Shown: positions 1 through 55,708 of the stretch, one piece after another
How the letters are laid out: the number at the start of each line of letters is the position of its first letter
Position numbering within the stretch: the first letter of the stretch is position 1
DNA from: Acetobacteraceae bacterium
Lineage (GTDB): Bacteria; Pseudomonadota; Alphaproteobacteria; Acetobacterales; Acetobacteraceae
Assembly (NCBI GenBank): GCA_027487385.1
Contig: JAIYDS010000110.1
Location: 1 to 55,708 of the forward strand
Direction of reading: 5' to 3'
DNA: 55,708 nucleotides
Program-made: the position numbers and the translations under genes
Notes under the pieces: generated by a model
The model's input: only the letters and a program-made list of their open reading frames with translations
The model's database searches: none
What the model was told of the DNA's origin: nothing

Positions 1-117
1 CAAGCTGAAGCAGTTCCGTCGTGTCGCAACGCGCTTCGAGAAGACAGCAAGGAACTACCTCGCCGTCGTCACCCTCGCCGCGATCATCCTCTGGTTGAGG
101 TAAGTGTCCACAGAACC
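1..117 (+). mobile_element. Right end of an IS5-family insertion sequence (partial)
   Basis: The window opens inside an insertion sequence. The transposase reading frame ends at 103 and is followed by a short tail, GTGTCCACAGAACC (104-117), which is a plausible terminal inverted repeat. The next two bases are TA, which fits the two-base TA target duplication of the IS427-type branch of IS5. The left end lies outside the window, so neither the inverted repeat nor the duplication can be confirmed here. Confidence 0.6.
2..103 (+). CDS. IS5-family transposase, C-terminal end (partial)
   Basis: Thirty-three codons and a TAA stop are visible; the 5' part is outside the window. The peptide contains FRRVATRFEKTARNYLAVV followed by a hydrophobic stretch ending in IILWLR. 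This matches the usual C-terminus of IS5-family DDE transposases, where an FRRIATRYDKLA-like helix is followed by a short hydrophobic end. The catalytic DDE residues are not in the visible part, so intactness cannot be judged. Confidence 0.75.
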   Translation, partial: KLKQFRRVATRFEKTARNYLAVVTLAAIILWLR

Positions 118-217
118 TAGAGCGTGCTGCGTTCACATGCGTTCACTCCGCACGCTCTAGACTTTGCTGAGAGGATGATTCAGCGTCTCGGCGATTCCGC
201 CTCAACGCATCATGCTC
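117..217. repeat. Two-hairpin intergenic repeat, copy 1
   Basis: This element shares long identical blocks with the reverse complement of 21399-21487, including TTTGCTGAGAGGATGAT and CGTCTCGGCGATTCCGCCTC. Copy 1 contains a perfect 11-base inverted repeat, CTAGAGCGTGC (117-127) with GCACGCTCTAG (150-160). A second foldable half holds GGCG-ATTC-CGCC inside an ATGAT/ATCAT stem. It ends on the stop codon of the leftward gene at 217 and begins where the insertion sequence ends. The architecture resembles REP-type palindromic elements, but I cannot assign a named family. Confidence 0.75.
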
Positions 218-822
218 TAACCGGCGGGCGAGCCCCGCGCCGCCAGGAATTCATCCAGCAAATCCAGCCGGTCATTGCCGAAGAAGAGCTTGCCCTCCGC
301 CGTGACCGTGGGCAGGCCAAAGACGCCGGCGGCGATTGCCTCCTCGGTGTTGTCGGAGAGCTGCGTCTTCCAGCGCTCCGCCGCCGTGGCAGCGATCACC
401 TCTTGGGGGTCAAGCCCGGCCTCGGCGCCGCAGCGCCCCAGCAGGGCAAGGTCCTCGATATCGCCCGCCTCGCTCCAATAGGCGCGCAGCACGGCGCGGG
501 CGAAGGGGCCGCCCTGCCCCTGGTCGCTCGCATAGCAGGCGGCGCGCAGGGCGCGGGCGGGGCGCAGCGGGAAGCGCGGGTGGTAGCGCAGCGTGAGCCC
601 CCCGCGCGCCGCCCAATCCAGCAGATCCTGCCGGTACCAGGCGAGGAATGCGGCATTGGCCTCCAGCGGCCGCCGCCCGCCGATCGCGTCGATCAGCCGC
701 GCCAGATAGACCGGGCGCCATTCCACGCTGCGGCCATGGCGCTCAGCGATGCCCTCGATGCGCATGGCGGCCAGGTAGCACCAGGGGCTGTGCACATCGA
801 AGCGGAACAGCAGGGGCATCAT
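217..822 (-). CDS. 2-hydroxychromene-2-carboxylate isomerase-like DsbA-family protein
   Basis: The product has 201 residues and a thioredoxin-fold layout of the HCCA isomerase/kappa-class GST group. The N-terminus has the FDVHSPWCY active-site region, and the C-terminus has GVFGLPT followed by FFGNDRLD, the cis-proline loop and closing motif of this family. Known members isomerise ring-cleavage products of polycyclic aromatics using glutathione; the true substrate here is unknown. The ATG at 820-822 overlaps the TGA of the upstream ligase in an ATGA arrangement, which supports this start and translational coupling. Pairing with an acyl-CoA ligase suggests degradation of an aromatic or fatty acid. 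Confidence 0.8.
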   Translation of the reverse strand: MMPLLFRFDVHSPWCYLAAMRIEGIAERHGRSVEWRPVYLARLIDAIGGRRPLEANAAFLAWYRQDLLDWAARGGLTLRYHPRFPLRPARALRAACYASDQGQGGPFARAVLRAYWSEAGDIEDLALLGRCGAEAGLDPQEVIAATAAERWKTQLSDNTEEAIAAGVFGLPTVTAEGKLFFGNDRLDLLDEFLAARGSPAG

Positions 823-2390
823 GCCAGGATCTCCAATCGGCCGGCTTCGGCCATGGCGCGCAGCTCCGTCTTGCGGATCTTGCCCGAGGCGGTGAGCGGA
901 TAGGCCGCCACGCCATACCAGACCGCCGGCACCTTGAAGCGGGCGATGCGCGCGGCGCAGAAGCTCGCGAGATCGGCCGTCGGCACCGGATGGCGCAAAC
1001 GCAGCGCGGCGGCGGGGATTTCGCCGTAATAGGCATCCGCGATGCCGAAGACCGCGACCTCGGCCACGGCCGGGTGCTGGGCCAGCACCGCCTCGATCTC
1101 GACCGGGTAGATGTTCTCGCCGCCGCGGATGAGCATGTCGCGCAGGCGGCCGCCGGCCATGCGGATGCGCCCCGTGGGGGTCATGCAGCCCAGGTCCCCG
1201 CTGCGCAGCCAGCCCTCCGGCGTGAGGGTCTCCGCATTGGCCTCGGGCCGCTCGAAATAGCCCAGCATGACCATGGGGCCGCGCGCCTGGATCTCGCCGA
1301 TTTCGCCCGCCGGCAGCACGGCGCCGGTGCTGGGGTCCACGATGCGCACCTCCATGCCCGGCAGCGCCTCGCCGGCCGTCTCCAGCCGCTCGGGATCCTC
1401 GCAATCGGCGCAGGAAATCAGCGTGCTGGCCTCGGTCTGGCCATAGACCTGCACCAGGCCGGGGATGGGGAAGTCCCGCACGCAATCGGCCAGGATGTCG
1501 GGGTTGGCATCGGCGCCGCCGCAGGTGCCGGTGCGCAGGCTCGACAGATCGTAGTTCTTCCGCGCCGGCAGGTCGCGCATGGCAAGCCAGGAGGTGGGCA
1601 CGCCGGAGAGCGCGGTGCAGCGCTCGGCCTCGATCACGCGGCACATCTCCTCCGCGTCGAAGGCGGGCACGCCCACATAGGCGGCGCCGGTTTGCAGGCA
1701 GGCCAGGATGCCCATGATGCAACCCGCGCAATGGAACAGCGGGATGATGGAGGTCACGCGGTCCCGCTCCGTCAGGCGCAGGCGCTGGGCGGTGCCCCAG
1801 GCATTGGCCAGCATGCCCTGATGCGTCAGCAGCGCGCCCTTGGGCACGCCGGTGGTGCCGGAGGTGAATTGCAGGCTGGCCGGCGCGCGCGGCGCCACCT
1901 CGGGCAGGGCGACCCCCTGGGCTCGAACCGCGCCGACGTGGCGCTCGCCCTCCACCTCATCCAGCAGGATCAGGTGGCACAGCGCGGGCAGGCCTGGCCG
2001 CAGCGCGCGCACCATCTCCAGATAGGCGTTGCTGCGGAAGCGCGCGCTCAGCAGCAGCGCCTCGGCGCGACTGGTGGCCAGGGCCGCGCCCAGATCCTCC
2101 GCCCGGTAATGCGTGTTGAGCGGCACCAGCACCATGCCGGCCGCGGCGATGGCGAGTTGCGCGATGGGCCATTCGATCCGGTTCTCGGCCAGCAGCGCCA
2201 CATGCGCGCCAGGTTTCAGCCCGAGCGCCAGCAGGCCCTGCGCCAGCGCCTCGGCCTCTTCCAGCCAGGCGGCGAAACTCAGGCGGCGGCCTTGGTGGGG
2301 GAAGACCAGCGCATCGCGCGCGCCGTGCCGGGACGCGGCCGCGCGGAGGGCGTCGAGCGGATTGGCGTGGGGGGTGAGCAACATCTCCAT
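819..2390 (-). CDS. AMP-dependent acyl-CoA synthetase/ligase
   Basis: This is an ANL-superfamily enzyme of about 523 residues that activates a carboxylic acid as acyl-AMP and transfers it to CoA. The phosphate-binding loop TSGTTGVPKG lies near residue 176, the adenine-binding YGQTE near 316, GWLRSGDLG further on, and the catalytic lysine in ASGKIRKTEL near 504. Sequence style resembles the CaiC/medium-chain ligases, but the substrate cannot be read off. I chose the ATG at 2388-2390; an in-frame ATG at 2430-2432 would add 14 unconvincing residues, and an ATG at 2382-2384 has a better-spaced Shine-Dalgarno. It is the first gene of a two-gene leftward operon. Confidence 0.85.
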   Translation of the reverse strand: MEMLLTPHANPLDALRAAASRHGARDALVFPHQGRRLSFAAWLEEAEALAQGLLALGLKPGAHVALLAENRIEWPIAQLAIAAAGMVLVPLNTHYRAEDLGAALATSRAEALLLSARFRSNAYLEMVRALRPGLPALCHLILLDEVEGERHVGAVRAQGVALPEVAPRAPASLQFTSGTTGVPKGALLTHQGMLANAWGTAQRLRLTERDRVTSIIPLFHCAGCIMGILACLQTGAAYVGVPAFDAEEMCRVIEAERCTALSGVPTSWLAMRDLPARKNYDLSSLRTGTCGGADANPDILADCVRDFPIPGLVQVYGQTEASTLISCADCEDPERLETAGEALPGMEVRIVDPSTGAVLPAGEIGEIQARGPMVMLGYFERPEANAETLTPEGWLRSGDLGCMTPTGRIRMAGGRLRDMLIRGGENIYPVEIEAVLAQHPAVAEVAVFGIADAYYGEIPAAALRLRHPVPTADLASFCAARIARFKVPAVWYGVAAYPLTASGKIRKTELRAMAEAGRLEILA

Positions 2391-2537
2391 CCTGGGCAGG
2401 TTGGCATGCGAATTGGTAGGGCTGAAGCCCATGCCGCACCCAGCGCGGTGCCCGCCTGTTCCGCTGCCCAGGCGCGTGGCAGGCTTCGCCCCGCGCTGCC
2501 TGTTCCTTCAACATCTTCTGCCCGACCGGAGACCGCC

Positions 2538-3542
2538 ATGCCCCTCACCCCCCGCCGCACCCTGCTGGCCGCTGGCCCCGCCCTGCTGGCCGCGCCCATG
2601 ACGCTGCGCGCCCAGGGCTCGGGCACGCCCATCACCATCGTCACCGCGCTCCGCCTCGCCAATTGGACGCCGGCCTTCGTGGCGCAGCGGCGCGGGCTCT
2701 TCGCCAAGCACGGGCTGCGCGTGGAAATCCAGCCGGCCGGCTCCATCGCCGAGCCCGTGGCCGTGCTGAACGCCCGCCGCGCGCAAATCGCGCTGACCGG
2801 CACGGGCATGAGCGTGAACGCGACGGTGGAGGGGGCCAGCATCAAGGTGATCGGCATGCTGGCCGGCGCCATCGGGCTCTGGTTCATCCATCGGCCGGGT
2901 GTCACCTTGAACTCGCTGGCCGATCTGCGCGGCAAGAGCATCGCCTCGCTGCGCTTCCCCTCCAACACCGTCTCCTCGCCCACCTATGCCATGCGCTCGC
3001 GCGCCAATATGGACCCGGCCCAGGCGGGCGTGCGTTTCATCGAGGGGCCGCCGGGCTCCATCATCGCCGCCGTGCGCGATGGCCGCGCGGATCTGGGCTG
3101 CGTCTTCGAATGGGATGCTTCCATCGCGGAATCCCAGGGCCTCGCCGTCTCGCTGCCGCTCGCACCCGTGATCGGCCCCATCGCCTTCAGCACGGCCATG
3201 GTGCGCGAGGATTGGCTCGCTTCGAACCGCAGCCAGGCGCAGGCCTTCAGCAACGCCCTGGCCGAGGCGCTGCGCCTCATCCGCACCGATGCCTCGGTCT
3301 ATGAGGAAGTCAGCCGCGAGGAATTCGCGCAGGTCCCGGCCGAGGCAGTGAGGGCCGGCACGGCGCGGCTGCTCGGCACCGCGGGCATCGTGCCCCTCTC
3401 GCCCGTCGTCACGCGGGAGCAGTGGGATGCGATCATCGCGCATGAACTGGGCGCCGGCACCATGCGCCAGGCGCTGCCCTATGAGCGCATCGTGGACAAT
3501 TCCTTGGCGGAAGTGGCGGCGCGCGCGGCCGGCATCGCGTGA
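2538..3542 (+). CDS. ABC transporter substrate-binding protein, NMT1/taurine-nitrate type
   Basis: The periplasmic receptor has 334 residues. A Tat-like or Sec signal (RRTLLAAGPALLAAP, cleavage near LRAQ) precedes a two-lobed binding fold with TALRLANWTPAFVAQRRGLF, typical of the SsuA/TauA/NMT1 group. A GGAGA Shine-Dalgarno sits five bases before the ATG. The long in-frame upstream extension is antisense to the ligase and is not coding. The gene is followed without a gap by the permease and ATPase genes, so a complete importer is present. Ligands of this family include sulfonates, nitrate, thiamine precursors and aromatic acids; the one used here is unknown. Confidence 0.88.
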   Translation: MPLTPRRTLLAAGPALLAAPMTLRAQGSGTPITIVTALRLANWTPAFVAQRRGLFAKHGLRVEIQPAGSIAEPVAVLNARRAQIALTGTGMSVNATVEGASIKVIGMLAGAIGLWFIHRPGVTLNSLADLRGKSIASLRFPSNTVSSPTYAMRSRANMDPAQAGVRFIEGPPGSIIAAVRDGRADLGCVFEWDASIAESQGLAVSLPLAPVIGPIAFSTAMVREDWLASNRSQAQAFSNALAEALRLIRTDASVYEEVSREEFAQVPAEAVRAGTARLLGTAGIVPLSPVVTREQWDAIIAHELGAGTMRQALPYERIVDNSLAEVAARAAGIA

Positions 3543-4294
3543 CGCGCGGCTTCAGCGCGGCGCTGCTGGCGAAGCAGGTCCTGCTGGTCGCCGGCATTCT
3601 CGGCGCCTGGGAATGGGGCGTTCGCTCGGGGCTGATGGCCGCCTATATCTATGGCCAGCCCAGCGGGATCTTCGCCAAGGCCAAGGGCCTCATCGCCTCG
3701 GGCGAATTGCTGACCCACACCTGGGTCACGGCGCAAGAGGCGGTGGCGGGCTTCCTCATCGGCACCACGCTGGGCAGCCTCTGCGGGCTGCTGCTCTGGC
3801 TCTCGCCGGGCTTTGCCGCCGTGGTGAGGCCGGTGATGATCGCGATCAACGGCGTGCCGAAGATCGCGCTCGCCCCGCTCATCATCGTCTGGTTCGGCAT
3901 CGGGATGGAGGCGAAGATCGCCATCGCCGCCATCCTCACCTTCATCGTCAGCCTCATCGCCACCTTCGCCGGCACGCGGGAGGTAGACCAGGATCTGATC
4001 CGGCTGATGCGCAGCCTGGGCGCCTCGCGCTTCCAGACCTGGCGCAAGGTGGTGGCGCCGGCGACGCTGCCCTGGATCGTCTCCGCCATGCGGCTGAATG
4101 TCGGCTTCGCGCTGATCGGTGCGGTGGTGGGCGAATACATCTCAGCGAAGGAGGGGCTCGGTTACCTCGTCTACTTCTCCGGCACGCTCTACGACCTCAA
4201 TGCCGTCTGGACCGGCATCTTCGCGCTGATGGCCCTGGCCCTGGTGCTGGACCGCTGCGTCACCTTCATCGAGAGCAAGGCGCGCTGGGCATGA
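3539..4294 (+). CDS. ABC transporter permease, SsuC/TauC type
   Basis: This 251-residue inner-membrane permease begins at a GTG overlapping the stop of the receptor gene (GTGA), which indicates coupling. It has about six hydrophobic segments and the BPD_transp_1 coupling loop EAA-like sequence LIRLMRSLGASRFQTWRKV, which contacts the ATPase. It is the middle gene of a receptor-permease-ATPase operon for a nitrate/sulfonate/taurine-class substrate. Confidence 0.9.
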   Translation: MTRGFSAALLAKQVLLVAGILGAWEWGVRSGLMAAYIYGQPSGIFAKAKGLIASGELLTHTWVTAQEAVAGFLIGTTLGSLCGLLLWLSPGFAAVVRPVMIAINGVPKIALAPLIIVWFGIGMEAKIAIAAILTFIVSLIATFAGTREVDQDLIRLMRSLGASRFQTWRKVVAPATLPWIVSAMRLNVGFALIGAVVGEYISAKEGLGYLVYFSGTLYDLNAVWTGIFALMALALVLDRCVTFIESKARWA

Positions 4295-5058
4295 GCGAGG
4301 ATGTCGTTCTGCGCGCCGAAGGGCTGTCGCTCAGCTTCCCCGGCGTGGTCGCCTTCACCGGCATTTCCTTCGCGCTGCGCAGGCAGGAGGTCCTGGCCAT
4401 CGTCGGTCCCTCTGGCTGTGGAAAATCCTCCCTGTTCAATGTCATCGCGGGGTTGCAGGCGCCGAGCGAGGGCCGTGTGGAGGTGCTCAGCCAGCCGGTC
4501 GCCGGCGCCACCGGCCATGTCGGCTACATGCTGCAAAAGGACCTGCTGCTGCCCTGGCGCAGCGTGCTGGACAATGTGCTGCTCGGCCTCGAAATCCGCG
4601 GCGTGAAGCGCGCCGAGGCCGAGGCGCGGGCGCGCGGGCTGATCGAGGCCTATGGCCTGAAGGGCTTCGAGAATGCCAAGCCCGGCACGCTCTCCGGCGG
4701 CATGCGCCAGCGCGTGGCCGTCATGCGCACCCTGGCGCCGGACCCCGAGGTGGTGCTGCTGGACGAACCCTTCTCCGCGCTCGACTTTCAGACCAAGCTG
4801 CTGCTCCAGCGCGAGGTGCAGTCCATCATCCGCGAGCGTGCGAAGAGCGCCATCCTGGTGACGCATGACATTGGCGAGGCGATTGTGATGGCGGACCGGG
4901 TGGTGGTGCTAAGCCGGCGGCCGGGCACCATCAAATCCACCCATGTGATCGCCCTTCCGGATGCGGTGCGGGACCCGGTGGCGGCGCGGCGCACGCCGGA
5001 ATTCCAGGCCTATTTTGATGCGATCTGGAGTGAGTTGGATCAGCCGGTGGAAAGATAA
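4291..5058 (+). CDS. ABC transporter ATP-binding protein, SsuB/TauB type
   Basis: The 255-residue ATPase shows a Walker [10 protein letters not shown] at residues 39-47, the signature LSGGMRQRV from about 135, a Walker B VVLLDE at 155-160 and the switch histidine in VTHD. Its ATG overlaps the permease stop (ATGA). It energises the importer encoded by the two preceding genes. A strong hairpin terminator follows the stop directly. Confidence 0.92.
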   Translation: MSEDVVLRAEGLSLSFPGVVAFTGISFALRRQEVLAIVGPSGCGKSSLFNVIAGLQAPSEGRVEVLSQPVAGATGHVGYMLQKDLLLPWRSVLDNVLLGLEIRGVKRAEAEARARGLIEAYGLKGFENAKPGTLSGGMRQRVAVMRTLAPDPEVVLLDEPFSALDFQTKLLLQREVQSIIRERAKSAILVTHDIGEAIVMADRVVVLSRRPGTIKSTHVIALPDAVRDPVAARRTPEFQAYFDAIWSELDQPVER

Positions 5059-5509
5059 AAAAAGCCTCCGTCGGCTGGAGCCCCGGCCCCAGCCGCCGGG
5101 GGCCTTTTTTCTGGCTTCTCGCCTTCCGCAGGCTCACCACTTCGCATCGGCGATGGATCACCTCCGCCTTCAGCAGGTTCCCCTCCATCCAGGCGAACAG
5201 CCCAGGCGGCCCTTCGCCCGGCGCGGGGCGGCTTTCCGGCTGGAAGCGCACCCGGCCATCGGGCAGCGCCGTGCCGCGCGGGTGGAGCATGCCATGGTCC
5301 AGATGCGGTCTCGCATCGGTTGGGCCGAATTCGAAGCTGGCGCCGGGGCGCCCACCATCGTCCCCGATCATCATGCGCGCGCTTTGCGCCTCCCGCCCGC
5401 AGCGGTATTCGCCCTCCCAAAGGCCTTCCAAGCCTTTGGCGGAAGCGGCGGGCGGGGGGGCGGCGAGGGAAAATGCCAGCATGGCCGAATGCAGGGGGAG
5501 CATCCGCAT
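4931..5509 (-). CDS. Small secreted protein of unknown function, reading through the terminator
   Basis: An N-terminal signal peptide (AFSLAAPPPAASA) leads into a domain of about 110 residues starting GLEGLWEGEYRCGRE and ending near RRCEVVSLRKA; the two cysteines could pair. I do not recognise the family. Oddly, no stop occurs at the end of this domain: the frame continues through the shared terminator and 128 bases into the opposite ABC ATPase gene before stopping at 4931. The true C-terminus may have been lost by a frameshift near 5100-5130. Possible starts are the GTG at 5510-5512 and ATGs at 5507-5509 and 5501-5503. It lies 51 bases after the preceding leftward gene, probably in the same operon. 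Confidence 0.55.
   Translation of the reverse strand: MRMLPLHSAMLAFSLAAPPPAASAKGLEGLWEGEYRCGREAQSARMMIGDDGGRPGASFEFGPTDARPHLDHGMLHPRGTALPDGRVRFQPESRPAPGEGPPGLFAWMEGNLLKAEVIHRRCEVVSLRKARSQKKGPRRLGPGLQPTEAFFIFPPADPTHSRSHQNRPGIPACAAPPPGPAPHPEGRSHGWI
5064..5110. terminator. Bidirectional intrinsic terminator
   Basis: A 15-pair stem with one mismatch (arms 5064-5078 and 5089-5103) is followed by six T residues on the + strand and preceded by a run of seven A residues. It can therefore stop transcripts from both sides of this convergent junction. Its arm sequence CCTCCGtCGGCTGG is nearly identical to that of the terminator after ureG. Confidence 0.88.
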
Positions 5510-5560
5510 CACCCCGGATGCTGGAGCAGCCCCGCCGCCAGAGGCCAGGAGAAACGCGCC

Positions 5561-6196
5561 TTAGGGGCCGGATACGACCACATAGACCACGTTGGTGCCG
5601 TCCATATAGGGCTTGAGCCAGGCGCCGCCGCAGCGGAACACGGTGCCGCCCGGCCCGGATTGCGAGACGCAGCCGGCCGGCAGGCTGCTGTACTCGGCAC
5701 CGATGGGCAAAGGCGCGGGGCTTGGCGCCGGCGCGGGCGGGCGTGCGGCGGAAGCGACCGCCGCCCCGGCCACGGCGCCCACCGCCACCCCGGCGGCGAC
5801 CGCCCCGGCCGAGGGGGCGACATAGCCCGGATAGACCGGCACCGGCCGCACCACGGCGGCCGGCGGCCGCGCCACGGGATAGACGGGGTAGGCCGGATAG
5901 CCGGGGCGTGGCGCCACCGCGACATTGCCGGCGGGCCCGCGCGCCGCGGCACCGCCATAGCGGCCGACGGCGGCCGCATTGCCCTGCGGGCCGGCCACCG
6001 CCGTGCCGCGCGGGCCGGTGGCGGCGACACCGCCGCGCGGCCCCTCGGCCACCGCGCCGCGCGGAGTCGCCACATAGCTGCCGCCGCGCGGCCCGCTGCC
6101 GCTGGTCCAGGCCTGGGCTTCGGCCGTGGCGCAAAGGCCGAGCAGGGCAAGGGCGCCAGCGCGGAAGACGATGGGGCGAAGGGAATGGGCGGTCAT
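5561..6196 (-). CDS. Secreted Gly/Pro-rich repeat protein of unknown function
   Basis: The 211-residue product has a signal peptide ending near TAEAQA. A low-complexity section follows with repeated GPRGG, GPRGT, GPQGN and GPAGN units, then a Tyr/Pro/Val-rich stretch (PGYPAYPVYPVARPP), a small hydrophobic Ala/Val/Gly segment, and a compact C-terminal part with two cysteines (AGCVSQSG, FRCGGAWLKPYMDG). The C-terminal part resembles small DUF domains appended to alphaproteobacterial envelope proteins, but I cannot name it. The ATG overlaps the stop of the upstream DUF2092 gene (ATGA), so the two proteins are probably made together. Confidence 0.75.
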   Translation of the reverse strand: MTAHSLRPIVFRAGALALLGLCATAEAQAWTSGSGPRGGSYVATPRGAVAEGPRGGVAATGPRGTAVAGPQGNAAAVGRYGGAAARGPAGNVAVAPRPGYPAYPVYPVARPPAAVVRPVPVYPGYVAPSAGAVAAGVAVGAVAGAAVASAARPPAPAPSPAPLPIGAEYSSLPAGCVSQSGPGGTVFRCGGAWLKPYMDGTNVVYVVVSGP

Positions 6197-7008
6197 GGCG
6201 AGGTGCTCCGGGTCAGGGCGGCGGCGGGGCCTTGGCCGCGCGGGCGGAATTCGGCGCGGGCGGCATCGCGCGGCGGGGTGAAGACGAAGGTGCTGTCCGG
6301 CAGGCGGGCGCGCAGGTTCCACTCCTGGAACTCCAGGGTCACGCGCAGGCGGTCCGCGCCGGGCTCGACATAGGAGACACGCAGCGGCAGGCCGCTCTGC
6401 GCCGCTTCCAGCCAGATTTCCCAATGCCCCTCGGGGCCGGTCATGGCGAAATGGTCCACCACCGTGTCGCGGATGATGGAGCGGCCGACCAGGCGCCCCG
6501 TGGTGCCGGCTGGCGTGAGCATGGCGTAGGGATCATCGGCCAGCAGCGGCAGGATGGGCAGGGTGACGCCGAGCCGCGCCTCCATGGCCTTCAGCGCGGC
6601 CTCGATATTCCCGGTGAGCGGCGCGCTGCCATAGACGTTCTGCTGCGTGTTCAGCGCCGTCAGCGCGCGCCCATCATACCAGAGGTTGAAGCTGCCGAGG
6701 TCACTCCCGACGCTGGCATAGAGGCGGTCCGGGCGGCGCACCGCCACGGCCGCGGCTCCGCCGAGCAGGATGGATTGGCCGGCGCCGGCCGGCGCCTCGC
6801 GCAGGGTGGTGAAGCGCAGGGTGAAGGATGGTGCGCTGGTCAGCGTGTTCGCCATGCGGCGCAAGGCGGCGCTGGCGGCTTCGTCCAGCACGGCGGCGGG
6901 TGGCGTGGTGACGGGGGGCGCGCTCGGCGCCGGATCGGCGCAGGCGGCGAGGAGCGCGGCAAGGCCGAGGGCGGCGCAGCGCCAGCCGGGCAAGGGGGTT
7001 CGGGGCAT
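6193..7008 (-). CDS. DUF2092-family lipoprotein
   Basis: The 271-residue protein carries a lipobox, LAALLAAC, near residue 20, predicting a lipid-anchored periplasmic protein. The rest matches the DUF2092 layout: a short helical start (EAASAALRRMANTL), LRFTTLREAPAGAGQ, then RRPDRLYASVGSD and a DGRALTALN loop, with the characteristic DTVVDHFAMTGPEGHWEIWLE segment. The fold resembles LolA/LppX-type lipoprotein carriers, but the ligand is unknown. It is the first gene of a leftward operon with the Gly/Pro-rich protein and is divergent from the amino-acid transporter operon. Confidence 0.8.
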   Translation of the reverse strand: MPRTPLPGWRCAALGLAALLAACADPAPSAPPVTTPPAAVLDEAASAALRRMANTLTSAPSFTLRFTTLREAPAGAGQSILLGGAAAVAVRRPDRLYASVGSDLGSFNLWYDGRALTALNTQQNVYGSAPLTGNIEAALKAMEARLGVTLPILPLLADDPYAMLTPAGTTGRLVGRSIIRDTVVDHFAMTGPEGHWEIWLEAAQSGLPLRVSYVEPGADRLRVTLEFQEWNLRARLPDSTFVFTPPRDAARAEFRPRGQGPAAALTRSTSP

Positions 7009-7210
7009 GGCGGGCGCATCCTCTGCAGGTTGCAGCCATGCTCGCGCCGATGCGGGGCCAGGTAAAGCCTCGACCGGGCCCTCGGATTGGGCGTCATGCC
7101 ACCGATTTCGGCAAATCTGGCGCGGTCCCGCCATTTCGGATGGCCTGGCCGGATTGAGGATGATGGGGCACGCGCGCAGCCTCTTCGCTCCCCCGGAGGA
7201 GGACCACCCC

Positions 7211-8047
7211 ATGAGCTTCACCCGCCGCGCCGCGCTGGCCGCGCCCTTCATCCTCGCCGCCGGCACCGCCGCCGCGCAATCGGGGCCGCTGACCCTGGCG
7301 CAGATCCGCGCGAATGGGCGGCTGCGCATCGGCTGCGAGGCGACCTACCCGCCCTTCACCTTCCGCGAGAGCGGCGTGATCGTGGGCTATGACGTCGAAC
7401 TCGCCACCGCCATCTGCCGCAGCATCGGCGTCACGCCGGAATTCATTGACACCCAGTGGTCGGGCGTCATTCCCGCGCTCTATGCCGGGCGCTTCGACAT
7501 CATCATGTCCTCGATGAGCTATACCCGCGCCCGCATGGAGCGCGTGGCCTTCACCATTCCCTATGCCGAGGCCGGGCAGTCGCTGCTGATCCGCGCGCGG
7601 GATGCGAACAGCATCCGCAGCATCAACGACATGGGGGGCAAGAGCCTGGGCGTGAAGCTGGGCTCGCCGGGCGAGACGCTGCATCCGCGGCTCGCCGAGC
7701 GGATGCGCGCGGCCGGCGGGCGGCCCTTTTCGGGCGTGCGCACCTATGACGACCATCCGGCGGCCTATCTGGCGCTGATGCAGGGCACGGTGGATGGCGT
7801 GCTGAACACGCTGCCCACGCTCGCCTATGTGATGCGCAGCCAGCCCAACCGCTTCGCCATCGTGCGCGGCATCGGTGCCGACAACTGGGCCGGCATTGCG
7901 CTGCGCCGCGAGGATCCGGAGGTGCTGGCCTGGCTGAACGAACAGCTGCGGGCGATGCGCGCCGATGGCTCGCTGAAGGCCTTGCAGGAGAAGTGGTTCG
8001 GCATCGAGTTCAACCTGCCCGACACCATCCCGGAGCCGGCGGCATAG
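7211..8047 (+). CDS. Amino-acid-type ABC transporter substrate-binding protein
   Basis: The 278-residue receptor of the SBP_bac_3 family has a twin-arginine-like signal (TRRAALAAPFILAAGTAAAQ), LRIGCEATYPPFTF, a GYDVELATAICRSIG segment and IMSSMSYTRARMERVAFTIPY, the classic family signatures. A very strong GGAGGAGG ribosome-binding site precedes the ATG; the longer upstream frame is spurious. It starts the probable operon that runs to 13271. The usual ligands are amino acids or opine-like compounds, but the downstream amidohydrolases suggest a nitrogen heterocycle or amide-containing ligand. Confidence 0.9.
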   Translation: MSFTRRAALAAPFILAAGTAAAQSGPLTLAQIRANGRLRIGCEATYPPFTFRESGVIVGYDVELATAICRSIGVTPEFIDTQWSGVIPALYAGRFDIIMSSMSYTRARMERVAFTIPYAEAGQSLLIRARDANSIRSINDMGGKSLGVKLGSPGETLHPRLAERMRAAGGRPFSGVRTYDDHPAAYLALMQGTVDGVLNTLPTLAYVMRSQPNRFAIVRGIGADNWAGIALRREDPEVLAWLNEQLRAMRADGSLKALQEKWFGIEFNLPDTIPEPAA

Positions 8048-8110
8048 AACGGGGACCAGCGTATTGAAGGTCGGCACCCCCACGCCGAATGCGAGGCGGA
8101 TCGCCGAGCC

Positions 8111-8152
8111 GCAAAGCTTCAGCTTTGCGAAGCCAAGCGCGCGGATGCGCGC
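8111..8152. repeat. Two short perfect palindromes between receptor and permease genes
   Basis: Two hairpins lie side by side in the 129-base gap between receptor and permease genes: GCAAAGCT-TC-AGCTTTGC (8111-8128) and GCGCGC-GGAT-GCGCGC (8137-8152). No T-run follows, so they are not classical terminators. A role in raising receptor mRNA relative to the permease is possible. Confidence 0.6.
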
Positions 8153-8176
8153 GGCCGGCGCTTGAGGGCGTAAGAT

Positions 8177-8830
8177 ATGCTCTTTGATTGGAATGTCGTC
8201 GCCTATGCCGCGCCGCTGCTGGCGCATGGCGTGGTGATGACCTTGCAGGTGAGTTCGGTGGCGGCCGTTCTGGGGCTGGCCATCGGCCTCGCGGCGGGTC
8301 TGGCTTCGCTCTCGAACTCGGCGCTGCTGCGCGGCGTGATCCGGCTTTATGTCGAGTTCATCCGCGGCACGCCTCTGCTGATCCAGATCTTCCTGGTCTT
8401 CTTCGCCCTGCCCGTCATCGGCATCCGCCTGCCGGAATTCTGGGCGGGGGTGGTGGCGCTCGCGCTGAACGCCGGCGCCTATATCGCCGAGGTGGTGCGC
8501 GGCACTGTGGGCAGCATCGAGAAGGGGCAGAGCGAGGCGGCGCTCTCCATCGGCATGACGCGGCGCTCCACGCTGCTCTGGGTTCTGCTGCCGCAGGCCT
8601 GGCGGCCCATGGTGCCGGCGCTGACCAATGACCTGATCACGCTCACCAAGAACTCCTCCCTGCTCTCGGTGATCTCGGTCTATGAGCTGACGCGGGCGGG
8701 CCAGGCGATCATCGCCACGCATTTCGCGCCCTTCGAGATCTTTCTCCTGCTGGCGCTGTATTACTGGGCGCTGATCTCGGCGCTGTCCTACGTCTCGCGC
8801 CGCATCGAACGGGCGCTGCCGACATGGTGA
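8177..8830 (+). CDS. Amino-acid ABC transporter permease, HisM/GlnP type
   Basis: The 217-residue inner-membrane permease of the His/Glu/Gln/Arg/opine family has about five hydrophobic segments, the RLYVEFIRGTPLLIQIF motif and the EAA loop EAALSIGMTRRSTLLWVLLPQA. Only one permease is present, so it probably works as a homodimer. The start is 129 bases after the receptor gene and the end overlaps the ATPase gene by seven bases. Confidence 0.92.
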   Translation: MLFDWNVVAYAAPLLAHGVVMTLQVSSVAAVLGLAIGLAAGLASLSNSALLRGVIRLYVEFIRGTPLLIQIFLVFFALPVIGIRLPEFWAGVVALALNAGAYIAEVVRGTVGSIEKGQSEAALSIGMTRRSTLLWVLLPQAWRPMVPALTNDLITLTKNSSLLSVISVYELTRAGQAIIATHFAPFEIFLLLALYYWALISALSYVSRRIERALPTW

Positions 8831-9600
8831 CCCGCCCCGTCCTGGTCGAGGCGCGCGGCATCACCAAGAGTTTCGGCCCGCGCACCGTCCTGCAATCCGT
8901 GGATCTCGACGTGCATGAGGGGGAGACGGTGGTGATCATCGGCGCCTCCGGCTCCGGAAAGACCACCTTCCTGCGCTGCCTGAACCGGCTGGAGACCCCG
9001 GATTCCGGCACGGTGCGCATCGCCGATGTGACGATCGGCCAGCGGGCGGATGGGCGCGTGGCGGAGGAGCGGGAACTGGCCAACCAGCGCCGGCTTTTCG
9101 GCTTTGTCTTCCAGCGCTTCAACCTGTTTCCGCATCTGACGGCGGCGCAGAATGTGGCGCTCGGCCCGCGCCGCGTGCTGGGCGTGCCGCGCGCGCAGGC
9201 CGAGGCGCGGGCAGTGAGCGAGCTCACGCGCCTCGGCCTCGCCGATCACGTCCACAAGCGGCCGGGGCAGCTTTCCGGCGGGCAGCAGCAGCGCGTGGCG
9301 ATAGCGCGCGCCCTGGCGATGGACCCGCGCGTGATCCTCTTCGACGAACCCACCTCCGCGCTCGACCCGGAGTTGGTGCAGGAGGTGCTGGACGCCATGC
9401 GCGCCCTGGCCGCCGAGGGCATGACCATGGTGGTCGTGACGCATGAGATGCGCTTCGCCCGCAGCGTGGCGCATCGCGCGGTCTTCATGGCCGATGGGCG
9501 CATCGCGGAACAAGGCCCGCCCGACCAGCTCTTCGGCGCGCCGCGCGATGAGCGCCTGCAACGCTTTCTCCGCCACCTGGAGCCTCATCGTGACGTTTGA
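8824..9600 (+). CDS. Amino-acid ABC transporter ATP-binding protein, GlnQ type
   Basis: The 258-residue ATPase has Walker A GASGSGKTT at residues 40-48, [15 protein letters not shown], Walker [17 protein letters not shown] and VVTHEM. FVFQRFNLFPHLTAAQNV is typical of the polar amino-acid importer group. It overlaps the permease gene at its start and the first amidohydrolase gene by 11 bases at its end, tying transport to the downstream enzymes. Confidence 0.93.
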   Translation: MVTRPVLVEARGITKSFGPRTVLQSVDLDVHEGETVVIIGASGSGKTTFLRCLNRLETPDSGTVRIADVTIGQRADGRVAEERELANQRRLFGFVFQRFNLFPHLTAAQNVALGPRRVLGVPRAQAEARAVSELTRLGLADHVHKRPGQLSGGQQQRVAIARALAMDPRVILFDEPTSALDPELVQEVLDAMRALAAEGMTMVVVTHEMRFARSVAHRAVFMADGRIAEQGPPDQLFGAPRDERLQRFLRHLEPHRDV

Positions 9601-10930
9601 CCTGCTGATCGAGGGCATCACCCTCATCCCCCGCGCCTTCGCCCCGCCCATCGAGAAAGCGGCACTCGGAATCAAGGATGCGCGCTTCACCTTCGTGGGC
9701 CCGGCCGCCGACCTGCCACCGGGAGCCACGGCCAGGCGGCATCTCCGGCTGAACGGGCACCTCGTCATCCCCGGCATGGTGAATGTCCACACCCACACCA
9801 TCCTCTCCATGGTGCGGGGCGTGGCCGAGGATATGGGCTTCGCGCCCGCCTACACGCCGGGCGTCCCGCAGGGCCATATGGTGCGGGAGGATGAGGCCGT
9901 CGCACTCGCCCGCCTCGGCGCGCTGGAGGCGATGCTGGCCGGCTCCACGCTGATCAACGACACCTATGTCCACACCGGCATCACCCTGCCCGCCATGGCC
10001 GATCTCGGCCTGCGTGTCTTCTCCTGCAACCGCATCCATGACGTGGATTTCTCCGGCGTCTCCAAGGGACGCTGGGAGCATCACCGGGAGATCGGCGAGC
10101 GCACGCTGAATCAGGCGCTCGGCATCGCGCAGCGCTTCCACGGCAAGCCCGATGCGCGCACCGGCGTGCAATTGGCGGCCCACGCGCCCGACACCTGCTC
10201 GACCCCTTTCCTGCGCGAGGTGGCGGAAACCGCCCGCCGCACCGGCCTCAGCGTCCAGACGCATCTCAGCCAGAGCAAGGTGGAGGTGGCGCGCATCCAG
10301 GAGCGCGACGGCTGCTCGCCCCCCGAATTGCTGGAGGCGGTGGGGCTGCTGAATGACCGCCTGGTGGCCGCGCATTGCATCCATCTCAGCGAGAGCGACA
10401 TCGCGCGCATCGGTGCGGCAAGGGTTTTCGTGGCGCATATCCCCAAGGGCAATGCGACCGGCGGCACCATCGCGCCGACGCGCCGGCTGGTGGAGGCCGG
10501 CGCGCGACTGACGCTCGCCACCGACAACATGCACGCGGATATGGTGGAGATCCTGCGCTGGGGGCTTTGCATGGGCCGCGTCCAGACCGGCCGCGTCGAG
10601 GATTCCTGGCAGCCCGAGCATATGTTGCACGCGGCGACCGAAGGCGGCGCCGCGGCCATGGGCATGGAAGATGAGATCGGCCAGATCGCGACTGGCTTCC
10701 GCGCCGATTGCGTCGCGGTGGATCTGCGCCGGCCGCATCTGGTTCCGCACAATGACCCGCTCGGCACGCTCGTCCATACCGGCATGGGCCGCGATGTCAG
10801 CCATGTCGTCGTGGAGGGCGAATTGGTGGTGGATGATTACCGCCCGACGCGCTGCGATCCGGAAGAGGTGATCCGCGCGGGCGCCGCCGCCTCGGCCGCC
10901 TTGTGGGAGCGGGCGCGCGCCGGCCTCTGA
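9590..10930 (+). CDS. Amidohydrolase of the ATZ/TRZ (AtzB/TrzN-like) family, copy 1
   Basis: This 446-residue metal-dependent hydrolase shows the HxH ligand pair in VNVHTHTI, then QTHLSQ, AAHCIH and the aspartate in LATDN, the pattern of the cytosine/guanine deaminase and triazine hydrolase branch. Known members deaminate or dechlorinate nitrogen heterocycles; the substrate here is unknown. The GTG at 9590 is supported by GGAG seven bases upstream and by alignment with the paralogue that follows, even though it lies inside the end of the ATPase gene. It is probably cytosolic and acts on the imported ligand. Confidence 0.85.
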   Translation: MTFDLLIEGITLIPRAFAPPIEKAALGIKDARFTFVGPAADLPPGATARRHLRLNGHLVIPGMVNVHTHTILSMVRGVAEDMGFAPAYTPGVPQGHMVREDEAVALARLGALEAMLAGSTLINDTYVHTGITLPAMADLGLRVFSCNRIHDVDFSGVSKGRWEHHREIGERTLNQALGIAQRFHGKPDARTGVQLAAHAPDTCSTPFLREVAETARRTGLSVQTHLSQSKVEVARIQERDGCSPPELLEAVGLLNDRLVAAHCIHLSESDIARIGAARVFVAHIPKGNATGGTIAPTRRLVEAGARLTLATDNMHADMVEILRWGLCMGRVQTGRVEDSWQPEHMLHAATEGGAAAMGMEDEIGQIATGFRADCVAVDLRRPHLVPHNDPLGTLVHTGMGRDVSHVVVEGELVVDDYRPTRCDPEEVIRAGAAASAALWERARAGL

Positions 10931-10987
10931 GGCTGGACGGGGCCCGCGGCCCGCGCTCTGCTGGCGCCCACCTCAGGGAGACGCCAC

Positions 10988-12301
10988 GTGCCGCATTGTG
11001 ACCTGCTGATCGAGGGCGTGACGCTCATTCCCTCGGCCTTCGAGGCGCCCGTCACGGATGCGCGCATCGCCATCACCGATGGGCGGTTCGTGATGGCGGA
11101 GCCCGGGATGACGGCGACGCGGCGGATGAACCTCGCCGGCCACCTCGCCGTGCCCGGGCTGATCAACACGCATCTGCACAGCGCGCTGGTGATGGTGCGC
11201 GGCACGGCGGAAGACATGGGCTTCGCCCCCTCCTACACGAAGGGCGTGCCGCAGGCGCAGATGCTCACGCCGATGGAAGCCGTGGCGCTGGCCCGCCTCG
11301 GCGCGCTCGAGGCGCTCTTGGGCGGCTGCACGCTGATCAACGATGTCTATGTGCATGCACGCCACACCATGCCGGCCATCGCCGATCTCGGCCAGCGCGT
11401 CTGGGGCTGCAACCGCCTGCATGACGTGGACTTCGACGCGGTGCTGGAGGGGCGCTGGGAGCACCGCGAGGCGATCGGCGCGGCGATGATCGAGGAGGCG
11501 GAGGAGATGATCGCCCGCTTCCACGGCAAGCCGCGCATGGGCATCCAGCTCGCGCCGCACGCGCCCGACACCTGCTCCACGCCCTATCTGACGCAGCTGC
11601 GCGATTTGGCCGCGCGGCATGACCTCAGGCTGCAAACCCATCTCTGCCAGAGCCCGGCCGAACTGAAGCGCGTCGCCGAGCGGGAGGGCTGCACGCCGGT
11701 GGAACTGCTCTTGCGGCTCGGCATGCTGCATGACCGGCTGGTGGCGGCGCACTGCATCCATGTGACGGAGGGCGACATCGCTTCCCTGGGTGCGGCCGGC
11801 GTGCATGTCGCCCACATCCCCAAGAACAATGCGGCGAGCGGCCGCTACGCGCCCACGCGCGCCCTGGCCGAGGCCGGCGCGAAGATCACCCTGGCCACCG
11901 ACAACCGCCATGGCGACATGGTGGAGGCGATGCGCTGGGGCCTTTGCATGGGCCGCATTCAGACCGGCCGCGTGGAAGACAGCTGGCAGCCCGAGCACAT
12001 GCTCCACGCGGCGACGGAAGCGGGCGCCGCCGCCATGGGGCTTGGCGCGGAACTCGGCCGTGTGGCGCCGGGCTGGTGCGCGGATCTGACGATCATCAAC
12101 CTCGCCCGCCCGCACCTCGTCCCGCACAATGATCCGCTCGGCACGTTGGTCCATACCGGACAGGGGCGCGATGTCAGCCATGTGATCGTGGCAGGCGAGG
12201 TGCTGGTCGAGGACGGCCGCCCCACGCGCTGTGACATGGCGGAGGTGATGCGCGAGGGCGCGGCCGCCGCGGCCGCCATCTGGGCGCGGGCGGGCGGTTG
12301 A
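10988..12301 (+). CDS. Amidohydrolase of the ATZ/TRZ family, copy 2
   Basis: The 437-residue protein is similar to the preceding gene from end to end, sharing MVRG.AEDMGFAP, APHAPDTCSTP-like, VAAHCIH, TGRVEDSWQPEHMLHAAT and RPHLVPHNDPLGTLVHTG. Metal ligands are visible as HLH, QTH, AHC and ATDN. The GTG start has a CAGGGAG ribosome-binding site. The two copies differ in the first metal motif (HTH against HLH) and around the catalytic loops, so they probably act on related but distinct substrates or on successive steps. Confidence 0.85.
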   Translation: MPHCDLLIEGVTLIPSAFEAPVTDARIAITDGRFVMAEPGMTATRRMNLAGHLAVPGLINTHLHSALVMVRGTAEDMGFAPSYTKGVPQAQMLTPMEAVALARLGALEALLGGCTLINDVYVHARHTMPAIADLGQRVWGCNRLHDVDFDAVLEGRWEHREAIGAAMIEEAEEMIARFHGKPRMGIQLAPHAPDTCSTPYLTQLRDLAARHDLRLQTHLCQSPAELKRVAEREGCTPVELLLRLGMLHDRLVAAHCIHVTEGDIASLGAAGVHVAHIPKNNAASGRYAPTRALAEAGAKITLATDNRHGDMVEAMRWGLCMGRIQTGRVEDSWQPEHMLHAATEAGAAAMGLGAELGRVAPGWCADLTIINLARPHLVPHNDPLGTLVHTGQGRDVSHVIVAGEVLVEDGRPTRCDMAEVMREGAAAAAAIWARAGG

Positions 12302-12356
12302 CGGTGCACCCCCGCCCGGCCGACCTTGCGGGGGCACGGCCAGGGGGAATGCGGGC

Positions 12357-13271
12357 ATGAAGGTAGCGGTCATCGGCTTGGGCAGCATGGGCGGCGGCGC
12401 GGCGCTGAGCGCATTGCGCGCCGGCCTCGACGTCACGGGCGTGGACCCGAGCGAGAAGGCCCGCACGGCCTTCGGCAATCGCGCCGTCGCGCGCGGCGCC
12501 GATCTCGACGCCGGCCAGGATGCGGTGCTGGTGCTGACGGTGAACGCCGCCCAGGCGGAGCGCGCGCTCTACGGCGAAGAGGGCGCGGCCCCGCGCCTGG
12601 CACCCGGCGGCGTGGTGATCTGCTCGGCCACCATGGCGCCGGCCGATGCGAAGCGCCTGGCGGCCGAAGCCGCGGCGCGCGGCCTGCTCTACCTGGATGC
12701 CCCGGTCTCCGGCGGCGCCGTCGCGGCGCGCGAGGGGCGGATGACGGTGATGGCAAGCGGCAGCGATGCCGCCTTCGCCGCCGCCAAGCCCATGCTGGAT
12801 GCGGTGGCCGGCCAGGTCTGGAACCTGGGCGCCGAGCCGGGCCAGGGCGCGGCCATGAAGGTGGTGCATCAGCTGCTCGCAGGGGTCCATATCGCGGCCG
12901 CCGCCGAGGCGATGGCCCTCGCCCTGCGCGCGGGGCTCGATCCGCACACCGTCTATGGCGTGGTGAATGGCGCGGCCGGCGCCTCCTGGATGTTCAAGAA
13001 CCGCATGGCCCATGTGCTGGCAGGTGACGACACGCCGCTGAGTGCGGGCGACATCTTCGTGAAGGATCTGGGCCTGGTGGAGGCGATGGCGCGCGAGTCG
13101 GCGCTGCCCGTGCCGCTCGCCGCCCAGGCGCTGCAACTCTTCGTGGCGCAGCGCGCCATCGGCCAGGGCGGGCGGGATGACGCCTTCGTGCTGCGCGTCT
13201 GGCAGGCCATTGCGGGGTTCGCCCTGCCGGGCGAGGAAGGTGGGGCGGAGGCACGGAAGCCCGAAGGCTAG
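12357..13271 (+). CDS. ltnD: NAD-dependent beta-hydroxyacid dehydrogenase, L-threonate dehydrogenase-like
   Basis: The 304-residue enzyme of the 3-hydroxyisobutyrate dehydrogenase superfamily has a nucleotide-binding GLGSMGGGAA at the N-terminus, the substrate loop DAPVSGGAVAAREG, and the catalytic lysine in MKVVHQLLAGVHIAAAAEAM. The segment WMFKNRMAHVLAGDDTPLSA is characteristic of the LtnD group, which oxidises L-threonate or D-erythronate at C2. The gene is 55 bases after the second amidohydrolase gene and probably ends the operon. The last residues (EEGGAEARKPEG) look like an unconserved tail. Confidence 0.8.
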   Translation: MKVAVIGLGSMGGGAALSALRAGLDVTGVDPSEKARTAFGNRAVARGADLDAGQDAVLVLTVNAAQAERALYGEEGAAPRLAPGGVVICSATMAPADAKRLAAEAAARGLLYLDAPVSGGAVAAREGRMTVMASGSDAAFAAAKPMLDAVAGQVWNLGAEPGQGAAMKVVHQLLAGVHIAAAAEAMALALRAGLDPHTVYGVVNGAAGASWMFKNRMAHVLAGDDTPLSAGDIFVKDLGLVEAMARESALPVPLAAQALQLFVAQRAIGQGGRDDAFVLRVWQAIAGFALPGEEGGAEARKPEG

Positions 13272-13276
13272 AATGA

Positions 13277-13317
13277 GAACAAAGGCAGAAAATTAGGGTT
13301 GCGTTTACGGTTTGTTC
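13277..13317. promoter_or_regulatory. Pair of LexA-like half-matched boxes
   Basis: The alphaproteobacterial SOS box is GAAC-N7-GAAC. Here GAAC-AAAGGCA-GAAA lies at 13277-13291. On the opposite strand GAAC-AAACCGT-AAAC lies at 13317-13303. Each has one mismatch in the second half, and the two share GAACAAA in inverted orientation. They precede the 53-codon gene at 13334. This is a pattern match only. Confidence 0.35.
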
Positions 13318-13333
13318 GTGTTTTCCTTCGGCC

Positions 13334-13495
13334 ATGAGCACGACCTACCCCACCCATGACAGCCTCCGCATCCCGCCCAAGCCGCGCTTGGTCCGTGCGG
13401 AAGCCGCTTCCGCCAACCTGCCCGTGCAACTGGCGTTCTCGGCCGCTGCGGCATTTGGCCTCGCCTGGCTGCTGAGCTGGCTCATGATCGGTTGA
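13334..13495 (+). CDS. Small single-span membrane protein
   Basis: The 53-residue product has a polar, basic N-terminal half (SLRIPPKPRLVRAEAAS) and one C-terminal hydrophobic segment (LAFSAAAAFGLAWLLSWLMI), so it should sit in the inner membrane with a cytoplasmic N-terminus. I recognise no family. It is preceded by a comparatively AT-rich stretch with LexA-like boxes, making it a free-standing transcription unit. Small single-span proteins under SOS control, such as SidA in Caulobacter, inhibit division, but that parallel is only a speculation. Confidence 0.6.
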   Translation: MSTTYPTHDSLRIPPKPRLVRAEAASANLPVQLAFSAAAAFGLAWLLSWLMIG

Positions 13496-13538
13496 CGCGC
13501 GATGGACCGGCGGGCGGCCGCATGCTGAACTCCCCGGC

Positions 13539-13691
13539 ATGTCGCGCGTGTCGGTCCTGATCCTGGTGCTTCTCCTGCCCGGCGGCTGTGCCTATTGGCG
13601 CGGAGAGCCGGAACGGCCCATCGCGCCGGACCCGGTGGTCTATCCCGCCCCGGCGCAATGGCCGCGTTACCTGCCCTGGATCCAGAGCTGA
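13539..13691 (+). CDS. Small putative lipoprotein
   Basis: The 50-residue product begins MSRVSVLILVLLLPGGC, a signal with a plausible lipobox ending at Cys17, followed by a Pro- and Trp-rich tail (PAPAQWPRYLPWIQS). A mature part of about 34 residues anchored by lipid is typical of tiny envelope lipoproteins. It is 43 bases after the small membrane-protein gene and may be co-transcribed. No homologous family is recognised. Confidence 0.5.
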   Translation: MSRVSVLILVLLLPGGCAYWRGEPERPIAPDPVVYPAPAQWPRYLPWIQS

Positions 13692-13773
13692 CACGGGCTG
13701 GAAGGACGCAAGCAGGGGAGCCGGGACCTGGGGGAGAATCCGCTGGCGAAGAAGGCCGCAGCCGCGGCTTGCC

Positions 13774-14427
13774 TCAGGCGTCGGGCTTGCGGGCCAGCAC
13801 CCAGGTGGAAAGCGGGTATTTCTTCTCGTTGCGCATGCCGAGTTGATACAGCGGATTGGCGGGATTCTCCGGCACCTTCGCCATGCGATAGCCCATGGAC
13901 ATGTAGCTCCAGACCAGCTGATTGCCCCAGCCGCCCAGCAGCACGGGCTCCACGCCCGTCTTCTCGCAGATCAGTTGCAGCGCCATCGGCGTGAAGCGCC
14001 AGTAATCGGTCGGTGCCTGGTGGATCAGGTTGAAGAAGCAGGTGGTCTGCGCGATGAAGCCGCCCGGCTTGGTCACGCGCACGGTTTCGGCAAAGGCGGC
14101 GATCGGGTCGCCTGCCACATGCTCCAGCACCTGGTCCGCCACCGTGAAATCGAAGTGATTGTCCGGATAGGGCAATTCGCGCATATCCACATCAGGGTAG
14201 ATCGCGCTGGTGAAGCTCACCTGGTTCAAGCCCATGATCTGGGCGAAATCCTCGGATTTGGCGATGGACAGGCAGGTCTTGCCCGGGCCGTCATGGGCGA
14301 TGAGCGCGTTCTCCAGCCGGCGATACATGTAGAGCCGGGTGATGTGCCAGCGCCGTGGGCTTGTCTTGTCCTTCAGGGCGAATTCGATCAGGGATTTGAC
14401 GAAGTCCTCTGCGCCGGGCTGCATCAT
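13774..14427 (-). CDS. Class I SAM-dependent methyltransferase
   Basis: The 217-residue product has a Methyltransf_11-like core: LPYPDNHFDFTVADQVLEHV is the post-I/motif II region, then AAFAETVRVTKPGGFI. Motif I is degenerate (CLSIAKSED). FNLIHQAPTDYWRFTPMAL is often seen in methyltransferases of polysaccharide clusters. The start is the first of two adjacent ATGs with AGGAG ten bases upstream. It is the last of three leftward genes with another methyltransferase and a GT61 glycosyltransferase, suggesting a role in surface glycan decoration. Confidence 0.75.
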   Translation of the reverse strand: MMQPGAEDFVKSLIEFALKDKTSPRRWHITRLYMYRRLENALIAHDGPGKTCLSIAKSEDFAQIMGLNQVSFTSAIYPDVDMRELPYPDNHFDFTVADQVLEHVAGDPIAAFAETVRVTKPGGFIAQTTCFFNLIHQAPTDYWRFTPMALQLICEKTGVEPVLLGGWGNQLVWSYMSMGYRMAKVPENPANPLYQLGMRNEKKYPLSTWVLARKPDA

Positions 14428-14545
14428 GGTCGAGGAACTCCTGGAACGGGAGGCGGCGCGGAGGGGACCGCGCCGCATGTGAACACCAACAATGTTCCGG
14501 ATAAGGCGAATGCCGGCGGGGAGGCAAGCCGCCGGGCATCGGCCT

Positions 14546-15355
14546 TCACGGCAGCACGCGCGCGACGGCGAGGCCGCCCCCCATGCGGTAGATGCCCTCC
14601 ACCTCCGCGAGGCCACGGCTGCGCCATGCCTCCAGGATGGTGATCTCCCGATGGCGCAGTGCGTCATCAAGCAGGACCAGCGTGCCGGGCGCCAGAAGGT
14701 CCACCAGATCAGCCAGGGCGGCAAAGCGCCCCCAGCGGATCGCGCGCGAGGGCCCGTCGATCAGGACCAGATCCGGCGGGCGGGCGCCGAAGGACGCCTT
14801 GAAGGCCTGGCGCAGGCCCTGGAAACTGGACGCCCGGAAGGCACTGCCACTGGACCGCTGGACCACCGGGCCCGCCTCATCCGAAGCCGTCAGGCATTGC
14901 AGGTTCACCACCCCATAGGCGGGGTGCCCGTTCAGCGCGGAAGCCAGCACGGCGCCGTATTCCGCATTCTCCTCGATGCTGAGCCAGCACTCGATCTGCC
15001 CGTCGAACAGCCGGGGCAGGACCAGGGTGGTGACGCCCGGGCCGAATTCCAGCACGCGGGAAAATCCGCAATCCCGGATCAGGCCGGCGACCGCCTCCAG
15101 ACCCTCATTGCTCAGGGAATAGCCGCTGGGCGCGAAGGTCGTCTGTCCCGCGAGGATCTCGGCCGCGGCCCCGGCATAGACGGGGCGGCGGGACTTGCGC
15201 TGCGGGACAAGACCCGGGCTCTTGCTCTCCATCTCGGCGTAAAGCGCCAGAGCCGCGTCCAGCGTGATGCGAAGCTCCGCCGGGAAGTGCCGCGCCAGCG
15301 CTGCCGCTCGCGCCTGGCGCCGCGTCGGGACCCGGCCGCGATGGCCCGCCACCAC
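14546..15355 (-). CDS. Putative SAM-dependent methyltransferase
   Basis: The product of about 269 residues has a Rossmann-like motif I, VLEFGPGVTTLVLPRLF, an acidic post-I SIEENAEYG, then DLVLIDGPSRAIRWGRFAAL and LLAPGTLVLLDDALRHRE. This matches SAM-binding methyltransferases that use an LIDGP motif. The N-terminus (ARHFPAELRITLDAALALYAEMES) is helical. The start is uncertain: adjacent GTGs at 15353-15355 and 15350-15352 lie just after the GT61 stop, and an ATG occurs near 15232. It is probably translated with the GT61 gene. Confidence 0.65.
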   Translation of the reverse strand: MVAGHRGRVPTRRQARAAALARHFPAELRITLDAALALYAEMESKSPGLVPQRKSRRPVYAGAAAEILAGQTTFAPSGYSLSNEGLEAVAGLIRDCGFSRVLEFGPGVTTLVLPRLFDGQIECWLSIEENAEYGAVLASALNGHPAYGVVNLQCLTASDEAGPVVQRSSGSAFRASSFQGLRQAFKASFGARPPDLVLIDGPSRAIRWGRFAALADLVDLLAPGTLVLLDDALRHREITILEAWRSRGLAEVEGIYRMGGGLAVARVLP

Positions 15356-15360
15356 CCCGC

Positions 15361-16551
15361 TCAAGCCAGCAGCTCGCCAAGCACCTGGGTGAGTTCTGCG
15401 ATATCCACCTCGATATCGGAATTGCAGCGATTGCCCTTGCGGTCCGGAGCCGCCTCGCGTGCGAAAAGCTGGGTGTAGCGGAGGTCGAAGAGGTCGGAGA
15501 GGCTGCGGTAGGAGGTGACACCCTGGTCGTAGCCCTCGGGGATCAGCTCCACCACCGGGGTGCCCGGGTCGCAATAGACGATGTTGGCCAGGCCCGCGCC
15601 ATGGGGCGAGACGATGATGGCGGCGTCGCGGAAGGCGCGGACCTGCTCGCGCACATTGTGCTCGCCATTGTCGAAGACCTCGAAGCCGAGGCGTTTCAGC
15701 GCGGCCTCCAGGGCGCCCTCATTCACCACCTGGCGCATCTTCACGTTGCGGCGGGGAATGTAGAGCCGGCGCTTGGGGCGGCGCCACAATTCGGTGACGC
15801 GCGGATGCTCGCGCAGGGTCAGCGTGATGAGCGGCGAGATCTCGTAGCGACCGAAGGCGAAGGGCGACATGACGGTCAGCCGCTCGAAGACGACGGGCCC
15901 GTCCAGATGCTCCACCTGCTCCTGCGGCACGCCCATGAATTCCAGCGTGTCCCGCACATAGCGCATGTTGGGGGCCGGGGCGGCCAGGCGACATCCCGGC
16001 GGCATGGTCTGGAACATGGCCACGCGGGAGGCGTAGCGCAGGGTCCAGTTGAAGTAATTCTCATAGACGCCCGAGCCGAGCAGGAAGCTGTGCCCGGGCA
16101 CGCGGCGCACCGGCGGCGCGGTGGGGCCGGTGATCTCGACATCGGGCGAGAGCATGGCGTCCTTGAAGCGCTCCGGGCTGGTGCCGGGAAAGATGGTCCG
16201 GAGCATGTCGCCATTGCGGATCGTGTCACGCACCAGGCGGCCCTGCGCGGCCACGATGCCATAGGGCGGATAGACCGTGGCCTCGGAGATTTCCGCCACC
16301 CAGAAGCGGGAGATGCGGGCATCGGCCCGGTATTGCTGATCATAGCCGCGCCAACGCTCGGCCAGTCCGGGCTCGGTCAGGCCCGGGCTGATGCGGGGAG
16401 CGAGCGGCGCCCGATGATCCTCGGGCGCGAGCACGCCGCGCCCGCCGAAGAAAGGCAGATGATCGTCGGCAACCAATTTGGAGAAGCGGCTCGTCAGAAC
16501 CGGAGCGCCGGCGACCTCGTGAATGTTCTGGACCTTGAAACCCGACGCCAT
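15361..16551 (-). CDS. Glycosyltransferase family 61 (DUF563) protein
   Basis: The 396-residue product matches GT61/DUF563. The central RRVPGHSFLLGSGVYENYFNW-like region precedes YIPRRNVKMRQVVNE, FEVFDNGEHNVREQV and the diagnostic IIVSPHGAGLANIVYCDPGTPVVEL. Family members add sugars such as xylose or act in capsule and O-antigen assembly. There is no signal peptide, so it should act in the cytoplasm. The ATG follows an AAGG-type ribosome-binding site; the very long upstream extension is antisense to the Bug gene and is spurious. It heads the three-gene glycan-related operon. Confidence 0.85.
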   Translation of the reverse strand: MASGFKVQNIHEVAGAPVLTSRFSKLVADDHLPFFGGRGVLAPEDHRAPLAPRISPGLTEPGLAERWRGYDQQYRADARISRFWVAEISEATVYPPYGIVAAQGRLVRDTIRNGDMLRTIFPGTSPERFKDAMLSPDVEITGPTAPPVRRVPGHSFLLGSGVYENYFNWTLRYASRVAMFQTMPPGCRLAAPAPNMRYVRDTLEFMGVPQEQVEHLDGPVVFERLTVMSPFAFGRYEISPLITLTLREHPRVTELWRRPKRRLYIPRRNVKMRQVVNEGALEAALKRLGFEVFDNGEHNVREQVRAFRDAAIIVSPHGAGLANIVYCDPGTPVVELIPEGYDQGVTSYRSLSDLFDLRYTQLFAREAAPDRKGNRCNSDIEVDIAELTQVLGELLA

Positions 16552-16719
16552 TCCATGCCCTTCGATGCGTTCCTCAGTGTAACAGCCGCTTTGTTCCGAA
16601 GGAATAACCAGCTCGGGTGAACACGCGCTGAACGGAACAGGCATTGGCGAGCCGCATGGGGTAGCAGGGAAAGCGTGGATCGGTCCATGATCCCGGGAAA
16701 TTCGCATCGGGGAAACACC

Positions 16720-17679
16720 ATGAACCGCCGTCACCTCCTGGCCCTGCCCGCCTTGGCCCTGCCCGGCCTCGCTGCCGCGCAATCCTTCGACCGGCCCTTC
16801 CGGCTGGTGGTTCCCTTCGCGCCCGGCGGCACCAGCGACATCCTGGCCCGCATCCTGGCGCCCGAGCTGACGCGCCTGCTGGGCCAGAATGTGGTGGTTG
16901 AGAATCGCAGCGGCGCCGCCGGCAATCTGGGCGCCGAGCTGGTGGCGCGCAGCGCGCCGGACGGCCAGACCCTGCTGCTGATCGACACCGGCGTGCTGGC
17001 CACGGCCCCTGCCCTCTTCACCCGCCTTCCCTTCGACCCGGCGCGGGACCTCGCGCCGGTCAACCTGCTGATCTACGCGCCCTATATCCTGGCGGCGCAT
17101 CCCTCGGTCCCCGCGGCGAGTGCGGCCGAGCTGGTGGCGCTGGCCAAGCGCGCGCCGAACAGCCTGAATGTGGCCCATTCCGGCGTGGGGGCGGCCAATC
17201 ACCTGACCGCCCTGATGCTCACCCAGGCCTGGGGCGCCGAACTGACCCAGGTGCCCTATCGCGGCGGGGCGGCGGCGCTGGCCGCCGTGACGGGCGGCGA
17301 GGCGCAGCTCATCATCAATGGCGCCACGGCCACCGCCCCCTTCGTGAAGGATGGCCGGCTGCGCGGCATCGCCGTCTCCGGCCCGCGCCGCCTGGCGGAT
17401 TTCCCGAACCTGCCGACCTTCGCCGAGCTCGGCTGGCCGGCGCAGGAATCCGGCACCTGGCAGGGCGTGCTGGTGCAGGGCGCCACTCCGGCCCCCATCA
17501 TCGCCCGGCTGGACGAGGCCTTCCGCCAGGCCCTCGCCGTGCCCGAGGTCGCCCGCCGCATGGCCGATCTCGGCGCGGATGTGCGTGGCATGGGCGCTGC
17601 CCCCTTCCGGCAGTGGCTGGCGGGTGAGACGGAAAGCTGGGGCCGCGTGGTGCGGGCCAACAACATCAAGCTGGACTGA
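16720..17679 (+). CDS. Tripartite tricarboxylate transporter (Bug) substrate-binding protein
   Basis: The 319-residue periplasmic receptor has a short signal (RRHLLALPALALPGLAAAQS), PFRLVVPFAPGGTSDILAR, VVVENRSGAAGNLGAELVA and VPYRGGAAALAAVTGGEAQL, the standard Bug-family signatures for carboxylated ligands. No TctA or TctB membrane genes are nearby, so it either shares a distant transporter or acts in sensing. GGGGAA lies seven bases before the ATG. The YbaK gene starts on its stop codon. Confidence 0.9.
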   Translation: MNRRHLLALPALALPGLAAAQSFDRPFRLVVPFAPGGTSDILARILAPELTRLLGQNVVVENRSGAAGNLGAELVARSAPDGQTLLLIDTGVLATAPALFTRLPFDPARDLAPVNLLIYAPYILAAHPSVPAASAAELVALAKRAPNSLNVAHSGVGAANHLTALMLTQAWGAELTQVPYRGGAAALAAVTGGEAQLIINGATATAPFVKDGRLRGIAVSGPRRLADFPNLPTFAELGWPAQESGTWQGVLVQGATPAPIIARLDEAFRQALAVPEVARRMADLGADVRGMGAAPFRQWLAGETESWGRVVRANNIKLD

Positions 17680-18200
17680 TGGAGCCAGAGGCGACTGGAC
17701 GGATGGAGACACCCGAGGGCCTGCTGGCACGCCTCGCCGCGGCCGGCATCGAGACGCGCACCGTGCAGCACGCGGCGGTCTTCACCGTGGCGGAATCCCA
17801 GGCGCTGCGGGGCGAATTGCCGGGCGGGCACTCGAAGAACCTCTTCCTGCGCGAGGCGAAGACCGGCCAGCTCTGCCTCGCCGTGCTGGAGGAGGCGCGG
17901 CGGGTCAGCGTGAATGCCCTGGCCCGCGCCGCAGGCTGGGGCAAGGTCAGCATGGCCGATGCCGGGGCGCTGCTCGCCACGCTGGGCGTTACCCCCGGCA
18001 GCGTGACGCCCTTCGGCCTCGTCAATGCCGCACCGGGCGAGGTGCGCGTGGCGCTGGATGCAGCCCTCGCGGAAAGCGAGGGGCTGGTCTGGTTCCATCC
18101 GCTGGTGAACACCGCCTCCACCGGCATCCATCCCAGGGATTTGTTGCGCTTCCTGGATGGCCTCGGCCATGAGGTCACGATCCTTCGCCTGCCGGATTGA
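17679..18200 (+). CDS. YbaK/EbsC-family aminoacyl-tRNA deacylase
   Basis: The 173-residue protein of the Ybak/ProX editing family hydrolyses mischarged tRNA. Motifs include HAAVFTVAESQALRGELPGGHSKNLFLREAK with the conserved lysine, GWGKVSMAD, and the substrate-loop region TPGSVTPFGLVNAAP. It is stand-alone and resembles ProXp-ala/YbaK rather than a prolyl-tRNA synthetase insert. The first ATG overlaps the Bug stop by one base; a second in-frame ATG at 17703 would give a shorter, equally plausible protein. Confidence 0.85.
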   Translation: MEPEATGRMETPEGLLARLAAAGIETRTVQHAAVFTVAESQALRGELPGGHSKNLFLREAKTGQLCLAVLEEARRVSVNALARAAGWGKVSMADAGALLATLGVTPGSVTPFGLVNAAPGEVRVALDAALAESEGLVWFHPLVNTASTGIHPRDLLRFLDGLGHEVTILRLPD

Positions 18201-18274
18201 CGCGCGAGACATTTTCCGGCGCTTGTCTTATGCCCTGCCCGCTACATCTCTAGCCCTCGCCAGGACCGATCCCC

Positions 18275-19207
18275 ATGGAAGTGATTCTCGACCCCAACAA
18301 TCCCAGCCCCGGCGGCGCCGACCCGGTGATGGATGGCGACCAGCGGACCTTCATGAAGGACGTGGTGGAGGCCTCGCGCCAGGTCCCCGTCCTCGTGGAT
18401 TTCTGGGCGACGTGGTGCGGCCCCTGCAAGACGCTGACGCCCGTTCTGGAAAAGGTGGTGCGCGCCGCCGGCGGCCGGGTGAAGCTGGTCAAGATCGACA
18501 TCGACAAGAATCGCCAGCTCGTCCAGCAGCTGACGCAGATGGGCCTGCCGCTGCAATCCGTCCCGACGGTCGCCGCCTTCTGGCAGGGGCAGATCGCCGA
18601 TCTCTTCCAGGGCGCCCTGCCCGAGGGCGAGCTCAAGAAATTCGTCGAGGCGCTGCTCAAGGCCGCCGGCGGGCAGATGCCCTCCGCCGAACTCCTGGCC
18701 GAGGCGAAGACCCTGCTGGAACAGGGCGATGCGACCGGCGCGCTGGAGATCTACGCGGCGCTCGGCCAGCAGGAGCCCGACAATGCCGAGGCGCTGGCCG
18801 GCCTCGCCCGCTGCCTGATCGCCCTGGAAGAGGAAGACCAGGCGAAGGAGATGCTGGACAGCCTGAGCGACAAGCTCAAGGAACACCCCGAGATCGCCTC
18901 CGTCCGCGCGCAGATCGAGCTGGCCGAGGCCGGCCGCGCCGCGCAATCCCAGCTGGGCGCCTTCGAGCAGCGCCTGGCCGCCGACCCGGATGACCACGAG
19001 GCGCGCATCGAGCTCGCCATCGCGCTGAACAGCATGGACAAGCGCATGGAAGCGGCCGAGGCGCTGCTGGAGGCGATCAAGCGCGACCGCGCCTGGAACG
19101 AGGAGGCGGCGCGCAAGCAGCTGCTGAAGTTCTTCGAGGCCTGGGGTTTCACCGACCCCGTCACCCTCAAGGCGCGGCGGGGTCTCTCCGCCCTGTTGTT
19201 CCGCTGA
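18275..19207 (+). CDS. Thioredoxin-TPR protein, CnoX/YbbN-like
   Basis: The 310-residue protein has a thioredoxin domain with VDFWATWCGPCKTLTPVLE near residue 43 and SVPTVAAFWQG. Helical tetratricopeptide-like repeats follow (AELLAEAKTLLEQGDATGALEIY, ALAGLARCLIALEEEDQAKEML). This layout is CnoX/YbbN, a holdase that protects chaperonin clients from oxidation; here the CGPC motif suggests redox activity is retained. It heads a compact run with a LON-domain gene two bases later and a Trm112 gene, an arrangement I recall as common in Alphaproteobacteria. Confidence 0.88.
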   Translation: MEVILDPNNPSPGGADPVMDGDQRTFMKDVVEASRQVPVLVDFWATWCGPCKTLTPVLEKVVRAAGGRVKLVKIDIDKNRQLVQQLTQMGLPLQSVPTVAAFWQGQIADLFQGALPEGELKKFVEALLKAAGGQMPSAELLAEAKTLLEQGDATGALEIYAALGQQEPDNAEALAGLARCLIALEEEDQAKEMLDSLSDKLKEHPEIASVRAQIELAEAGRAAQSQLGAFEQRLAADPDDHEARIELAIALNSMDKRMEAAEALLEAIKRDRAWNEEAARKQLLKFFEAWGFTDPVTLKARRGLSALLFR

Positions 19208-19209
19208 GG

Positions 19210-19875
19210 ATGGACCCCTTCCAACCGGGCCCCGAGCAGCTTCCGGCCGAGATCGCGATCTTCCCGCTCTCGGGCGCCTTGCTGTTGCCCGGCGGCAAGC
19301 TGCCGCTCAACATCTTCGAGCCGCGCTACATGGCGATGACGCTCGACAGCCTGGCGAGCGGCCGCATGTTCGGCATGATCCAGGGCGACCCCAGCCAGCC
19401 GCGCGGCGAGCGGGGCAGCACCATCTATCAGGTGGGCTGCCTCGGCCGCCTTTCCTCCTTCTCCGAGACCGAGGATGGCCGCCTGCTGATCACCCTGACG
19501 GGCGTGACGCGCTTCCGTGTGGCGGAGGAGATCGAGATGCGGCGCGGCTATCGCCGGGTCCGTGCCGATTACAGCGCCTATGCCGATGACCTGGAGCCCG
19601 ACGCGCCCGAGGATGTGGCGCGCGAGGCGGTGCTGGAGGCGCTGCGCCCCTATTTCACCGTCAAGGGCATCGAGGCCAATTGGGACGCGATCGAGGAGAT
19701 GGCCGGCCCGGCCCTGGTCACGACGCTCGCCATGGTCTGCCCCTTCGGCGTGCCGGAGAAGCAGGCCCTGTTGGAGGCGCCGACCCTGAGGGACCGCGCC
19801 GAAAGCCTGATCGCCCTGCTGCGCATGGCCGCGCATGGGGATGGGGAGCTTCCGCCCGGGGGGCGGCCGAGCTAG
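19210..19875 (+). CDS. LON-substrate-binding-domain protein
   Basis: The 221-residue protein consists of a Lon N-terminal-type (PUA-like) domain: [29 protein letters not shown], then a [23 protein letters not shown] strand region and a helical end. It lacks the AAA and protease domains of Lon. Such stand-alone LON domains are thought to bind substrates or peptides, and function is not established. It begins two bases after the thioredoxin gene stop. Confidence 0.88.
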
Positions 19876-19883
19876 AAAACCGC

Positions 19884-20093
19884 ATGACCGAGACAACGCC
19901 CATGCCCGCCGCCCCAATTCCCGCAGGTGTGGACCCGCAGCTGCTGGAGATTCTGGTCTGCCCGGTGACCAAGCAGCCACTCCGCTATGACCGCGAGAAG
20001 GGCGAGCTGATCAGCGACGCCGCCGGCCTCGCCTATCCCGTGCGGGATGGCATTCCCATCATGCTGCCCGACCAGGCGCGCAAGCTGGATTAG
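19884..20093 (+). CDS. Trm112/YcaR-family small protein
   Basis: The 69-residue protein has [17 protein letters not shown] near the middle and [18 protein letters not shown] at the end, the hallmark of the Trm112 (UPF0434) family. Eukaryotic Trm112 activates methyltransferases, and bacterial relatives may do the same. Only one cysteine remains of the zinc knuckle, as usual for proteobacterial members. It follows the LON-domain gene closely. Confidence 0.9.
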
Positions 20094-20117
20094 CGCCATG
20101 CCCTGGCGATCCATGCC

Positions 20118-20516
20118 ATGACGGAAGCGCGTCATGGCGACCGCGGCGGGCGGCCCGTCCAGGTGACCGAGCTGCGCTACCGCTCGGCCGACAAGACCCT
20201 CGACGTCGCCTTCGATGATGGCAGCCGCTTTGCCCTGCCGGCTGAGTATCTGCGCGTCGAATCCCCCTCCGCCGAGGTGCAGGGGCATGGGCCGGGGCAG
20301 AAGGTCATCGTCGCCGGGCGGCGCCATGTCGGCATCATGCGGATCGAGCCGGTGGGGCATTACGCCGTGCGGATCGCCTTCGATGACCTGCATGACAGCG
20401 GCATCTACTCCTGGGAGGTGCTGCACCGCCTGGGCCGCGAGCAGGCCGAGCGCTGGGCCGAGTATGAGCAGGCGCTGGCGTTGAAGGGCCTCAGCCGGGA
20501 TCCGCCGCGGCGCTGA
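20118..20516 (+). CDS. DUF971 (gamma-butyrobetaine hydroxylase-like N-terminal) protein
   Basis: The 132-residue single-domain protein has VTELRYRSADKTLDVAFDDG, LPAEYLRVESPSAEVQGHGP and the signature VGHYAVRIAFDDLHDSGIYSWEVL. It matches DUF971, which forms the N-terminal domain of gamma-butyrobetaine dioxygenases and occurs alone in bacteria near iron-sulfur assembly or Trm112 genes. Function is not established. It lies 24 bases after the Trm112 gene. Confidence 0.85.
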   Translation: MTEARHGDRGGRPVQVTELRYRSADKTLDVAFDDGSRFALPAEYLRVESPSAEVQGHGPGQKVIVAGRRHVGIMRIEPVGHYAVRIAFDDLHDSGIYSWEVLHRLGREQAERWAEYEQALALKGLSRDPPRR

Positions 20517-20579
20517 GGGCGGATTGGCAGGGCGGGCGGGCGGCCGCAGGATGCCCGCCGCAGAACAGGAAATGCCCGC

Positions 20580-21383
20580 ATGCCCAGCCTTCTCGTGGAC
20601 GGCCACCCCATCGCCTATGCCGAAGCCGGCGCGGGCGAGCCCCTTCTCCTGGTGCATGGCACGCTGGGCGACCAGCGCAGCTTTGCGCCACAGATGGCGC
20701 CCTTCGGCGCGGCCTTTCATGTCATGGCGCTCAGCATGCGGCATTGCTGGCCCGGCCAATGGGAGGAAGGTGGCGATTTCACCATCGCCCGGCATGTGGC
20801 CGATGTGGCGGGCTTCATCCGCGCGCTGGGACGCGGTCCCGTCCGGCTGCTCGGCCATTCCCGCGGCGGCCATATCGCCTTTCGCGTGGCCGAGCAGCAC
20901 CCCGAGCTGGTGCGTGCGCTGGTCCTGGCCGAGCCGGGCGGGGAGTTGGATGAGAGCCTGGGCGGTGCGCCCGCCAGCGGCGCCCAAGCCGCCAGCTTCG
21001 CCGCCGCCGCCGCGCTGATCGGCGCGGGCGAGGTGGAGAAGGGCCTGGTCCTCTTCGCCGAATACACCGGCGGCCCAGGGGCCTGGGACAGGCGGCCCGA
21101 GGATCGCCGAGCCCAGGCGCGCGACAATGCGCGCACCTTGCTGGGCCAGACGCAGGAACAGCGCCGCCCCTATTCGCGCAACGCGGCCGAGGCGGTGCGC
21201 GCACCCACGCTGCTGCTGGGCGGCGACCGCAGCCAGCCGCAATTCGCCACCATCCTGGACGCGCTGGAGAGGGTGATGCCGGATGCGCGGCGCGTCACCA
21301 TCGGCCAGGCGACGCACAACCTCAACATCGACAATCCGGGGGATTTCAACCGGGCGGTGCTGGAATTCCTGACCGTGGCCTGA
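20580..21383 (+). CDS. Alpha/beta hydrolase
   Basis: The 267-residue cytosolic hydrolase has an oxyanion region LLVHGTLGDQRS, the nucleophile elbow LLGHSRGGHIAF, and a C-terminal histidine region (QATHNLNIDNP). LLLGGDRSQPQ precedes the probable acidic residue. The substrate is unknown. A GGAAATG-type ribosome-binding site precedes the ATG. The gene is followed by copy 2 of the two-hairpin repeat. Confidence 0.8.
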   Translation: MPSLLVDGHPIAYAEAGAGEPLLLVHGTLGDQRSFAPQMAPFGAAFHVMALSMRHCWPGQWEEGGDFTIARHVADVAGFIRALGRGPVRLLGHSRGGHIAFRVAEQHPELVRALVLAEPGGELDESLGGAPASGAQAASFAAAAALIGAGEVEKGLVLFAEYTGGPGAWDRRPEDRRAQARDNARTLLGQTQEQRRPYSRNAAEAVRAPTLLLGGDRSQPQFATILDALERVMPDARRVTIGQATHNLNIDNPGDFNRAVLEFLTVA

Positions 21384-21398
21384 GGCGCGGCCCGCCCG

Positions 21399-21487
21399 GA
21401 GCATGATGCGTTGAGGCGGAATCGCCGAGACGCGGCATCATCCTCTCAGCAAAGTGTGGAGCGAGCGGGGTGAACGCAGCACGCTCT
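21399..21487. repeat. Two-hairpin intergenic repeat, copy 2 (inverted relative to copy 1)
   Basis: This is the reverse complement of the element at 117-217, shortened in its first half. The conserved hairpin is clearer here: ATGATGC (21404-21410 region) pairs with GCATCAT, enclosing GGCG-GAAT-CGCC. It lies between a + strand gene and a - strand gene that converge, a typical position for REP-like elements. Confidence 0.75.
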
Positions 21488-21491
21488 GGCC

Positions 21492-21776
21492 TCAGGCCGC
21501 GGCCAGTCGCGGCGCCAGGTGGCGGATCAACGCCGTGGTGCAATCGGCCTGTTCCAGCGAGGCAGCTTCGGCGCGCGCCAGCAATTCGGGCAGGCGCGGG
21601 CCACCGCGCTCCTCGGCCAGGCAGGCCGAGGCCTCACGCAACGCCACGGTGGTCTGCCGCACCGCGCTGGCCAGGCGGAGAACGAGATCGGCCAGTTCTT
21701 CCGCCGGGTCGCGCGCGGGGGACGGGCGGCTGTTGACCAGCGCCTCAAACAGCGCGGCATCGGGCGAGGGGGACAT
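21492..21776 (-). CDS. Small helical protein of unknown function
   Basis: The 94-residue product is predicted almost all helix (AALFEALVNSRPSP, EELADLVLRLASAVRQTTVALREASACLAEE, LPELLARAEAASLEQADCTTALIRHLAPRLAA), with no signal or membrane span. I recognise no family; the heptad-like pattern suggests a coiled coil. The chosen ATG has GGAAG eight bases upstream, whereas an ATG eight codons earlier has none. It ends five bases from the repeat element, so transcription may stop there. Confidence 0.5.
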   Translation of the reverse strand: MSPSPDAALFEALVNSRPSPARDPAEELADLVLRLASAVRQTTVALREASACLAEERGGPRLPELLARAEAASLEQADCTTALIRHLAPRLAAA

Positions 21777-21851
21777 CCGAGGGCTTCCAGGCTTGTGCAT
21801 GGCCCGGATTCTGACCCGGCACCCTTTGACGAAAGCTTAACCCCCGCCCGC

Positions 21852-22925
21852 TCAGGCCAGCAGCGCGGCGAAGGGGGCCAGGCGCGCGCGCACCGCCGCC
21901 CATTCCTCCGCGCTCAGCTTCACCTTGCCGGCGAAGCGGTTGCTGATGATCGCCTCCGTCTCCGGCCGCCGCCCGCCCTCGGCCCCGCCGAATTCCATCA
22001 CGAGATCCGTCATGCGGGACCAGCGGGTGAAGTCGGTCCAGCCCAGGCCATTCTCCATCGCCTCCGGCTGCAGCATGGTGGATTGCATGATGCCCTGGCT
22101 GAGCCGCGCATTGTCCCGCCCGCCGGCGGTGATGCCGATCTCGGGCACCTGGCGGATCAGCATGTCGAGCGCGCGATCAGGCTCGCGCAGCTGGAAGGCG
22201 GCGGCTTCCAGCAGCGCATCCACCACGCGCTCGCAGAGATCGGGGCTGCGCTGGAGGATCTCGGGCCGGGTGGTGATGACATTGGCGTAGAATTGCAGCC
22301 CGACGGCGGAGAACAGCATCAGCCGGTGCGGCGCGTTCTGCGCCATCATGACCGGGATGGAGGAGGAGCCGATGCCCGAGCCCGCATCCACCTGGCGGTC
22401 GATGATGGTGCGCTCGAAGACGCGGTTGTCCACCTGCTGCATGGTGATGCGCGCGGCATCCACGCCGGCCAGGCGCAGATAGGCCGGGATGAAGGGCGCA
22501 TCCACGCCGGCGGGCACGATGGCCAGGCGCCGCCCCTCCAGATCCTTCGGCGTGCGGATCGGCGAATCCTGCCGCAGCAGGATGCCCATGGTCATGTCGT
22601 AATTGACCGTCGCGAGGCCGACCAGCGGCAGGCCGCGCGCCGCATTCAGGATGACCGAACTGGCCCCCACCAGGCCGAATTCGAACTGGTTCTGCGCGAT
22701 GGCCTGGGCCGCGGCGTTGGAGCCGAAGCCGCGCGTGACGCTCGCATCAATGCCGCGGTTGCGGAAGCTGCCCATCTCGCGCGCCACATAGGCATAGGCG
22801 GTGGCGCCCTGGGCCAGCCAAGGCAGGGTCAGGCGAATGGGCGTCAGCGTCTGCGCCAGCACGGCGGGTGCGGCGAGGCTGCCGCCGAAGGCAGCCAGGA
22901 GGGTGCGGCGGGGGGCGGTGATCAT
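21852..22925 (-). CDS. ABC transporter substrate-binding protein, NMT1 type
   Basis: The 357-residue periplasmic receptor has a twin-arginine-like signal (PRRTLLAAFGGSLAAPAVLAQ), IRLTLPWLAQGATAYAYVAREMGSFRNRGID, FGLVGASSVILNAARGLPLV and LEGRRLAIVPAG, typical of SsuA/NMT1-like proteins. No permease or ATPase gene adjoins it. Its ATG overlaps the stop of the upstream dioxygenase gene (ATGA), so receptor and dioxygenase are made together and probably concern the same compound. Confidence 0.85.
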   Translation of the reverse strand: MITAPRRTLLAAFGGSLAAPAVLAQTLTPIRLTLPWLAQGATAYAYVAREMGSFRNRGIDASVTRGFGSNAAAQAIAQNQFEFGLVGASSVILNAARGLPLVGLATVNYDMTMGILLRQDSPIRTPKDLEGRRLAIVPAGVDAPFIPAYLRLAGVDAARITMQQVDNRVFERTIIDRQVDAGSGIGSSSIPVMMAQNAPHRLMLFSAVGLQFYANVITTRPEILQRSPDLCERVVDALLEAAAFQLREPDRALDMLIRQVPEIGITAGGRDNARLSQGIMQSTMLQPEAMENGLGWTDFTRWSRMTDLVMEFGGAEGGRRPETEAIISNRFAGKVKLSAEEWAAVRARLAPFAALLA

Positions 22926-23752
22926 TCCACGGGCTCCATGTCAGCGGCCTGGAGGATGTCGCCATCCTTGTACTCGCCCCAGGCCGCGGCGAGCTGCGCC
23001 ATGCTGGCGGGATCGAGATCGCGCGCCGGCAGGTTGTCGGTGTCCCAATGGCCATAGGTGTCCACGCCGCGCACCAGCGTCGCCGGCCGGCGCCCGATGG
23101 TCGAGCGCACATGGGTCGGGATGTAGAAGAAGGCGAAGCCGATGCGCCGATCCCCCGCGCGATTGGGCAGCGAGGAATGGGCAGTGCGCTCGTGATGCAG
23201 CGAGAACTGCCCGGCCGAGAGCGGCATGGAGACGGCCAGGCTTTCATCGATGCCCTGGATCTCCTGCCCCTTGGCCAGCATGTTGTCGGCGGCGAAGGTC
23301 TCGACATGCTTGAGGTCGGGCTGGAGGTGGCTGCCGGGCACCACGCGCAGGCAGCCATGCGCCTCGCTCGCATCGGTCAGCGCGACCCAGGCCGTCACCT
23401 CCTCGTGCGGGGAGAGGCCGAAATAGGCGGAATCCTGATGCCAGGAGACATAGCGCGGATCGCCGCCGCCCTTGGCGAAGATGGAGGCGCCAAACAGCAG
23501 GATATTGGGGCCGATCACATCCTCGACGGCATCCAGGATGCGCGGGTTGCGGCCGAGATCCACCAGCCAGGGGAAAGGCAGATGCCCCTTGATCTTCAGC
23601 GTGCGGTTGGCGTCATGGCCGACGCTCGCCTCATAGGCCTCGATCCGCCGACGGTATTCGAAGGCCTGGGAGGGCTCGATCGCGGTGAAGGGATAGGCGT
23701 AGCCCTGGCTGCGGAATTGCTCGACCTGGGCCTCGCTCAGATGCTTGGGCAT
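22922..23752 (-). CDS. Phytanoyl-CoA dioxygenase (PhyH) family protein
   Basis: The 276-residue non-heme Fe(II)/2-oxoglutarate oxygenase has the metal facial triad visible as HxD in VSWHQDSAYFG and the distal histidine in HHERTAHSSLPN, followed by an arginine pair (DRRIGFAFFYIP) for 2-oxoglutarate. The family hydroxylates CoA esters, ectoine, phosphonates or small natural products. AGGAG lies eight bases before the ATG. It is coupled to the downstream receptor gene, suggesting the enzyme acts on a compound the cell imports. Confidence 0.88.
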   Translation of the reverse strand: MPKHLSEAQVEQFRSQGYAYPFTAIEPSQAFEYRRRIEAYEASVGHDANRTLKIKGHLPFPWLVDLGRNPRILDAVEDVIGPNILLFGASIFAKGGGDPRYVSWHQDSAYFGLSPHEEVTAWVALTDASEAHGCLRVVPGSHLQPDLKHVETFAADNMLAKGQEIQGIDESLAVSMPLSAGQFSLHHERTAHSSLPNRAGDRRIGFAFFYIPTHVRSTIGRRPATLVRGVDTYGHWDTDNLPARDLDPASMAQLAAAWGEYKDGDILQAADMEPVE

Positions 23753-23985
23753 GGCGTGCTCCTGCAATGGGTGCGCGGTGGCCATGCAAGGCGAATGCCA
23801 CGACCACGGCCCGGGCAAATCGCCCAAGAGCCGGGCGGCGGCGGCGGCCGCTTCCTGGCAAAACCGGGCAATCTGCCGCTTTTCTGCCCAGCCGGATGCC
23901 GCGTGGACGGCATCCCCGGCCCCTGCCCCCTTGCGCCCGGCCGCCCAGGCTGATGCCATGCAGTGTCAAATCAGGGAGAGGCTTC

Positions 23986-25596
23986 ATGAGGTTCACGCTC
24001 AAGGCCATGGGGCTCGGCTTCGCCGCGGCCCTCATGGCCCTGCCCGCCATCGCGCAACAGACCCCGCAGCGCGTCCTGCGCATCGCCATGACCGCGGCGG
24101 ATGTGCCCACCACCACCGGCATGCCCAATAACGGCTTCGAGGGGATGCGCTTCCTGGGCTATCCCGTCTTCGAGGGGCTGATCCTGTGGGATCTGAGCCG
24201 GACGGACCGTCCCGCCGGCCTGCGCCCCGGCCTCGCCGAATCCTGGCGGCAGGACCCCAATGACCCGCAGACCTGGCTCTTCACCCTGCGCGAGGGCGTG
24301 CGCTTCCATGACGGCACACCCTTCAACGCCGATGCGGTGATCTGGAACCTCGAGCGCTACTTCAACAACCAGTCGCCGCAATTCGAGGCGCAGGGCTCCG
24401 CCATCACGCGCGCCCGCATTCCCATCATGGAGAGCTACCGCAAGGTGGATGAGCGGACCATCGCCTTCCGCACCAACCGCGTCGCCTCCTACTTCCCCTA
24501 CATGGCGGTCTATATCCTGTTCACCAGCCCGCAGAGCTTCGAGCAGGGCGGGCGGGACTGGGCGCGCGTGGCGGCCCTGCCGCCGGCCGGCACCGGGCCT
24601 TTCCGCCTCAGCCGCTTCGTGCCCCGCACCTCGGCCGAGCTGTCGAAGAACGAGGCCTATTGGGACCGCACGCGCATCCCGCGCCTCGATCGCGTGCTGC
24701 TGCTGCCCATGCCGGAGGCGACGACGCGCCTCGCCGCCCTGCGCTCGGGCCAGGTGGACTGGATCGAAGTGCCGCCGCCCGATGCCATCCCCTCGCTGCG
24801 GCAGGCGGGCTTCAACATCACCACGGGCAGCTATCCGCATGTCTGGCCGTGGTTCTTCCAGATGGGCGGCGAGACCCCCTTCCGCGATGTCCGCGTGCGC
24901 CAGGCGCTGAACTATTGCGTGGATCGCGCGGGCCTCGTGCAATTGCTGAACGGCACGGCGGAGCCGAGCGTTGGCTGGCTCAAGCCCAATGATCCGAATT
25001 TCGGCAATCCGCAGAACCGCTATACCTTCGACCCAGAGCGCGGCCGCCGCATGCTGGCCGAGGCCGGCTTCAACGCCCAGCGTCCGCTGAGCTTCAAGGT
25101 GATGATCAGCACCTCCGGCTCCGGTCAGATGCTGCCGCTGCCGATGAACGAGTTCCTGCAGCAGAATCTCCGCCAATCCTGCGGCGTGAACGTCACCTTC
25201 GAGGTGACGGAATGGAACACCCTGCTGCAGGCGACGCGCAGCCCGCCCGGCGCGCCCATCCTGGCCGGTTCGCTGGCGCTCAACCCCTCCTCGCCCTCCA
25301 GCGATCCGAGTGTGGCCGCGCGCTACTTCCTGCAGGCCTTCGTGCCGCCCAACGGCTTCAACTGGCCGCAATTCAACGACCCCGAATTCGAAAGCGCCTT
25401 CGCCGCCCTGGAGCGCGCGACGAATGAGAGCGAGTTCAACGCCGCCTATGCCCGGGCGCATACCCGCATCGTGGACAATCCGCCCTGGCTCTTCATCGTG
25501 CATGACCTGAACCCGCGCGCTATGCATCGCCGCGTGCGGGGTTTCACCAGCGCGCAATCCTGGTTCCAGGACCTGGTGCCGGTGGATATCCAGTAG
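23986..25596 (+). CDS. Family 5 (peptide/nickel-type) ABC substrate-binding protein
   Basis: The 536-residue receptor of SBP_bac_5 type has a signal ending near LPAIAQ, GLAESWRQDPNDPQTWLFTLREGVRFHDG-like framework sequence, GTGPFRLSRFVP and RDVRVRQALNYCVDRAGLV, all classic. No permease or ATPase genes are adjacent, so the importer must be elsewhere. GGGAGAGG precedes the ATG. A strong terminator follows, so it is probably monocistronic. The ligand could be a peptide, sugar derivative or metal chelate. Confidence 0.9.
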   Translation: MRFTLKAMGLGFAAALMALPAIAQQTPQRVLRIAMTAADVPTTTGMPNNGFEGMRFLGYPVFEGLILWDLSRTDRPAGLRPGLAESWRQDPNDPQTWLFTLREGVRFHDGTPFNADAVIWNLERYFNNQSPQFEAQGSAITRARIPIMESYRKVDERTIAFRTNRVASYFPYMAVYILFTSPQSFEQGGRDWARVAALPPAGTGPFRLSRFVPRTSAELSKNEAYWDRTRIPRLDRVLLLPMPEATTRLAALRSGQVDWIEVPPPDAIPSLRQAGFNITTGSYPHVWPWFFQMGGETPFRDVRVRQALNYCVDRAGLVQLLNGTAEPSVGWLKPNDPNFGNPQNRYTFDPERGRRMLAEAGFNAQRPLSFKVMISTSGSGQMLPLPMNEFLQQNLRQSCGVNVTFEVTEWNTLLQATRSPPGAPILAGSLALNPSSPSSDPSVAARYFLQAFVPPNGFNWPQFNDPEFESAFAALERATNESEFNAAYARAHTRIVDNPPWLFIVHDLNPRAMHRRVRGFTSAQSWFQDLVPVDIQ

Positions 25597-25622
25597 CGCC
25601 CGCCTTCCGGACGCAGCCCTGA

Positions 25623-25653
25623 GGGGTGGCCCGTTCGCGCGGGCCACCCCTTC
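25623..25653 (+). terminator. Intrinsic terminator
   Basis: An 11-base perfect stem, GGGGTGGCCCG with CGGGCCACCCC (25623-25633 and 25640-25650), encloses a six-base loop and is followed by TTCTCATTT. It lies 27 bases after the stop of the family 5 receptor gene. Confidence 0.8.
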
Positions 25654-25758
25654 TCATTTCAAGCGGGCGCATCCCGGTTTCCCCGGCGCGCGCTCCTGGT
25701 CTAGCTTCGCCCCCAAGCCGGGCCGGAACGCGCCATGGCAGCCAGGGAGACCTTCCAG

Positions 25759-26730
25759 ATGATCACGCGCCGCGCAGCCCTCGCGCTGCCCCTTCTCGCC
25801 CCCGGCCTGGCCCGCGCCCAGGCCGAATGGCGGCCGGACCGGCCGATCCGCGCCGTCGTTCCCTTCGCCCCCGGCGGCGCCACCGATGTGGTGGCGCGCA
25901 TCCTCTCGGAGATGATGGGGCAGATCCTGGGCCAGCCCTTCGTCATCGAGAACCGCGCGGGTGGCGCGGCCGGGCTGATCGGCTCGGACGCGGTGGCGAA
26001 ATCCGCGCCCGATGGGCTGACGCTGCTGATCAATTCCAACGCGCATGTCATCGCGCCGAGCCTGGTGGCGCGCATGCCCTATGATGTGCTGGCCGATTTC
26101 GCCTCGGTCGCGCATCTCGGCAATGTGCCGCAGGTGCTGGTGGTGAACCCGCAATTGCCGGCGGCCAACATGGCCGAGTTGCTGGTCTGGCTGCGGGCCA
26201 ATTCGGGCCGGATCAACTTTGCCTCGGCCGGCATCGGCAGCGGCAACCACCTCGCCTCCGAGATCTTCCGCGCCGCCGTGCCGGGCGTCGAGATGGAGAT
26301 GGTGCAGCACCGCGGCGGCGGCCCCGCCATGCAGTCGGTCATCGCGGGCACGGCGCATATGTGCGTGGACCCGCTTTCCTCCGCGCTGCCGCATATTCGC
26401 GGCGGCACGGTGCGCGCCATCGCCGTGGCCGGCGCAGAGCGCGCGGCGAAGCTGCCGGAAATCCCCTCCGCGACCGAGGCCGGGCTGCCGGCCTGGGATG
26501 CGGGCGCCTGGTTCGGCGCCTTCGTGCCGGCCCGCACGCCGGCTTCCGTGGTCGCTTCGCTCAACAGCGCCTTCAACACGGCGATGGACCGGCTGACCGC
26601 GCGCCTCGCCGACATGTCCGTGGTGAAGCAGCCCGCCCTGTCCACGCCCGCCGCCTTCGACGCCTTCATGCGGGCCGATCTGGTGCGGGTGCAGGCCATC
26701 CTGCGGCGGGCTGGCGTCCAGGCGGCCTAG
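25759..26730 (+). CDS. Tripartite tricarboxylate transporter (Bug) substrate-binding protein
   Basis: The 323-residue periplasmic receptor has a short signal (ITRRAALALPLLAPGLARAQ) and Bug signatures PIRAVVPFAPGGATDVVAR, FVIENRAGGAAGLIGSDAVA and VQHRGGGPAMQSVIAGTAHM. GGGAG nine bases upstream supports the start at 25759 rather than an ATG 24 bases earlier. No membrane components are nearby. A NIPSNAP-domain gene follows. Confidence 0.9.
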   Translation: MITRRAALALPLLAPGLARAQAEWRPDRPIRAVVPFAPGGATDVVARILSEMMGQILGQPFVIENRAGGAAGLIGSDAVAKSAPDGLTLLINSNAHVIAPSLVARMPYDVLADFASVAHLGNVPQVLVVNPQLPAANMAELLVWLRANSGRINFASAGIGSGNHLASEIFRAAVPGVEMEMVQHRGGGPAMQSVIAGTAHMCVDPLSSALPHIRGGTVRAIAVAGAERAAKLPEIPSATEAGLPAWDAGAWFGAFVPARTPASVVASLNSAFNTAMDRLTARLADMSVVKQPALSTPAAFDAFMRADLVRVQAILRRAGVQAA

Positions 26731-26759
26731 ATTGTGCCGAGAGGCTGATGCACGCCTTG

Positions 26760-26806
26760 GGTGGTCCCGCCCAGGGCGATCAGCCCCCGCCCCTGGTTGA
26801 ACCACC
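26760..26806. terminator. Hairpin after the Bug gene
   Basis: A nested inverted repeat combines GGTGGT (26760-26765) with ACCACC (26801-26806) and, inside, CCAGGG (26771-26776) with CCCTGG (26791-26796). It lacks a T-run, so it may act as a weak or Rho-assisted terminator, or as an mRNA stabiliser between the receptor and NIPSNAP genes. Confidence 0.4.
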
Positions 26807-26851
26807 GGCCCAGCCGGCTGATACTCGCCCCGCGCCCAAGGAGAACATCGC

Positions 26852-27187
26852 GTGATCATTGACCTTCGCATCTACACCTGCCTGCCCAACCGCATGGCGG
26901 ATTTCGTCAAGCTCTATGAGGAGAAGGCCTGGCCGCTCCAGCTGAAATACCTGGAGAATTGCCTGGGCTGGTACACGACCGTGGAGGGCGAGCTGAACAC
27001 CGTCGTCCATCTCTGGGGCTACAAGGACCAGGGCGATCGCGAGCAGCGCCGGGCCGCCATGGCGGCCGACCCCGCCTGGGGCGGCTATCTCAAGGCGGCC
27101 GCCGAGGGCGGCATGCTGATCAAGATGGAAAACCGCATCGTCAAGGAAGCGCCGCACTTCACGGCCTTCAAGGCGAAGAAGGGCTGA
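26852..27187 (+). CDS. NIPSNAP-family protein
   Basis: The 111-residue dimeric alpha-beta-barrel protein has IDLRIYTCLPNRMADFVKLYEEK, LGWYTTVEGELNTVVHLWGYKD and RRAAMAADPAWGGYL, which match the NIPSNAP domain. Molecular function in bacteria is unclear; relatives often sit in catabolic clusters. The GTG start has an AAGGAGA ribosome-binding site. It converges with the NHL-repeat gene. Confidence 0.88.
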   Translation: MIIDLRIYTCLPNRMADFVKLYEEKAWPLQLKYLENCLGWYTTVEGELNTVVHLWGYKDQGDREQRRAAMAADPAWGGYLKAAAEGGMLIKMENRIVKEAPHFTAFKAKKG

Positions 27188-27230
27188 TCTGCCAGGCCGG
27201 CCCCGCCATCAGGCGGGGCCGCGCCAACCC

Positions 27231-28067
27231 TCAAACCGGCATGAGCCGCGTGAGGCGGGAGGGGTTGATCTCCGCCAGCAGCACGCTGCCATCCGGATGC
27301 AGCGCGATGCCATGCGCGCCATTCAGAACCGCCCGCGCCCGGCCCAGCAGCGCCCCCTCGCGCGAGAAGACCGAGAGGCGCGGCACCTGGTCCGTCACCC
27401 ACCAATTCCCCGCCGCATCGCAGCCGATATCCATGGGCTTGTGGACATCCGTGATCTCGCGGAGGAGAGCGGCGCCGGCTGAGAAGATCTGCACGCGGCT
27501 GTTGTCGCGATCCGCCACGGCAATCTCGCCCTGCGGGTTCATCCAAATGGCGTGCGGCGTGCAGAATTGCCCCGGGCCGCGGCCTGGCTCACCCCAGCCG
27601 CCATCGGGCGTGCCATCGGGCTTGAAGCGATGGATGCGCGAGGCCGCATAGCCATCCGCCACAAAGGCCGTGCCATCCGGCGCGAAGGCGATGTCGCAGG
27701 GGCTGTTGAAGGGCGAGAGGGGGCCATGGCGGGTGCCGAGCGCACCCAGGCGCTCACCCTCCGCATCGAAGCGGATGATCTCATGCGCGTCACGATCCAC
27801 CACATGCACGCTGCCATCGGGGGCGGCGCAGAGCATATGGCCATCGGCCACCGCCTCGCCCCAGGCATCCAGGCGCCGGCCCTGGGCGTCGAGCACGATG
27901 ACGGTGGGGATGGCCGGGTCCACATAGGGGTCGGCGCGGAGCAGGACGAAGATGCGCCCCTGCCCATCGACCGCCACATCGCTGACGCGGCCGGCGCCAT
28001 CAGGCACGGCGCCCCAAGGCCGTTGGATGCGATAGCGCTGCGCGCCGAGCGTGACGTAAAGTTCCAT
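27231..28067 (-). CDS. NHL-repeat beta-propeller protein
   Basis: The 278-residue protein consists of NHL repeats: VSDVAVDGQGRIFVLLR, GHMLCAAPDGSVHVVDRDAHEIIRFDAEGE, PCDIAFAPDGTAFVADGYAASRIHRFKPDG, PHAIWMNPQGEIAVADRDNSRVQIFSA and HGIALHPDGSVLLAEI. Five to six blades fit a propeller like those of peptidyl-amidoglycolate lyases and SMP-30-like hydrolases. There is no signal peptide. It is divergent from ureD, with only 49 bases between the starts. Confidence 0.82.
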   Translation of the reverse strand: MELYVTLGAQRYRIQRPWGAVPDGAGRVSDVAVDGQGRIFVLLRADPYVDPAIPTVIVLDAQGRRLDAWGEAVADGHMLCAAPDGSVHVVDRDAHEIIRFDAEGERLGALGTRHGPLSPFNSPCDIAFAPDGTAFVADGYAASRIHRFKPDGTPDGGWGEPGRGPGQFCTPHAIWMNPQGEIAVADRDNSRVQIFSAGAALLREITDVHKPMDIGCDAAGNWWVTDQVPRLSVFSREGALLGRARAVLNGAHGIALHPDGSVLLAEINPSRLTRLMPV

Positions 28068-28116
28068 GCCGCGAAGCTTGCCACGCGCGCGGCTTGGCGG
28101 CCAAGCTTCTTCCCGC

Positions 28117-28923
28117 ATGATTCGACACCAACGCGCGGCACATCAGAGGTCCAGGGGCGCCGCCTCGCTGGATGTGGCCGCCCATGGGCTGGCCCGGCTG
28201 CACCAGGCCTCGCCGCTGCGGATCCTCTTCCCCACGCCCGAACCTGGCGCCGCGCTGGAGGCGGCCTTCGTCAATGTGGCGGGCGGCCTGGCGGGGGGCG
28301 ATTCCATCGAAGCCGGCATCACCCTGCGGCCCGGCGCGCGGGCGCAGATCACCACGCCGGCGGCGGAGAAGATCTATCGCAGCCTGGGCGACACCTCACG
28401 CATCGCGACGCGCATCAATGTGGCCGCGGGCGCGGTGCTGGAATTCCTGCCGCAGGAGGCGATCCTGTTTGACGGCGCGCGCCTCATGCGCCGGATGGAG
28501 GCGCGGGTGGCGCCGGGCGGCACGCTGCTGGCGGCGGAATCCGTCGTGCTCGGCCGCATCGCCCGCGGCGAGGCCTGGCGCCAGGGCGCCCTGCATGATT
28601 CCTGGCGCCTGCACCAGGGCGAGCGGCTGGCCTGGGCCGATGCCATGGCGCTGGAGGCCACGGCGCGGGATGCGCCCTTCGGCCTGGATGGCGCGGATTC
28701 CCTCGGCATGATCCTGCTGCTGGCGGAGGATGCCGGCCTGCATCGCGAATTGGCGCGGGAGTTGACCGGGGGTGCCGCCTCGCTGATCCGGCCGGGGCTT
28801 CTGCTGCTGCGCTTCCTGGGTTCGGCGGGCGCGGTGCGCGGCGCCATGGCGGCCGCCATCCCGGCGTTGCGCGCGGCCGCACTCGGCCTGCCGCCCGTGC
28901 TGCCAAGACTGTGGACGTGCTGA
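28117..28923 (+). CDS. ureD: Urease accessory protein UreD
   Basis: The 268-residue scaffold protein binds the urease apoenzyme and recruits UreF-UreG for nickel delivery. Family motifs include SPLRILFPTPEPG, AAFVNVAGGLAGGDSIE, ITTPAAEKIYRSLG and LEFLPQEAILFDGARLMRRM. I chose the ATG at 28117; an earlier in-frame ATG overlaps the divergent NHL gene start. It heads the urease operon. Confidence 0.93.
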   Translation: MIRHQRAAHQRSRGAASLDVAAHGLARLHQASPLRILFPTPEPGAALEAAFVNVAGGLAGGDSIEAGITLRPGARAQITTPAAEKIYRSLGDTSRIATRINVAAGAVLEFLPQEAILFDGARLMRRMEARVAPGGTLLAAESVVLGRIARGEAWRQGALHDSWRLHQGERLAWADAMALEATARDAPFGLDGADSLGMILLLAEDAGLHRELARELTGGAASLIRPGLLLLRFLGSAGAVRGAMAAAIPALRAAALGLPPVLPRLWTC

Positions 28924-28947
28924 GCCAACCCGTTCCATGATGCTGCG

Positions 28948-29250
28948 ATGCACCTGACCCCTCGCGAAAAAGACAAGCTGCTCATCGCCATGGCTGCCCA
29001 GGTGGCCCGCCGAAGGCTGGAGCGCGGCGTGAAGCTGAACCACCCGGAAGCCATCGCGCTGATCACGGATTTCGTCGTGGAGGGCGCGCGCGATGGCCGC
29101 AGCGTGGCGGATCTCATGGCGGCCGGCGGCGAGGTCATCACCCGCTCCCAGGTGATGGAGGGTGTGGCCGAGATGATCCACGACATTCAGGTGGAAGCCA
29201 CCTTCCCCGACGGCACCAAGCTCGTCACCGTCCATAACCCGATACGTTGA
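28948..29250 (+). CDS. ureA: Urease gamma subunit
   Basis: The 100-residue protein is the complete UreA subunit: [34 protein letters not shown], then [21 protein letters not shown] and the terminal VTVHNPI. It forms the urease trimer with UreB and UreC. Its stop overlaps by one base (TGATG) the ATG of an uncharacterised 41-codon ORF. Confidence 0.96.
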
Positions 29251-29375
29251 TGTTGGGCCGATTCACCTTCCGCGCCGAAGAGGCGCTCCAGGATCGGACC
29301 AGGATGCCGGGCCGATTCACCCTCCGCGCCGAAGAGGCGCTCCAGGATCGGACCAGAAGGAGGCTGCTGCCGTGA
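29250..29375 (+). CDS. Small duplicated ORF fitted between ureA and ureB
   Basis: Forty-one codons begin on the last base of ureA (TGATG) and end in a TGA that overlaps the ureB GTG start (GTGA). The product is two near-identical 18-residue units, [16 protein letters not shown] and [16 protein letters not shown], joined by MP and ending RRRLLP. The DNA repeat period is 54 bases, so the duplication keeps the frame. The peptide is very basic at its end and amphipathic. I recognise no family. Exact fit to both neighbours suggests at least translational coupling; whether a stable peptide is made is unknown. Confidence 0.45.
29255..29356 (+). repeat. 54-base tandem direct repeat, two units
   Basis: Two 48-base blocks (29255-29302 and 29309-29356) differ at one base (CCTTCC against CCCTCC) and are separated by GATGCC. 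Near identity implies a recent duplication or maintained homogeneity. The second unit runs into AAGGAGG, the ureB ribosome-binding site. Confidence 0.92.
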
Positions 29376-29677
29376 TCCCAGGTGAAATCATCTGCCCCGA
29401 AGGCGAGATCGAGCTGAATGCGGGCCAGGCGGTGACCGTGCTGGATGTCGCCAATACCGGCGACCGTCCGATCCAGGTCGGCAGCCATTATCATTTCTTC
29501 GAGACCAATCCGGCGCTGGAATTCGACCGCGCCGCGGCGCGTGGGCAAAGGCTCGACATCGCCGCCGGCACGGCGGTGCGCTTCGAGCCGGGGCAATCGC
29601 GCCAGGTGCGCCTCGTCCCGCTGGGCGGGGCGCGGGTGGTGCATGGGTTCCGCGGCGATGTGGAAGGGAAGCTGTGA
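29372..29677 (+). CDS. ureB: Urease beta subunit
   Basis: The 101-residue complete UreB has [62 protein letters not shown] and [11 protein letters not shown]. The GTG start has AAGGAGG nine bases upstream, inside the end of the small ORF. Its stop overlaps the start of the 239-codon gene that separates it from ureC. Confidence 0.95.
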
Positions 29678-30392
29678 TGCAGGGTGTGATAAAGAATCTG
29701 GGCCTGTCCCATCGCCCGGATATCGGCCCGGTGCCGGGCGGGCTTTGGAAGCTCCTCGGCCTGCGTCCCGCCAGCGATGCGCGCGCCGAACCCAAGGGGC
29801 TCCGCACCGCGCCGGGCCTTGGCCGCGCGCGACCGGGCGAGATGCGGCGCAGCCTGCTGACCACGCTCGGGCTGCGGCCACATCCGGCGGATCGCGGCAA
29901 GCCGCTCGGGCTGATCTCGGGCTTCGGCCCGCGCCCGGTCGGCATGGGGCTGCGCACCCCGCGCGCGCTGCTGGTGACGCCGGGGCTCCACCGCTCCCCG
30001 CTTGAAAACGCCGCGCCGCATGGCTGGCTGGCCGCCTTCGGCCTGCATCCGCGCGGCGTGACACCTGGCCGCATGCGGGCGGCGCTGGGGCTGGGGCCGG
30101 CGGTGCGCTCGCCCGGGCTTTCCATCATCGCGGGGCCGCGACCCCGCGCGCCCATGCCCCCCTTGCCGCGAGGCGTCCTCGCCCGGCTCGGGATGATGCC
30201 GGCCTCGGCCCAGGTGAGCGCGCGGCGTGAGCCGGTGCTGGCTGGCGGGCTGAGCAAGCCCCGGCCGCGGCAGGCCTCGCCGGGTGAATTCTTCCTCAAG
30301 CTGCGCGAGCGCATGCCCGAACTCGACACGCGCCAGCCCCGCCAATGGCTGGAAGCGGCGCGCGAGCACCTCGCCGCGCTGAGGCGTGGCTG

Positions 30393-30393
<1 letters not shown>
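29674..30393 (+). CDS. Basic LGLRP-motif protein of unknown function between ureB and ureC
   Basis: The 239-residue product starts at a GTG overlapping the ureB stop (GTGA) or the adjacent ATG, and its TGA overlaps the ureC ATG. It is not recognised. Residues 1-200 are rich in Gly, Pro, Arg and Leu, with irregular motifs: LGLSHRP (9), LLGLRP (27), TLGLRP (64), [11 protein letters not shown] (78), MGLRTP (91), FGLHPRG (122), ALGLGP (137), LGMMP (172). Residues 202-239 look like an amphipathic helix domain ([20 protein letters not shown]). There is no signal peptide or membrane span, and the net charge is strongly positive. Perfect operon fit and good third-position GC argue for a real gene, perhaps a disordered urease partner. 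Confidence 0.7.
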
Positions 30394-32102
<1,709 letters not shown>

Positions 32103-32113
32103 GAGCCTTTTGC

Positions 32114-32647
32114 ATGCACGATTCCCTCCCCCGCGCCACGCGCGTCGCCCCGCCCGGCAGCTTCACCGCCGATGCCGAGGTGATGCTCGATTTCGATGAC
32201 CGCTTCCGCCGCCGCAAGCGCTATGAATCCGCCGGCGGCATTCCCTTCGTGCTGGACCTGGCCGAGGCGCAGGTGCTGCGCGAGGGCGATGGCCTGGTGC
32301 TGGAGGATGGCCGCGTGATCCGCGTCCGCGCCGCCGAGGAACCGCTGGTGGAAATCCGCGCGCAGAACGCGGCCGAGATGATCCGGCTGGCCTGGCACCT
32401 GGGCAACCGGCATCTGCCCGCCGAATTGCAGGAACAGCGCATCCTGATCCGCGAGGATCACGTCATCGAGCAGATGCTGCGCGGCCTGGGCGCGCAGATC
32501 CAGAAGGTGCGCGCGCCCTTCAACCCCGAGGGCGGCGCCTATGGCGAGCACAACCGCTCCACCCACCAGCACCATCATGGCCACAGCCATGACCACGACC
32601 ACCACCACGCCGACGGGCACCACCACCATCATCACCACGGTGACTGA
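32114..32647 (+). CDS. ureE: Urease accessory nickel chaperone UreE
   Basis: The 177-residue metallochaperone has an N-terminal peptide-binding domain (DDRFRRRKRYESAGGIPFVLDL), a metal-binding domain with AWHLGNRHLPAEL, and a C-terminal tail with about twenty histidines after residue 145 (HQHHHGHSHDHDHHH). The tail should store and deliver Ni(II) to the UreDFG complex. The end overlaps ureF by eight bases. Confidence 0.95.
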   Translation: MHDSLPRATRVAPPGSFTADAEVMLDFDDRFRRRKRYESAGGIPFVLDLAEAQVLREGDGLVLEDGRVIRVRAAEEPLVEIRAQNAAEMIRLAWHLGNRHLPAELQEQRILIREDHVIEQMLRGLGAQIQKVRAPFNPEGGAYGEHNRSTHQHHHGHSHDHDHHHADGHHHHHHHGD

Positions 32648-33307
32648 CTCCGACCTCTTCCGCCTGATGGCCTGGACCTCGCCCGCCTATCCGGTGGGCG
32701 GCTTCAGCTACAGCCACGGGATCGAGATGGCGGTGGAGGAAGGGCGCCTGCGCAAGCAGGCCGACCTTGTCGCCTATGTCGCGAGCGTGCTGCGCCAGGG
32801 CGCGGGGCGGGTGGATGCGGTGCTGTTTGTGCAGGCGCATGGCGCGCCCGACGATCAAGCCCTGGATGAGATCGCCGAACTCGCCGCCGCCTGGCGCGGC
32901 ACGGCCGAGACCGCGCTGGAAGCCACACAGCAGGGCGGCAGCTTCGCCAGCGTGACGGTATCCTGCTGGCCCGATGCGCGTTTCGCGACCTTCGCCGCGC
33001 GGCATCGCGGACGGCTCTCGCATGCGGTGGCCTTCGGCGCGGCGGCGGGCATGGCGGGCATTCCGCTCCGCCCTGCCCTCTTTGCCTTCCTGCAAGGCTT
33101 CTGCGCCAATCTGGTGAGTGCCGGCGTGCGCCTCATCCCGCTCGGCCAGACCGATGGGCAGATCGCGACCGCCGCTCTCTTGCCCATCATCACCGCATGC
33201 ACCGATGCGGCGCTGACCACATCGCTGGAGGAGCTGGGCACGGCATCCCCGCTGCTCGACATGCTCTCCATGCGCCACGAAACCCAATACACGAGGCTAT
33301 TCCGCTC

Positions 33308-33311
<4 letters not shown>
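32640..33311 (+). CDS. ureF: Urease accessory protein UreF
   Basis: The 223-residue UreF acts as a checkpoint for the UreG GTPase during nickel insertion. Motifs are [39 protein letters not shown] and the terminal [14 protein letters not shown] chose the GTG at 32640; the frame is open upstream but would read the histidine tail of ureE as a Thr-rich leader. No Shine-Dalgarno is visible in the CAC-rich sequence, so translation probably depends on re-initiation from ureE. Confidence 0.92.
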
Positions 33312-33955
<644 letters not shown>

Positions 33956-33960
33956 CACAA

Positions 33961-34027
33961 GGCCTCCGGCGGCTGGGGCCAAGGAAAGGGGTCTGGGGCC
34001 CCGGCCCCAGCCGCCGGAGGCCCTTTT
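33961..34027 (+). terminator. Intrinsic terminator closing the urease operon
   Basis: A perfect 20-base stem, with left arm 33961-33980 and right arm 34003-34022, is followed by CTTTTTC. The 22-base loop can itself fold. Its arms contain CCTCCGGCGGCTGGGGCC, closely related to the terminator at 5064-5110. Confidence 0.92.
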
Positions 34028-34028
34028 T

Positions 34029-35372
34029 CTATCGTCTCGCCAGGCTGAGCACGCCCGCCGCCACCGCCAGCACCGCCCCGCAGTAAAACCCCATCCAGGG
34101 CCCCGCCAGCGTGAAGCAGGCCGCCGCCGTCGTGGCCCCCAGGCTTTGCCCCAGCACCCGCGCCGTCGCCTGCATGCCGCCGGCGCTGCCGGCGCGGTGG
34201 CGTGGCGCGCTGGAGAGGATCGCCCGGTTGTTCGGCGCCTGGAAACAGCCAAAGCCGATCCCTGCCAGCATGAGGGCGGTGCAAAGCCAGAGCGTGGCCG
34301 TGGCCGGCAGGGTGCCGAGCAGGACCAGCGCCAGCGCCAGCACGCCGCCGCCAGCCGCCACCGGGAGGGCGGAGGTGGTGCGGTCGGCGAAACGCCCGGC
34401 GATGGGCGCCAGCAGCCCGACGGCGATGGGATAGGGCGTGATGATCAGCCCGATCTGCACCGGCGTGAATCCGGCGGCGGAGAGGTGAAAGGGCATGGAG
34501 ATGACCGTCACCATATGCGCCGCGAACATGCAGATGGAGGCGCCGATGGCCAGCCGCACGGTGCGGATGCGCAGCAGATCGAGCGGCAGCAGCGGCACGG
34601 AGCGCGCCATCTCCCGCCGGATCAGCAGCGCGCCGGTGAAGAGGCCCAGCGCCAGCGCCACCACGCCCAGCACCGGCCAGTGCAGGATGAGGTCGAGCCC
34701 GAGGAAGACCAGCCCGAAGGCCGCGACATTCATCGCGGCCGCGCCGATGTCGAAGGCGCGCGGCTGGCGCGGCACATCGGGCAGCACGCGCGCGCCAAAG
34801 ACCAGCGCGGCGAGACCCACGGGCAGATGCACCAGGAAGACGGCCGGCCAATCGGCCACGGCCAGCACGGCGGCGCCGAGCGAGGGCCCCGTGGCGGAAC
34901 ACAGCGCCACCACCATGGCGTTGAAGCCGATGGCGCGGCCCAGCTGCGCCATGGGATAGGTGTGGCGCACCAGGCCCGACATCAGGCTCATCACCGCGGC
35001 CCCGCCCAGCCCCTGCGCGATGCGCGCGGCGAGCAGCGCCTCGAAGCTCGGCGCCAGGGCCGAGCAAAGGGCGGCAAGCAAGAAGAGCGCCAGCCCGGCA
35101 TTCCAGATGCGCTTGAAGCCGGCGATCTCGCCCAGCGCAGCGAAGGGGATCAGCGTGCCGACCACGGTGATCTGATAGGCATTCACCACCCAGACCGACT
35201 CGGCCGGTAGCAATCCGAGGTCCCGCGCCGCGGAGGGCAGCGCGATGTTCACCATCGCCGCATCGAGCACGGTGAGCGAAATCCCGGCCGCGATGCAGGC
35301 GGCGGCCTGGGTTCTTCGTGGTTCCGGGAGGCCGTCCGCCTCCGCCTGGACCACCTCTCTTGGGGGGCTCAC
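34029..35372 (-). CDS. MFS transporter, DHA2-like drug/metabolite exporter
   Basis: The 447-residue membrane protein has twelve to fourteen predicted spans. Motif C-like and motif A-like segments are visible (LDAAMVNIALPSAARDLGL at the first span, ARIAQGLGGAAVMSLMSGLV, GFNAMVVALCSATGPSLGAA, AGRFADR). It belongs with the DHA2/EmrB-type proton-coupled exporters. The GTG start overlaps the stop of the nitrile hydratase alpha gene (GTGA), so it is the last gene of that operon and may move the nitrile, the amide or a toxic by-product. Confidence 0.85.
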   Translation of the reverse strand: MSPPREVVQAEADGLPEPRRTQAAACIAAGISLTVLDAAMVNIALPSAARDLGLLPAESVWVVNAYQITVVGTLIPFAALGEIAGFKRIWNAGLALFLLAALCSALAPSFEALLAARIAQGLGGAAVMSLMSGLVRHTYPMAQLGRAIGFNAMVVALCSATGPSLGAAVLAVADWPAVFLVHLPVGLAALVFGARVLPDVPRQPRAFDIGAAAMNVAAFGLVFLGLDLILHWPVLGVVALALGLFTGALLIRREMARSVPLLPLDLLRIRTVRLAIGASICMFAAHMVTVISMPFHLSAAGFTPVQIGLIITPYPIAVGLLAPIAGRFADRTTSALPVAAGGGVLALALVLLGTLPATATLWLCTALMLAGIGFGCFQAPNNRAILSSAPRHRAGSAGGMQATARVLGQSLGATTAAACFTLAGPWMGFYCGAVLAVAAGVLSLARR

Positions 35373-35977
35373 GCCGCGCGCGAGACCTTGTGCGCGGCGC
35401 TGGGCAGGGAAACACCAACCAGGTGATCGCGCGAGACCAGCGCGGTCAGTTCATCCTCGCTCCAGCCCTCGGTGCCTTCGGGGCGCAGGGGCAGGACCAT
35501 CCAGCGGAAATCGGCGGTGCTGTCCACGACGCGCACCTGGATGCCGGCGGGCAGCACCGTGCCGAATTCCGCCAGCACGGCGCGGGGTTCGCGCACGGCG
35601 CGGCTGCGATAGGCGGCCGATTTATACCAATGCGGCGGATAGCCGATGATGGCGCGCGGATAGCAGGAGCACAGCGTGCAGACGACCAGATGGTGCACGC
35701 TGGCCGTATCCTCCAGCACGCCGAGCGGCGGGTTGCCGCGCATGGACACACCCATGGCTTCGGCGGCGGCGGTGCCGTCACGCAGCAGGAATTCGCGCCA
35801 TTCGGGGTCCACCCAGGCGCGGGCCACCATGCGGGCGCCGGTCTCGGGGTTCGCACGCTCGGCGATGGTCTTGCGGAGCGCGATCTCCTCCTCGGTCACG
35901 ATGCCACGCGCCTTCAGCGCGGCGACGAGCTTTTCCAGGAGGGCGACGCTTTCCGGGCGGGGGTCATAGCCAGCCAT
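35369..35977 (-). CDS. nthA: Nitrile hydratase alpha subunit, cobalt type
   Basis: The 202-residue catalytic subunit converts nitriles to amides. The metal-claw motif is VCTLCSCYPR, with Cys100, Cys103 and Cys105; the threonine in CTLC marks the cobalt rather than the iron type. ETGARMVARAWVDPEWREFLL and YRSRAVREPRAVLAEFG are also family hallmarks. The start at 35977 overlaps the upstream stop by one base (TGATG); an ATG 18 bases earlier is less likely. Thiocyanate hydrolase gamma subunit is the main alternative assignment. Confidence 0.9.
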   Translation of the reverse strand: MAGYDPRPESVALLEKLVAALKARGIVTEEEIALRKTIAERANPETGARMVARAWVDPEWREFLLRDGTAAAEAMGVSMRGNPPLGVLEDTASVHHLVVCTLCSCYPRAIIGYPPHWYKSAAYRSRAVREPRAVLAEFGTVLPAGIQVRVVDSTADFRWMVLPLRPEGTEGWSEDELTALVSRDHLVGVSLPSAAHKVSRAA

Positions 35978-36288
35978 CACGCTTCCTCCAGCCAATGTTC
36001 AAACAGCTCGATGAGCAGGGTGTCGCCCGCCTCGCCCTCATTCCAGACGGGCGGCTGGTCGAAGAGGACGTGATACAGCACGCGCGGCTCGGCCGGGCGG
36101 TTGAAGGCGATGTCCTCGGGGTTGGGGAAGGTGCCCAGCGCCCGCTCCACCGTGCCCATCCGGCCGCGGACGTAATGCGGCGTTCGCAGATGCAGCCGCG
36201 CGATGCGCTCGGGCCGCGCATCCTTCACCCGCACGCGCTGCCCCGGCCGGAAGCGGGCCGCGGCGATTTCGCCCACGCCCTTCTTCAT
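35977..36288 (-). CDS. Nitrile hydratase beta subunit, C-terminal half as a separate gene
   Basis: The 103-residue protein covers the SH3-like C-terminal domain of NHase beta: AARFRPGQRVRVKDARPE, RLHLRTPHYVRGRMGTVER and RVLYHVLFDQPPVW, ending LLIELFEHWLEEA. In ordinary NHases this is fused to the helical N-terminal half, which is encoded here by the preceding gene. Split beta subunits are known in thiocyanate hydrolase and toyocamycin nitrile hydratase. Its ATG overlaps the upstream stop (ATGA). Confidence 0.88.
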   Translation of the reverse strand: MKKGVGEIAAARFRPGQRVRVKDARPERIARLHLRTPHYVRGRMGTVERALGTFPNPEDIAFNRPAEPRVLYHVLFDQPPVWNEGEAGDTLLIELFEHWLEEA

Positions 36289-36581
36289 TGCAGGTCCTCC
36301 CAGGTGACGGCGCCCTTGGCGAGCATGACGGCGGCAATCGCCCGCAGCCATTTCTCGTAATAGGTCAGGCCGTGATAATCGGCCTCCGGCAGGCTTTCGA
36401 TGTTGAGGCGCTGCTCATCCGTGGTCAGCAGGCCCTTTTCGCGCAGCACGGTGCGCAAGGCGTCCACGCGCTTGCCGAAATCATCCGGCGGGGCGCCATC
36501 CTCGGGTTCGACCGGGGTGCAGCGAAAGCGGGGATTGCCACCCAGGTCATGCTGGGCGGGGGCGGGTTCGGGCATGTCCAT
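36285..36581 (-). CDS. Nitrile hydratase beta subunit, N-terminal half as a separate gene
   Basis: The 98-residue protein corresponds to the helical N-terminal domain of NHase beta: FGKRVDALRTVLREKGLLTTDE, then LTYYEKWLRAIAAVMLAKGAVTW. The NHase accessory protein is also related to this domain, so an activator role is an alternative. Gene order N-beta, C-beta, alpha with four- and one-base overlaps favours a three-subunit enzyme. It heads the operon. Confidence 0.8.
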   Translation of the reverse strand: MDMPEPAPAQHDLGGNPRFRCTPVEPEDGAPPDDFGKRVDALRTVLREKGLLTTDEQRLNIESLPEADYHGLTYYEKWLRAIAAVMLAKGAVTWEDLQ

Positions 36582-36672
36582 GGCGAGAGCCTACGCCCGC
36601 TGGGTGCGCCCTCGCAACGGGGATGCGGCGCGCGTTTACCCGGCGGAAAGGCCGGGCTGCGATTCTGGTCGC

Positions 36673-37320
36673 ATGGCCAGACCCAGAACGGATCTCCGCG
36701 CCCTCTCCTGCGGCCCTTTGCCGCAACGGATCGCGCTTGCCGGCCGCGCGGATGCGCGGGCGGAGTTGCTGCTGCTGCTCGCGGCGGATGAGGCGGCACC
36801 GGTGCGCCTCGCCGTTGCGGCGAATCCGGGCGCGCCGCGCCACGCGGACCAGTTGCTGGCGCGGGACCCGGTCGCCTCGATCCGGGCCAGCCTGGCGCGC
36901 AAGCTGGCCGAGCACGCGGCGGAGATGGCCGGCCTGGGATGGGATTCGCTGCGCCACCTGGCGCGCGACCCCGCGCCCCAGGTGCGGCAAAGCATCGCCG
37001 ATACCCTGGCCGACCAGCCCGGCGCGCCGCATGACCTGGTGCTGGCCCTGGCGCGTGACGCCGACCCGGCCGTCAGCGAACCCCTGATCCGCCTCTCCCA
37101 TGTCCTGACCGAGGCCGATCTGCTGGGCCTGGTGGAGGCCCCGCCCGGCCCCGAGGTGCGCTGCGCCGTGGCGCGCCGGCTCAATCTCGGCGCCATTCTG
37201 GCCGAGGCGGTTGTCGCCAGTGGCGATCGCGCGGCGATCGAGGCTCTGGCGCGCAACCCCACCGCGCAGATCCCGGCATCCCTGCACGCAAAGATGGAAC
37301 GCCCGAGACCAACAAGGTGA
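36673..37320 (+). CDS. HEAT-like repeat protein (DUF2336-like)
   Basis: The 215-residue helical protein has repeated units ending in PxxVRxxxA: ADEAAPVRLAVAANPGAP, ARDPVASIRASLARKLAEH, ARDPAPQVRQSIADTLADQ, ARDADPAVSEPLIRLSHVL and PPGPEVRCAVARRLN. This is a HEAT-like solenoid as in alphaproteobacterial DUF2336 proteins, probably a protein-binding module. There is no signal or membrane span. It is divergent from the nitrile hydratase operon and precedes pstS, but nothing ties it to phosphate uptake. Confidence 0.7.
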   Translation: MARPRTDLRALSCGPLPQRIALAGRADARAELLLLLAADEAAPVRLAVAANPGAPRHADQLLARDPVASIRASLARKLAEHAAEMAGLGWDSLRHLARDPAPQVRQSIADTLADQPGAPHDLVLALARDADPAVSEPLIRLSHVLTEADLLGLVEAPPGPEVRCAVARRLNLGAILAEAVVASGDRAAIEALARNPTAQIPASLHAKMERPRPTR

Positions 37321-37331
37321 AGAAAAGGTCT

Positions 37332-37349
37332 ATGTCATCGAAGCTTCAT
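37332..37349 (+). promoter_or_regulatory. Putative Pho box upstream of pstS
   Basis: ATGTCAT-CGAA-GCTTCAT fits the spaced heptamer layout of a PhoB site (CTGTCAT, four bases, CTGTCAT); the first half matches six of seven, the second only TCAT. It is about 90 bases before the pstS start and lies in a locally AT-richer stretch. PhoB is encoded at the end of this locus, so autoregulation is expected. Confidence 0.45.
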
Positions 37350-37441
37350 AAAAGTGAAACACCTTGGTCTCCCGCGGCGCCTATCCGCTCCGGCACACAC
37401 CGCCCCACCCCTCCCCGGGGCGGACCAACATGGAGATTCCC

Positions 37442-38509
37442 GTGAACCGTCGTTCCCTTCTTGCCCTGACCGCCGGCGCCGCCGCCACCCCCTTCCTGGC
37501 GCGTGGGGCCTACGCGCAGGCCGCGACGATCACCGGTGCCGGCGCCACCTTCCCGCGCCCGCTCTATGAGCGCTGGTCGCAGGCGGCGCGTGAGCCCCTG
37601 GGCGTGACGCTGAACTACCAGTCCATCGGCTCGGGCGGCGGCATCAACCAGATCACCGCGCGCACCGTGGATTTCGGTGCGACCGACGCGCCGCTGACCA
37701 CCGCGCAGCTCACCGAGCGCCGGCTGATGCAGTTCCCCTCCGTGCTCGGCTCGGTCGTGCTCAGCGCCAACCTGCCCGGCGTCGCCGACAACGCGCTGCG
37801 CCTGACGCCCGAGATCATCGTCGAGATCTTCATGGGTCGCGTGGCCCGCTGGAATGATCCGCGCCTGGTCGAGTTGAACCGCGACATCCGCCTGCCGAAC
37901 CTGCCCGTCTCCCCCTGCTATCGCGCCGATGGCTCGGGCACGACCTGGGTGTTCACCACCTATCTCTCCCGCGTGTCCGAAGCCTGGCGCACGGGCCCCG
38001 GTGCGGGCACGGCCATCAGTTGGCCCGCCGGCAATGGCGCGCGCGGCAATGAGGGCGTGTCGAACATCATCCGCAACACGCCGGGCGCCATCGGCTACAT
38101 TGAGAATGCCTATGCCGTCGTGAACCGCATGACGACGACGCAGATCCGCAACAAGGGCGGCCGCTTCCTGGCCCCGGAAATGCCGGCCTTCCTCGCCGCC
38201 GCCGCCGCCGCCGACTGGACGGTGCCGAACTTCGCCGCCGACACGATCGACCTGGCCGATCCCAATGCCTGGCCGATCACCAGCCCCACCTACATCCTGC
38301 TGCCGGTGAACCCGCCCGCCGACAAGGTCGCCGCCAGCCGCAACACCATGCGCTTCTTCGACTGGGCCTTCCGCAACGGCAGCGACATCGCCCGCCGCCT
38401 GGAATACATCGCCCTGCCGAACACGGCGCATGATCTGATCCGCGCGGCCTGGGCGCAGCAGGTGCGTGACCCGGCCGGTGCCGCCGTCTGGACCGGTTCC
38501 GCCGCCTGA
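37442..38509 (+). CDS. pstS: Phosphate ABC transporter substrate-binding protein PstS
   Basis: The 355-residue periplasmic phosphate receptor has a twin-arginine-like signal (NRRSLLALTAGAAATPFLARGAYAQ), ITGAGATFPRPLYERW, QSIGSGGGINQITARTVDFGATDAPL and RADGSGTTWVFTTYLSRVS, whose Ser, Gly and Thr residues bind phosphate. The GTG at 37442 has GGAGA at good distance and begins a normal signal; an ATG at 37430 is an alternative. An 11-12-base hairpin separates it from pstC. Confidence 0.95.
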   Translation: MNRRSLLALTAGAAATPFLARGAYAQAATITGAGATFPRPLYERWSQAAREPLGVTLNYQSIGSGGGINQITARTVDFGATDAPLTTAQLTERRLMQFPSVLGSVVLSANLPGVADNALRLTPEIIVEIFMGRVARWNDPRLVELNRDIRLPNLPVSPCYRADGSGTTWVFTTYLSRVSEAWRTGPGAGTAISWPAGNGARGNEGVSNIIRNTPGAIGYIENAYAVVNRMTTTQIRNKGGRFLAPEMPAFLAAAAAADWTVPNFAADTIDLADPNAWPITSPTYILLPVNPPADKVAASRNTMRFFDWAFRNGSDIARRLEYIALPNTAHDLIRAAWAQQVRDPAGAAVWTGSAA

Positions 38510-38518
38510 GCCAATTTC

Positions 38519-38546
38519 CGCCGGCCGGGCCCTGGCCCGGCCGGCG
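38519..38546 (+). promoter_or_regulatory. pstS-pstC intercistronic hairpin
   Basis: GCCGGCCGGGCC (38520-38531) pairs perfectly with GGCCCGGCCGGC (38534-38545), extended by one C-G pair. No T-run follows. Such hairpins downstream of a receptor gene commonly protect the upstream mRNA or attenuate transcription, giving more receptor than permease. Confidence 0.75.
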
Positions 38547-38572
38547 TTCGCTTCCTGACAAGGTGCCCCCCC

Positions 38573-39535
38573 GTGCAGTCATTGGCTTCTGCCCCGGCCC
38601 GACGGAGTTCCGGCTCCATCGGTGATCTCGTTTTTGAATGGATGTGCCGGGGCGCGGGCGTTTTCGTCCTGCTGCTGCTGGGCGGCATCATCGTCACCCT
38701 CTTCATCGGCGGCCTGCCCGCTTTCCGGCAATTCGGGCTGGAATTCCTGACCAGCACCCGCTGGGACCCGGTGGAGGGTCGCGAGCAATTCGGCGGTGCG
38801 GTGGCCATCGTCGGCACGGTGATGTCCTCCATCCTCGCGATCATCTTCGCGGTGCCTGTGGCCTTTGGCATCGCCTTCTTCCTGACCGAGCTGGCGCCGC
38901 CCTGGCTGCGCCGCCCCATGGGCACCGCCATCGAGCTGCTGGCCGCCGTGCCTTCCATCATCTTCGGCATGTGGGGCCTTTTCGTGCTGGTGCCCTTCGT
39001 ACAGCGCAACATCCAGCTGCCCTTCGGCGACGCGCTGAGCGAGCTTCCCCTGGTCGGTTTCCTGTTCCAGAGCACGAATTTCGCCGGCACCTCGATCTTC
39101 GCCGCCGCACTCGTGCTGGCGATCATGATCGTGCCCTTCATCGCCGCCACGATGCGCGATGTGTTCGAGCAGGTGCCGCCGGTCTACAAGGAAAGCGCCT
39201 ACGGCTTGGGGGCCACCCGCTGGGAGGTGATGACCGGCGTGGTCATCCCCTACACGCGCATCTCGGTGGTGGGCGGCATCATGCTCGGCCTTGGCCGCGC
39301 CCTGGGCGAGACCATGGCGGTGACCTTCGTCATCGGCAACGCCAATCGCATCGCGACCTCCTTCTTCGACCCGACGACGACCATCGCCTCGGTGATCGCC
39401 ATGGAATTTCCGGAAAGCCTCGCCGGCGGCCTGCAGCAATCCTCGCTCTTCGCCCTGGGCTTCCTGCTCTTCCTGATCTCCTTCATCGTGCTCGCCTCGT
39501 CGCGCTACCTGCTGCGCTCGCGGCTGAAAGGCTGA
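38573..39535 (+). CDS. pstC: Phosphate ABC transporter permease PstC
   Basis: The 320-residue inner-membrane permease has about six spans. The PstC signatures VPVAFGIAFFLTELAP, LLAAVPSIIFGMWGLFVLVP, KESAYGLGATRWEVMTGVVIP (EAA loop) and GLGRALGETMAVTFVIGN are present. The start is a GTG. It pairs with PstA to form the phosphate channel. Confidence 0.95.
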   Translation: MQSLASAPARRSSGSIGDLVFEWMCRGAGVFVLLLLGGIIVTLFIGGLPAFRQFGLEFLTSTRWDPVEGREQFGGAVAIVGTVMSSILAIIFAVPVAFGIAFFLTELAPPWLRRPMGTAIELLAAVPSIIFGMWGLFVLVPFVQRNIQLPFGDALSELPLVGFLFQSTNFAGTSIFAAALVLAIMIVPFIAATMRDVFEQVPPVYKESAYGLGATRWEVMTGVVIPYTRISVVGGIMLGLGRALGETMAVTFVIGNANRIATSFFDPTTTIASVIAMEFPESLAGGLQQSSLFALGFLLFLISFIVLASSRYLLRSRLKG

Positions 39536-39539
39536 GGCC

Positions 39540-40451
39540 ATGAGCGCCACGACCGACCTCCACGCCATCGCCATGCGGCCGCGCGACGAGCGCGCGCGCC
39601 GCGCCCGCGGACGCCGCCGCCACCTGGTGGACCAGGGGATCCGCCTTTTCTGCCTGGCCGCCACGGCGGTGGGCGTCTTCTTCCTCGCCTCCATTCTCAT
39701 CACGCTGATCTGGCGTGGTGCGGCGGCGATTGACCTCACCGTCTTCATCACCGAGTTCCGGCCCACCACCTATGGCGACCCGGATGCCGAGAAAGGCGGG
39801 CTGCTACACGCCATCCTGGGCAGCTTCGTCCAGGCGGGCATCGGCGTCGCAGTCGGCACGCCCATCGGCATCCTGGTGGGCACCTACCTCTCGGAATATG
39901 CGAGGCAGACGGCGCTGGGCAATGCGGTGCGCTTCGTCTCGGACGTGCTGCTCTCCGCACCTTCGATCCTGGTCGGCCTCTTCATCTACCAGATCGTCGT
40001 GCTGCCGATGGGCGGCTTCTCCGGCATCGCCGGCGGGCTGGCGCTGTCCATCATCGTGATCCCCGTCGTCGTCCGCACGACGGAGGACATGCTGACACTG
40101 ATCCCCAACACGCTGCGCGAGGCGGTGGTCGCTCTCGGCGCACCGAAGTGGAAGATGATCACATTGGTCGCCTATCGCGCCGCACTGTCCGGCATGGTCA
40201 CGGGCATCCTGCTGGCCTTCGCCCGCATCGCGGGTGAGACGGCGCCGCTGCTGCTCACCAGCTTCGGCAACAATGTGGTGAACTGGGATCTGAGCAAGGC
40301 CATGGCTAGCCTGCCCGTGGCCATCTACCAGCAGGCCAATTCCGGCTTCCCGGACCTGATCCAGATCGCCTGGGCTGGCGCCCTGATGATCACGGCCGGC
40401 GTTCTTCTGGTGAACATCATCGCGCGCACGCTGCTGCGCAAGCGCATCTGA
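39540..40451 (+). CDS. pstA: Phosphate ABC transporter permease PstA
   Basis: The 303-residue permease has a basic N-terminal extension ([14 protein letters not shown]), [58 protein letters not shown] (EAA loop) and [19 protein letters not shown], all typical of PstA. It follows pstC by four bases. Confidence 0.95.
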
Positions 40452-40465
40452 ACGAGGGCTTGGTC

Positions 40466-41308
40466 ATGAACTCCGAAACACAGACGAATATCCAACCCTC
40501 CAGCAGCTTCGGCGGCATGCAGGTGCGCTCGGAGGCGGTGCTGAACACCGACAACCGCATCAGCATCCGCAACCTTGATTTCTATTACGGCCCGACGCTG
40601 CCGAAATCTCTCAAGGGCATCAACCTGAACTTCCCGAACCGGCAGGTGACGGGGATGATCGGCCCTTCGGGCTGCGGCAAATCCACCCTGCTGCGCGTGA
40701 TGAACCGCATGTACAGCCTCTATCCCGGCCAACGCGCCGAGGGCGAGGTGATGATGGATGGCGTCAACCTGATTGACCCGAAGGTGGACATCAACGAGCT
40801 GCGCTCGAAGATCGGGATGGTGTTCCAGAAGCCCACCCCTTTCCCGATGACGATCTACGAGAACATCGCCTTCGGCGTGCGCCTGCATGAGAAGCTCTCC
40901 AAGGCCGACATGGACCAGCGCGTCGAATGGGCGCTGACCCGCGCGGCCATCTGGGGTGAAGTGAAGGACCGGCTGCAGACCAATGCCATGGGCCTCTCGG
41001 GCGGGCAGCAGCAGCGCCTCTGCATCGCGCGCTCCATCGCCGTGCGGCCCGAGGTGATCCTCTTCGACGAGCCGACCTCGGCGCTCGACCCGATCAGCAC
41101 GCTCAAGATCGAGGAGCTGATCGACGAGTTGAAGCGCGATTTCACCATCGCGATCGTGACGCACAACATGCAGCAGGCGGCGCGCTGCGCCGACCAGGTG
41201 GCCTTCTTCTACCTGGGCGAACTGATCGAGGTGGCACCCGCAGCCGAGATGTTCACGGCACCCAAGCAGCAGAAGACCCAGGAATACATCACCGGCCGGT
41301 TCGGCTGA
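40466..41308 (+). CDS. pstB: Phosphate ABC transporter ATP-binding protein PstB
   Basis: The 280-residue ATPase has Walker [10 protein letters not shown] at residues 66-74, [19 protein letters not shown] (the PstB-specific Q-loop region), [16 protein letters not shown], Walker [16 protein letters not shown] and [11 protein letters not shown]. The ATG at 40466 has GAGGG upstream. Confidence 0.96.
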
Positions 41309-41313
41309 GGAGC

Positions 41314-42042
41314 ATGGCCATGCCCAACGGTTCCCCCTCCCATATCGTCAAATCCTACGAAGAGGATCTGAAGCGCCTGCGCGAGATGATCGCCCGCATG
41401 GGTGGCCTCGCCGAGCGCCAGGTGGCCGATGCCGCCGATGCGCTGGTGCGGCGCGACGCGAGGCTCGCCGCCGAAGTCGTCGGCCGCGACAAGCTGCTGG
41501 ACGACATGGAGCGCGAGGTGGAGCAGTTCTGCGTCCGCCTGCTCGCGCTGCGGCAGCCCATGGCGCAGGATCTGCGCCTCATCATCGCCTGCATGAAGAT
41601 CAGCCAGGATCTGGAGCGCATCGGCGACTACGCCCGCAACGGCGCGAAGCGGGCCATCGTCGTCTCGCAGCAGCCCATCCTGGGCAGCCTGAACGGCTTC
41701 GAGCGCATGGCCGAACTGGTGCAGGAAAACCTCAAGGGCGCGATCGACGCGCTGGTCGAGGATGACAGCGCCATGGCGGATTCGGTCCGCGCCAATGACG
41801 AGCCGATCGACCGCATCTACAATGGCATGTTCCGCGAATTGCTGACCTTCATGATGGAGGATCCGCGGAACATCACGGCCGCCACGCACCTGCTCTTCAT
41901 CGCGAAGAACATGGAGCGGATCGGCGACCACGCCACCAACATCGCCGAGCGCGTGCATTTCGCCGTGCTCGGCACGCCGCCGACCGAGGAGCGCCCCAAG
42001 GGCGACACCTCCGCCTCGGCGGTGGTGAACCCGCCCGGTTAA
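41314..42042 (+). CDS. phoU: Phosphate signalling protein PhoU
   Basis: The 242-residue all-helical protein consists of two PhoU repeats. SYEEDLKRLREMIARMGGLAE opens the first, ALRQPMAQDLRLIIACMKISQDLERIGDYA gives the metal-binding motif, and HLLFIAKNMERIGDHATNIAE repeats it in the second half. It links the PstSCAB transporter state to the PhoR-PhoB system. phoB follows at once. Confidence 0.96.
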   Translation: MAMPNGSPSHIVKSYEEDLKRLREMIARMGGLAERQVADAADALVRRDARLAAEVVGRDKLLDDMEREVEQFCVRLLALRQPMAQDLRLIIACMKISQDLERIGDYARNGAKRAIVVSQQPILGSLNGFERMAELVQENLKGAIDALVEDDSAMADSVRANDEPIDRIYNGMFRELLTFMMEDPRNITAATHLLFIAKNMERIGDHATNIAERVHFAVLGTPPTEERPKGDTSASAVVNPPG

Positions 42043-42055
42043 AGGAGTGCGCCCG

Positions 42056-42772
42056 ATGCCCGAAGGCTTCAATGGCGGGGCCAAGCCCACCATCCTCGTC
42101 GTCGAGGATGAGGCCGCGCTGCTCGCCCTGCTGCGCTACAATCTGGAGCGCCAGGGCTTCCACGTCGAGGAAGCGACCGACGGGCAGGAGGCGCTGCTTC
42201 GCATCGCCGAGGCCAAGCCCGACCTCGTCCTGCTCGACTGGATGCTGCCGGCCATGTCCGGCATCGAGGTCTGCCGCCAGATCCGCCGCCGGCCGGCCAC
42301 GCGCGACCTGCCGGTGATCATGGTGACGGCCCGCACCGAGGACCAGGACGCGGTGCGCGCCCTGGACACGGGCGCCGATGACTATATCGCCAAGCCCTTC
42401 GCGGTGGAGGCACTGCTGGCGCGGATCCGCGCATTGCTGCGGCGGTCCTCCAATGTCTCGGCCAAGGGCAGCATCTCCTATCTTGATCTCTCGATGGACC
42501 AGGATGCGCATCGCGTCACGCGAAACGGCCGGGCGCTGCATCTGGGGCCCACCGAGTACCGGCTGCTGGAATTCTTCCTCTCCCACCCGCGCCGCGTCTT
42601 CACGCGCGAGCAGCTGCTGGATGCCGTCTGGGGGCGCGACATCCATGTGGAGCTGCGCACGGTGGACGTGCATATCCGCCGGCTGCGCAAGGCCATCAAT
42701 GACGAGGGCGAGGTGGACCTGATCCGCACCGTCCGCTCGGCCGGCTACGCACTGGACGCCGATAACGGCTGA
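42056..42772 (+). CDS. phoB: Phosphate regulon response regulator PhoB
   Basis: The 238-residue OmpR-family regulator has a receiver domain with the acidic pair in VVEDEA, phosphoacceptor Asp61 in LLDWMLP and Lys113 in AKPF. Its C-terminal winged helix has FTREQLLDAVWGRDIHVELRTVDVHIRRLRKAI. The ATG at 42056 has AGGAG eight bases upstream. The partner kinase gene phoR is not in the window. Confidence 0.95.
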   Translation: MPEGFNGGAKPTILVVEDEAALLALLRYNLERQGFHVEEATDGQEALLRIAEAKPDLVLLDWMLPAMSGIEVCRQIRRRPATRDLPVIMVTARTEDQDAVRALDTGADDYIAKPFAVEALLARIRALLRRSSNVSAKGSISYLDLSMDQDAHRVTRNGRALHLGPTEYRLLEFFLSHPRRVFTREQLLDAVWGRDIHVELRTVDVHIRRLRKAINDEGEVDLIRTVRSAGYALDADNG

Positions 42773-42795
42773 ACCTCAGCCGCCGCAACTGTCGG

Positions 42796-42832
42796 AAAAA
42801 AAATGGGGCGCCCGGCTTTCGCGGGGCGCCCC
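42796..42832 (-). terminator. Intrinsic terminator of the RTX gene
   Basis: The perfect nine-base stem GGGGCGCCC (42805-42813) with GGGCGCCCC (42824-42832) is preceded on the + strand by eight A residues (42796-42803), which become a T-run for leftward transcription. A second hairpin, TGCCGGGC with GCCCGGCA (42839-42859), lies between it and the RTX stop. Confidence 0.82.
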
Positions 42833-42865
42833 AAATTCTGCCGGGCAGATGGCCCGGCAGGACCC

Positions 42866-44029
42866 TCAGAGGACGAAGTCGTTGCCGAACAGCGTCGTCA
42901 CATTCGAGATGGTGAAGGTCTCGCTGTAGCCCACGACGCCGTCCGTCACGCGCCAGAGGCCGTTGCCCAGGCTCGTGAGCACAGCGGGACCTGTGAAGCC
43001 GAGCAGCTGCAGGCTGTCACCGCCGCCACCCGCGCCATTGGCGTTGAAGTCGGTGAGGATGTCGCCCTGGATTTCACCCTTCGCCAGGACGAAGCGGTCG
43101 CTGCCCGTCATGCCGGTCAGCACGTCATTGCCCGTACCGCCGCGCAGCGTGTCATTGCCGGCGCCGCCGAACAGCGTGTCGTGGCCGCTGCCGCCGAAGA
43201 GGCTGTCATTGTTCAGGCTGCCATCGACATAGTCGTTGCCGCTCCCGGCATCCACCCGGTCCTGGCCGGCGCCACCATGGATGCTGTCCGCGCCACCGAA
43301 GCCGAAGATGGTGTCATTGCCGTCATCGCCCTGCAGCCAGTCGGCGTCCGCCCCGCCATTCAGGCCGTCATGGCCATTGCCGCCGTAGACGAAGTTGAGG
43401 CCGTTCCCGGCCTGGATGAGGTCATTGCCGTCATCGCCGGAGAGGAAGTCATCGCCCACGCCGGCGATGATGATGTCATTCTCCAGGCCGCCGAAAACCT
43501 GGTTGTTGCCGTTGCCAGCGTCGATCGTGTCGCGACCATCGCCACCACCGATATAGTCATTGCCCATGCCGGCGGTGATGGAATCCGCTCCGAGCCCGCC
43601 ATAGACCTGATTGTTGCCATTCCCGGCATGGATCACATCATCGCCGTCATCGCCGGACATGAAGTCAGAGCCCGAACCGGCCGTGATGGTGTCATTGCCC
43701 GCGCCGCCATAGGCGACGTTGTTGCCGCTGCCAGCCGCCATCGAGTCGTTGCCGGCGCCGCCGCTGAGCGTGTCATTGTCGCCGCCACCATCCAGGGTGT
43801 CGTTGCCCTCGCCGCCGTCCAGCACATCATGGCCGCTGCCGCCGGTCAGTCTGTCATTGCCGCCCAGGCCATAGATCGAGTCATTGCCCGCATCGCCCAC
43901 CACAACATCCGCGCCAGCGCCGCCGGTGAAATGATCATTGCCGCCCAGCAGGTTGACCAGCGTGGTCCCGGCGGGCAGCCGCCCCGCGAGGATCATGTCG
44001 GCAAACCGCGTTGCATTGAAAATGCTCAT
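42866..44029 (-). CDS. RTX (hemolysin-type) calcium-binding repeat protein
   Basis: The 387-residue protein is composed almost wholly of GGxGxDxUx nonapeptides from residue 29 to about 325, such as GGAGNDTIT, GGSGHDTLF and GGTGNDVLT, which form Ca-binding beta-rolls. No enzymatic domain is present. Four copies of a 36-residue higher-order unit start at residues 102, 138, 174 and 210. The C-terminus (FTISNVTTLFGNDFVL) resembles type I secretion signals and there is no N-terminal signal, so export by a TolC-type system encoded elsewhere is expected. GAGGA precedes the ATG. The upstream region is AT-rich, unlike the neighbours. Confidence 0.9.
   Translation of the reverse strand: MSIFNATRFADMILAGRLPAGTTLVNLLGGNDHFTGGAGADVVVGDAGNDSIYGLGGNDRLTGGSGHDVLDGGEGNDTLDGGGDNDTLSGGAGNDSMAAGSGNNVAYGGAGNDTITAGSGSDFMSGDDGDDVIHAGNGNNQVYGGLGADSITAGMGNDYIGGGDGRDTIDAGNGNNQVFGGLENDIIIAGVGDDFLSGDDGNDLIQAGNGLNFVYGGNGHDGLNGGADADWLQGDDGNDTIFGFGGADSIHGGAGQDRVDAGSGNDYVDGSLNNDSLFGGSGHDTLFGGAGNDTLRGGTGNDVLTGMTGSDRFVLAKGEIQGDILTDFNANGAGGGGDSLQLLGFTGPAVLTSLGNGLWRVTDGVVGYSETFTISNVTTLFGNDFVL
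43295..43726 (-). repeat. 108-base higher-order repeat inside the RTX gene
   Basis: Residues 102-245 of the RTX protein repeat with an exact 36-residue period (four nonapeptides). The units start GNNVAYGG, GNNQVYGG, GNNQVFGG and GLNFVYGG, the last being most diverged. This points to expansion by tandem duplication. Confidence 0.85.
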
Positions 44030-44684
44030 GCTTTTCGTCCTCTATCCGCCATGAGGGGCTGATGGACCAGCAATATATGCCGGCCCTCGCGCCCCGACAC
44101 CAACCCATGCGGGAGGATTTTTTTCGGAATACACTTATAGGTTGCGAGATAATGTATCGTCTCATTTATGAATTTGAACCAATCAATAATGATATTTTGC
44201 TTGTTAAACGGCATGATGTGGCCGAGCTTTGTCCAGTTTTTTCTGCCGGACCCACAGCCGGGCGACTCTTCTTCTGTTCTGGGCATGCTTTGGCCGGGTG
44301 ACTTCGTCCGGACATCAAATCTACGCATATTAAATTTCGTTCATTTTAGACTCCAGCGCATATCCGCCTGGGCTGCTCGGAGAACTGCATTGGCGCGATC
44401 CGGGCAGCCAAGGGCAGCACCAGGATGCGCGAGCGCCGCCCTCACGCATGGGCAGCCTGACCCCAACATACTGTTTTAAAATAAATTTATTAGATATCCA
44501 CTTGCCTGGCGCGCCAAAGGGCGCAGGCAGGACGGACGCCAGCGCCAGATGGATTGCACGTCATGAAGCACGGAGTGACCCGACAGACGGACCGCAGTGT
44601 CGGAATCGCGTGACGCTGCGGCGCCCTCCCCCGGTCCATGATGGCCGGTCCGGGAGGGTTCCCCCCGTCCCCGCGATCGGCCCC
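44030..44684. other. Gene-free, partly AT-rich region
   Basis: This 655-base stretch contains no convincing gene. The part from about 44100 to 44360 and again 44465-44500 is rich in A and T (for example AAAATAAATTTATTAGATAT), in sharp contrast to the rest of the window. It should hold the promoter of the leftward RTX gene and the 3' end of the leftward ThDP-enzyme transcript. Short open frames on both strands lack ribosome-binding sites and normal codon bias. A weak inverted repeat, CCCTCCC with GGGAGGG, near 44625-44660 may terminate the ThDP-enzyme transcript. The composition suggests transferred DNA or an H-NS/MucR/Ros-type silenced promoter. Confidence 0.6.
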
Positions 44685-46226
44685 TCAGATCACAAGTTCG
44701 ATCAGGAAGGGTCCCGGCCGGGCAAAGCTCTGCGCCATGAGATCGGCCACCTGATCCAGCGTCGTGGCCTGGGCCGCTTCCACGCCCATCGCCTCGGCCA
44801 TCTTGACCCAGCCGATATCCGGGTTGCCCAGGTCCAGCATGTTCATGGCGGTCGGCCCAGGATTGGCGCCGACATTCTGATACTCGCCGATCAGGATCTG
44901 GTACTTCCGATTCGACAGGATCACCGTCGTCACCGGCAGCCGCTCCCGCGCCTGGGTCCAGAGCCCCTGCACCGTGTACATGGCCGAGCCATCGGCTTGC
45001 AGCGCGATGACCCGCCGTCCGCCGCCGCCGATGGCAGCCCCCGTCGCCAGCGGCACGCCGCAGCCGATGGCGCCGCCCGTGATCTGCAGCCAGTCATGCG
45101 CCGGCGAGGCATGGGTGTGCGGGAAGAAGCCGCGGCCGAAGCTCACCGCCTCATCCACGATGATGGCGCCTTCCGGCATCAGCGCCGCAACCGTGCGGGC
45201 CAGGCCCTCCGGCGTGGGGGCGCCGCGCTCGGCCTGCGGGCGGGGGCCGGCATCGGGCATCGCGACCTTGGGCGCGCCCAGTTCCTCGGCCAGGGCCCGC
45301 AGCGCCGTGGCGGCCTCCTGCTCGGGCCGCGTCAGCACGGTGATGGAGGCGCTTTCCGGATAATGCTTGGACGGCATGTTCGGATAGGCGAAGAAGCCGA
45401 TCGGCGCCTTGGAGCCGACCAGGATGATGTGCTCATAGCCCTTCAGCCGCGCGATGGCCTGGTCCGCCGGATAGGGCACGCGCTCCAGCTGGAGGCGGCC
45501 CCGGCCGCGCTGGAACTTGGCGTTGGAGGTCTCGGCCAGCAGATGCGCGCCGGTGGCGCTGGCGATGCGATGCGCCTCGATCTGCGCCTCTTCGCTGGTG
45601 CCCATGGTGCCGCCCAGCAGCACCAGCACGTTCGTCTTCTCGCGCAGCACGCGGGCGGCGTTGCGGATGGCGTGCATCTCGGCCTGGGGGATGCCGGGGA
45701 CCGGCAGCGCATCGGCCACCACGCCGCCATCATCCCAGCAGGTGTCCGAGGGCAGGATCATGGTCGCGATCTGCCCAGGCGAGGTGCGGGCCGCCTGCAC
45801 CGCGGTCGCAGCATCGGCGCCCACATCGCTGGCCTTGGTGCTGGTGCGCACCCATTGCGAGACGCCGCGGGCGAAGCCCTCGGTGTCGGCCGTCAGCGGC
45901 GCGTCATAGGGGCGGTGATAGGTCGCCTGGTCGCCCACGCAATTCACGATGCCCGAGCGCGCGCGCCGGGCATTGTGCAGGTTGGAGAGGCCATTCGCCA
46001 GGCCCGGGCCGCAATGCAGCAGCGTGACCGCGGGCTTCCCCGTCATGCGCCAATAGCCATCGGCCGCACCGGTGACGACATTCTCCTGCAGGCCCAACAC
46101 GCAGCGCATGCCGGGGATGCGGTCCAGCGCCGCCACGAAATGCATCTCGCTGGTGCCGGGGTTGGAGAAACACACCTCCACGCCGCTCTTCAGCAGGCTG
46201 TGGACAAGGCTTTCGGCACCGTTCAC
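44685..46226 (-). CDS. Thiamine-diphosphate enzyme, acetolactate synthase large-subunit-like
   Basis: The 513-residue enzyme has an N-terminal ThDP Pyr domain (GVEVCFSNPGTSEMHFVAAL), the catalytic glutamate in GLQENVVTGAADGYWRM, a central domain (VLVLLGGTMGTSEEAQ), and a C-terminal ThDP PP domain with the Mg/diphosphate motif ALQADGSAMYTVQGLW ending in ILSN. It is shorter than IlvB (about 570) and lacks a regulatory partner gene, so it may be a decarboxylase or lyase of unknown substrate. The GTG at 46226 has GGGGAG at good spacing; longer in-frame starts overlap the divergent gene. Confidence 0.85.
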   Translation of the reverse strand: MNGAESLVHSLLKSGVEVCFSNPGTSEMHFVAALDRIPGMRCVLGLQENVVTGAADGYWRMTGKPAVTLLHCGPGLANGLSNLHNARRARSGIVNCVGDQATYHRPYDAPLTADTEGFARGVSQWVRTSTKASDVGADAATAVQAARTSPGQIATMILPSDTCWDDGGVVADALPVPGIPQAEMHAIRNAARVLREKTNVLVLLGGTMGTSEEAQIEAHRIASATGAHLLAETSNAKFQRGRGRLQLERVPYPADQAIARLKGYEHIILVGSKAPIGFFAYPNMPSKHYPESASITVLTRPEQEAATALRALAEELGAPKVAMPDAGPRPQAERGAPTPEGLARTVAALMPEGAIIVDEAVSFGRGFFPHTHASPAHDWLQITGGAIGCGVPLATGAAIGGGGRRVIALQADGSAMYTVQGLWTQARERLPVTTVILSNRKYQILIGEYQNVGANPGPTAMNMLDLGNPDIGWVKMAEAMGVEAAQATTLDQVADLMAQSFARPGPFLIELVI

Positions 46227-46302
46227 GCGAATTCTCCCCAAGGGCTGGACGTTGTCGGCAGCCTGGGCCAGAGAAGGGCTCCGGGCAAGACGGGGGAGCG
46301 CG

Positions 46303-46770
46303 GTGGCGAAATCGGCGGTCAGCAAGATCTGGCTCATTGGTTTCATCGTGGGCATCTGCGCGATGATGGCCTTCCACCAGGGCACACTGCACATCCTGCA
46401 CCACCACGCGGCCAAGCTGGCCGCCTTCGCGGATTTCTTCGGCCCCTTCCACCGCGCCTATGACTTCACGCCCCTGCGCACCAATGGTGTGCCGACGCTG
46501 GTGATGCAGGGCCTGTGGGGGGGGATCTGGGGCGTCATCATCGCGAGCCTCGTGCGCCTCACACGCATCACCAGCTTCGACCTGCCGCTGGGCCTCCTCT
46601 TCGGCGCCTTCGTCATCACCTTCGTGGAGACGACAGAACTGCCCTGGATGCTCGGCCTCTCGCGCGTCAACAGCCTGAACGAGCAGGCCGTGCTGCGTGC
46701 CGCTTTCCTCAACGGCGCCTTAGGATTCGGCACGGTCTTCTTCCTGCGCCCCTTCGCCGTGCGCGGCTGA
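46303..46770 (+). CDS. Conserved membrane protein of unknown function
   Basis: The 155-residue product has about four hydrophobic segments: IWLIGFIVGICAMMAF, TLVMQGLWGGIWGVIIASLV, LPLGLLFGAFVITFV and AFLNGALGFGTVFFL. A His-rich periplasmic-facing loop (HQGTLHILHHHAAK) follows the first span. I recognise no named family. The GTG start has GGGGGAG five bases upstream. It is divergent from the ThDP-enzyme gene, with 76 bases between starts, and lies 17 bases before fdhD. Confidence 0.7.
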   Translation: MAKSAVSKIWLIGFIVGICAMMAFHQGTLHILHHHAAKLAAFADFFGPFHRAYDFTPLRTNGVPTLVMQGLWGGIWGVIIASLVRLTRITSFDLPLGLLFGAFVITFVETTELPWMLGLSRVNSLNEQAVLRAAFLNGALGFGTVFFLRPFAVRG

Positions 46771-46787
46771 GGGGCCATATCCGCCGC

Positions 46788-47669
46788 ATGGACACCCCCG
46801 AGCTTCAGGTCCGCCCGGACCCCGCCGACCCCCGGCTGACCCGCCGCGTCACCGGCCTCGACCAGAATGGCGCGCCGATCGAGACCAGCGTGACCATGGA
46901 GCGCCCCCTCACGCTCTATCTGAACGGGCAGGAGATCGTCACCATGATGACGATCCTCGACCGGCCGGAGGACCTGGCCGTGGGCTACCTGCTCAACCAG
47001 GGCATGCTGCGCGCCGAGGACCGGCTGACCGGGGTGGATCATGATGACGATCTCGGCGTCGTCGTCGTCCGGACCGAGGCGCGGACGGATTTCGAGGAGA
47101 AGCTGAAGAAGAAGACCCTCACCTCCGGCTGCGCGCAGGGGACCGCCTTTGGCGATCTGATGGAGGGCTTCGCTTCCGTCACGCTCTCGACCGAGGTGAA
47201 GCTCCGGACCAGCGACCTCTACCGTCTGCTGCACCGGATCAATACGATCCCGAGCCTCTACCTGGAGGCGGGCGCCATCCATGGCTGCGCGCTGGCCGCG
47301 GCCGACCAGCCGCTCTGCTACATGGAGGATGTCGGCCGCCACAATGCGGTGGACAAGATCGCCGGCTGGATGTTCCGCCAGGGCGTCTCCGGAGCGGACA
47401 AGATCTTCTACACCACCGGCCGCCTGACCTCGGAGATGGTGATCAAGACGGTGCGGATGGGCATTCCCATCCTGCTCTCGCGCTCGGGCTTCACCGCCTG
47501 GGGGGTGGAACTCGCGCGGGAGGCGAATCTCACGCTGATCGGCCGCTGCAAGGGCAAGCGCTTCACCGTTCTGGCCGGCGAGGATCGCATGATCTTCGAC
47601 GCCGATACCCGCTATGTCCAGGAAGAGAGCGCCAAGCACTGGCGGAAGAACTCGGCCGAGGCGGAATGA
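46788..47669 (+). CDS. fdhD: Formate dehydrogenase accessory sulfurtransferase FdhD
   Basis: The 293-residue protein transfers sulfur from IscS to the molybdenum cofactor of formate dehydrogenase. Signatures include ERPLTLYLNGQEIVTMM, DRPEDLAVGYLLNQGML, the loop LTSGCAQGTAFGD with a single cysteine instead of the E. coli CGxC pair, EAGAIHGCALA, MEDVGRHNAVDKIAGW and FYTTGRLTSEMVIK. No formate dehydrogenase gene is in the window, so its client lies elsewhere. Confidence 0.93.
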   Translation: MDTPELQVRPDPADPRLTRRVTGLDQNGAPIETSVTMERPLTLYLNGQEIVTMMTILDRPEDLAVGYLLNQGMLRAEDRLTGVDHDDDLGVVVVRTEARTDFEEKLKKKTLTSGCAQGTAFGDLMEGFASVTLSTEVKLRTSDLYRLLHRINTIPSLYLEAGAIHGCALAAADQPLCYMEDVGRHNAVDKIAGWMFRQGVSGADKIFYTTGRLTSEMVIKTVRMGIPILLSRSGFTAWGVELAREANLTLIGRCKGKRFTVLAGEDRMIFDADTRYVQEESAKHWRKNSAEAE

Positions 47670-47760
47670 ACCGCCCGGGTGATTCTGCCCGATAAACCGG
47701 CAGGCCCGGTCCGCCAGACGAACCGAAGCCCTCTCTTTGGCCTTTCATTTCGCCACTGAC

Positions 47761-47775
47761 GGCGCATGATGCGCC
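47761..47775. promoter_or_regulatory. Perfect palindrome abutting a start codon
   Basis: GGCGCAT-G-ATGCGCC ends one base before the ATG of the monooxygenase gene, where a Shine-Dalgarno would be expected and none is seen. It could be an operator or a small hairpin that limits initiation. Confidence 0.35.
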
Positions 47776-47776
47776 C

Positions 47777-49117
47777 ATGGCCGCCCGCAAGCAGATCGCC
47801 CTCGCCACCCTCGTCCAGCCCAATGGGAACCATCTGGCGGCCTGGCTCGCCCCCGGCGCCCAGCCCGATGCCGGCACGGATATCGCCTGGTGGCAGCGCA
47901 TCGCGCAGATCGCCGAGGCCGGAAAATTCGACCTCTTCTTCATCGCCGACACGCCCACGGTCCGCACCGACCACATGCGCATCTGGAGCCATGCGCCCAC
48001 CTTCATGAATCAGCTGGAACCGCTGACCATGCTGGCCGCCGTGGCCGGCGCCACACAGCGCATCGGCCTCGGCGCCACCGTCTCCACCAGCTTCAGCGAG
48101 CCGTACAATGTGGCCCGCTTCTTCGCCTCGCTCGATCACATCTCGGGCGGGCGTTCGGCCTGGAATGTCGTCACTTCGGCCAATGACTACGCGGCGCGCA
48201 ATTTCGGCCACGCCAAGCTCCCCCCGCATGGCGAGCGCTATGAGCGCGCGGCGGAATTCGTGGAGGTGGTGAAAAAGCTCTGGAACAGCTGGGAGCCGGA
48301 TGCCTTCCTCTACGACACCACGGAAAAGCTGACCTTCGACCCCGCGAAGTTCCATCTGGTCGAACACGAGGGCAAGCATTTCCGCGTGCATGGCGGGCTC
48401 AACATCGCCCCCGCCCCGCAGGGCCACCCGGTCATCATCCAGGCCGGCGCCTCTGACTCCGGGAAGGAGTTGGCGGCCGCGACCGCCGAAGTGGTCTTCG
48501 GCACCTCCGCCACCATCGCGGGCGCCGTGGCCTTCTACAACGACCTCAAGGGCCGCATGGGGAAATATGGCCGCGCGGCGGAAACGCTGAAGATCCTGGG
48601 CGGCATCACCGTCATCGTTGGCGACACAGCCGAGCAAGCCGAGGCGCTGAACCGGGAATACCAGGAGCTGCTGCACCCCGCGGTCGGCGTCATGCGCCTG
48701 GGCCAGGATCTGGAGACCGACCTCTCCGACCTGCCGCTGGACGAGCCCGTGCCGGAGGCGCGCATCCCCGCCGCCAGCAACCACCACCAGGCCTATTTCG
48801 CCGAGATCGCGGGCCTGATCCGCGAGGGGCTGACGCTCCGCCAGGTGGCGCAGCGCTACAACCGCAGCAAGGCGACGCTCTGCGGCACGCCCGCGCAGAT
48901 CGCCGACCTCATGGAGCAATGGGTGGAGGCCGGCGCCTGCGACGGCTTCATGGTCACCTTCCCCGTCATGCCGCGCGGCTTGCAGGATTTCGTGGACAAG
49001 GTGGTGCCGGAACTCCAGCGCCGCCTCCTGTTCCGCCAGGACTACACCGGAACGACGCTGCGCGCGCATCTCGGCCTGCCGCGCCCCCGCCACCCCGCCC
49101 AGGAGATCCAAGCATGA
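47777..49117 (+). CDS. FMN-dependent monooxygenase, nitrilotriacetate (NtaA/SnaA/DszA) family
   Basis: The 446-residue luciferase-like flavin monooxygenase has WWQRIAQIAEAGKFDLFFIADT, LEPLTMLAAVAGATQRIGLGATVSTSF, PYNVARFFASLDHISGGRSAWNVVTS and HPVIIQAGASDSGKELAA, the hallmark of the NtaA group, which needs a separate flavin reductase. Known substrates are aminopolycarboxylates, sulfones and alkanesulfonate-like compounds. The following Bug receptor gene overlaps its stop (ATGA), suggesting uptake and oxidation of the same carboxylated compound. Confidence 0.92.
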   Translation: MAARKQIALATLVQPNGNHLAAWLAPGAQPDAGTDIAWWQRIAQIAEAGKFDLFFIADTPTVRTDHMRIWSHAPTFMNQLEPLTMLAAVAGATQRIGLGATVSTSFSEPYNVARFFASLDHISGGRSAWNVVTSANDYAARNFGHAKLPPHGERYERAAEFVEVVKKLWNSWEPDAFLYDTTEKLTFDPAKFHLVEHEGKHFRVHGGLNIAPAPQGHPVIIQAGASDSGKELAAATAEVVFGTSATIAGAVAFYNDLKGRMGKYGRAAETLKILGGITVIVGDTAEQAEALNREYQELLHPAVGVMRLGQDLETDLSDLPLDEPVPEARIPAASNHHQAYFAEIAGLIREGLTLRQVAQRYNRSKATLCGTPAQIADLMEQWVEAGACDGFMVTFPVMPRGLQDFVDKVVPELQRRLLFRQDYTGTTLRAHLGLPRPRHPAQEIQA

Positions 49118-50094
49118 GCCTGCCCCGCCGCACCCTTCTAGCCGCCCCGCTGGTCCTGCCGGGCCTTGCCACGGCACAGACCGTGGATGGCTGGCCGAAC
49201 CGCCCGGTGCGCCTGGTCATCGCCTTCGCCGCCGGCGGCGCGCTCGATGCCATCGCGCGCTCCATGGGGCGCCATCTGGAGCGCGAATACGGCCAGCCCT
49301 TCGTGACGGATGCGCGCAGCGGCGCGGGCGGGCGCATCGGCACCGCACATGTCGGCCGCTCTCCCGGTGATGGCTATACGCTGCTCGTCACCAGCAGCGC
49401 GGCGCACGGCGTGGCGCCGGGCCTCTACCCGGACCTGCCCTATCACCCGATGAACGACTTCACCCATATCGGCCTGGTCGGCACCGCCCCCATGGTGCTG
49501 CTGGCCAATGCGAATGCGCCCTATCGTGACCTTGCCGGCCTCGTGGCCTCGGCGCGGGCGCGGGGCACGCCGATCAATTTCGGCTCGCCCGGGATCGGCA
49601 GCCTCGGACACCTGACAGGCGAGTTGGCGGGCCGCACCCTGGGCATCCCGGTGCAGCATGTCTCCTACCGCGGCTCGGCCCCCGCGCAGCTCGACCTGCT
49701 GGCCGGCCAGCTGGAGCTGGTCTCGGACAACCCCTCCTCCCACAGCGGGCCGATGCAGGCCGGGCGCATCCGCTGCCTGGCCGTCGCGGCACCCCAGCGC
49801 ATGCCCGCCTTCCCCGACGCCCCCACCTGGGCCGAGCAGGGCTTCCCGCAGATGGTCGCCAGCGCCTGGTACGGCTTTTCAGGCAGCGCCGGCATCCCGC
49901 CCGCCATCGTGGCGCGGCTCAATGCCAGCCTGGCCGCCTGGCTTGCCACGACCGAGGCGCAGGAATTGCTGCGCGGCATGGCGATGCAGGCGGAGGGCCG
50001 CATGTCCTCGGCCGAATACACCGCCTTCGTGGCGGCGGAAGTGGCGCGCTGGGCGGCGGTCGCACGTGCGGCCAATATCCGGGTGGAGAGCTGA
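49114..50094 (+). CDS. Tripartite tricarboxylate transporter (Bug) substrate-binding protein
   Basis: The 326-residue periplasmic receptor has a short signal (PRRTLLAAPLVLPGLATAQ), PVRLVIAFAAGGALDAIARSM, FVTDARSGAGGRIGTAHVG and VSYRGSAPAQLDLLAGQLEL. It is coupled to the flavin monooxygenase gene by an ATGA overlap with AGGAG upstream. There are no TctAB genes nearby. Confidence 0.9.
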   Translation: MSLPRRTLLAAPLVLPGLATAQTVDGWPNRPVRLVIAFAAGGALDAIARSMGRHLEREYGQPFVTDARSGAGGRIGTAHVGRSPGDGYTLLVTSSAAHGVAPGLYPDLPYHPMNDFTHIGLVGTAPMVLLANANAPYRDLAGLVASARARGTPINFGSPGIGSLGHLTGELAGRTLGIPVQHVSYRGSAPAQLDLLAGQLELVSDNPSSHSGPMQAGRIRCLAVAAPQRMPAFPDAPTWAEQGFPQMVASAWYGFSGSAGIPPAIVARLNASLAAWLATTEAQELLRGMAMQAEGRMSSAEYTAFVAAEVARWAAVARAANIRVES

Positions 50095-50135
50095 TCCACC
50101 CAAAAAGCCGGGACCAGCGCCGCCCGGGCGCCGAG

Positions 50136-50166
50136 GGGCGCGCGGATTCCCTGCGCTCGCGCGCCC
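50136..50166. terminator. Hairpin between convergent genes
   Basis: The perfect nine-base stem GGGCGCGCG (50136-50144) with CGCGCGCCC (50158-50166) and a 13-base loop lies between the convergent Bug and SDR genes. A ten-base palindrome CGCCCGGGCG precedes it. There is no T-run on either side, so termination may be weak. Confidence 0.45.
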
Positions 50167-50202
50167 ATGCCGCTCCGGGTCAGGTGAAGCGGGGGCTGCG
50201 CC

Positions 50203-50991
50203 TCACCGGAGGGCGCCGCCTCCCGGGCAGGCCGTCCGCCCCCCATCCACCTGGAATTGCCCGCCGGTGATGCCGCTCGCCGCATCCGAACACAGGAACA
50301 TCACCATCGCCGTCACCTCGGAGGGCGTGCAGTAGCGTCCCAGCGGGATATTCGCCTTGTAGCGCTCCGCCACGTCATTTGCCCCGCGCGCCGCCGCCTG
50401 GTCTTCCAGCGAATGGATCATCCGCGTGTCCGTCGGGCCCGGGCAGAGCGCATTCACCCGCACGCCGCCCCGGGCCACCTCGCCGCAGACCGCCTTGGTC
50501 ATCCCCAGCACCGCATGCTTGGACGCGACATAGGGCGAGAGGCCCGCCGAACCCACCAGCGCCGCGGTGGAGGCCGTGTTCACGATAGCCCCCTTCCCCT
50601 GCGCCAGCATCACCGGGATCACATGCTTCATGCCAAGGAAGACGCCCTTCACATTCACGGCGATGACGGAGTCGAAGACCGATTCCTCCTGCTCGATCAG
50701 CGGGCGCACATGGCCCTCGATGCCGGCGTTGTTGAAGAAACAGTCAATCCGCCCCCAGGCGTCCATGGCGGCGGCGACATAGCCGCGCACCTCGGCATCC
50801 TGCGTCACATCGGCCTGGCGGAAGCGGACATCATGGCCCTGGGCCGCCAGCGCGGCCGCGCCATCGGCGCCGTTCGGGTCACGGTCCACCATCAGCACCT
50901 TGGCGCCTTCCCGCGCGAAGCCGCCCGCGGCGTCCAGCCCCAGCCCATTGGCGGCGCCGGTGATGATCACAACCTTGTTCTCGAAGCGCAT
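50203..50991 (-). CDS. Short-chain dehydrogenase/reductase
   Basis: The 262-residue classical SDR has a nucleotide-binding TGAANGLG, an acidic DRDP consistent with NAD preference, NNAGIEG, the catalytic Ser in NTASTAALVGSAG and YVASKHA with the Tyr-Lys pair, ending in GGQFQVDGG. Substrate is unknown. Of the two near ATGs, the one at 50989-50991 has AAGGA at better spacing than that at 50995-50997. It is the last of three leftward genes. Confidence 0.85.
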   Translation of the reverse strand: MRFENKVVIITGAANGLGLDAAGGFAREGAKVLMVDRDPNGADGAAALAAQGHDVRFRQADVTQDAEVRGYVAAAMDAWGRIDCFFNNAGIEGHVRPLIEQEESVFDSVIAVNVKGVFLGMKHVIPVMLAQGKGAIVNTASTAALVGSAGLSPYVASKHAVLGMTKAVCGEVARGGVRVNALCPGPTDTRMIHSLEDQAAARGANDVAERYKANIPLGRYCTPSEVTAMVMFLCSDAASGITGGQFQVDGGRTACPGGGALR

Positions 50992-51025
50992 CCTCATTTT
51001 CCTTTGCTTGAACCGTCGGTCCCAC

Positions 51026-51766
51026 TCAATTGGCCGTATGCCCGCCATCGGCGGCAATCGCTTCGCCCGTCACGAAGCGCGCATGGTCCGAACACAGCCA
51101 GACCACGACCTCCGCGATCTCCTCCACCGTCCCGATGCGCCCGAGCGGCACGCGCGCCAGGATGGCATCCCGCCGCCGCTCGATGCCGCGGCTGGCCAGC
51201 GGCGTCTCCACATAACCGGGGCAGACGGCATTCACCCGCACGCCATCCTTCGCGTGATCCAGCGCCGCCACCTTGGTCAGGCCGATCACCCCATGCTTGG
51301 CCGCGACATAGGCGCCGGCCTTGGGGAGGGCGATGCGCCCGGCGATGGAAGCCGTGTTCACGATGGCCCCGCTGCCGCGCATGGCCGGGATCTCATGCTT
51401 CATGCAAAGGAAGACGCCGGTCAGGTTGATGTTGATCACCCGCCCCCATTCCTCGGCGGAAATCTCGGCGAGCGGCTGGGCCTCGCTCGGCGCCACGCCC
51501 GCATTGTTGAAGGCGCAGTCCAGCGCGCCATAGGCGCTCAGCGCGGCCTCCACCATGGCGGCCACCTGGGCCTCGTCGGTCACATCGGCGGCATGGCCCC
51601 GCGCCGTGCCGCCCGCCTGGGTGATGGCGGCGGCGGTGCGCGCGGCACCCTCGCCATCGCGATCCGCCACCACCACGCGCGCCCCCTCCTGCGCCATCAG
51701 CAGCGCCGTGGCGCGGCCGATGCCGGAGGCACCGCCTGTCACCAGCGCCACCTTGCCGGCGAGCAT
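51026..51766 (-). CDS. Short-chain dehydrogenase/reductase
   Basis: The 246-residue classical SDR has TGGASGIG, VVADRDGEG (NAD type), NNAGVAP, NTASIAGRIALPKAGAYVAAKHG with catalytic Ser, Tyr and Lys, and AIAADGGHTAN at the end. It is similar to, but clearly distinct from, the next SDR downstream. Its ATG overlaps the esterase stop by one base; a GTG one codon earlier is also possible. Confidence 0.87.
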   Translation of the reverse strand: MLAGKVALVTGGASGIGRATALLMAQEGARVVVADRDGEGAARTAAAITQAGGTARGHAADVTDEAQVAAMVEAALSAYGALDCAFNNAGVAPSEAQPLAEISAEEWGRVININLTGVFLCMKHEIPAMRGSGAIVNTASIAGRIALPKAGAYVAAKHGVIGLTKVAALDHAKDGVRVNAVCPGYVETPLASRGIERRRDAILARVPLGRIGTVEEIAEVVVWLCSDHARFVTGEAIAADGGHTAN

Positions 51767-52707
51767 CACGCCTTCAGCCCCTCGCGCAGCGCGCGGGAGG
51801 CGGTCTCGATCAGCCCCAACGCGGGCTTCACGATGGCGCACATGGTCAGCGCGCCATGCATGATGTCGGCCGCGTGATGCAGCGTGACGGGCACGCCCTC
51901 GCGCTCCAGCCGCGCCGCATAATCGCGGCCTTCATCCACCAGCGGGTCATGCCCCACCGTCAGCACGAAGGCCGGCGCCGTGCCGGCCACGGAGGCGGCA
52001 CGCAGCGGCGAGGCGCGCCAGTCATTCCACTGCGCGGGATCGGGGATGTAGAGGTTGCGGAACCAGTGCATCCCCGCCGTCACCAGCGGCAGGCCGGCGG
52101 TGAAGCGGGCGTAGCTCTCATGCGTCGCCGTCATGTCCGTGGCTGGATAGAGCAGCAGCTGGAAGCGCAGCTTCGGCAGCGCGCCATCGCGCGACATCAG
52201 CGCCATCACGGCCGAGAGATTGCCCCCCGCGCTGTCGCCGCCCACCGCGAGGCGTGTCGGATCAATGCCGAGCGAGCCGGCATTCGCGGCGGCGAAGCGC
52301 ACCGCCTCGGCCACGTCATCCACCGCGGCCGGGAACATGTGCTCCGGCGCCATGCGGTAATCCACGGCCAGCACGGCGCAGCCCGCGCCATTCGCGAGGC
52401 TCCGCGCCAGGTGGTCATGCGTGTCCAGGTCGCCAAAGACCCAGCCGCCGCCATGGGCGAAGATCATGCAGGGCAGGATGTTGGAGGCCGCGCTGCCCAG
52501 CGGGCGATAGAGCCGCACGGCCACGCCGCTTTCCAGCCGCAGGTCGCGCGCCTCGGCCACATCGGGCGCGGGTGGTTGCAGGATGGGGCGGCCCGCCGCG
52601 TATTGAGCGCGGGCGGCCAGCGGCTCCATCGTCTCGAAGCGCGGGCGGCCGCTCGCCTTCACCATCTCCAGGATGGCCAGGCAATCGGGATGCAGGGGGG
52701 CGGCCAT
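51766..52707 (-). CDS. Alpha/beta hydrolase, HSL-type (family IV) esterase
   Basis: The 313-residue esterase has the oxyanion-hole motif FAHGGGWVFGD, the nucleophile in GGDSAGGN, the acid in HDPLVDEGRDYA and the histidine in IMHGAL, which define the hormone-sensitive-lipase group. It has no signal peptide. It heads a three-gene operon with two SDRs, suggesting hydrolysis of an ester followed by alcohol oxidation. The start codon follows GAGG at eight bases. Confidence 0.88.
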   Translation of the reverse strand: MAAPLHPDCLAILEMVKASGRPRFETMEPLAARAQYAAGRPILQPPAPDVAEARDLRLESGVAVRLYRPLGSAASNILPCMIFAHGGGWVFGDLDTHDHLARSLANGAGCAVLAVDYRMAPEHMFPAAVDDVAEAVRFAAANAGSLGIDPTRLAVGGDSAGGNLSAVMALMSRDGALPKLRFQLLLYPATDMTATHESYARFTAGLPLVTAGMHWFRNLYIPDPAQWNDWRASPLRAASVAGTAPAFVLTVGHDPLVDEGRDYAARLEREGVPVTLHHAADIMHGALTMCAIVKPALGLIETASRALREGLKA

Positions 52708-52842
52708 CAGCGGGCCTCGCGCATCTGGAACATGGTTTCTCCCTCTCAATCGCTTTTCCGCAGCATGGACGAGGCGGGCGCGGATGGGCAACCAGCGCAA
52801 TTCGCTTTTCCCTGGAGGCCTTTCTCCTCTAGCCTGTGTGCG

Positions 52843-53757
52843 ATGCAGCAACCCCTTCCCCTCGTGATCTGCCTCGGCAACGTCGTCGCGGATCACGTCT
52901 TCCGGGTGGATGACGTGCCGCAGCCCCCCGCCAAGGCGCAGGCGCGCGGCTACAAGCTCAATATCGGCGGCATGGCGGCCAATGCGGCCATTGCCGTGGC
53001 CCGCCTCGGCGGCCGTGCCGCCTTCTGGGGCCGCGTGGGCGATGACCCCAATGCCAGCCTGCTGACCGAGGGGCTGCGCAGCGAGGGCATCGACCTCACC
53101 GGCCTGCATGTCTTCCCCGGCGCGCGCAGCCCCGTCTCCGCCGTGCTGGTGGACCGCTTCGGCGAGCGCGCCATCCTGGGCTTCCGCGGCGAGGGCCTGG
53201 GCACGGACCCCGCCTGGCTGCCGCTCGACATGATGAGGGAGGCGAAGGCCTTCCTCTGCGACCCGCGCTGGCCCGAGGGTGCCGCCGCGGCGCTGACCGC
53301 CGCCGAGGCGCTGGACATCCCGACCGTGCTGGATGGCGAGCGCAGCGAGACGCGCCTGCTGCTCGATCTCGTGCCCCGCGTGCGCTACGCGATCTTTTCC
53401 GCCACCGGACTCAACAACTACGCCCCAGGGCAGCGCATTCCCGAGGCGCTGCGCCGCGCCGTCTCCGAGGGTGTGACACGCATGGCGGCCGTCACGCGCG
53501 GCGAGGACAGCACCCTCTGGCTCATGCGCGGCGAGACCAAGCCGCGCGAGATGAAGGCCTTCAGGATCGAGGCGCGCGACACCACCGGCGCCGGCGATGT
53601 CTTCCACGGCGCCTTCGCGCTCGCCATGGCCGAGCGCATGCCGGTGGAGGATGCGCTGCGCCTGGCCAGCGCCTCCGGCGCGCTCCGCGCCCGTGACGCC
53701 GCGACGGCGCATCGGGCCGAGGTGGAGCGCTTCATTGCGGAATATCCCACGGCCTGA
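52843..53757 (+). CDS. PfkB-family carbohydrate kinase
   Basis: The 304-residue ribokinase-like enzyme has CLGNVVADHVFRVDDVP, the substrate motif GYKLNIGGMAANAAIAVARLGG, WGRVGDDPNASLL, and the C-terminal anion-hole signature DTTGAGDVFHGAFALA with the catalytic aspartate. It phosphorylates a sugar or sugar derivative that cannot be named from sequence. It is divergent from the esterase operon and 74 bases before the glycogen phosphorylase gene. Confidence 0.88.
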   Translation: MQQPLPLVICLGNVVADHVFRVDDVPQPPAKAQARGYKLNIGGMAANAAIAVARLGGRAAFWGRVGDDPNASLLTEGLRSEGIDLTGLHVFPGARSPVSAVLVDRFGERAILGFRGEGLGTDPAWLPLDMMREAKAFLCDPRWPEGAAAALTAAEALDIPTVLDGERSETRLLLDLVPRVRYAIFSATGLNNYAPGQRIPEALRRAVSEGVTRMAAVTRGEDSTLWLMRGETKPREMKAFRIEARDTTGAGDVFHGAFALAMAERMPVEDALRLASASGALRARDAATAHRAEVERFIAEYPTA

Positions 53758-53831
53758 GAAGGGCGCTTTCAGGCGGCGCCACAATCATGCCACACTCACC
53801 CACCGCCCATGGAACCAGGACCGCGACCCAC

Positions 53832-55708
53832 GTGAACGACACCACCGCCGCCCCGCTTCCCACCGACGACATCTCCACCCCGCGCCCCGATGGCCAGGCG
53901 ATGCGCGATGCCATCCTGCGCAAGCTGACCTATGACCTGGGCAAGAGCCGCAGCGGCGCGCTCGATCGCGACTGGTTCATGGCCACCGCGCTGGCCGTGC
54001 GCGACCGCGTGGTCGAGCCCTGGCTGAACGACATGCGCTCCACCTACAACACCGGCCAGAAGCAGGTGTATTACCTCTCGCTGGAATTCCTGATCGGCCG
54101 CCTGCTGCGCGACAATGTCTCGAATTTCGGCCTGATGGCGGAGGTGAAGGCCGCGCTCGCCTCGCTCGATGTGGATGCGGCCAAGGTCACGGCCGTGGAG
54201 CCCGATGCGGCGCTGGGCAATGGCGGCCTCGGGCGGCTCGCCGCCTGCTTCATGGACAGCCTGGCGAGCCTTTCCATCCCCGCCTTTGGCTATGGCATCC
54301 GCTATGATCACGGCCTGTTTCGCCAGGTGATCCGCCAGGGCTGGCAGGAGGAATATCCAGAAGATTGGCTGCAATTCCAGAATCCCTGGGAATTCGCCCG
54401 CCCCGAGATCGCGCACAGCATCGGCTTCGGCGGCACGGTCGAGGAGGTGAATGGCGAGGATGGCGAGCCGCACCACGTCTGGAAGCCGGCCGAGACGGTG
54501 CTCGCCGTGGCTTACGACACGCCCATCGTCGGCTGGCGCGGCAAGCATGTGAACACGCTGCGCCTCTGGTCCGCCCGCGCGGCGGACCCGCTGAAGATTG
54601 ATGCCTTCAACCGCGGCGACCATATCGGCGCGCTCTCCGACCGCGTGCGCGCCGAGGCGATCTCCCGCCTGCTCTACCCTTCGGATGACAGCGCCGAGGG
54701 GCTGGAATTGCGGCTGCGACAGGAATTCTTCTTCAGCTCCGCCGCGCTCCAGGACCTGATCCGCCGCCATCTGCGCGTCTATGGCGGCATCGAATCCCTG
54801 CCCGAGCGCGTGGCGATCCAGCTGAACGACACCCACCCGGCCATCGTCGTGGCCGAACTGATGCGCATCCTGCTGGATGACCACAAGCTGCCCTGGACCG
54901 AGGCCTGGCGCGTGACGCAGGGCACCATCTCCTACACCAACCACACCCTGCTGCCCGAGGCGCTGGAGACCTGGCCCGTCTCGCTGATGGAGCGGCTGCT
55001 GCCGCGCCACATGCAGATCATCTACATGATCAACGCCGTGCATCTCGATGCGGTGGCGGCCGCGCATCCGGGCGATATGGGCCTGCTCGCCTCCGTCTCG
55101 CTGATCGAGGAGCATCATGGCCGCAAGGTGCGCATGGGCAACCTGGCCTTTGTCGGCTCGCACAAGGTGAATGGCGTCTCGGCCCTGCATTCGGATCTGC
55201 TGAAGAAGACCGTCTTCCACGATCTCAACATGCTCTATCCGGGGCGGATCACGAACAAGACCAACGGCATCACCTTCCGGCGCTGGCTGCAGCAATGCAA
55301 TCCCTGCCTGACCGAGCTGCTGACCGAGACGATCGGCGCCGAATTCCTCGACCGGGCCGAGGCGCTGACGGCGCTCAAGCCTTTCGCCACCGATGCCGGC
55401 TTTCAGGGCCGTTTCGCCGAGGTGAAGCGCACCAACAAGGAGGCGCTGGCCAAGCTGGTCCGCCAGCAGACCGGCATCCGCATTGATCCCGCCGCGCTGT
55501 TCGACGTGCAGATCAAGCGCATCCACGAATACAAGCGGCAATTGCTGAACCTGCTGGAAACGGTGGCGCTCTACAACGAGATGCGCGCCCAGCCGCATAC
55601 CAGCTGGGCGCCGCGCGTGAAGATCTTCGCCGGCAAGGCGGCGGCTAGCTATCACCGCGCCAAGCTCATCATCAAGCTCGCGCATGACATCGCCCGCACC
55701 ATCAACCG
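53832..55708 (+). CDS. glgP: Glycogen/starch phosphorylase (3' end outside window)
   Basis: About 625 codons are present, and the frame is open to the window end. The GT35 enzyme releases glucose-1-phosphate from glycogen. Motifs visible are VYYLSLEFLIGRLLRDN, EPDAALGNGGLGRLAACFMDSLA, YDHGLFRQVI, QLNDTHPAIVVAELMRILLD, SYTNHTLLPEALE and NKTNGITFRRWL, then QIKRIHEYKRQLLN. The PLP-binding lysine region lies beyond the edge. The start is a GTG after a short sequence without a strong Shine-Dalgarno. Confidence 0.95.
   Translation, partial: MNDTTAAPLPTDDISTPRPDGQAMRDAILRKLTYDLGKSRSGALDRDWFMATALAVRDRVVEPWLNDMRSTYNTGQKQVYYLSLEFLIGRLLRDNVSNFGLMAEVKAALASLDVDAAKVTAVEPDAALGNGGLGRLAACFMDSLASLSIPAFGYGIRYDHGLFRQVIRQGWQEEYPEDWLQFQNPWEFARPEIAHSIGFGGTVEEVNGEDGEPHHVWKPAETVLAVAYDTPIVGWRGKHVNTLRLWSARAADPLKIDAFNRGDHIGALSDRVRAEAISRLLYPSDDSAEGLELRLRQEFFFSSAALQDLIRRHLRVYGGIESLPERVAIQLNDTHPAIVVAELMRILLDDHKLPWTEAWRVTQGTISYTNHTLLPEALETWPVSLMERLLPRHMQIIYMINAVHLDAVAAAHPGDMGLLASVSLIEEHHGRKVRMGNLAFVGSHKVNGVSALHSDLLKKTVFHDLNMLYPGRITNKTNGITFRRWLQQCNPCLTELLTETIGAEFLDRAEALTALKPFATDAGFQGRFAEVKRTNKEALAKLVRQQTGIRIDPAALFDVQIKRIHEYKRQLLNLLETVALYNEMRAQPHTSWAPRVKIFAGKAAASYHRAKLIIKLAHDIARTIN

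Follow-up and report, generated by a model that had tools for sequence, protein, structure and literature searches.

A gene between ureB and ureC in Roseococcus that has probably grown from a translation-coupling mini-gene

What is the reading frame that lies, fitted to the base, between ureB and ureC in the urease operon of this bacterium, and how could it have come to be there? The window, i.e. the whole stretch of 55,708 nucleotides that was analysed, belongs to a draft genome (G000; 313 contigs, 88.75% complete, 6.7% estimated contamination), the genus of which we take as Roseococcus (Roseomonadaceae, order Acetobacterales), with Roseococcus sp. SDR (G009) as a named member. By Pfam, the neighbourhood of the frame, termed X in the following, comprises ureD, ureA, ureB, ureC, ureE, ureF and ureG. 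All features given here lie on the forward strand: ureB, encoding the urease beta subunit (29372-29677; PF00699, E 2.1e-45), X (29677-30393) and ureC, encoding the catalytic alpha subunit (30393-32102; PF00449 and PF01979). A single open frame fills the gap and overlaps both the ureB stop and the ureC start, as the earlier note had claimed. Both overlaps are -1 and of the form TGATG, the first at 29675-29679, where the ureB stop TGA (29675-29677) meets the X start ATG (29677-29679), and the second at 30391-30395, where the X stop TGA (30391-30393) meets the ureC start ATG (30393-30395); the ATGA-type overlap that had been claimed for ureC is thus to be corrected. The 239-codon frame described in the note stands as a frame. 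Its GTG start at 29674 is a possible alternative, but ATG 29677 is the most likely start, giving a protein of 238 residues, since an ATG on the ureB stop is common to all six genus genomes with an insert at this junction (as is the TGATG overlap with ureC, 6/6), and the GTG is absent at this position from two of them, G019 (TTTAATG) and G009 (CTCTGATG).

Unassigned extra open reading frames occur within rhizobial urease operons, and the question arises whether X belongs to anything described. Searches of X against Pfam and NCBIfam gave 0 matches up to E 10 and did not indicate a known urease accessory protein; 0 matches were found among PDB sequences up to E 1 and none in PHROGs. The orthologues in G009 and G005 had no Pfam match up to E 0.1, and that of G009 matched one PHROG at E 0.088. 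Membership in a known family is ruled out by these Pfam, NCBIfam, PDB-sequence and PHROG searches, and the impression that the protein matched nothing recognised was borne out. Judged by its sequence, X is an undescribed gene exactly between ureB and ureC. Strong relatives besides the window genome were found, among 60 genomes, in G009 (E 8.2e-70) and G005 (E 6.0e-55). Whether homologues always sit between the two urease genes, as had been asked, can be affirmed for all strong relatives found; three weak matches (G016, G020 and G026, E 0.0009-0.006) lie elsewhere. In a named genome collection one X locus was found, that of the G009 record, and a search of 395 genomes of the order at E 1e-6 returned G000 and G009 only among the matches listed, G005 being taken as outside that draw as it was not among them. 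X comprises 154 codons in G005, 238 in the window and 259 in G009, so that the X of G005 is 84 residues shorter than that of the window.

The protein is indeed basic and rich in Gly, Pro, Arg and Leu, as had been noticed from its translation, with a computed pI of 12 and a summed share of these four residues of 56%. Its AlphaFold model has a mean pLDDT of 39.5 and a pTM of 0.15, and the only fold is a weak, probable C-terminal helix pair (residues 202-237, 30280-30387, pLDDT 52-64), the segment of which aligns in all three orthologues; the amphipathic C-terminal helix proposed earlier survives in this reduced form. The low-confidence model is perhaps compatible with the suggested disorder, which is here indistinguishable from a failed prediction, since the input alignment of four rows held three distinct sequences, too few for the purpose.

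The LGLRP-like motifs of X were previously described as irregularly spaced by 15-35 residues. We find instead a regular period of 19 residues: lag 19 is the top self-similarity lag of the protein in all three orthologues and was reached by 0 of 2000 shuffles of each (lags 6-40), the second lag being 38 in G000 and in the first 125 residues of G009, and 32 in G005. At the DNA level, the self-similarity of X peaks at 57 bp (lags 30-99). Lag-19 autocorrelation delimits a 19-codon (57-bp) tandem repeat of seven units over residues 1-131 (29677-30069), followed by less regular units. From residue 1 onwards, the unit reads roughly K/R-G-L-L-x-x-L/F/P-G-L-R/H-P, with the main-series G at positions 9, 28, 47, 65, 84, 103, 122 and 138 and extra ones at 78, 140 and 147.

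Inserts at the same junction in related genomes come in several sizes. Within the genus set of 21 genomes, 17 carry ureB, and in 11 of these the ureB stop and the ureC start are separated by -4 to +5 bases, with ureA, ureB and ureC side by side and no X; the urease operon can therefore do without X. The remaining six have an insert, of 55 bases in G006, 163 in G019 (three 54-bp units) and 175 in G008 (three 60-bp units), and, as X, of 463 in G005, 715 in the window and 778 in G009. A draw of 299 genomes of the family contained 193 with ureB (seven of the matching genomes belong to the genus), and outside the genus 87 loci, corresponding to 85 distinct places, were examined, mostly from the top of the ureB similarity ranking, i.e. 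with more similar ureases. Of these junctions, 81 of 85 span -4 to +7 bases without an insert. The four inserts are a single unit in G265 (MRGLLIAFGLRPQTAGRG), three 57-bp units in G296, a divergent 19-codon mini-gene with overlaps of 4 at both ends in G322, and 61 bases of other sequence in G096, where the ATG lies at -8 and the stop at +3. G265, G296 and G322 represent one other genus, which has ureB in five of nine genomes, and the remaining two of these five are without an insert. Taken together, an insert is present at 10 of 102 ureB-ureC junctions and none at 92. What recurs is a short mini-gene of 18-20 codons per unit (MRGLLIAFGLRPQSAGR-), in one or three copies, and the sizes at this one site form a ladder of 18 (G006, G265), 19 (G322), 54-58 (G019, G008, G296), 154, 238 and 259 codons. 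Mini-genes of this kind were not found among the literature matches listed, which covered titles and the beginnings of abstracts, most subscription journals lying outside the scope.

The step from these mini-genes to X rests on a common origin of their repeats. A profile built only from X repeats (20 units from the three proteins) scored the mini-gene peptides of G006 at 30.0 bits, G265 at 23.7, G008 at 22.3, G019 at 21.9 and G322 at 12.6, each above all 2000 shuffles of the peptide, with a small margin for G322 (best shuffle 12.3 bits). The G296 mini-gene scored 8.1 bits, reached by 8 of 2000 shuffles, and three control mini-genes scored 2.1, -1.3 and -2.3 bits, reached by 187, 1547 and 1529 of 2000. 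With the reverse profile, made from the mini-genes, the best match in each X fell around residues 58-74; it exceeded every shuffle in G005 and G009 and was below one in G000 (1702-1741 of the 2000 shuffles were scored). In local DNA alignments to the G008 array, X of G009 reached a score of 66 and X of G000 one of 51, whereas the best of 500 codon shuffles of each scored 37; against the remaining arrays, three in number, the scores of these two were reached by 0-1 of 500 shuffles. X of G005 is weaker in DNA, with 43 against a maximum of 38 for one of the four arrays and, for the other three, 5-24 of 500 shuffles reaching its score. Two units, residues 57-94 (29845-29958), belong to the part of X whose DNA most resembles the mini-gene arrays, and a DNA search matched the same place in G009. 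By profile and alignment scores, the X repeats and the mini-genes are homologous.

All ten inserts share a property that may bear on the translation of ureC. Termination-reinitiation coupling at ATGA and TGATG overlaps is known (PMC10666635; PMC6728339), and the part of the former report drawn on here gives a coupling window of -8 to +6 and finds the final 15 nt of the upstream gene sufficient; at a distance of 38 nt between the genes, two E. coli pairs lost 80-90% of reinitiation and a third lost all of it (PMC10666635). Because reinitiation drops steeply with distance, a non-coding insert of 55 bases is expected to uncouple ureC from ureB. Both junctions of X, at -1, lie within the -8 to +6 nt range of coupled pairs, and so do those of all ten inserts: each keeps an open reading frame whose start lies at -8 to -1 relative to the ureB stop and whose end lies at -4 to +3 relative to the ureC start. 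Shuffling whole inserts kept this chain in 0.1-15% of trials for nine inserts and in 89% for G322. When five bases were fixed at each end, the chain occurred in 5-13% of shuffles with the three long X, in 45-48% with the three-unit inserts, in 81-89% with those of one unit (G006, G265 and G322) and in 16% with G096; the ten inserts entering these comparisons are not independent by descent.

We propose, at a probability of about 0.68, that X is a young clade-restricted gene that has grown by tandem amplification of a coupling-preserving mini-gene of 18-20 codons, with a relay of translation as its likely first role. X would have originated inside the operon junction, from a mini-gene reaching from the ureB stop codon to the ureC start codon. 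A ribosome ending ureB would reinitiate on the mini-gene, read it through and, after its stop, reinitiate once more on ureC, and a mini-gene overlapping at both ends would replace one long gap with two short hops. Growth would be tolerated only as whole codons without stops, from one unit to three and then to six to eight units with a new C-terminal tail, and the relay may have been the first property to be selected while few units became many. A repeat history of one, three and six to eight units argues for growth from a coupling mini-gene rather than for a recruited accessory protein. It should be noted that a Shine-Dalgarno-like GAGG (30381-30384; anti-SD duplex -5.6 kcal/mol) lies inside X upstream of the ureC start, and that this stretch amounts to -5.5 to -6.2 kcal/mol in all nine insert genomes computed (G096 was left out) and to -5.4 to -10.0 kcal/mol in the 11 insert-free genomes of the genus, the ureC start used for G016 and G012 deviating by a few bases. 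Since this modest stretch is kept, coupling may not be essential, and independent initiation on ureC is possible.

The direction of change can be read in more than one way. Growth from one unit to many appears as the simpler reading of the ladder, and shrinkage from a long X in G006 or G019 would fit as well. In the tree of urease genes, the window genome, G005, G006, G009, G015 and G019 form one group (SH-aLRT 100), in which the insert-free G015 is sister to G009 (98), and G008 lies in a neighbouring group with the insert-free G001 and G007; several gains, losses or transfers are therefore needed. The rpoB tree left the insert-bearing group unresolved.

Growth through translated units raises the possibility that X and the mini-genes are translated spacers only, drifting repeats kept open so that ureC is reached, with no role for the peptide. 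The large in-frame length differences of X (154, 238 and 259 codons) and its absence from many relatives speak for this reading, which predicts that the amino acids themselves drift. Selection on the protein was estimated by pairwise Nei-Gojobori dN/dS with bootstrap for the three orthologues, the pairs of which are not independent. As had been recommended, close genomes were thus compared, and X gave values of 0.203 for G000-G005 (154 codons, bootstrap 0.135-0.321), 0.475 for G000-G009 (238 codons, 0.358-0.646) and 0.459 for G005-G009 (154 codons, 0.309-0.714), alongside 0.10-0.13 for ureB and 0.04-0.06 for ureC. Differences fall mainly on the third codon position, with counts over the three positions of 17/18/61 (G000-G005), 54/49/98 (G000-G009) and 38/35/65 (G005-G009). 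In the wrong-frame controls, the two other sense frames gave 1.46-2.92, the antisense frame sharing the wobble positions of X mirrored X as expected (0.25-0.60), and the remaining two antisense frames gave 1.34-2.57. With dN/dS below 1 in frame and substitutions mainly at position 3, X behaves as a protein-coding gene under selection, and by these estimates it is under protein-level selection.

This selection is unevenly distributed. Between G000 and G009, residues 1-40 (0.73) and 161-200 (1.14) are loose, as the spacer reading would have it, and residues 201-238 are intermediate (0.57). Against it stand residues 41-160, constrained at 0.19-0.30, and the 16 consecutive residues 74-89, which are identical across the three orthologues; keeping a frame open would not by itself hold amino acids in place. 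The earlier note had held that close relatives with an intact urease operon and no frame at this site would make X a non-functional spacer. Such relatives exist (11/17), but the conclusion is countered by the dN/dS of 0.20-0.48 together with the wrong-frame controls, and we regard a pure spacer as unlikely. The constraint on X implies that the protein as such has a role; to go by its composition and constraint, X would most likely act as a weakly binding, basic and disordered protein, in addition to the proposed relay.

The unit could also be conserved as DNA or RNA, i.e. as a REP-like palindrome or a hairpin in the ureB-ureC message, in which the reading frame is incidental. This is suggested by the similarity of the units, which show a DNA identity of 94-98% among G008, G019, G265 and G296, except for G265-G296 with 90%, where ureB is at 72-81%; the G006 unit is 84-88% identical to the others. 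Across the two genera, unit DNA is thus 84-96% alike and ureB 72-77%, which requires transfer, local spread or constraint at the DNA level, and which growth of X from a mini-gene leaves unexplained. Furthermore, the units share their ends GCGGCCTGC..GCAGGACGC with another array of G008, and related palindromic arrays occur elsewhere in the genus. However, a strong RNA hairpin in the units was not supported, as they fold no better than shuffles (z -0.1 to -1.4, eight sequences), the DNA of X has diverged while its protein pattern stays, and the frame is kept in 10 of 10 inserts. Nor is the ureB-ureC unit dispersed: a search allowing up to three mismatches located it in 3 of 21 genomes of the genus and 4 of 397 of the family, five genomes in all, with every copy directly after ureB, and a dispersed mobile repeat is ruled out for these genomes by its confinement to one locus. 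We consider an incidental reading frame improbable.

That X is instead a dedicated urease accessory or assembly protein, binding UreA-B-C or nickel-loading factors as a disordered, multivalent partner, is quite unlikely. It does adjoin ureB and ureC in every strong relative found, has a dN/dS below 1 and is basic and repeat-rich, with a low-confidence model that would agree with disorder. Urease does not generally require it, however, as it is absent from 11 of the 17 ureB-bearing genomes of the genus including G015, the sister of G009; it was matched among the 395 genomes of the order only in the window genome and G009 among the matches listed, and it can be 84 residues shorter. None of the results obtained points to binding of urease subunits or nickel factors, or to the tether for the trimer that had also been suggested. 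X is probably more than a spacer without being an evident accessory protein, and its first merit would, on this evidence, have been to let translation through.

Similar structures are not confined to the ureB-ureC junction. In the window, a second mini-gene lies between ureA and ureB (29250-29375, 41 residues), consisting of two 54-bp (18-codon) tandem units with a TGATG on the ureA stop and a GTGA on the ureB GTG; its tandem period of 54 has an identity of 94%, and G009 carries a one-unit version. The ureA-ureB gap of the other 15 genus genomes measures 8-13 bases in 11, is an overlap of 4 in three and holds a 615-base insert in G020. This last insert (G020:C355) contains other reading frames, by eye one with Cys and one coiled-coil and membrane-like. 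The ureA-ureB gap of G210 holds 84 bases with a palindromic-looking insert (GAGCGTCC..GGACGCTC), including, by eye, a frame that ends in ATGA on the ureB start, and a Shine-Dalgarno-like AGGAGG precedes ureB.

At E up to 1, a wider DNA search matched 21 of 21 genus genomes, for the most part through short, weak alignments, and four tandem places were among these matches; the TGATG-joined left end was found at up to one mismatch in 9 of 21 genus genomes and exactly only in two G008 arrays and one G019 array. We then sampled 1.2 Mb from G008, G009 and G006, in stretches chosen non-randomly for arrays already seen, and found 18 tandem rows of period 36-80, which by eye divide into 11 palindromic ones of one general type and 7 others. 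Of the 11, seven occupy co-directional junctions, two (periods 54 and 56) are flanked by convergent genes and one (62) by divergent genes, and one (60) forms an in-frame part of a nitrate-reductase-like gene. With genes named by eye from their translations, each of the seven arrays at co-directional junctions is translatable throughout; four of them had been seen before sampling (two of G008, glutamine amidotransferase and YicC), and the ureB-ureC array of G008 is one of the set. A dapA-smpB mini-gene of two 51-bp units (G006:C1:3786993-3787114) has a TGATG at one end and an ATGA at the other, and an ABC permease junction (G008:C12:404472-404692) carries four 50-bp mini-ORFs chained by TGATG. 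After an aminotransferase gene, YicC, glutamine amidotransferase and a rhodanese-like gene, the downstream gene has an in-frame N-terminal extension, for which no ordinary start codon was seen after the rhodanese-like gene.

Several arrays were also noted individually. A five-unit palindromic array is fused in frame to the N-terminus of guanylate kinase (G006:C1:3720372-3720624) and a two-unit one to that of an ABC permease (G000:C243:6735-6815), and an RluB-like protein also has an N-terminal extension. At G006:C1:3764964-3765085, a tandem palindrome of a different type has a period of 39-40.

Tentatively, and rated somewhat short of even, we suggest that in Roseococcus and the related genus REP-like tandem elements settle in the stop-start overlaps of operons, carrying their own relay frame, with X as one product. 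If so, the relay frame would make their insertion translationally silent, operon junctions would be a nursery for new genes, and living relatives would preserve X in its one-unit, three-unit and mature states. The proposed growth of X from a mini-gene would in itself provide a worked example of gene birth, with the intermediate sizes extant at one locus amid a well-studied enzyme operon. It suggests as a rule that an insert between coupled genes is acceptable only if it is itself a reading frame with overlaps at both ends, and it advises caution in annotation, since a reading frame between enzyme subunits is not necessarily a subunit or chaperone.

Several known systems resemble parts of this picture, and they are compared here on those parts of the cited reports that we draw on. 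Like PARCEL, X consists of tandem protein repeats from DNA with dyad symmetry and has a patchy distribution; unlike the 25-residue amphipathic repeats of PARCEL, many of them in membrane-targeted proteins, X has a period of 19 and another sequence (PMC2996958). The Rickettsia palindromic elements are likewise short repeats able to stay in frame and add coding sequence. They measure about 150 bp, form numerous families with many copies and, in the first set, lay within genes in nearly half of the cases, whereas the units here measure 50-62 bp, form head-to-tail arrays, often at junctions, and in the case of the ureB-ureC unit occupy one locus (PMC10969869).

CGTC-tagged REPs are common in Alphaproteobacteria and, in the portion of the report drawn on, are given as missing from Acetobacteraceae (PMC3733652); Roseococcus is now placed in Roseomonadaceae in the order Acetobacterales. 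They too are short palindromes beside stop codons, some of them within genes (PMC3733652), and their unpaired CGTC end motif may have a counterpart in the GCGTCC with which most units here begin on the other strand, as judged by eye. In detail, the reverse strand shows, by eye, GCGTCC in the units of G008, G019 and G265 and in one of the three G296 units; the remaining two G296 units and that of G006 show GCGCCC. The REPs have stems of 8-9 bp with loops of 4-5 nt and are mostly head-to-head dimers, in contrast to the head-to-tail arrays found here (PMC3733652). Predicted folds of three units consist of interrupted stems round an inner 4-bp hairpin with a 3-nt loop and so differ from the REP stem and loop; multi-copy dispersal, a further mark of REPs, is lacking in the ureB-ureC unit and present in other arrays of the wider type.

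The proposed relay also has a parallel in coupled gene pairs, as both ends of X are at -1, inside the range of -8 to +6. Such pairs are established operon partners (PMC10666635), whereas the relay proposed here would be a new mini-gene placed within an existing overlap.
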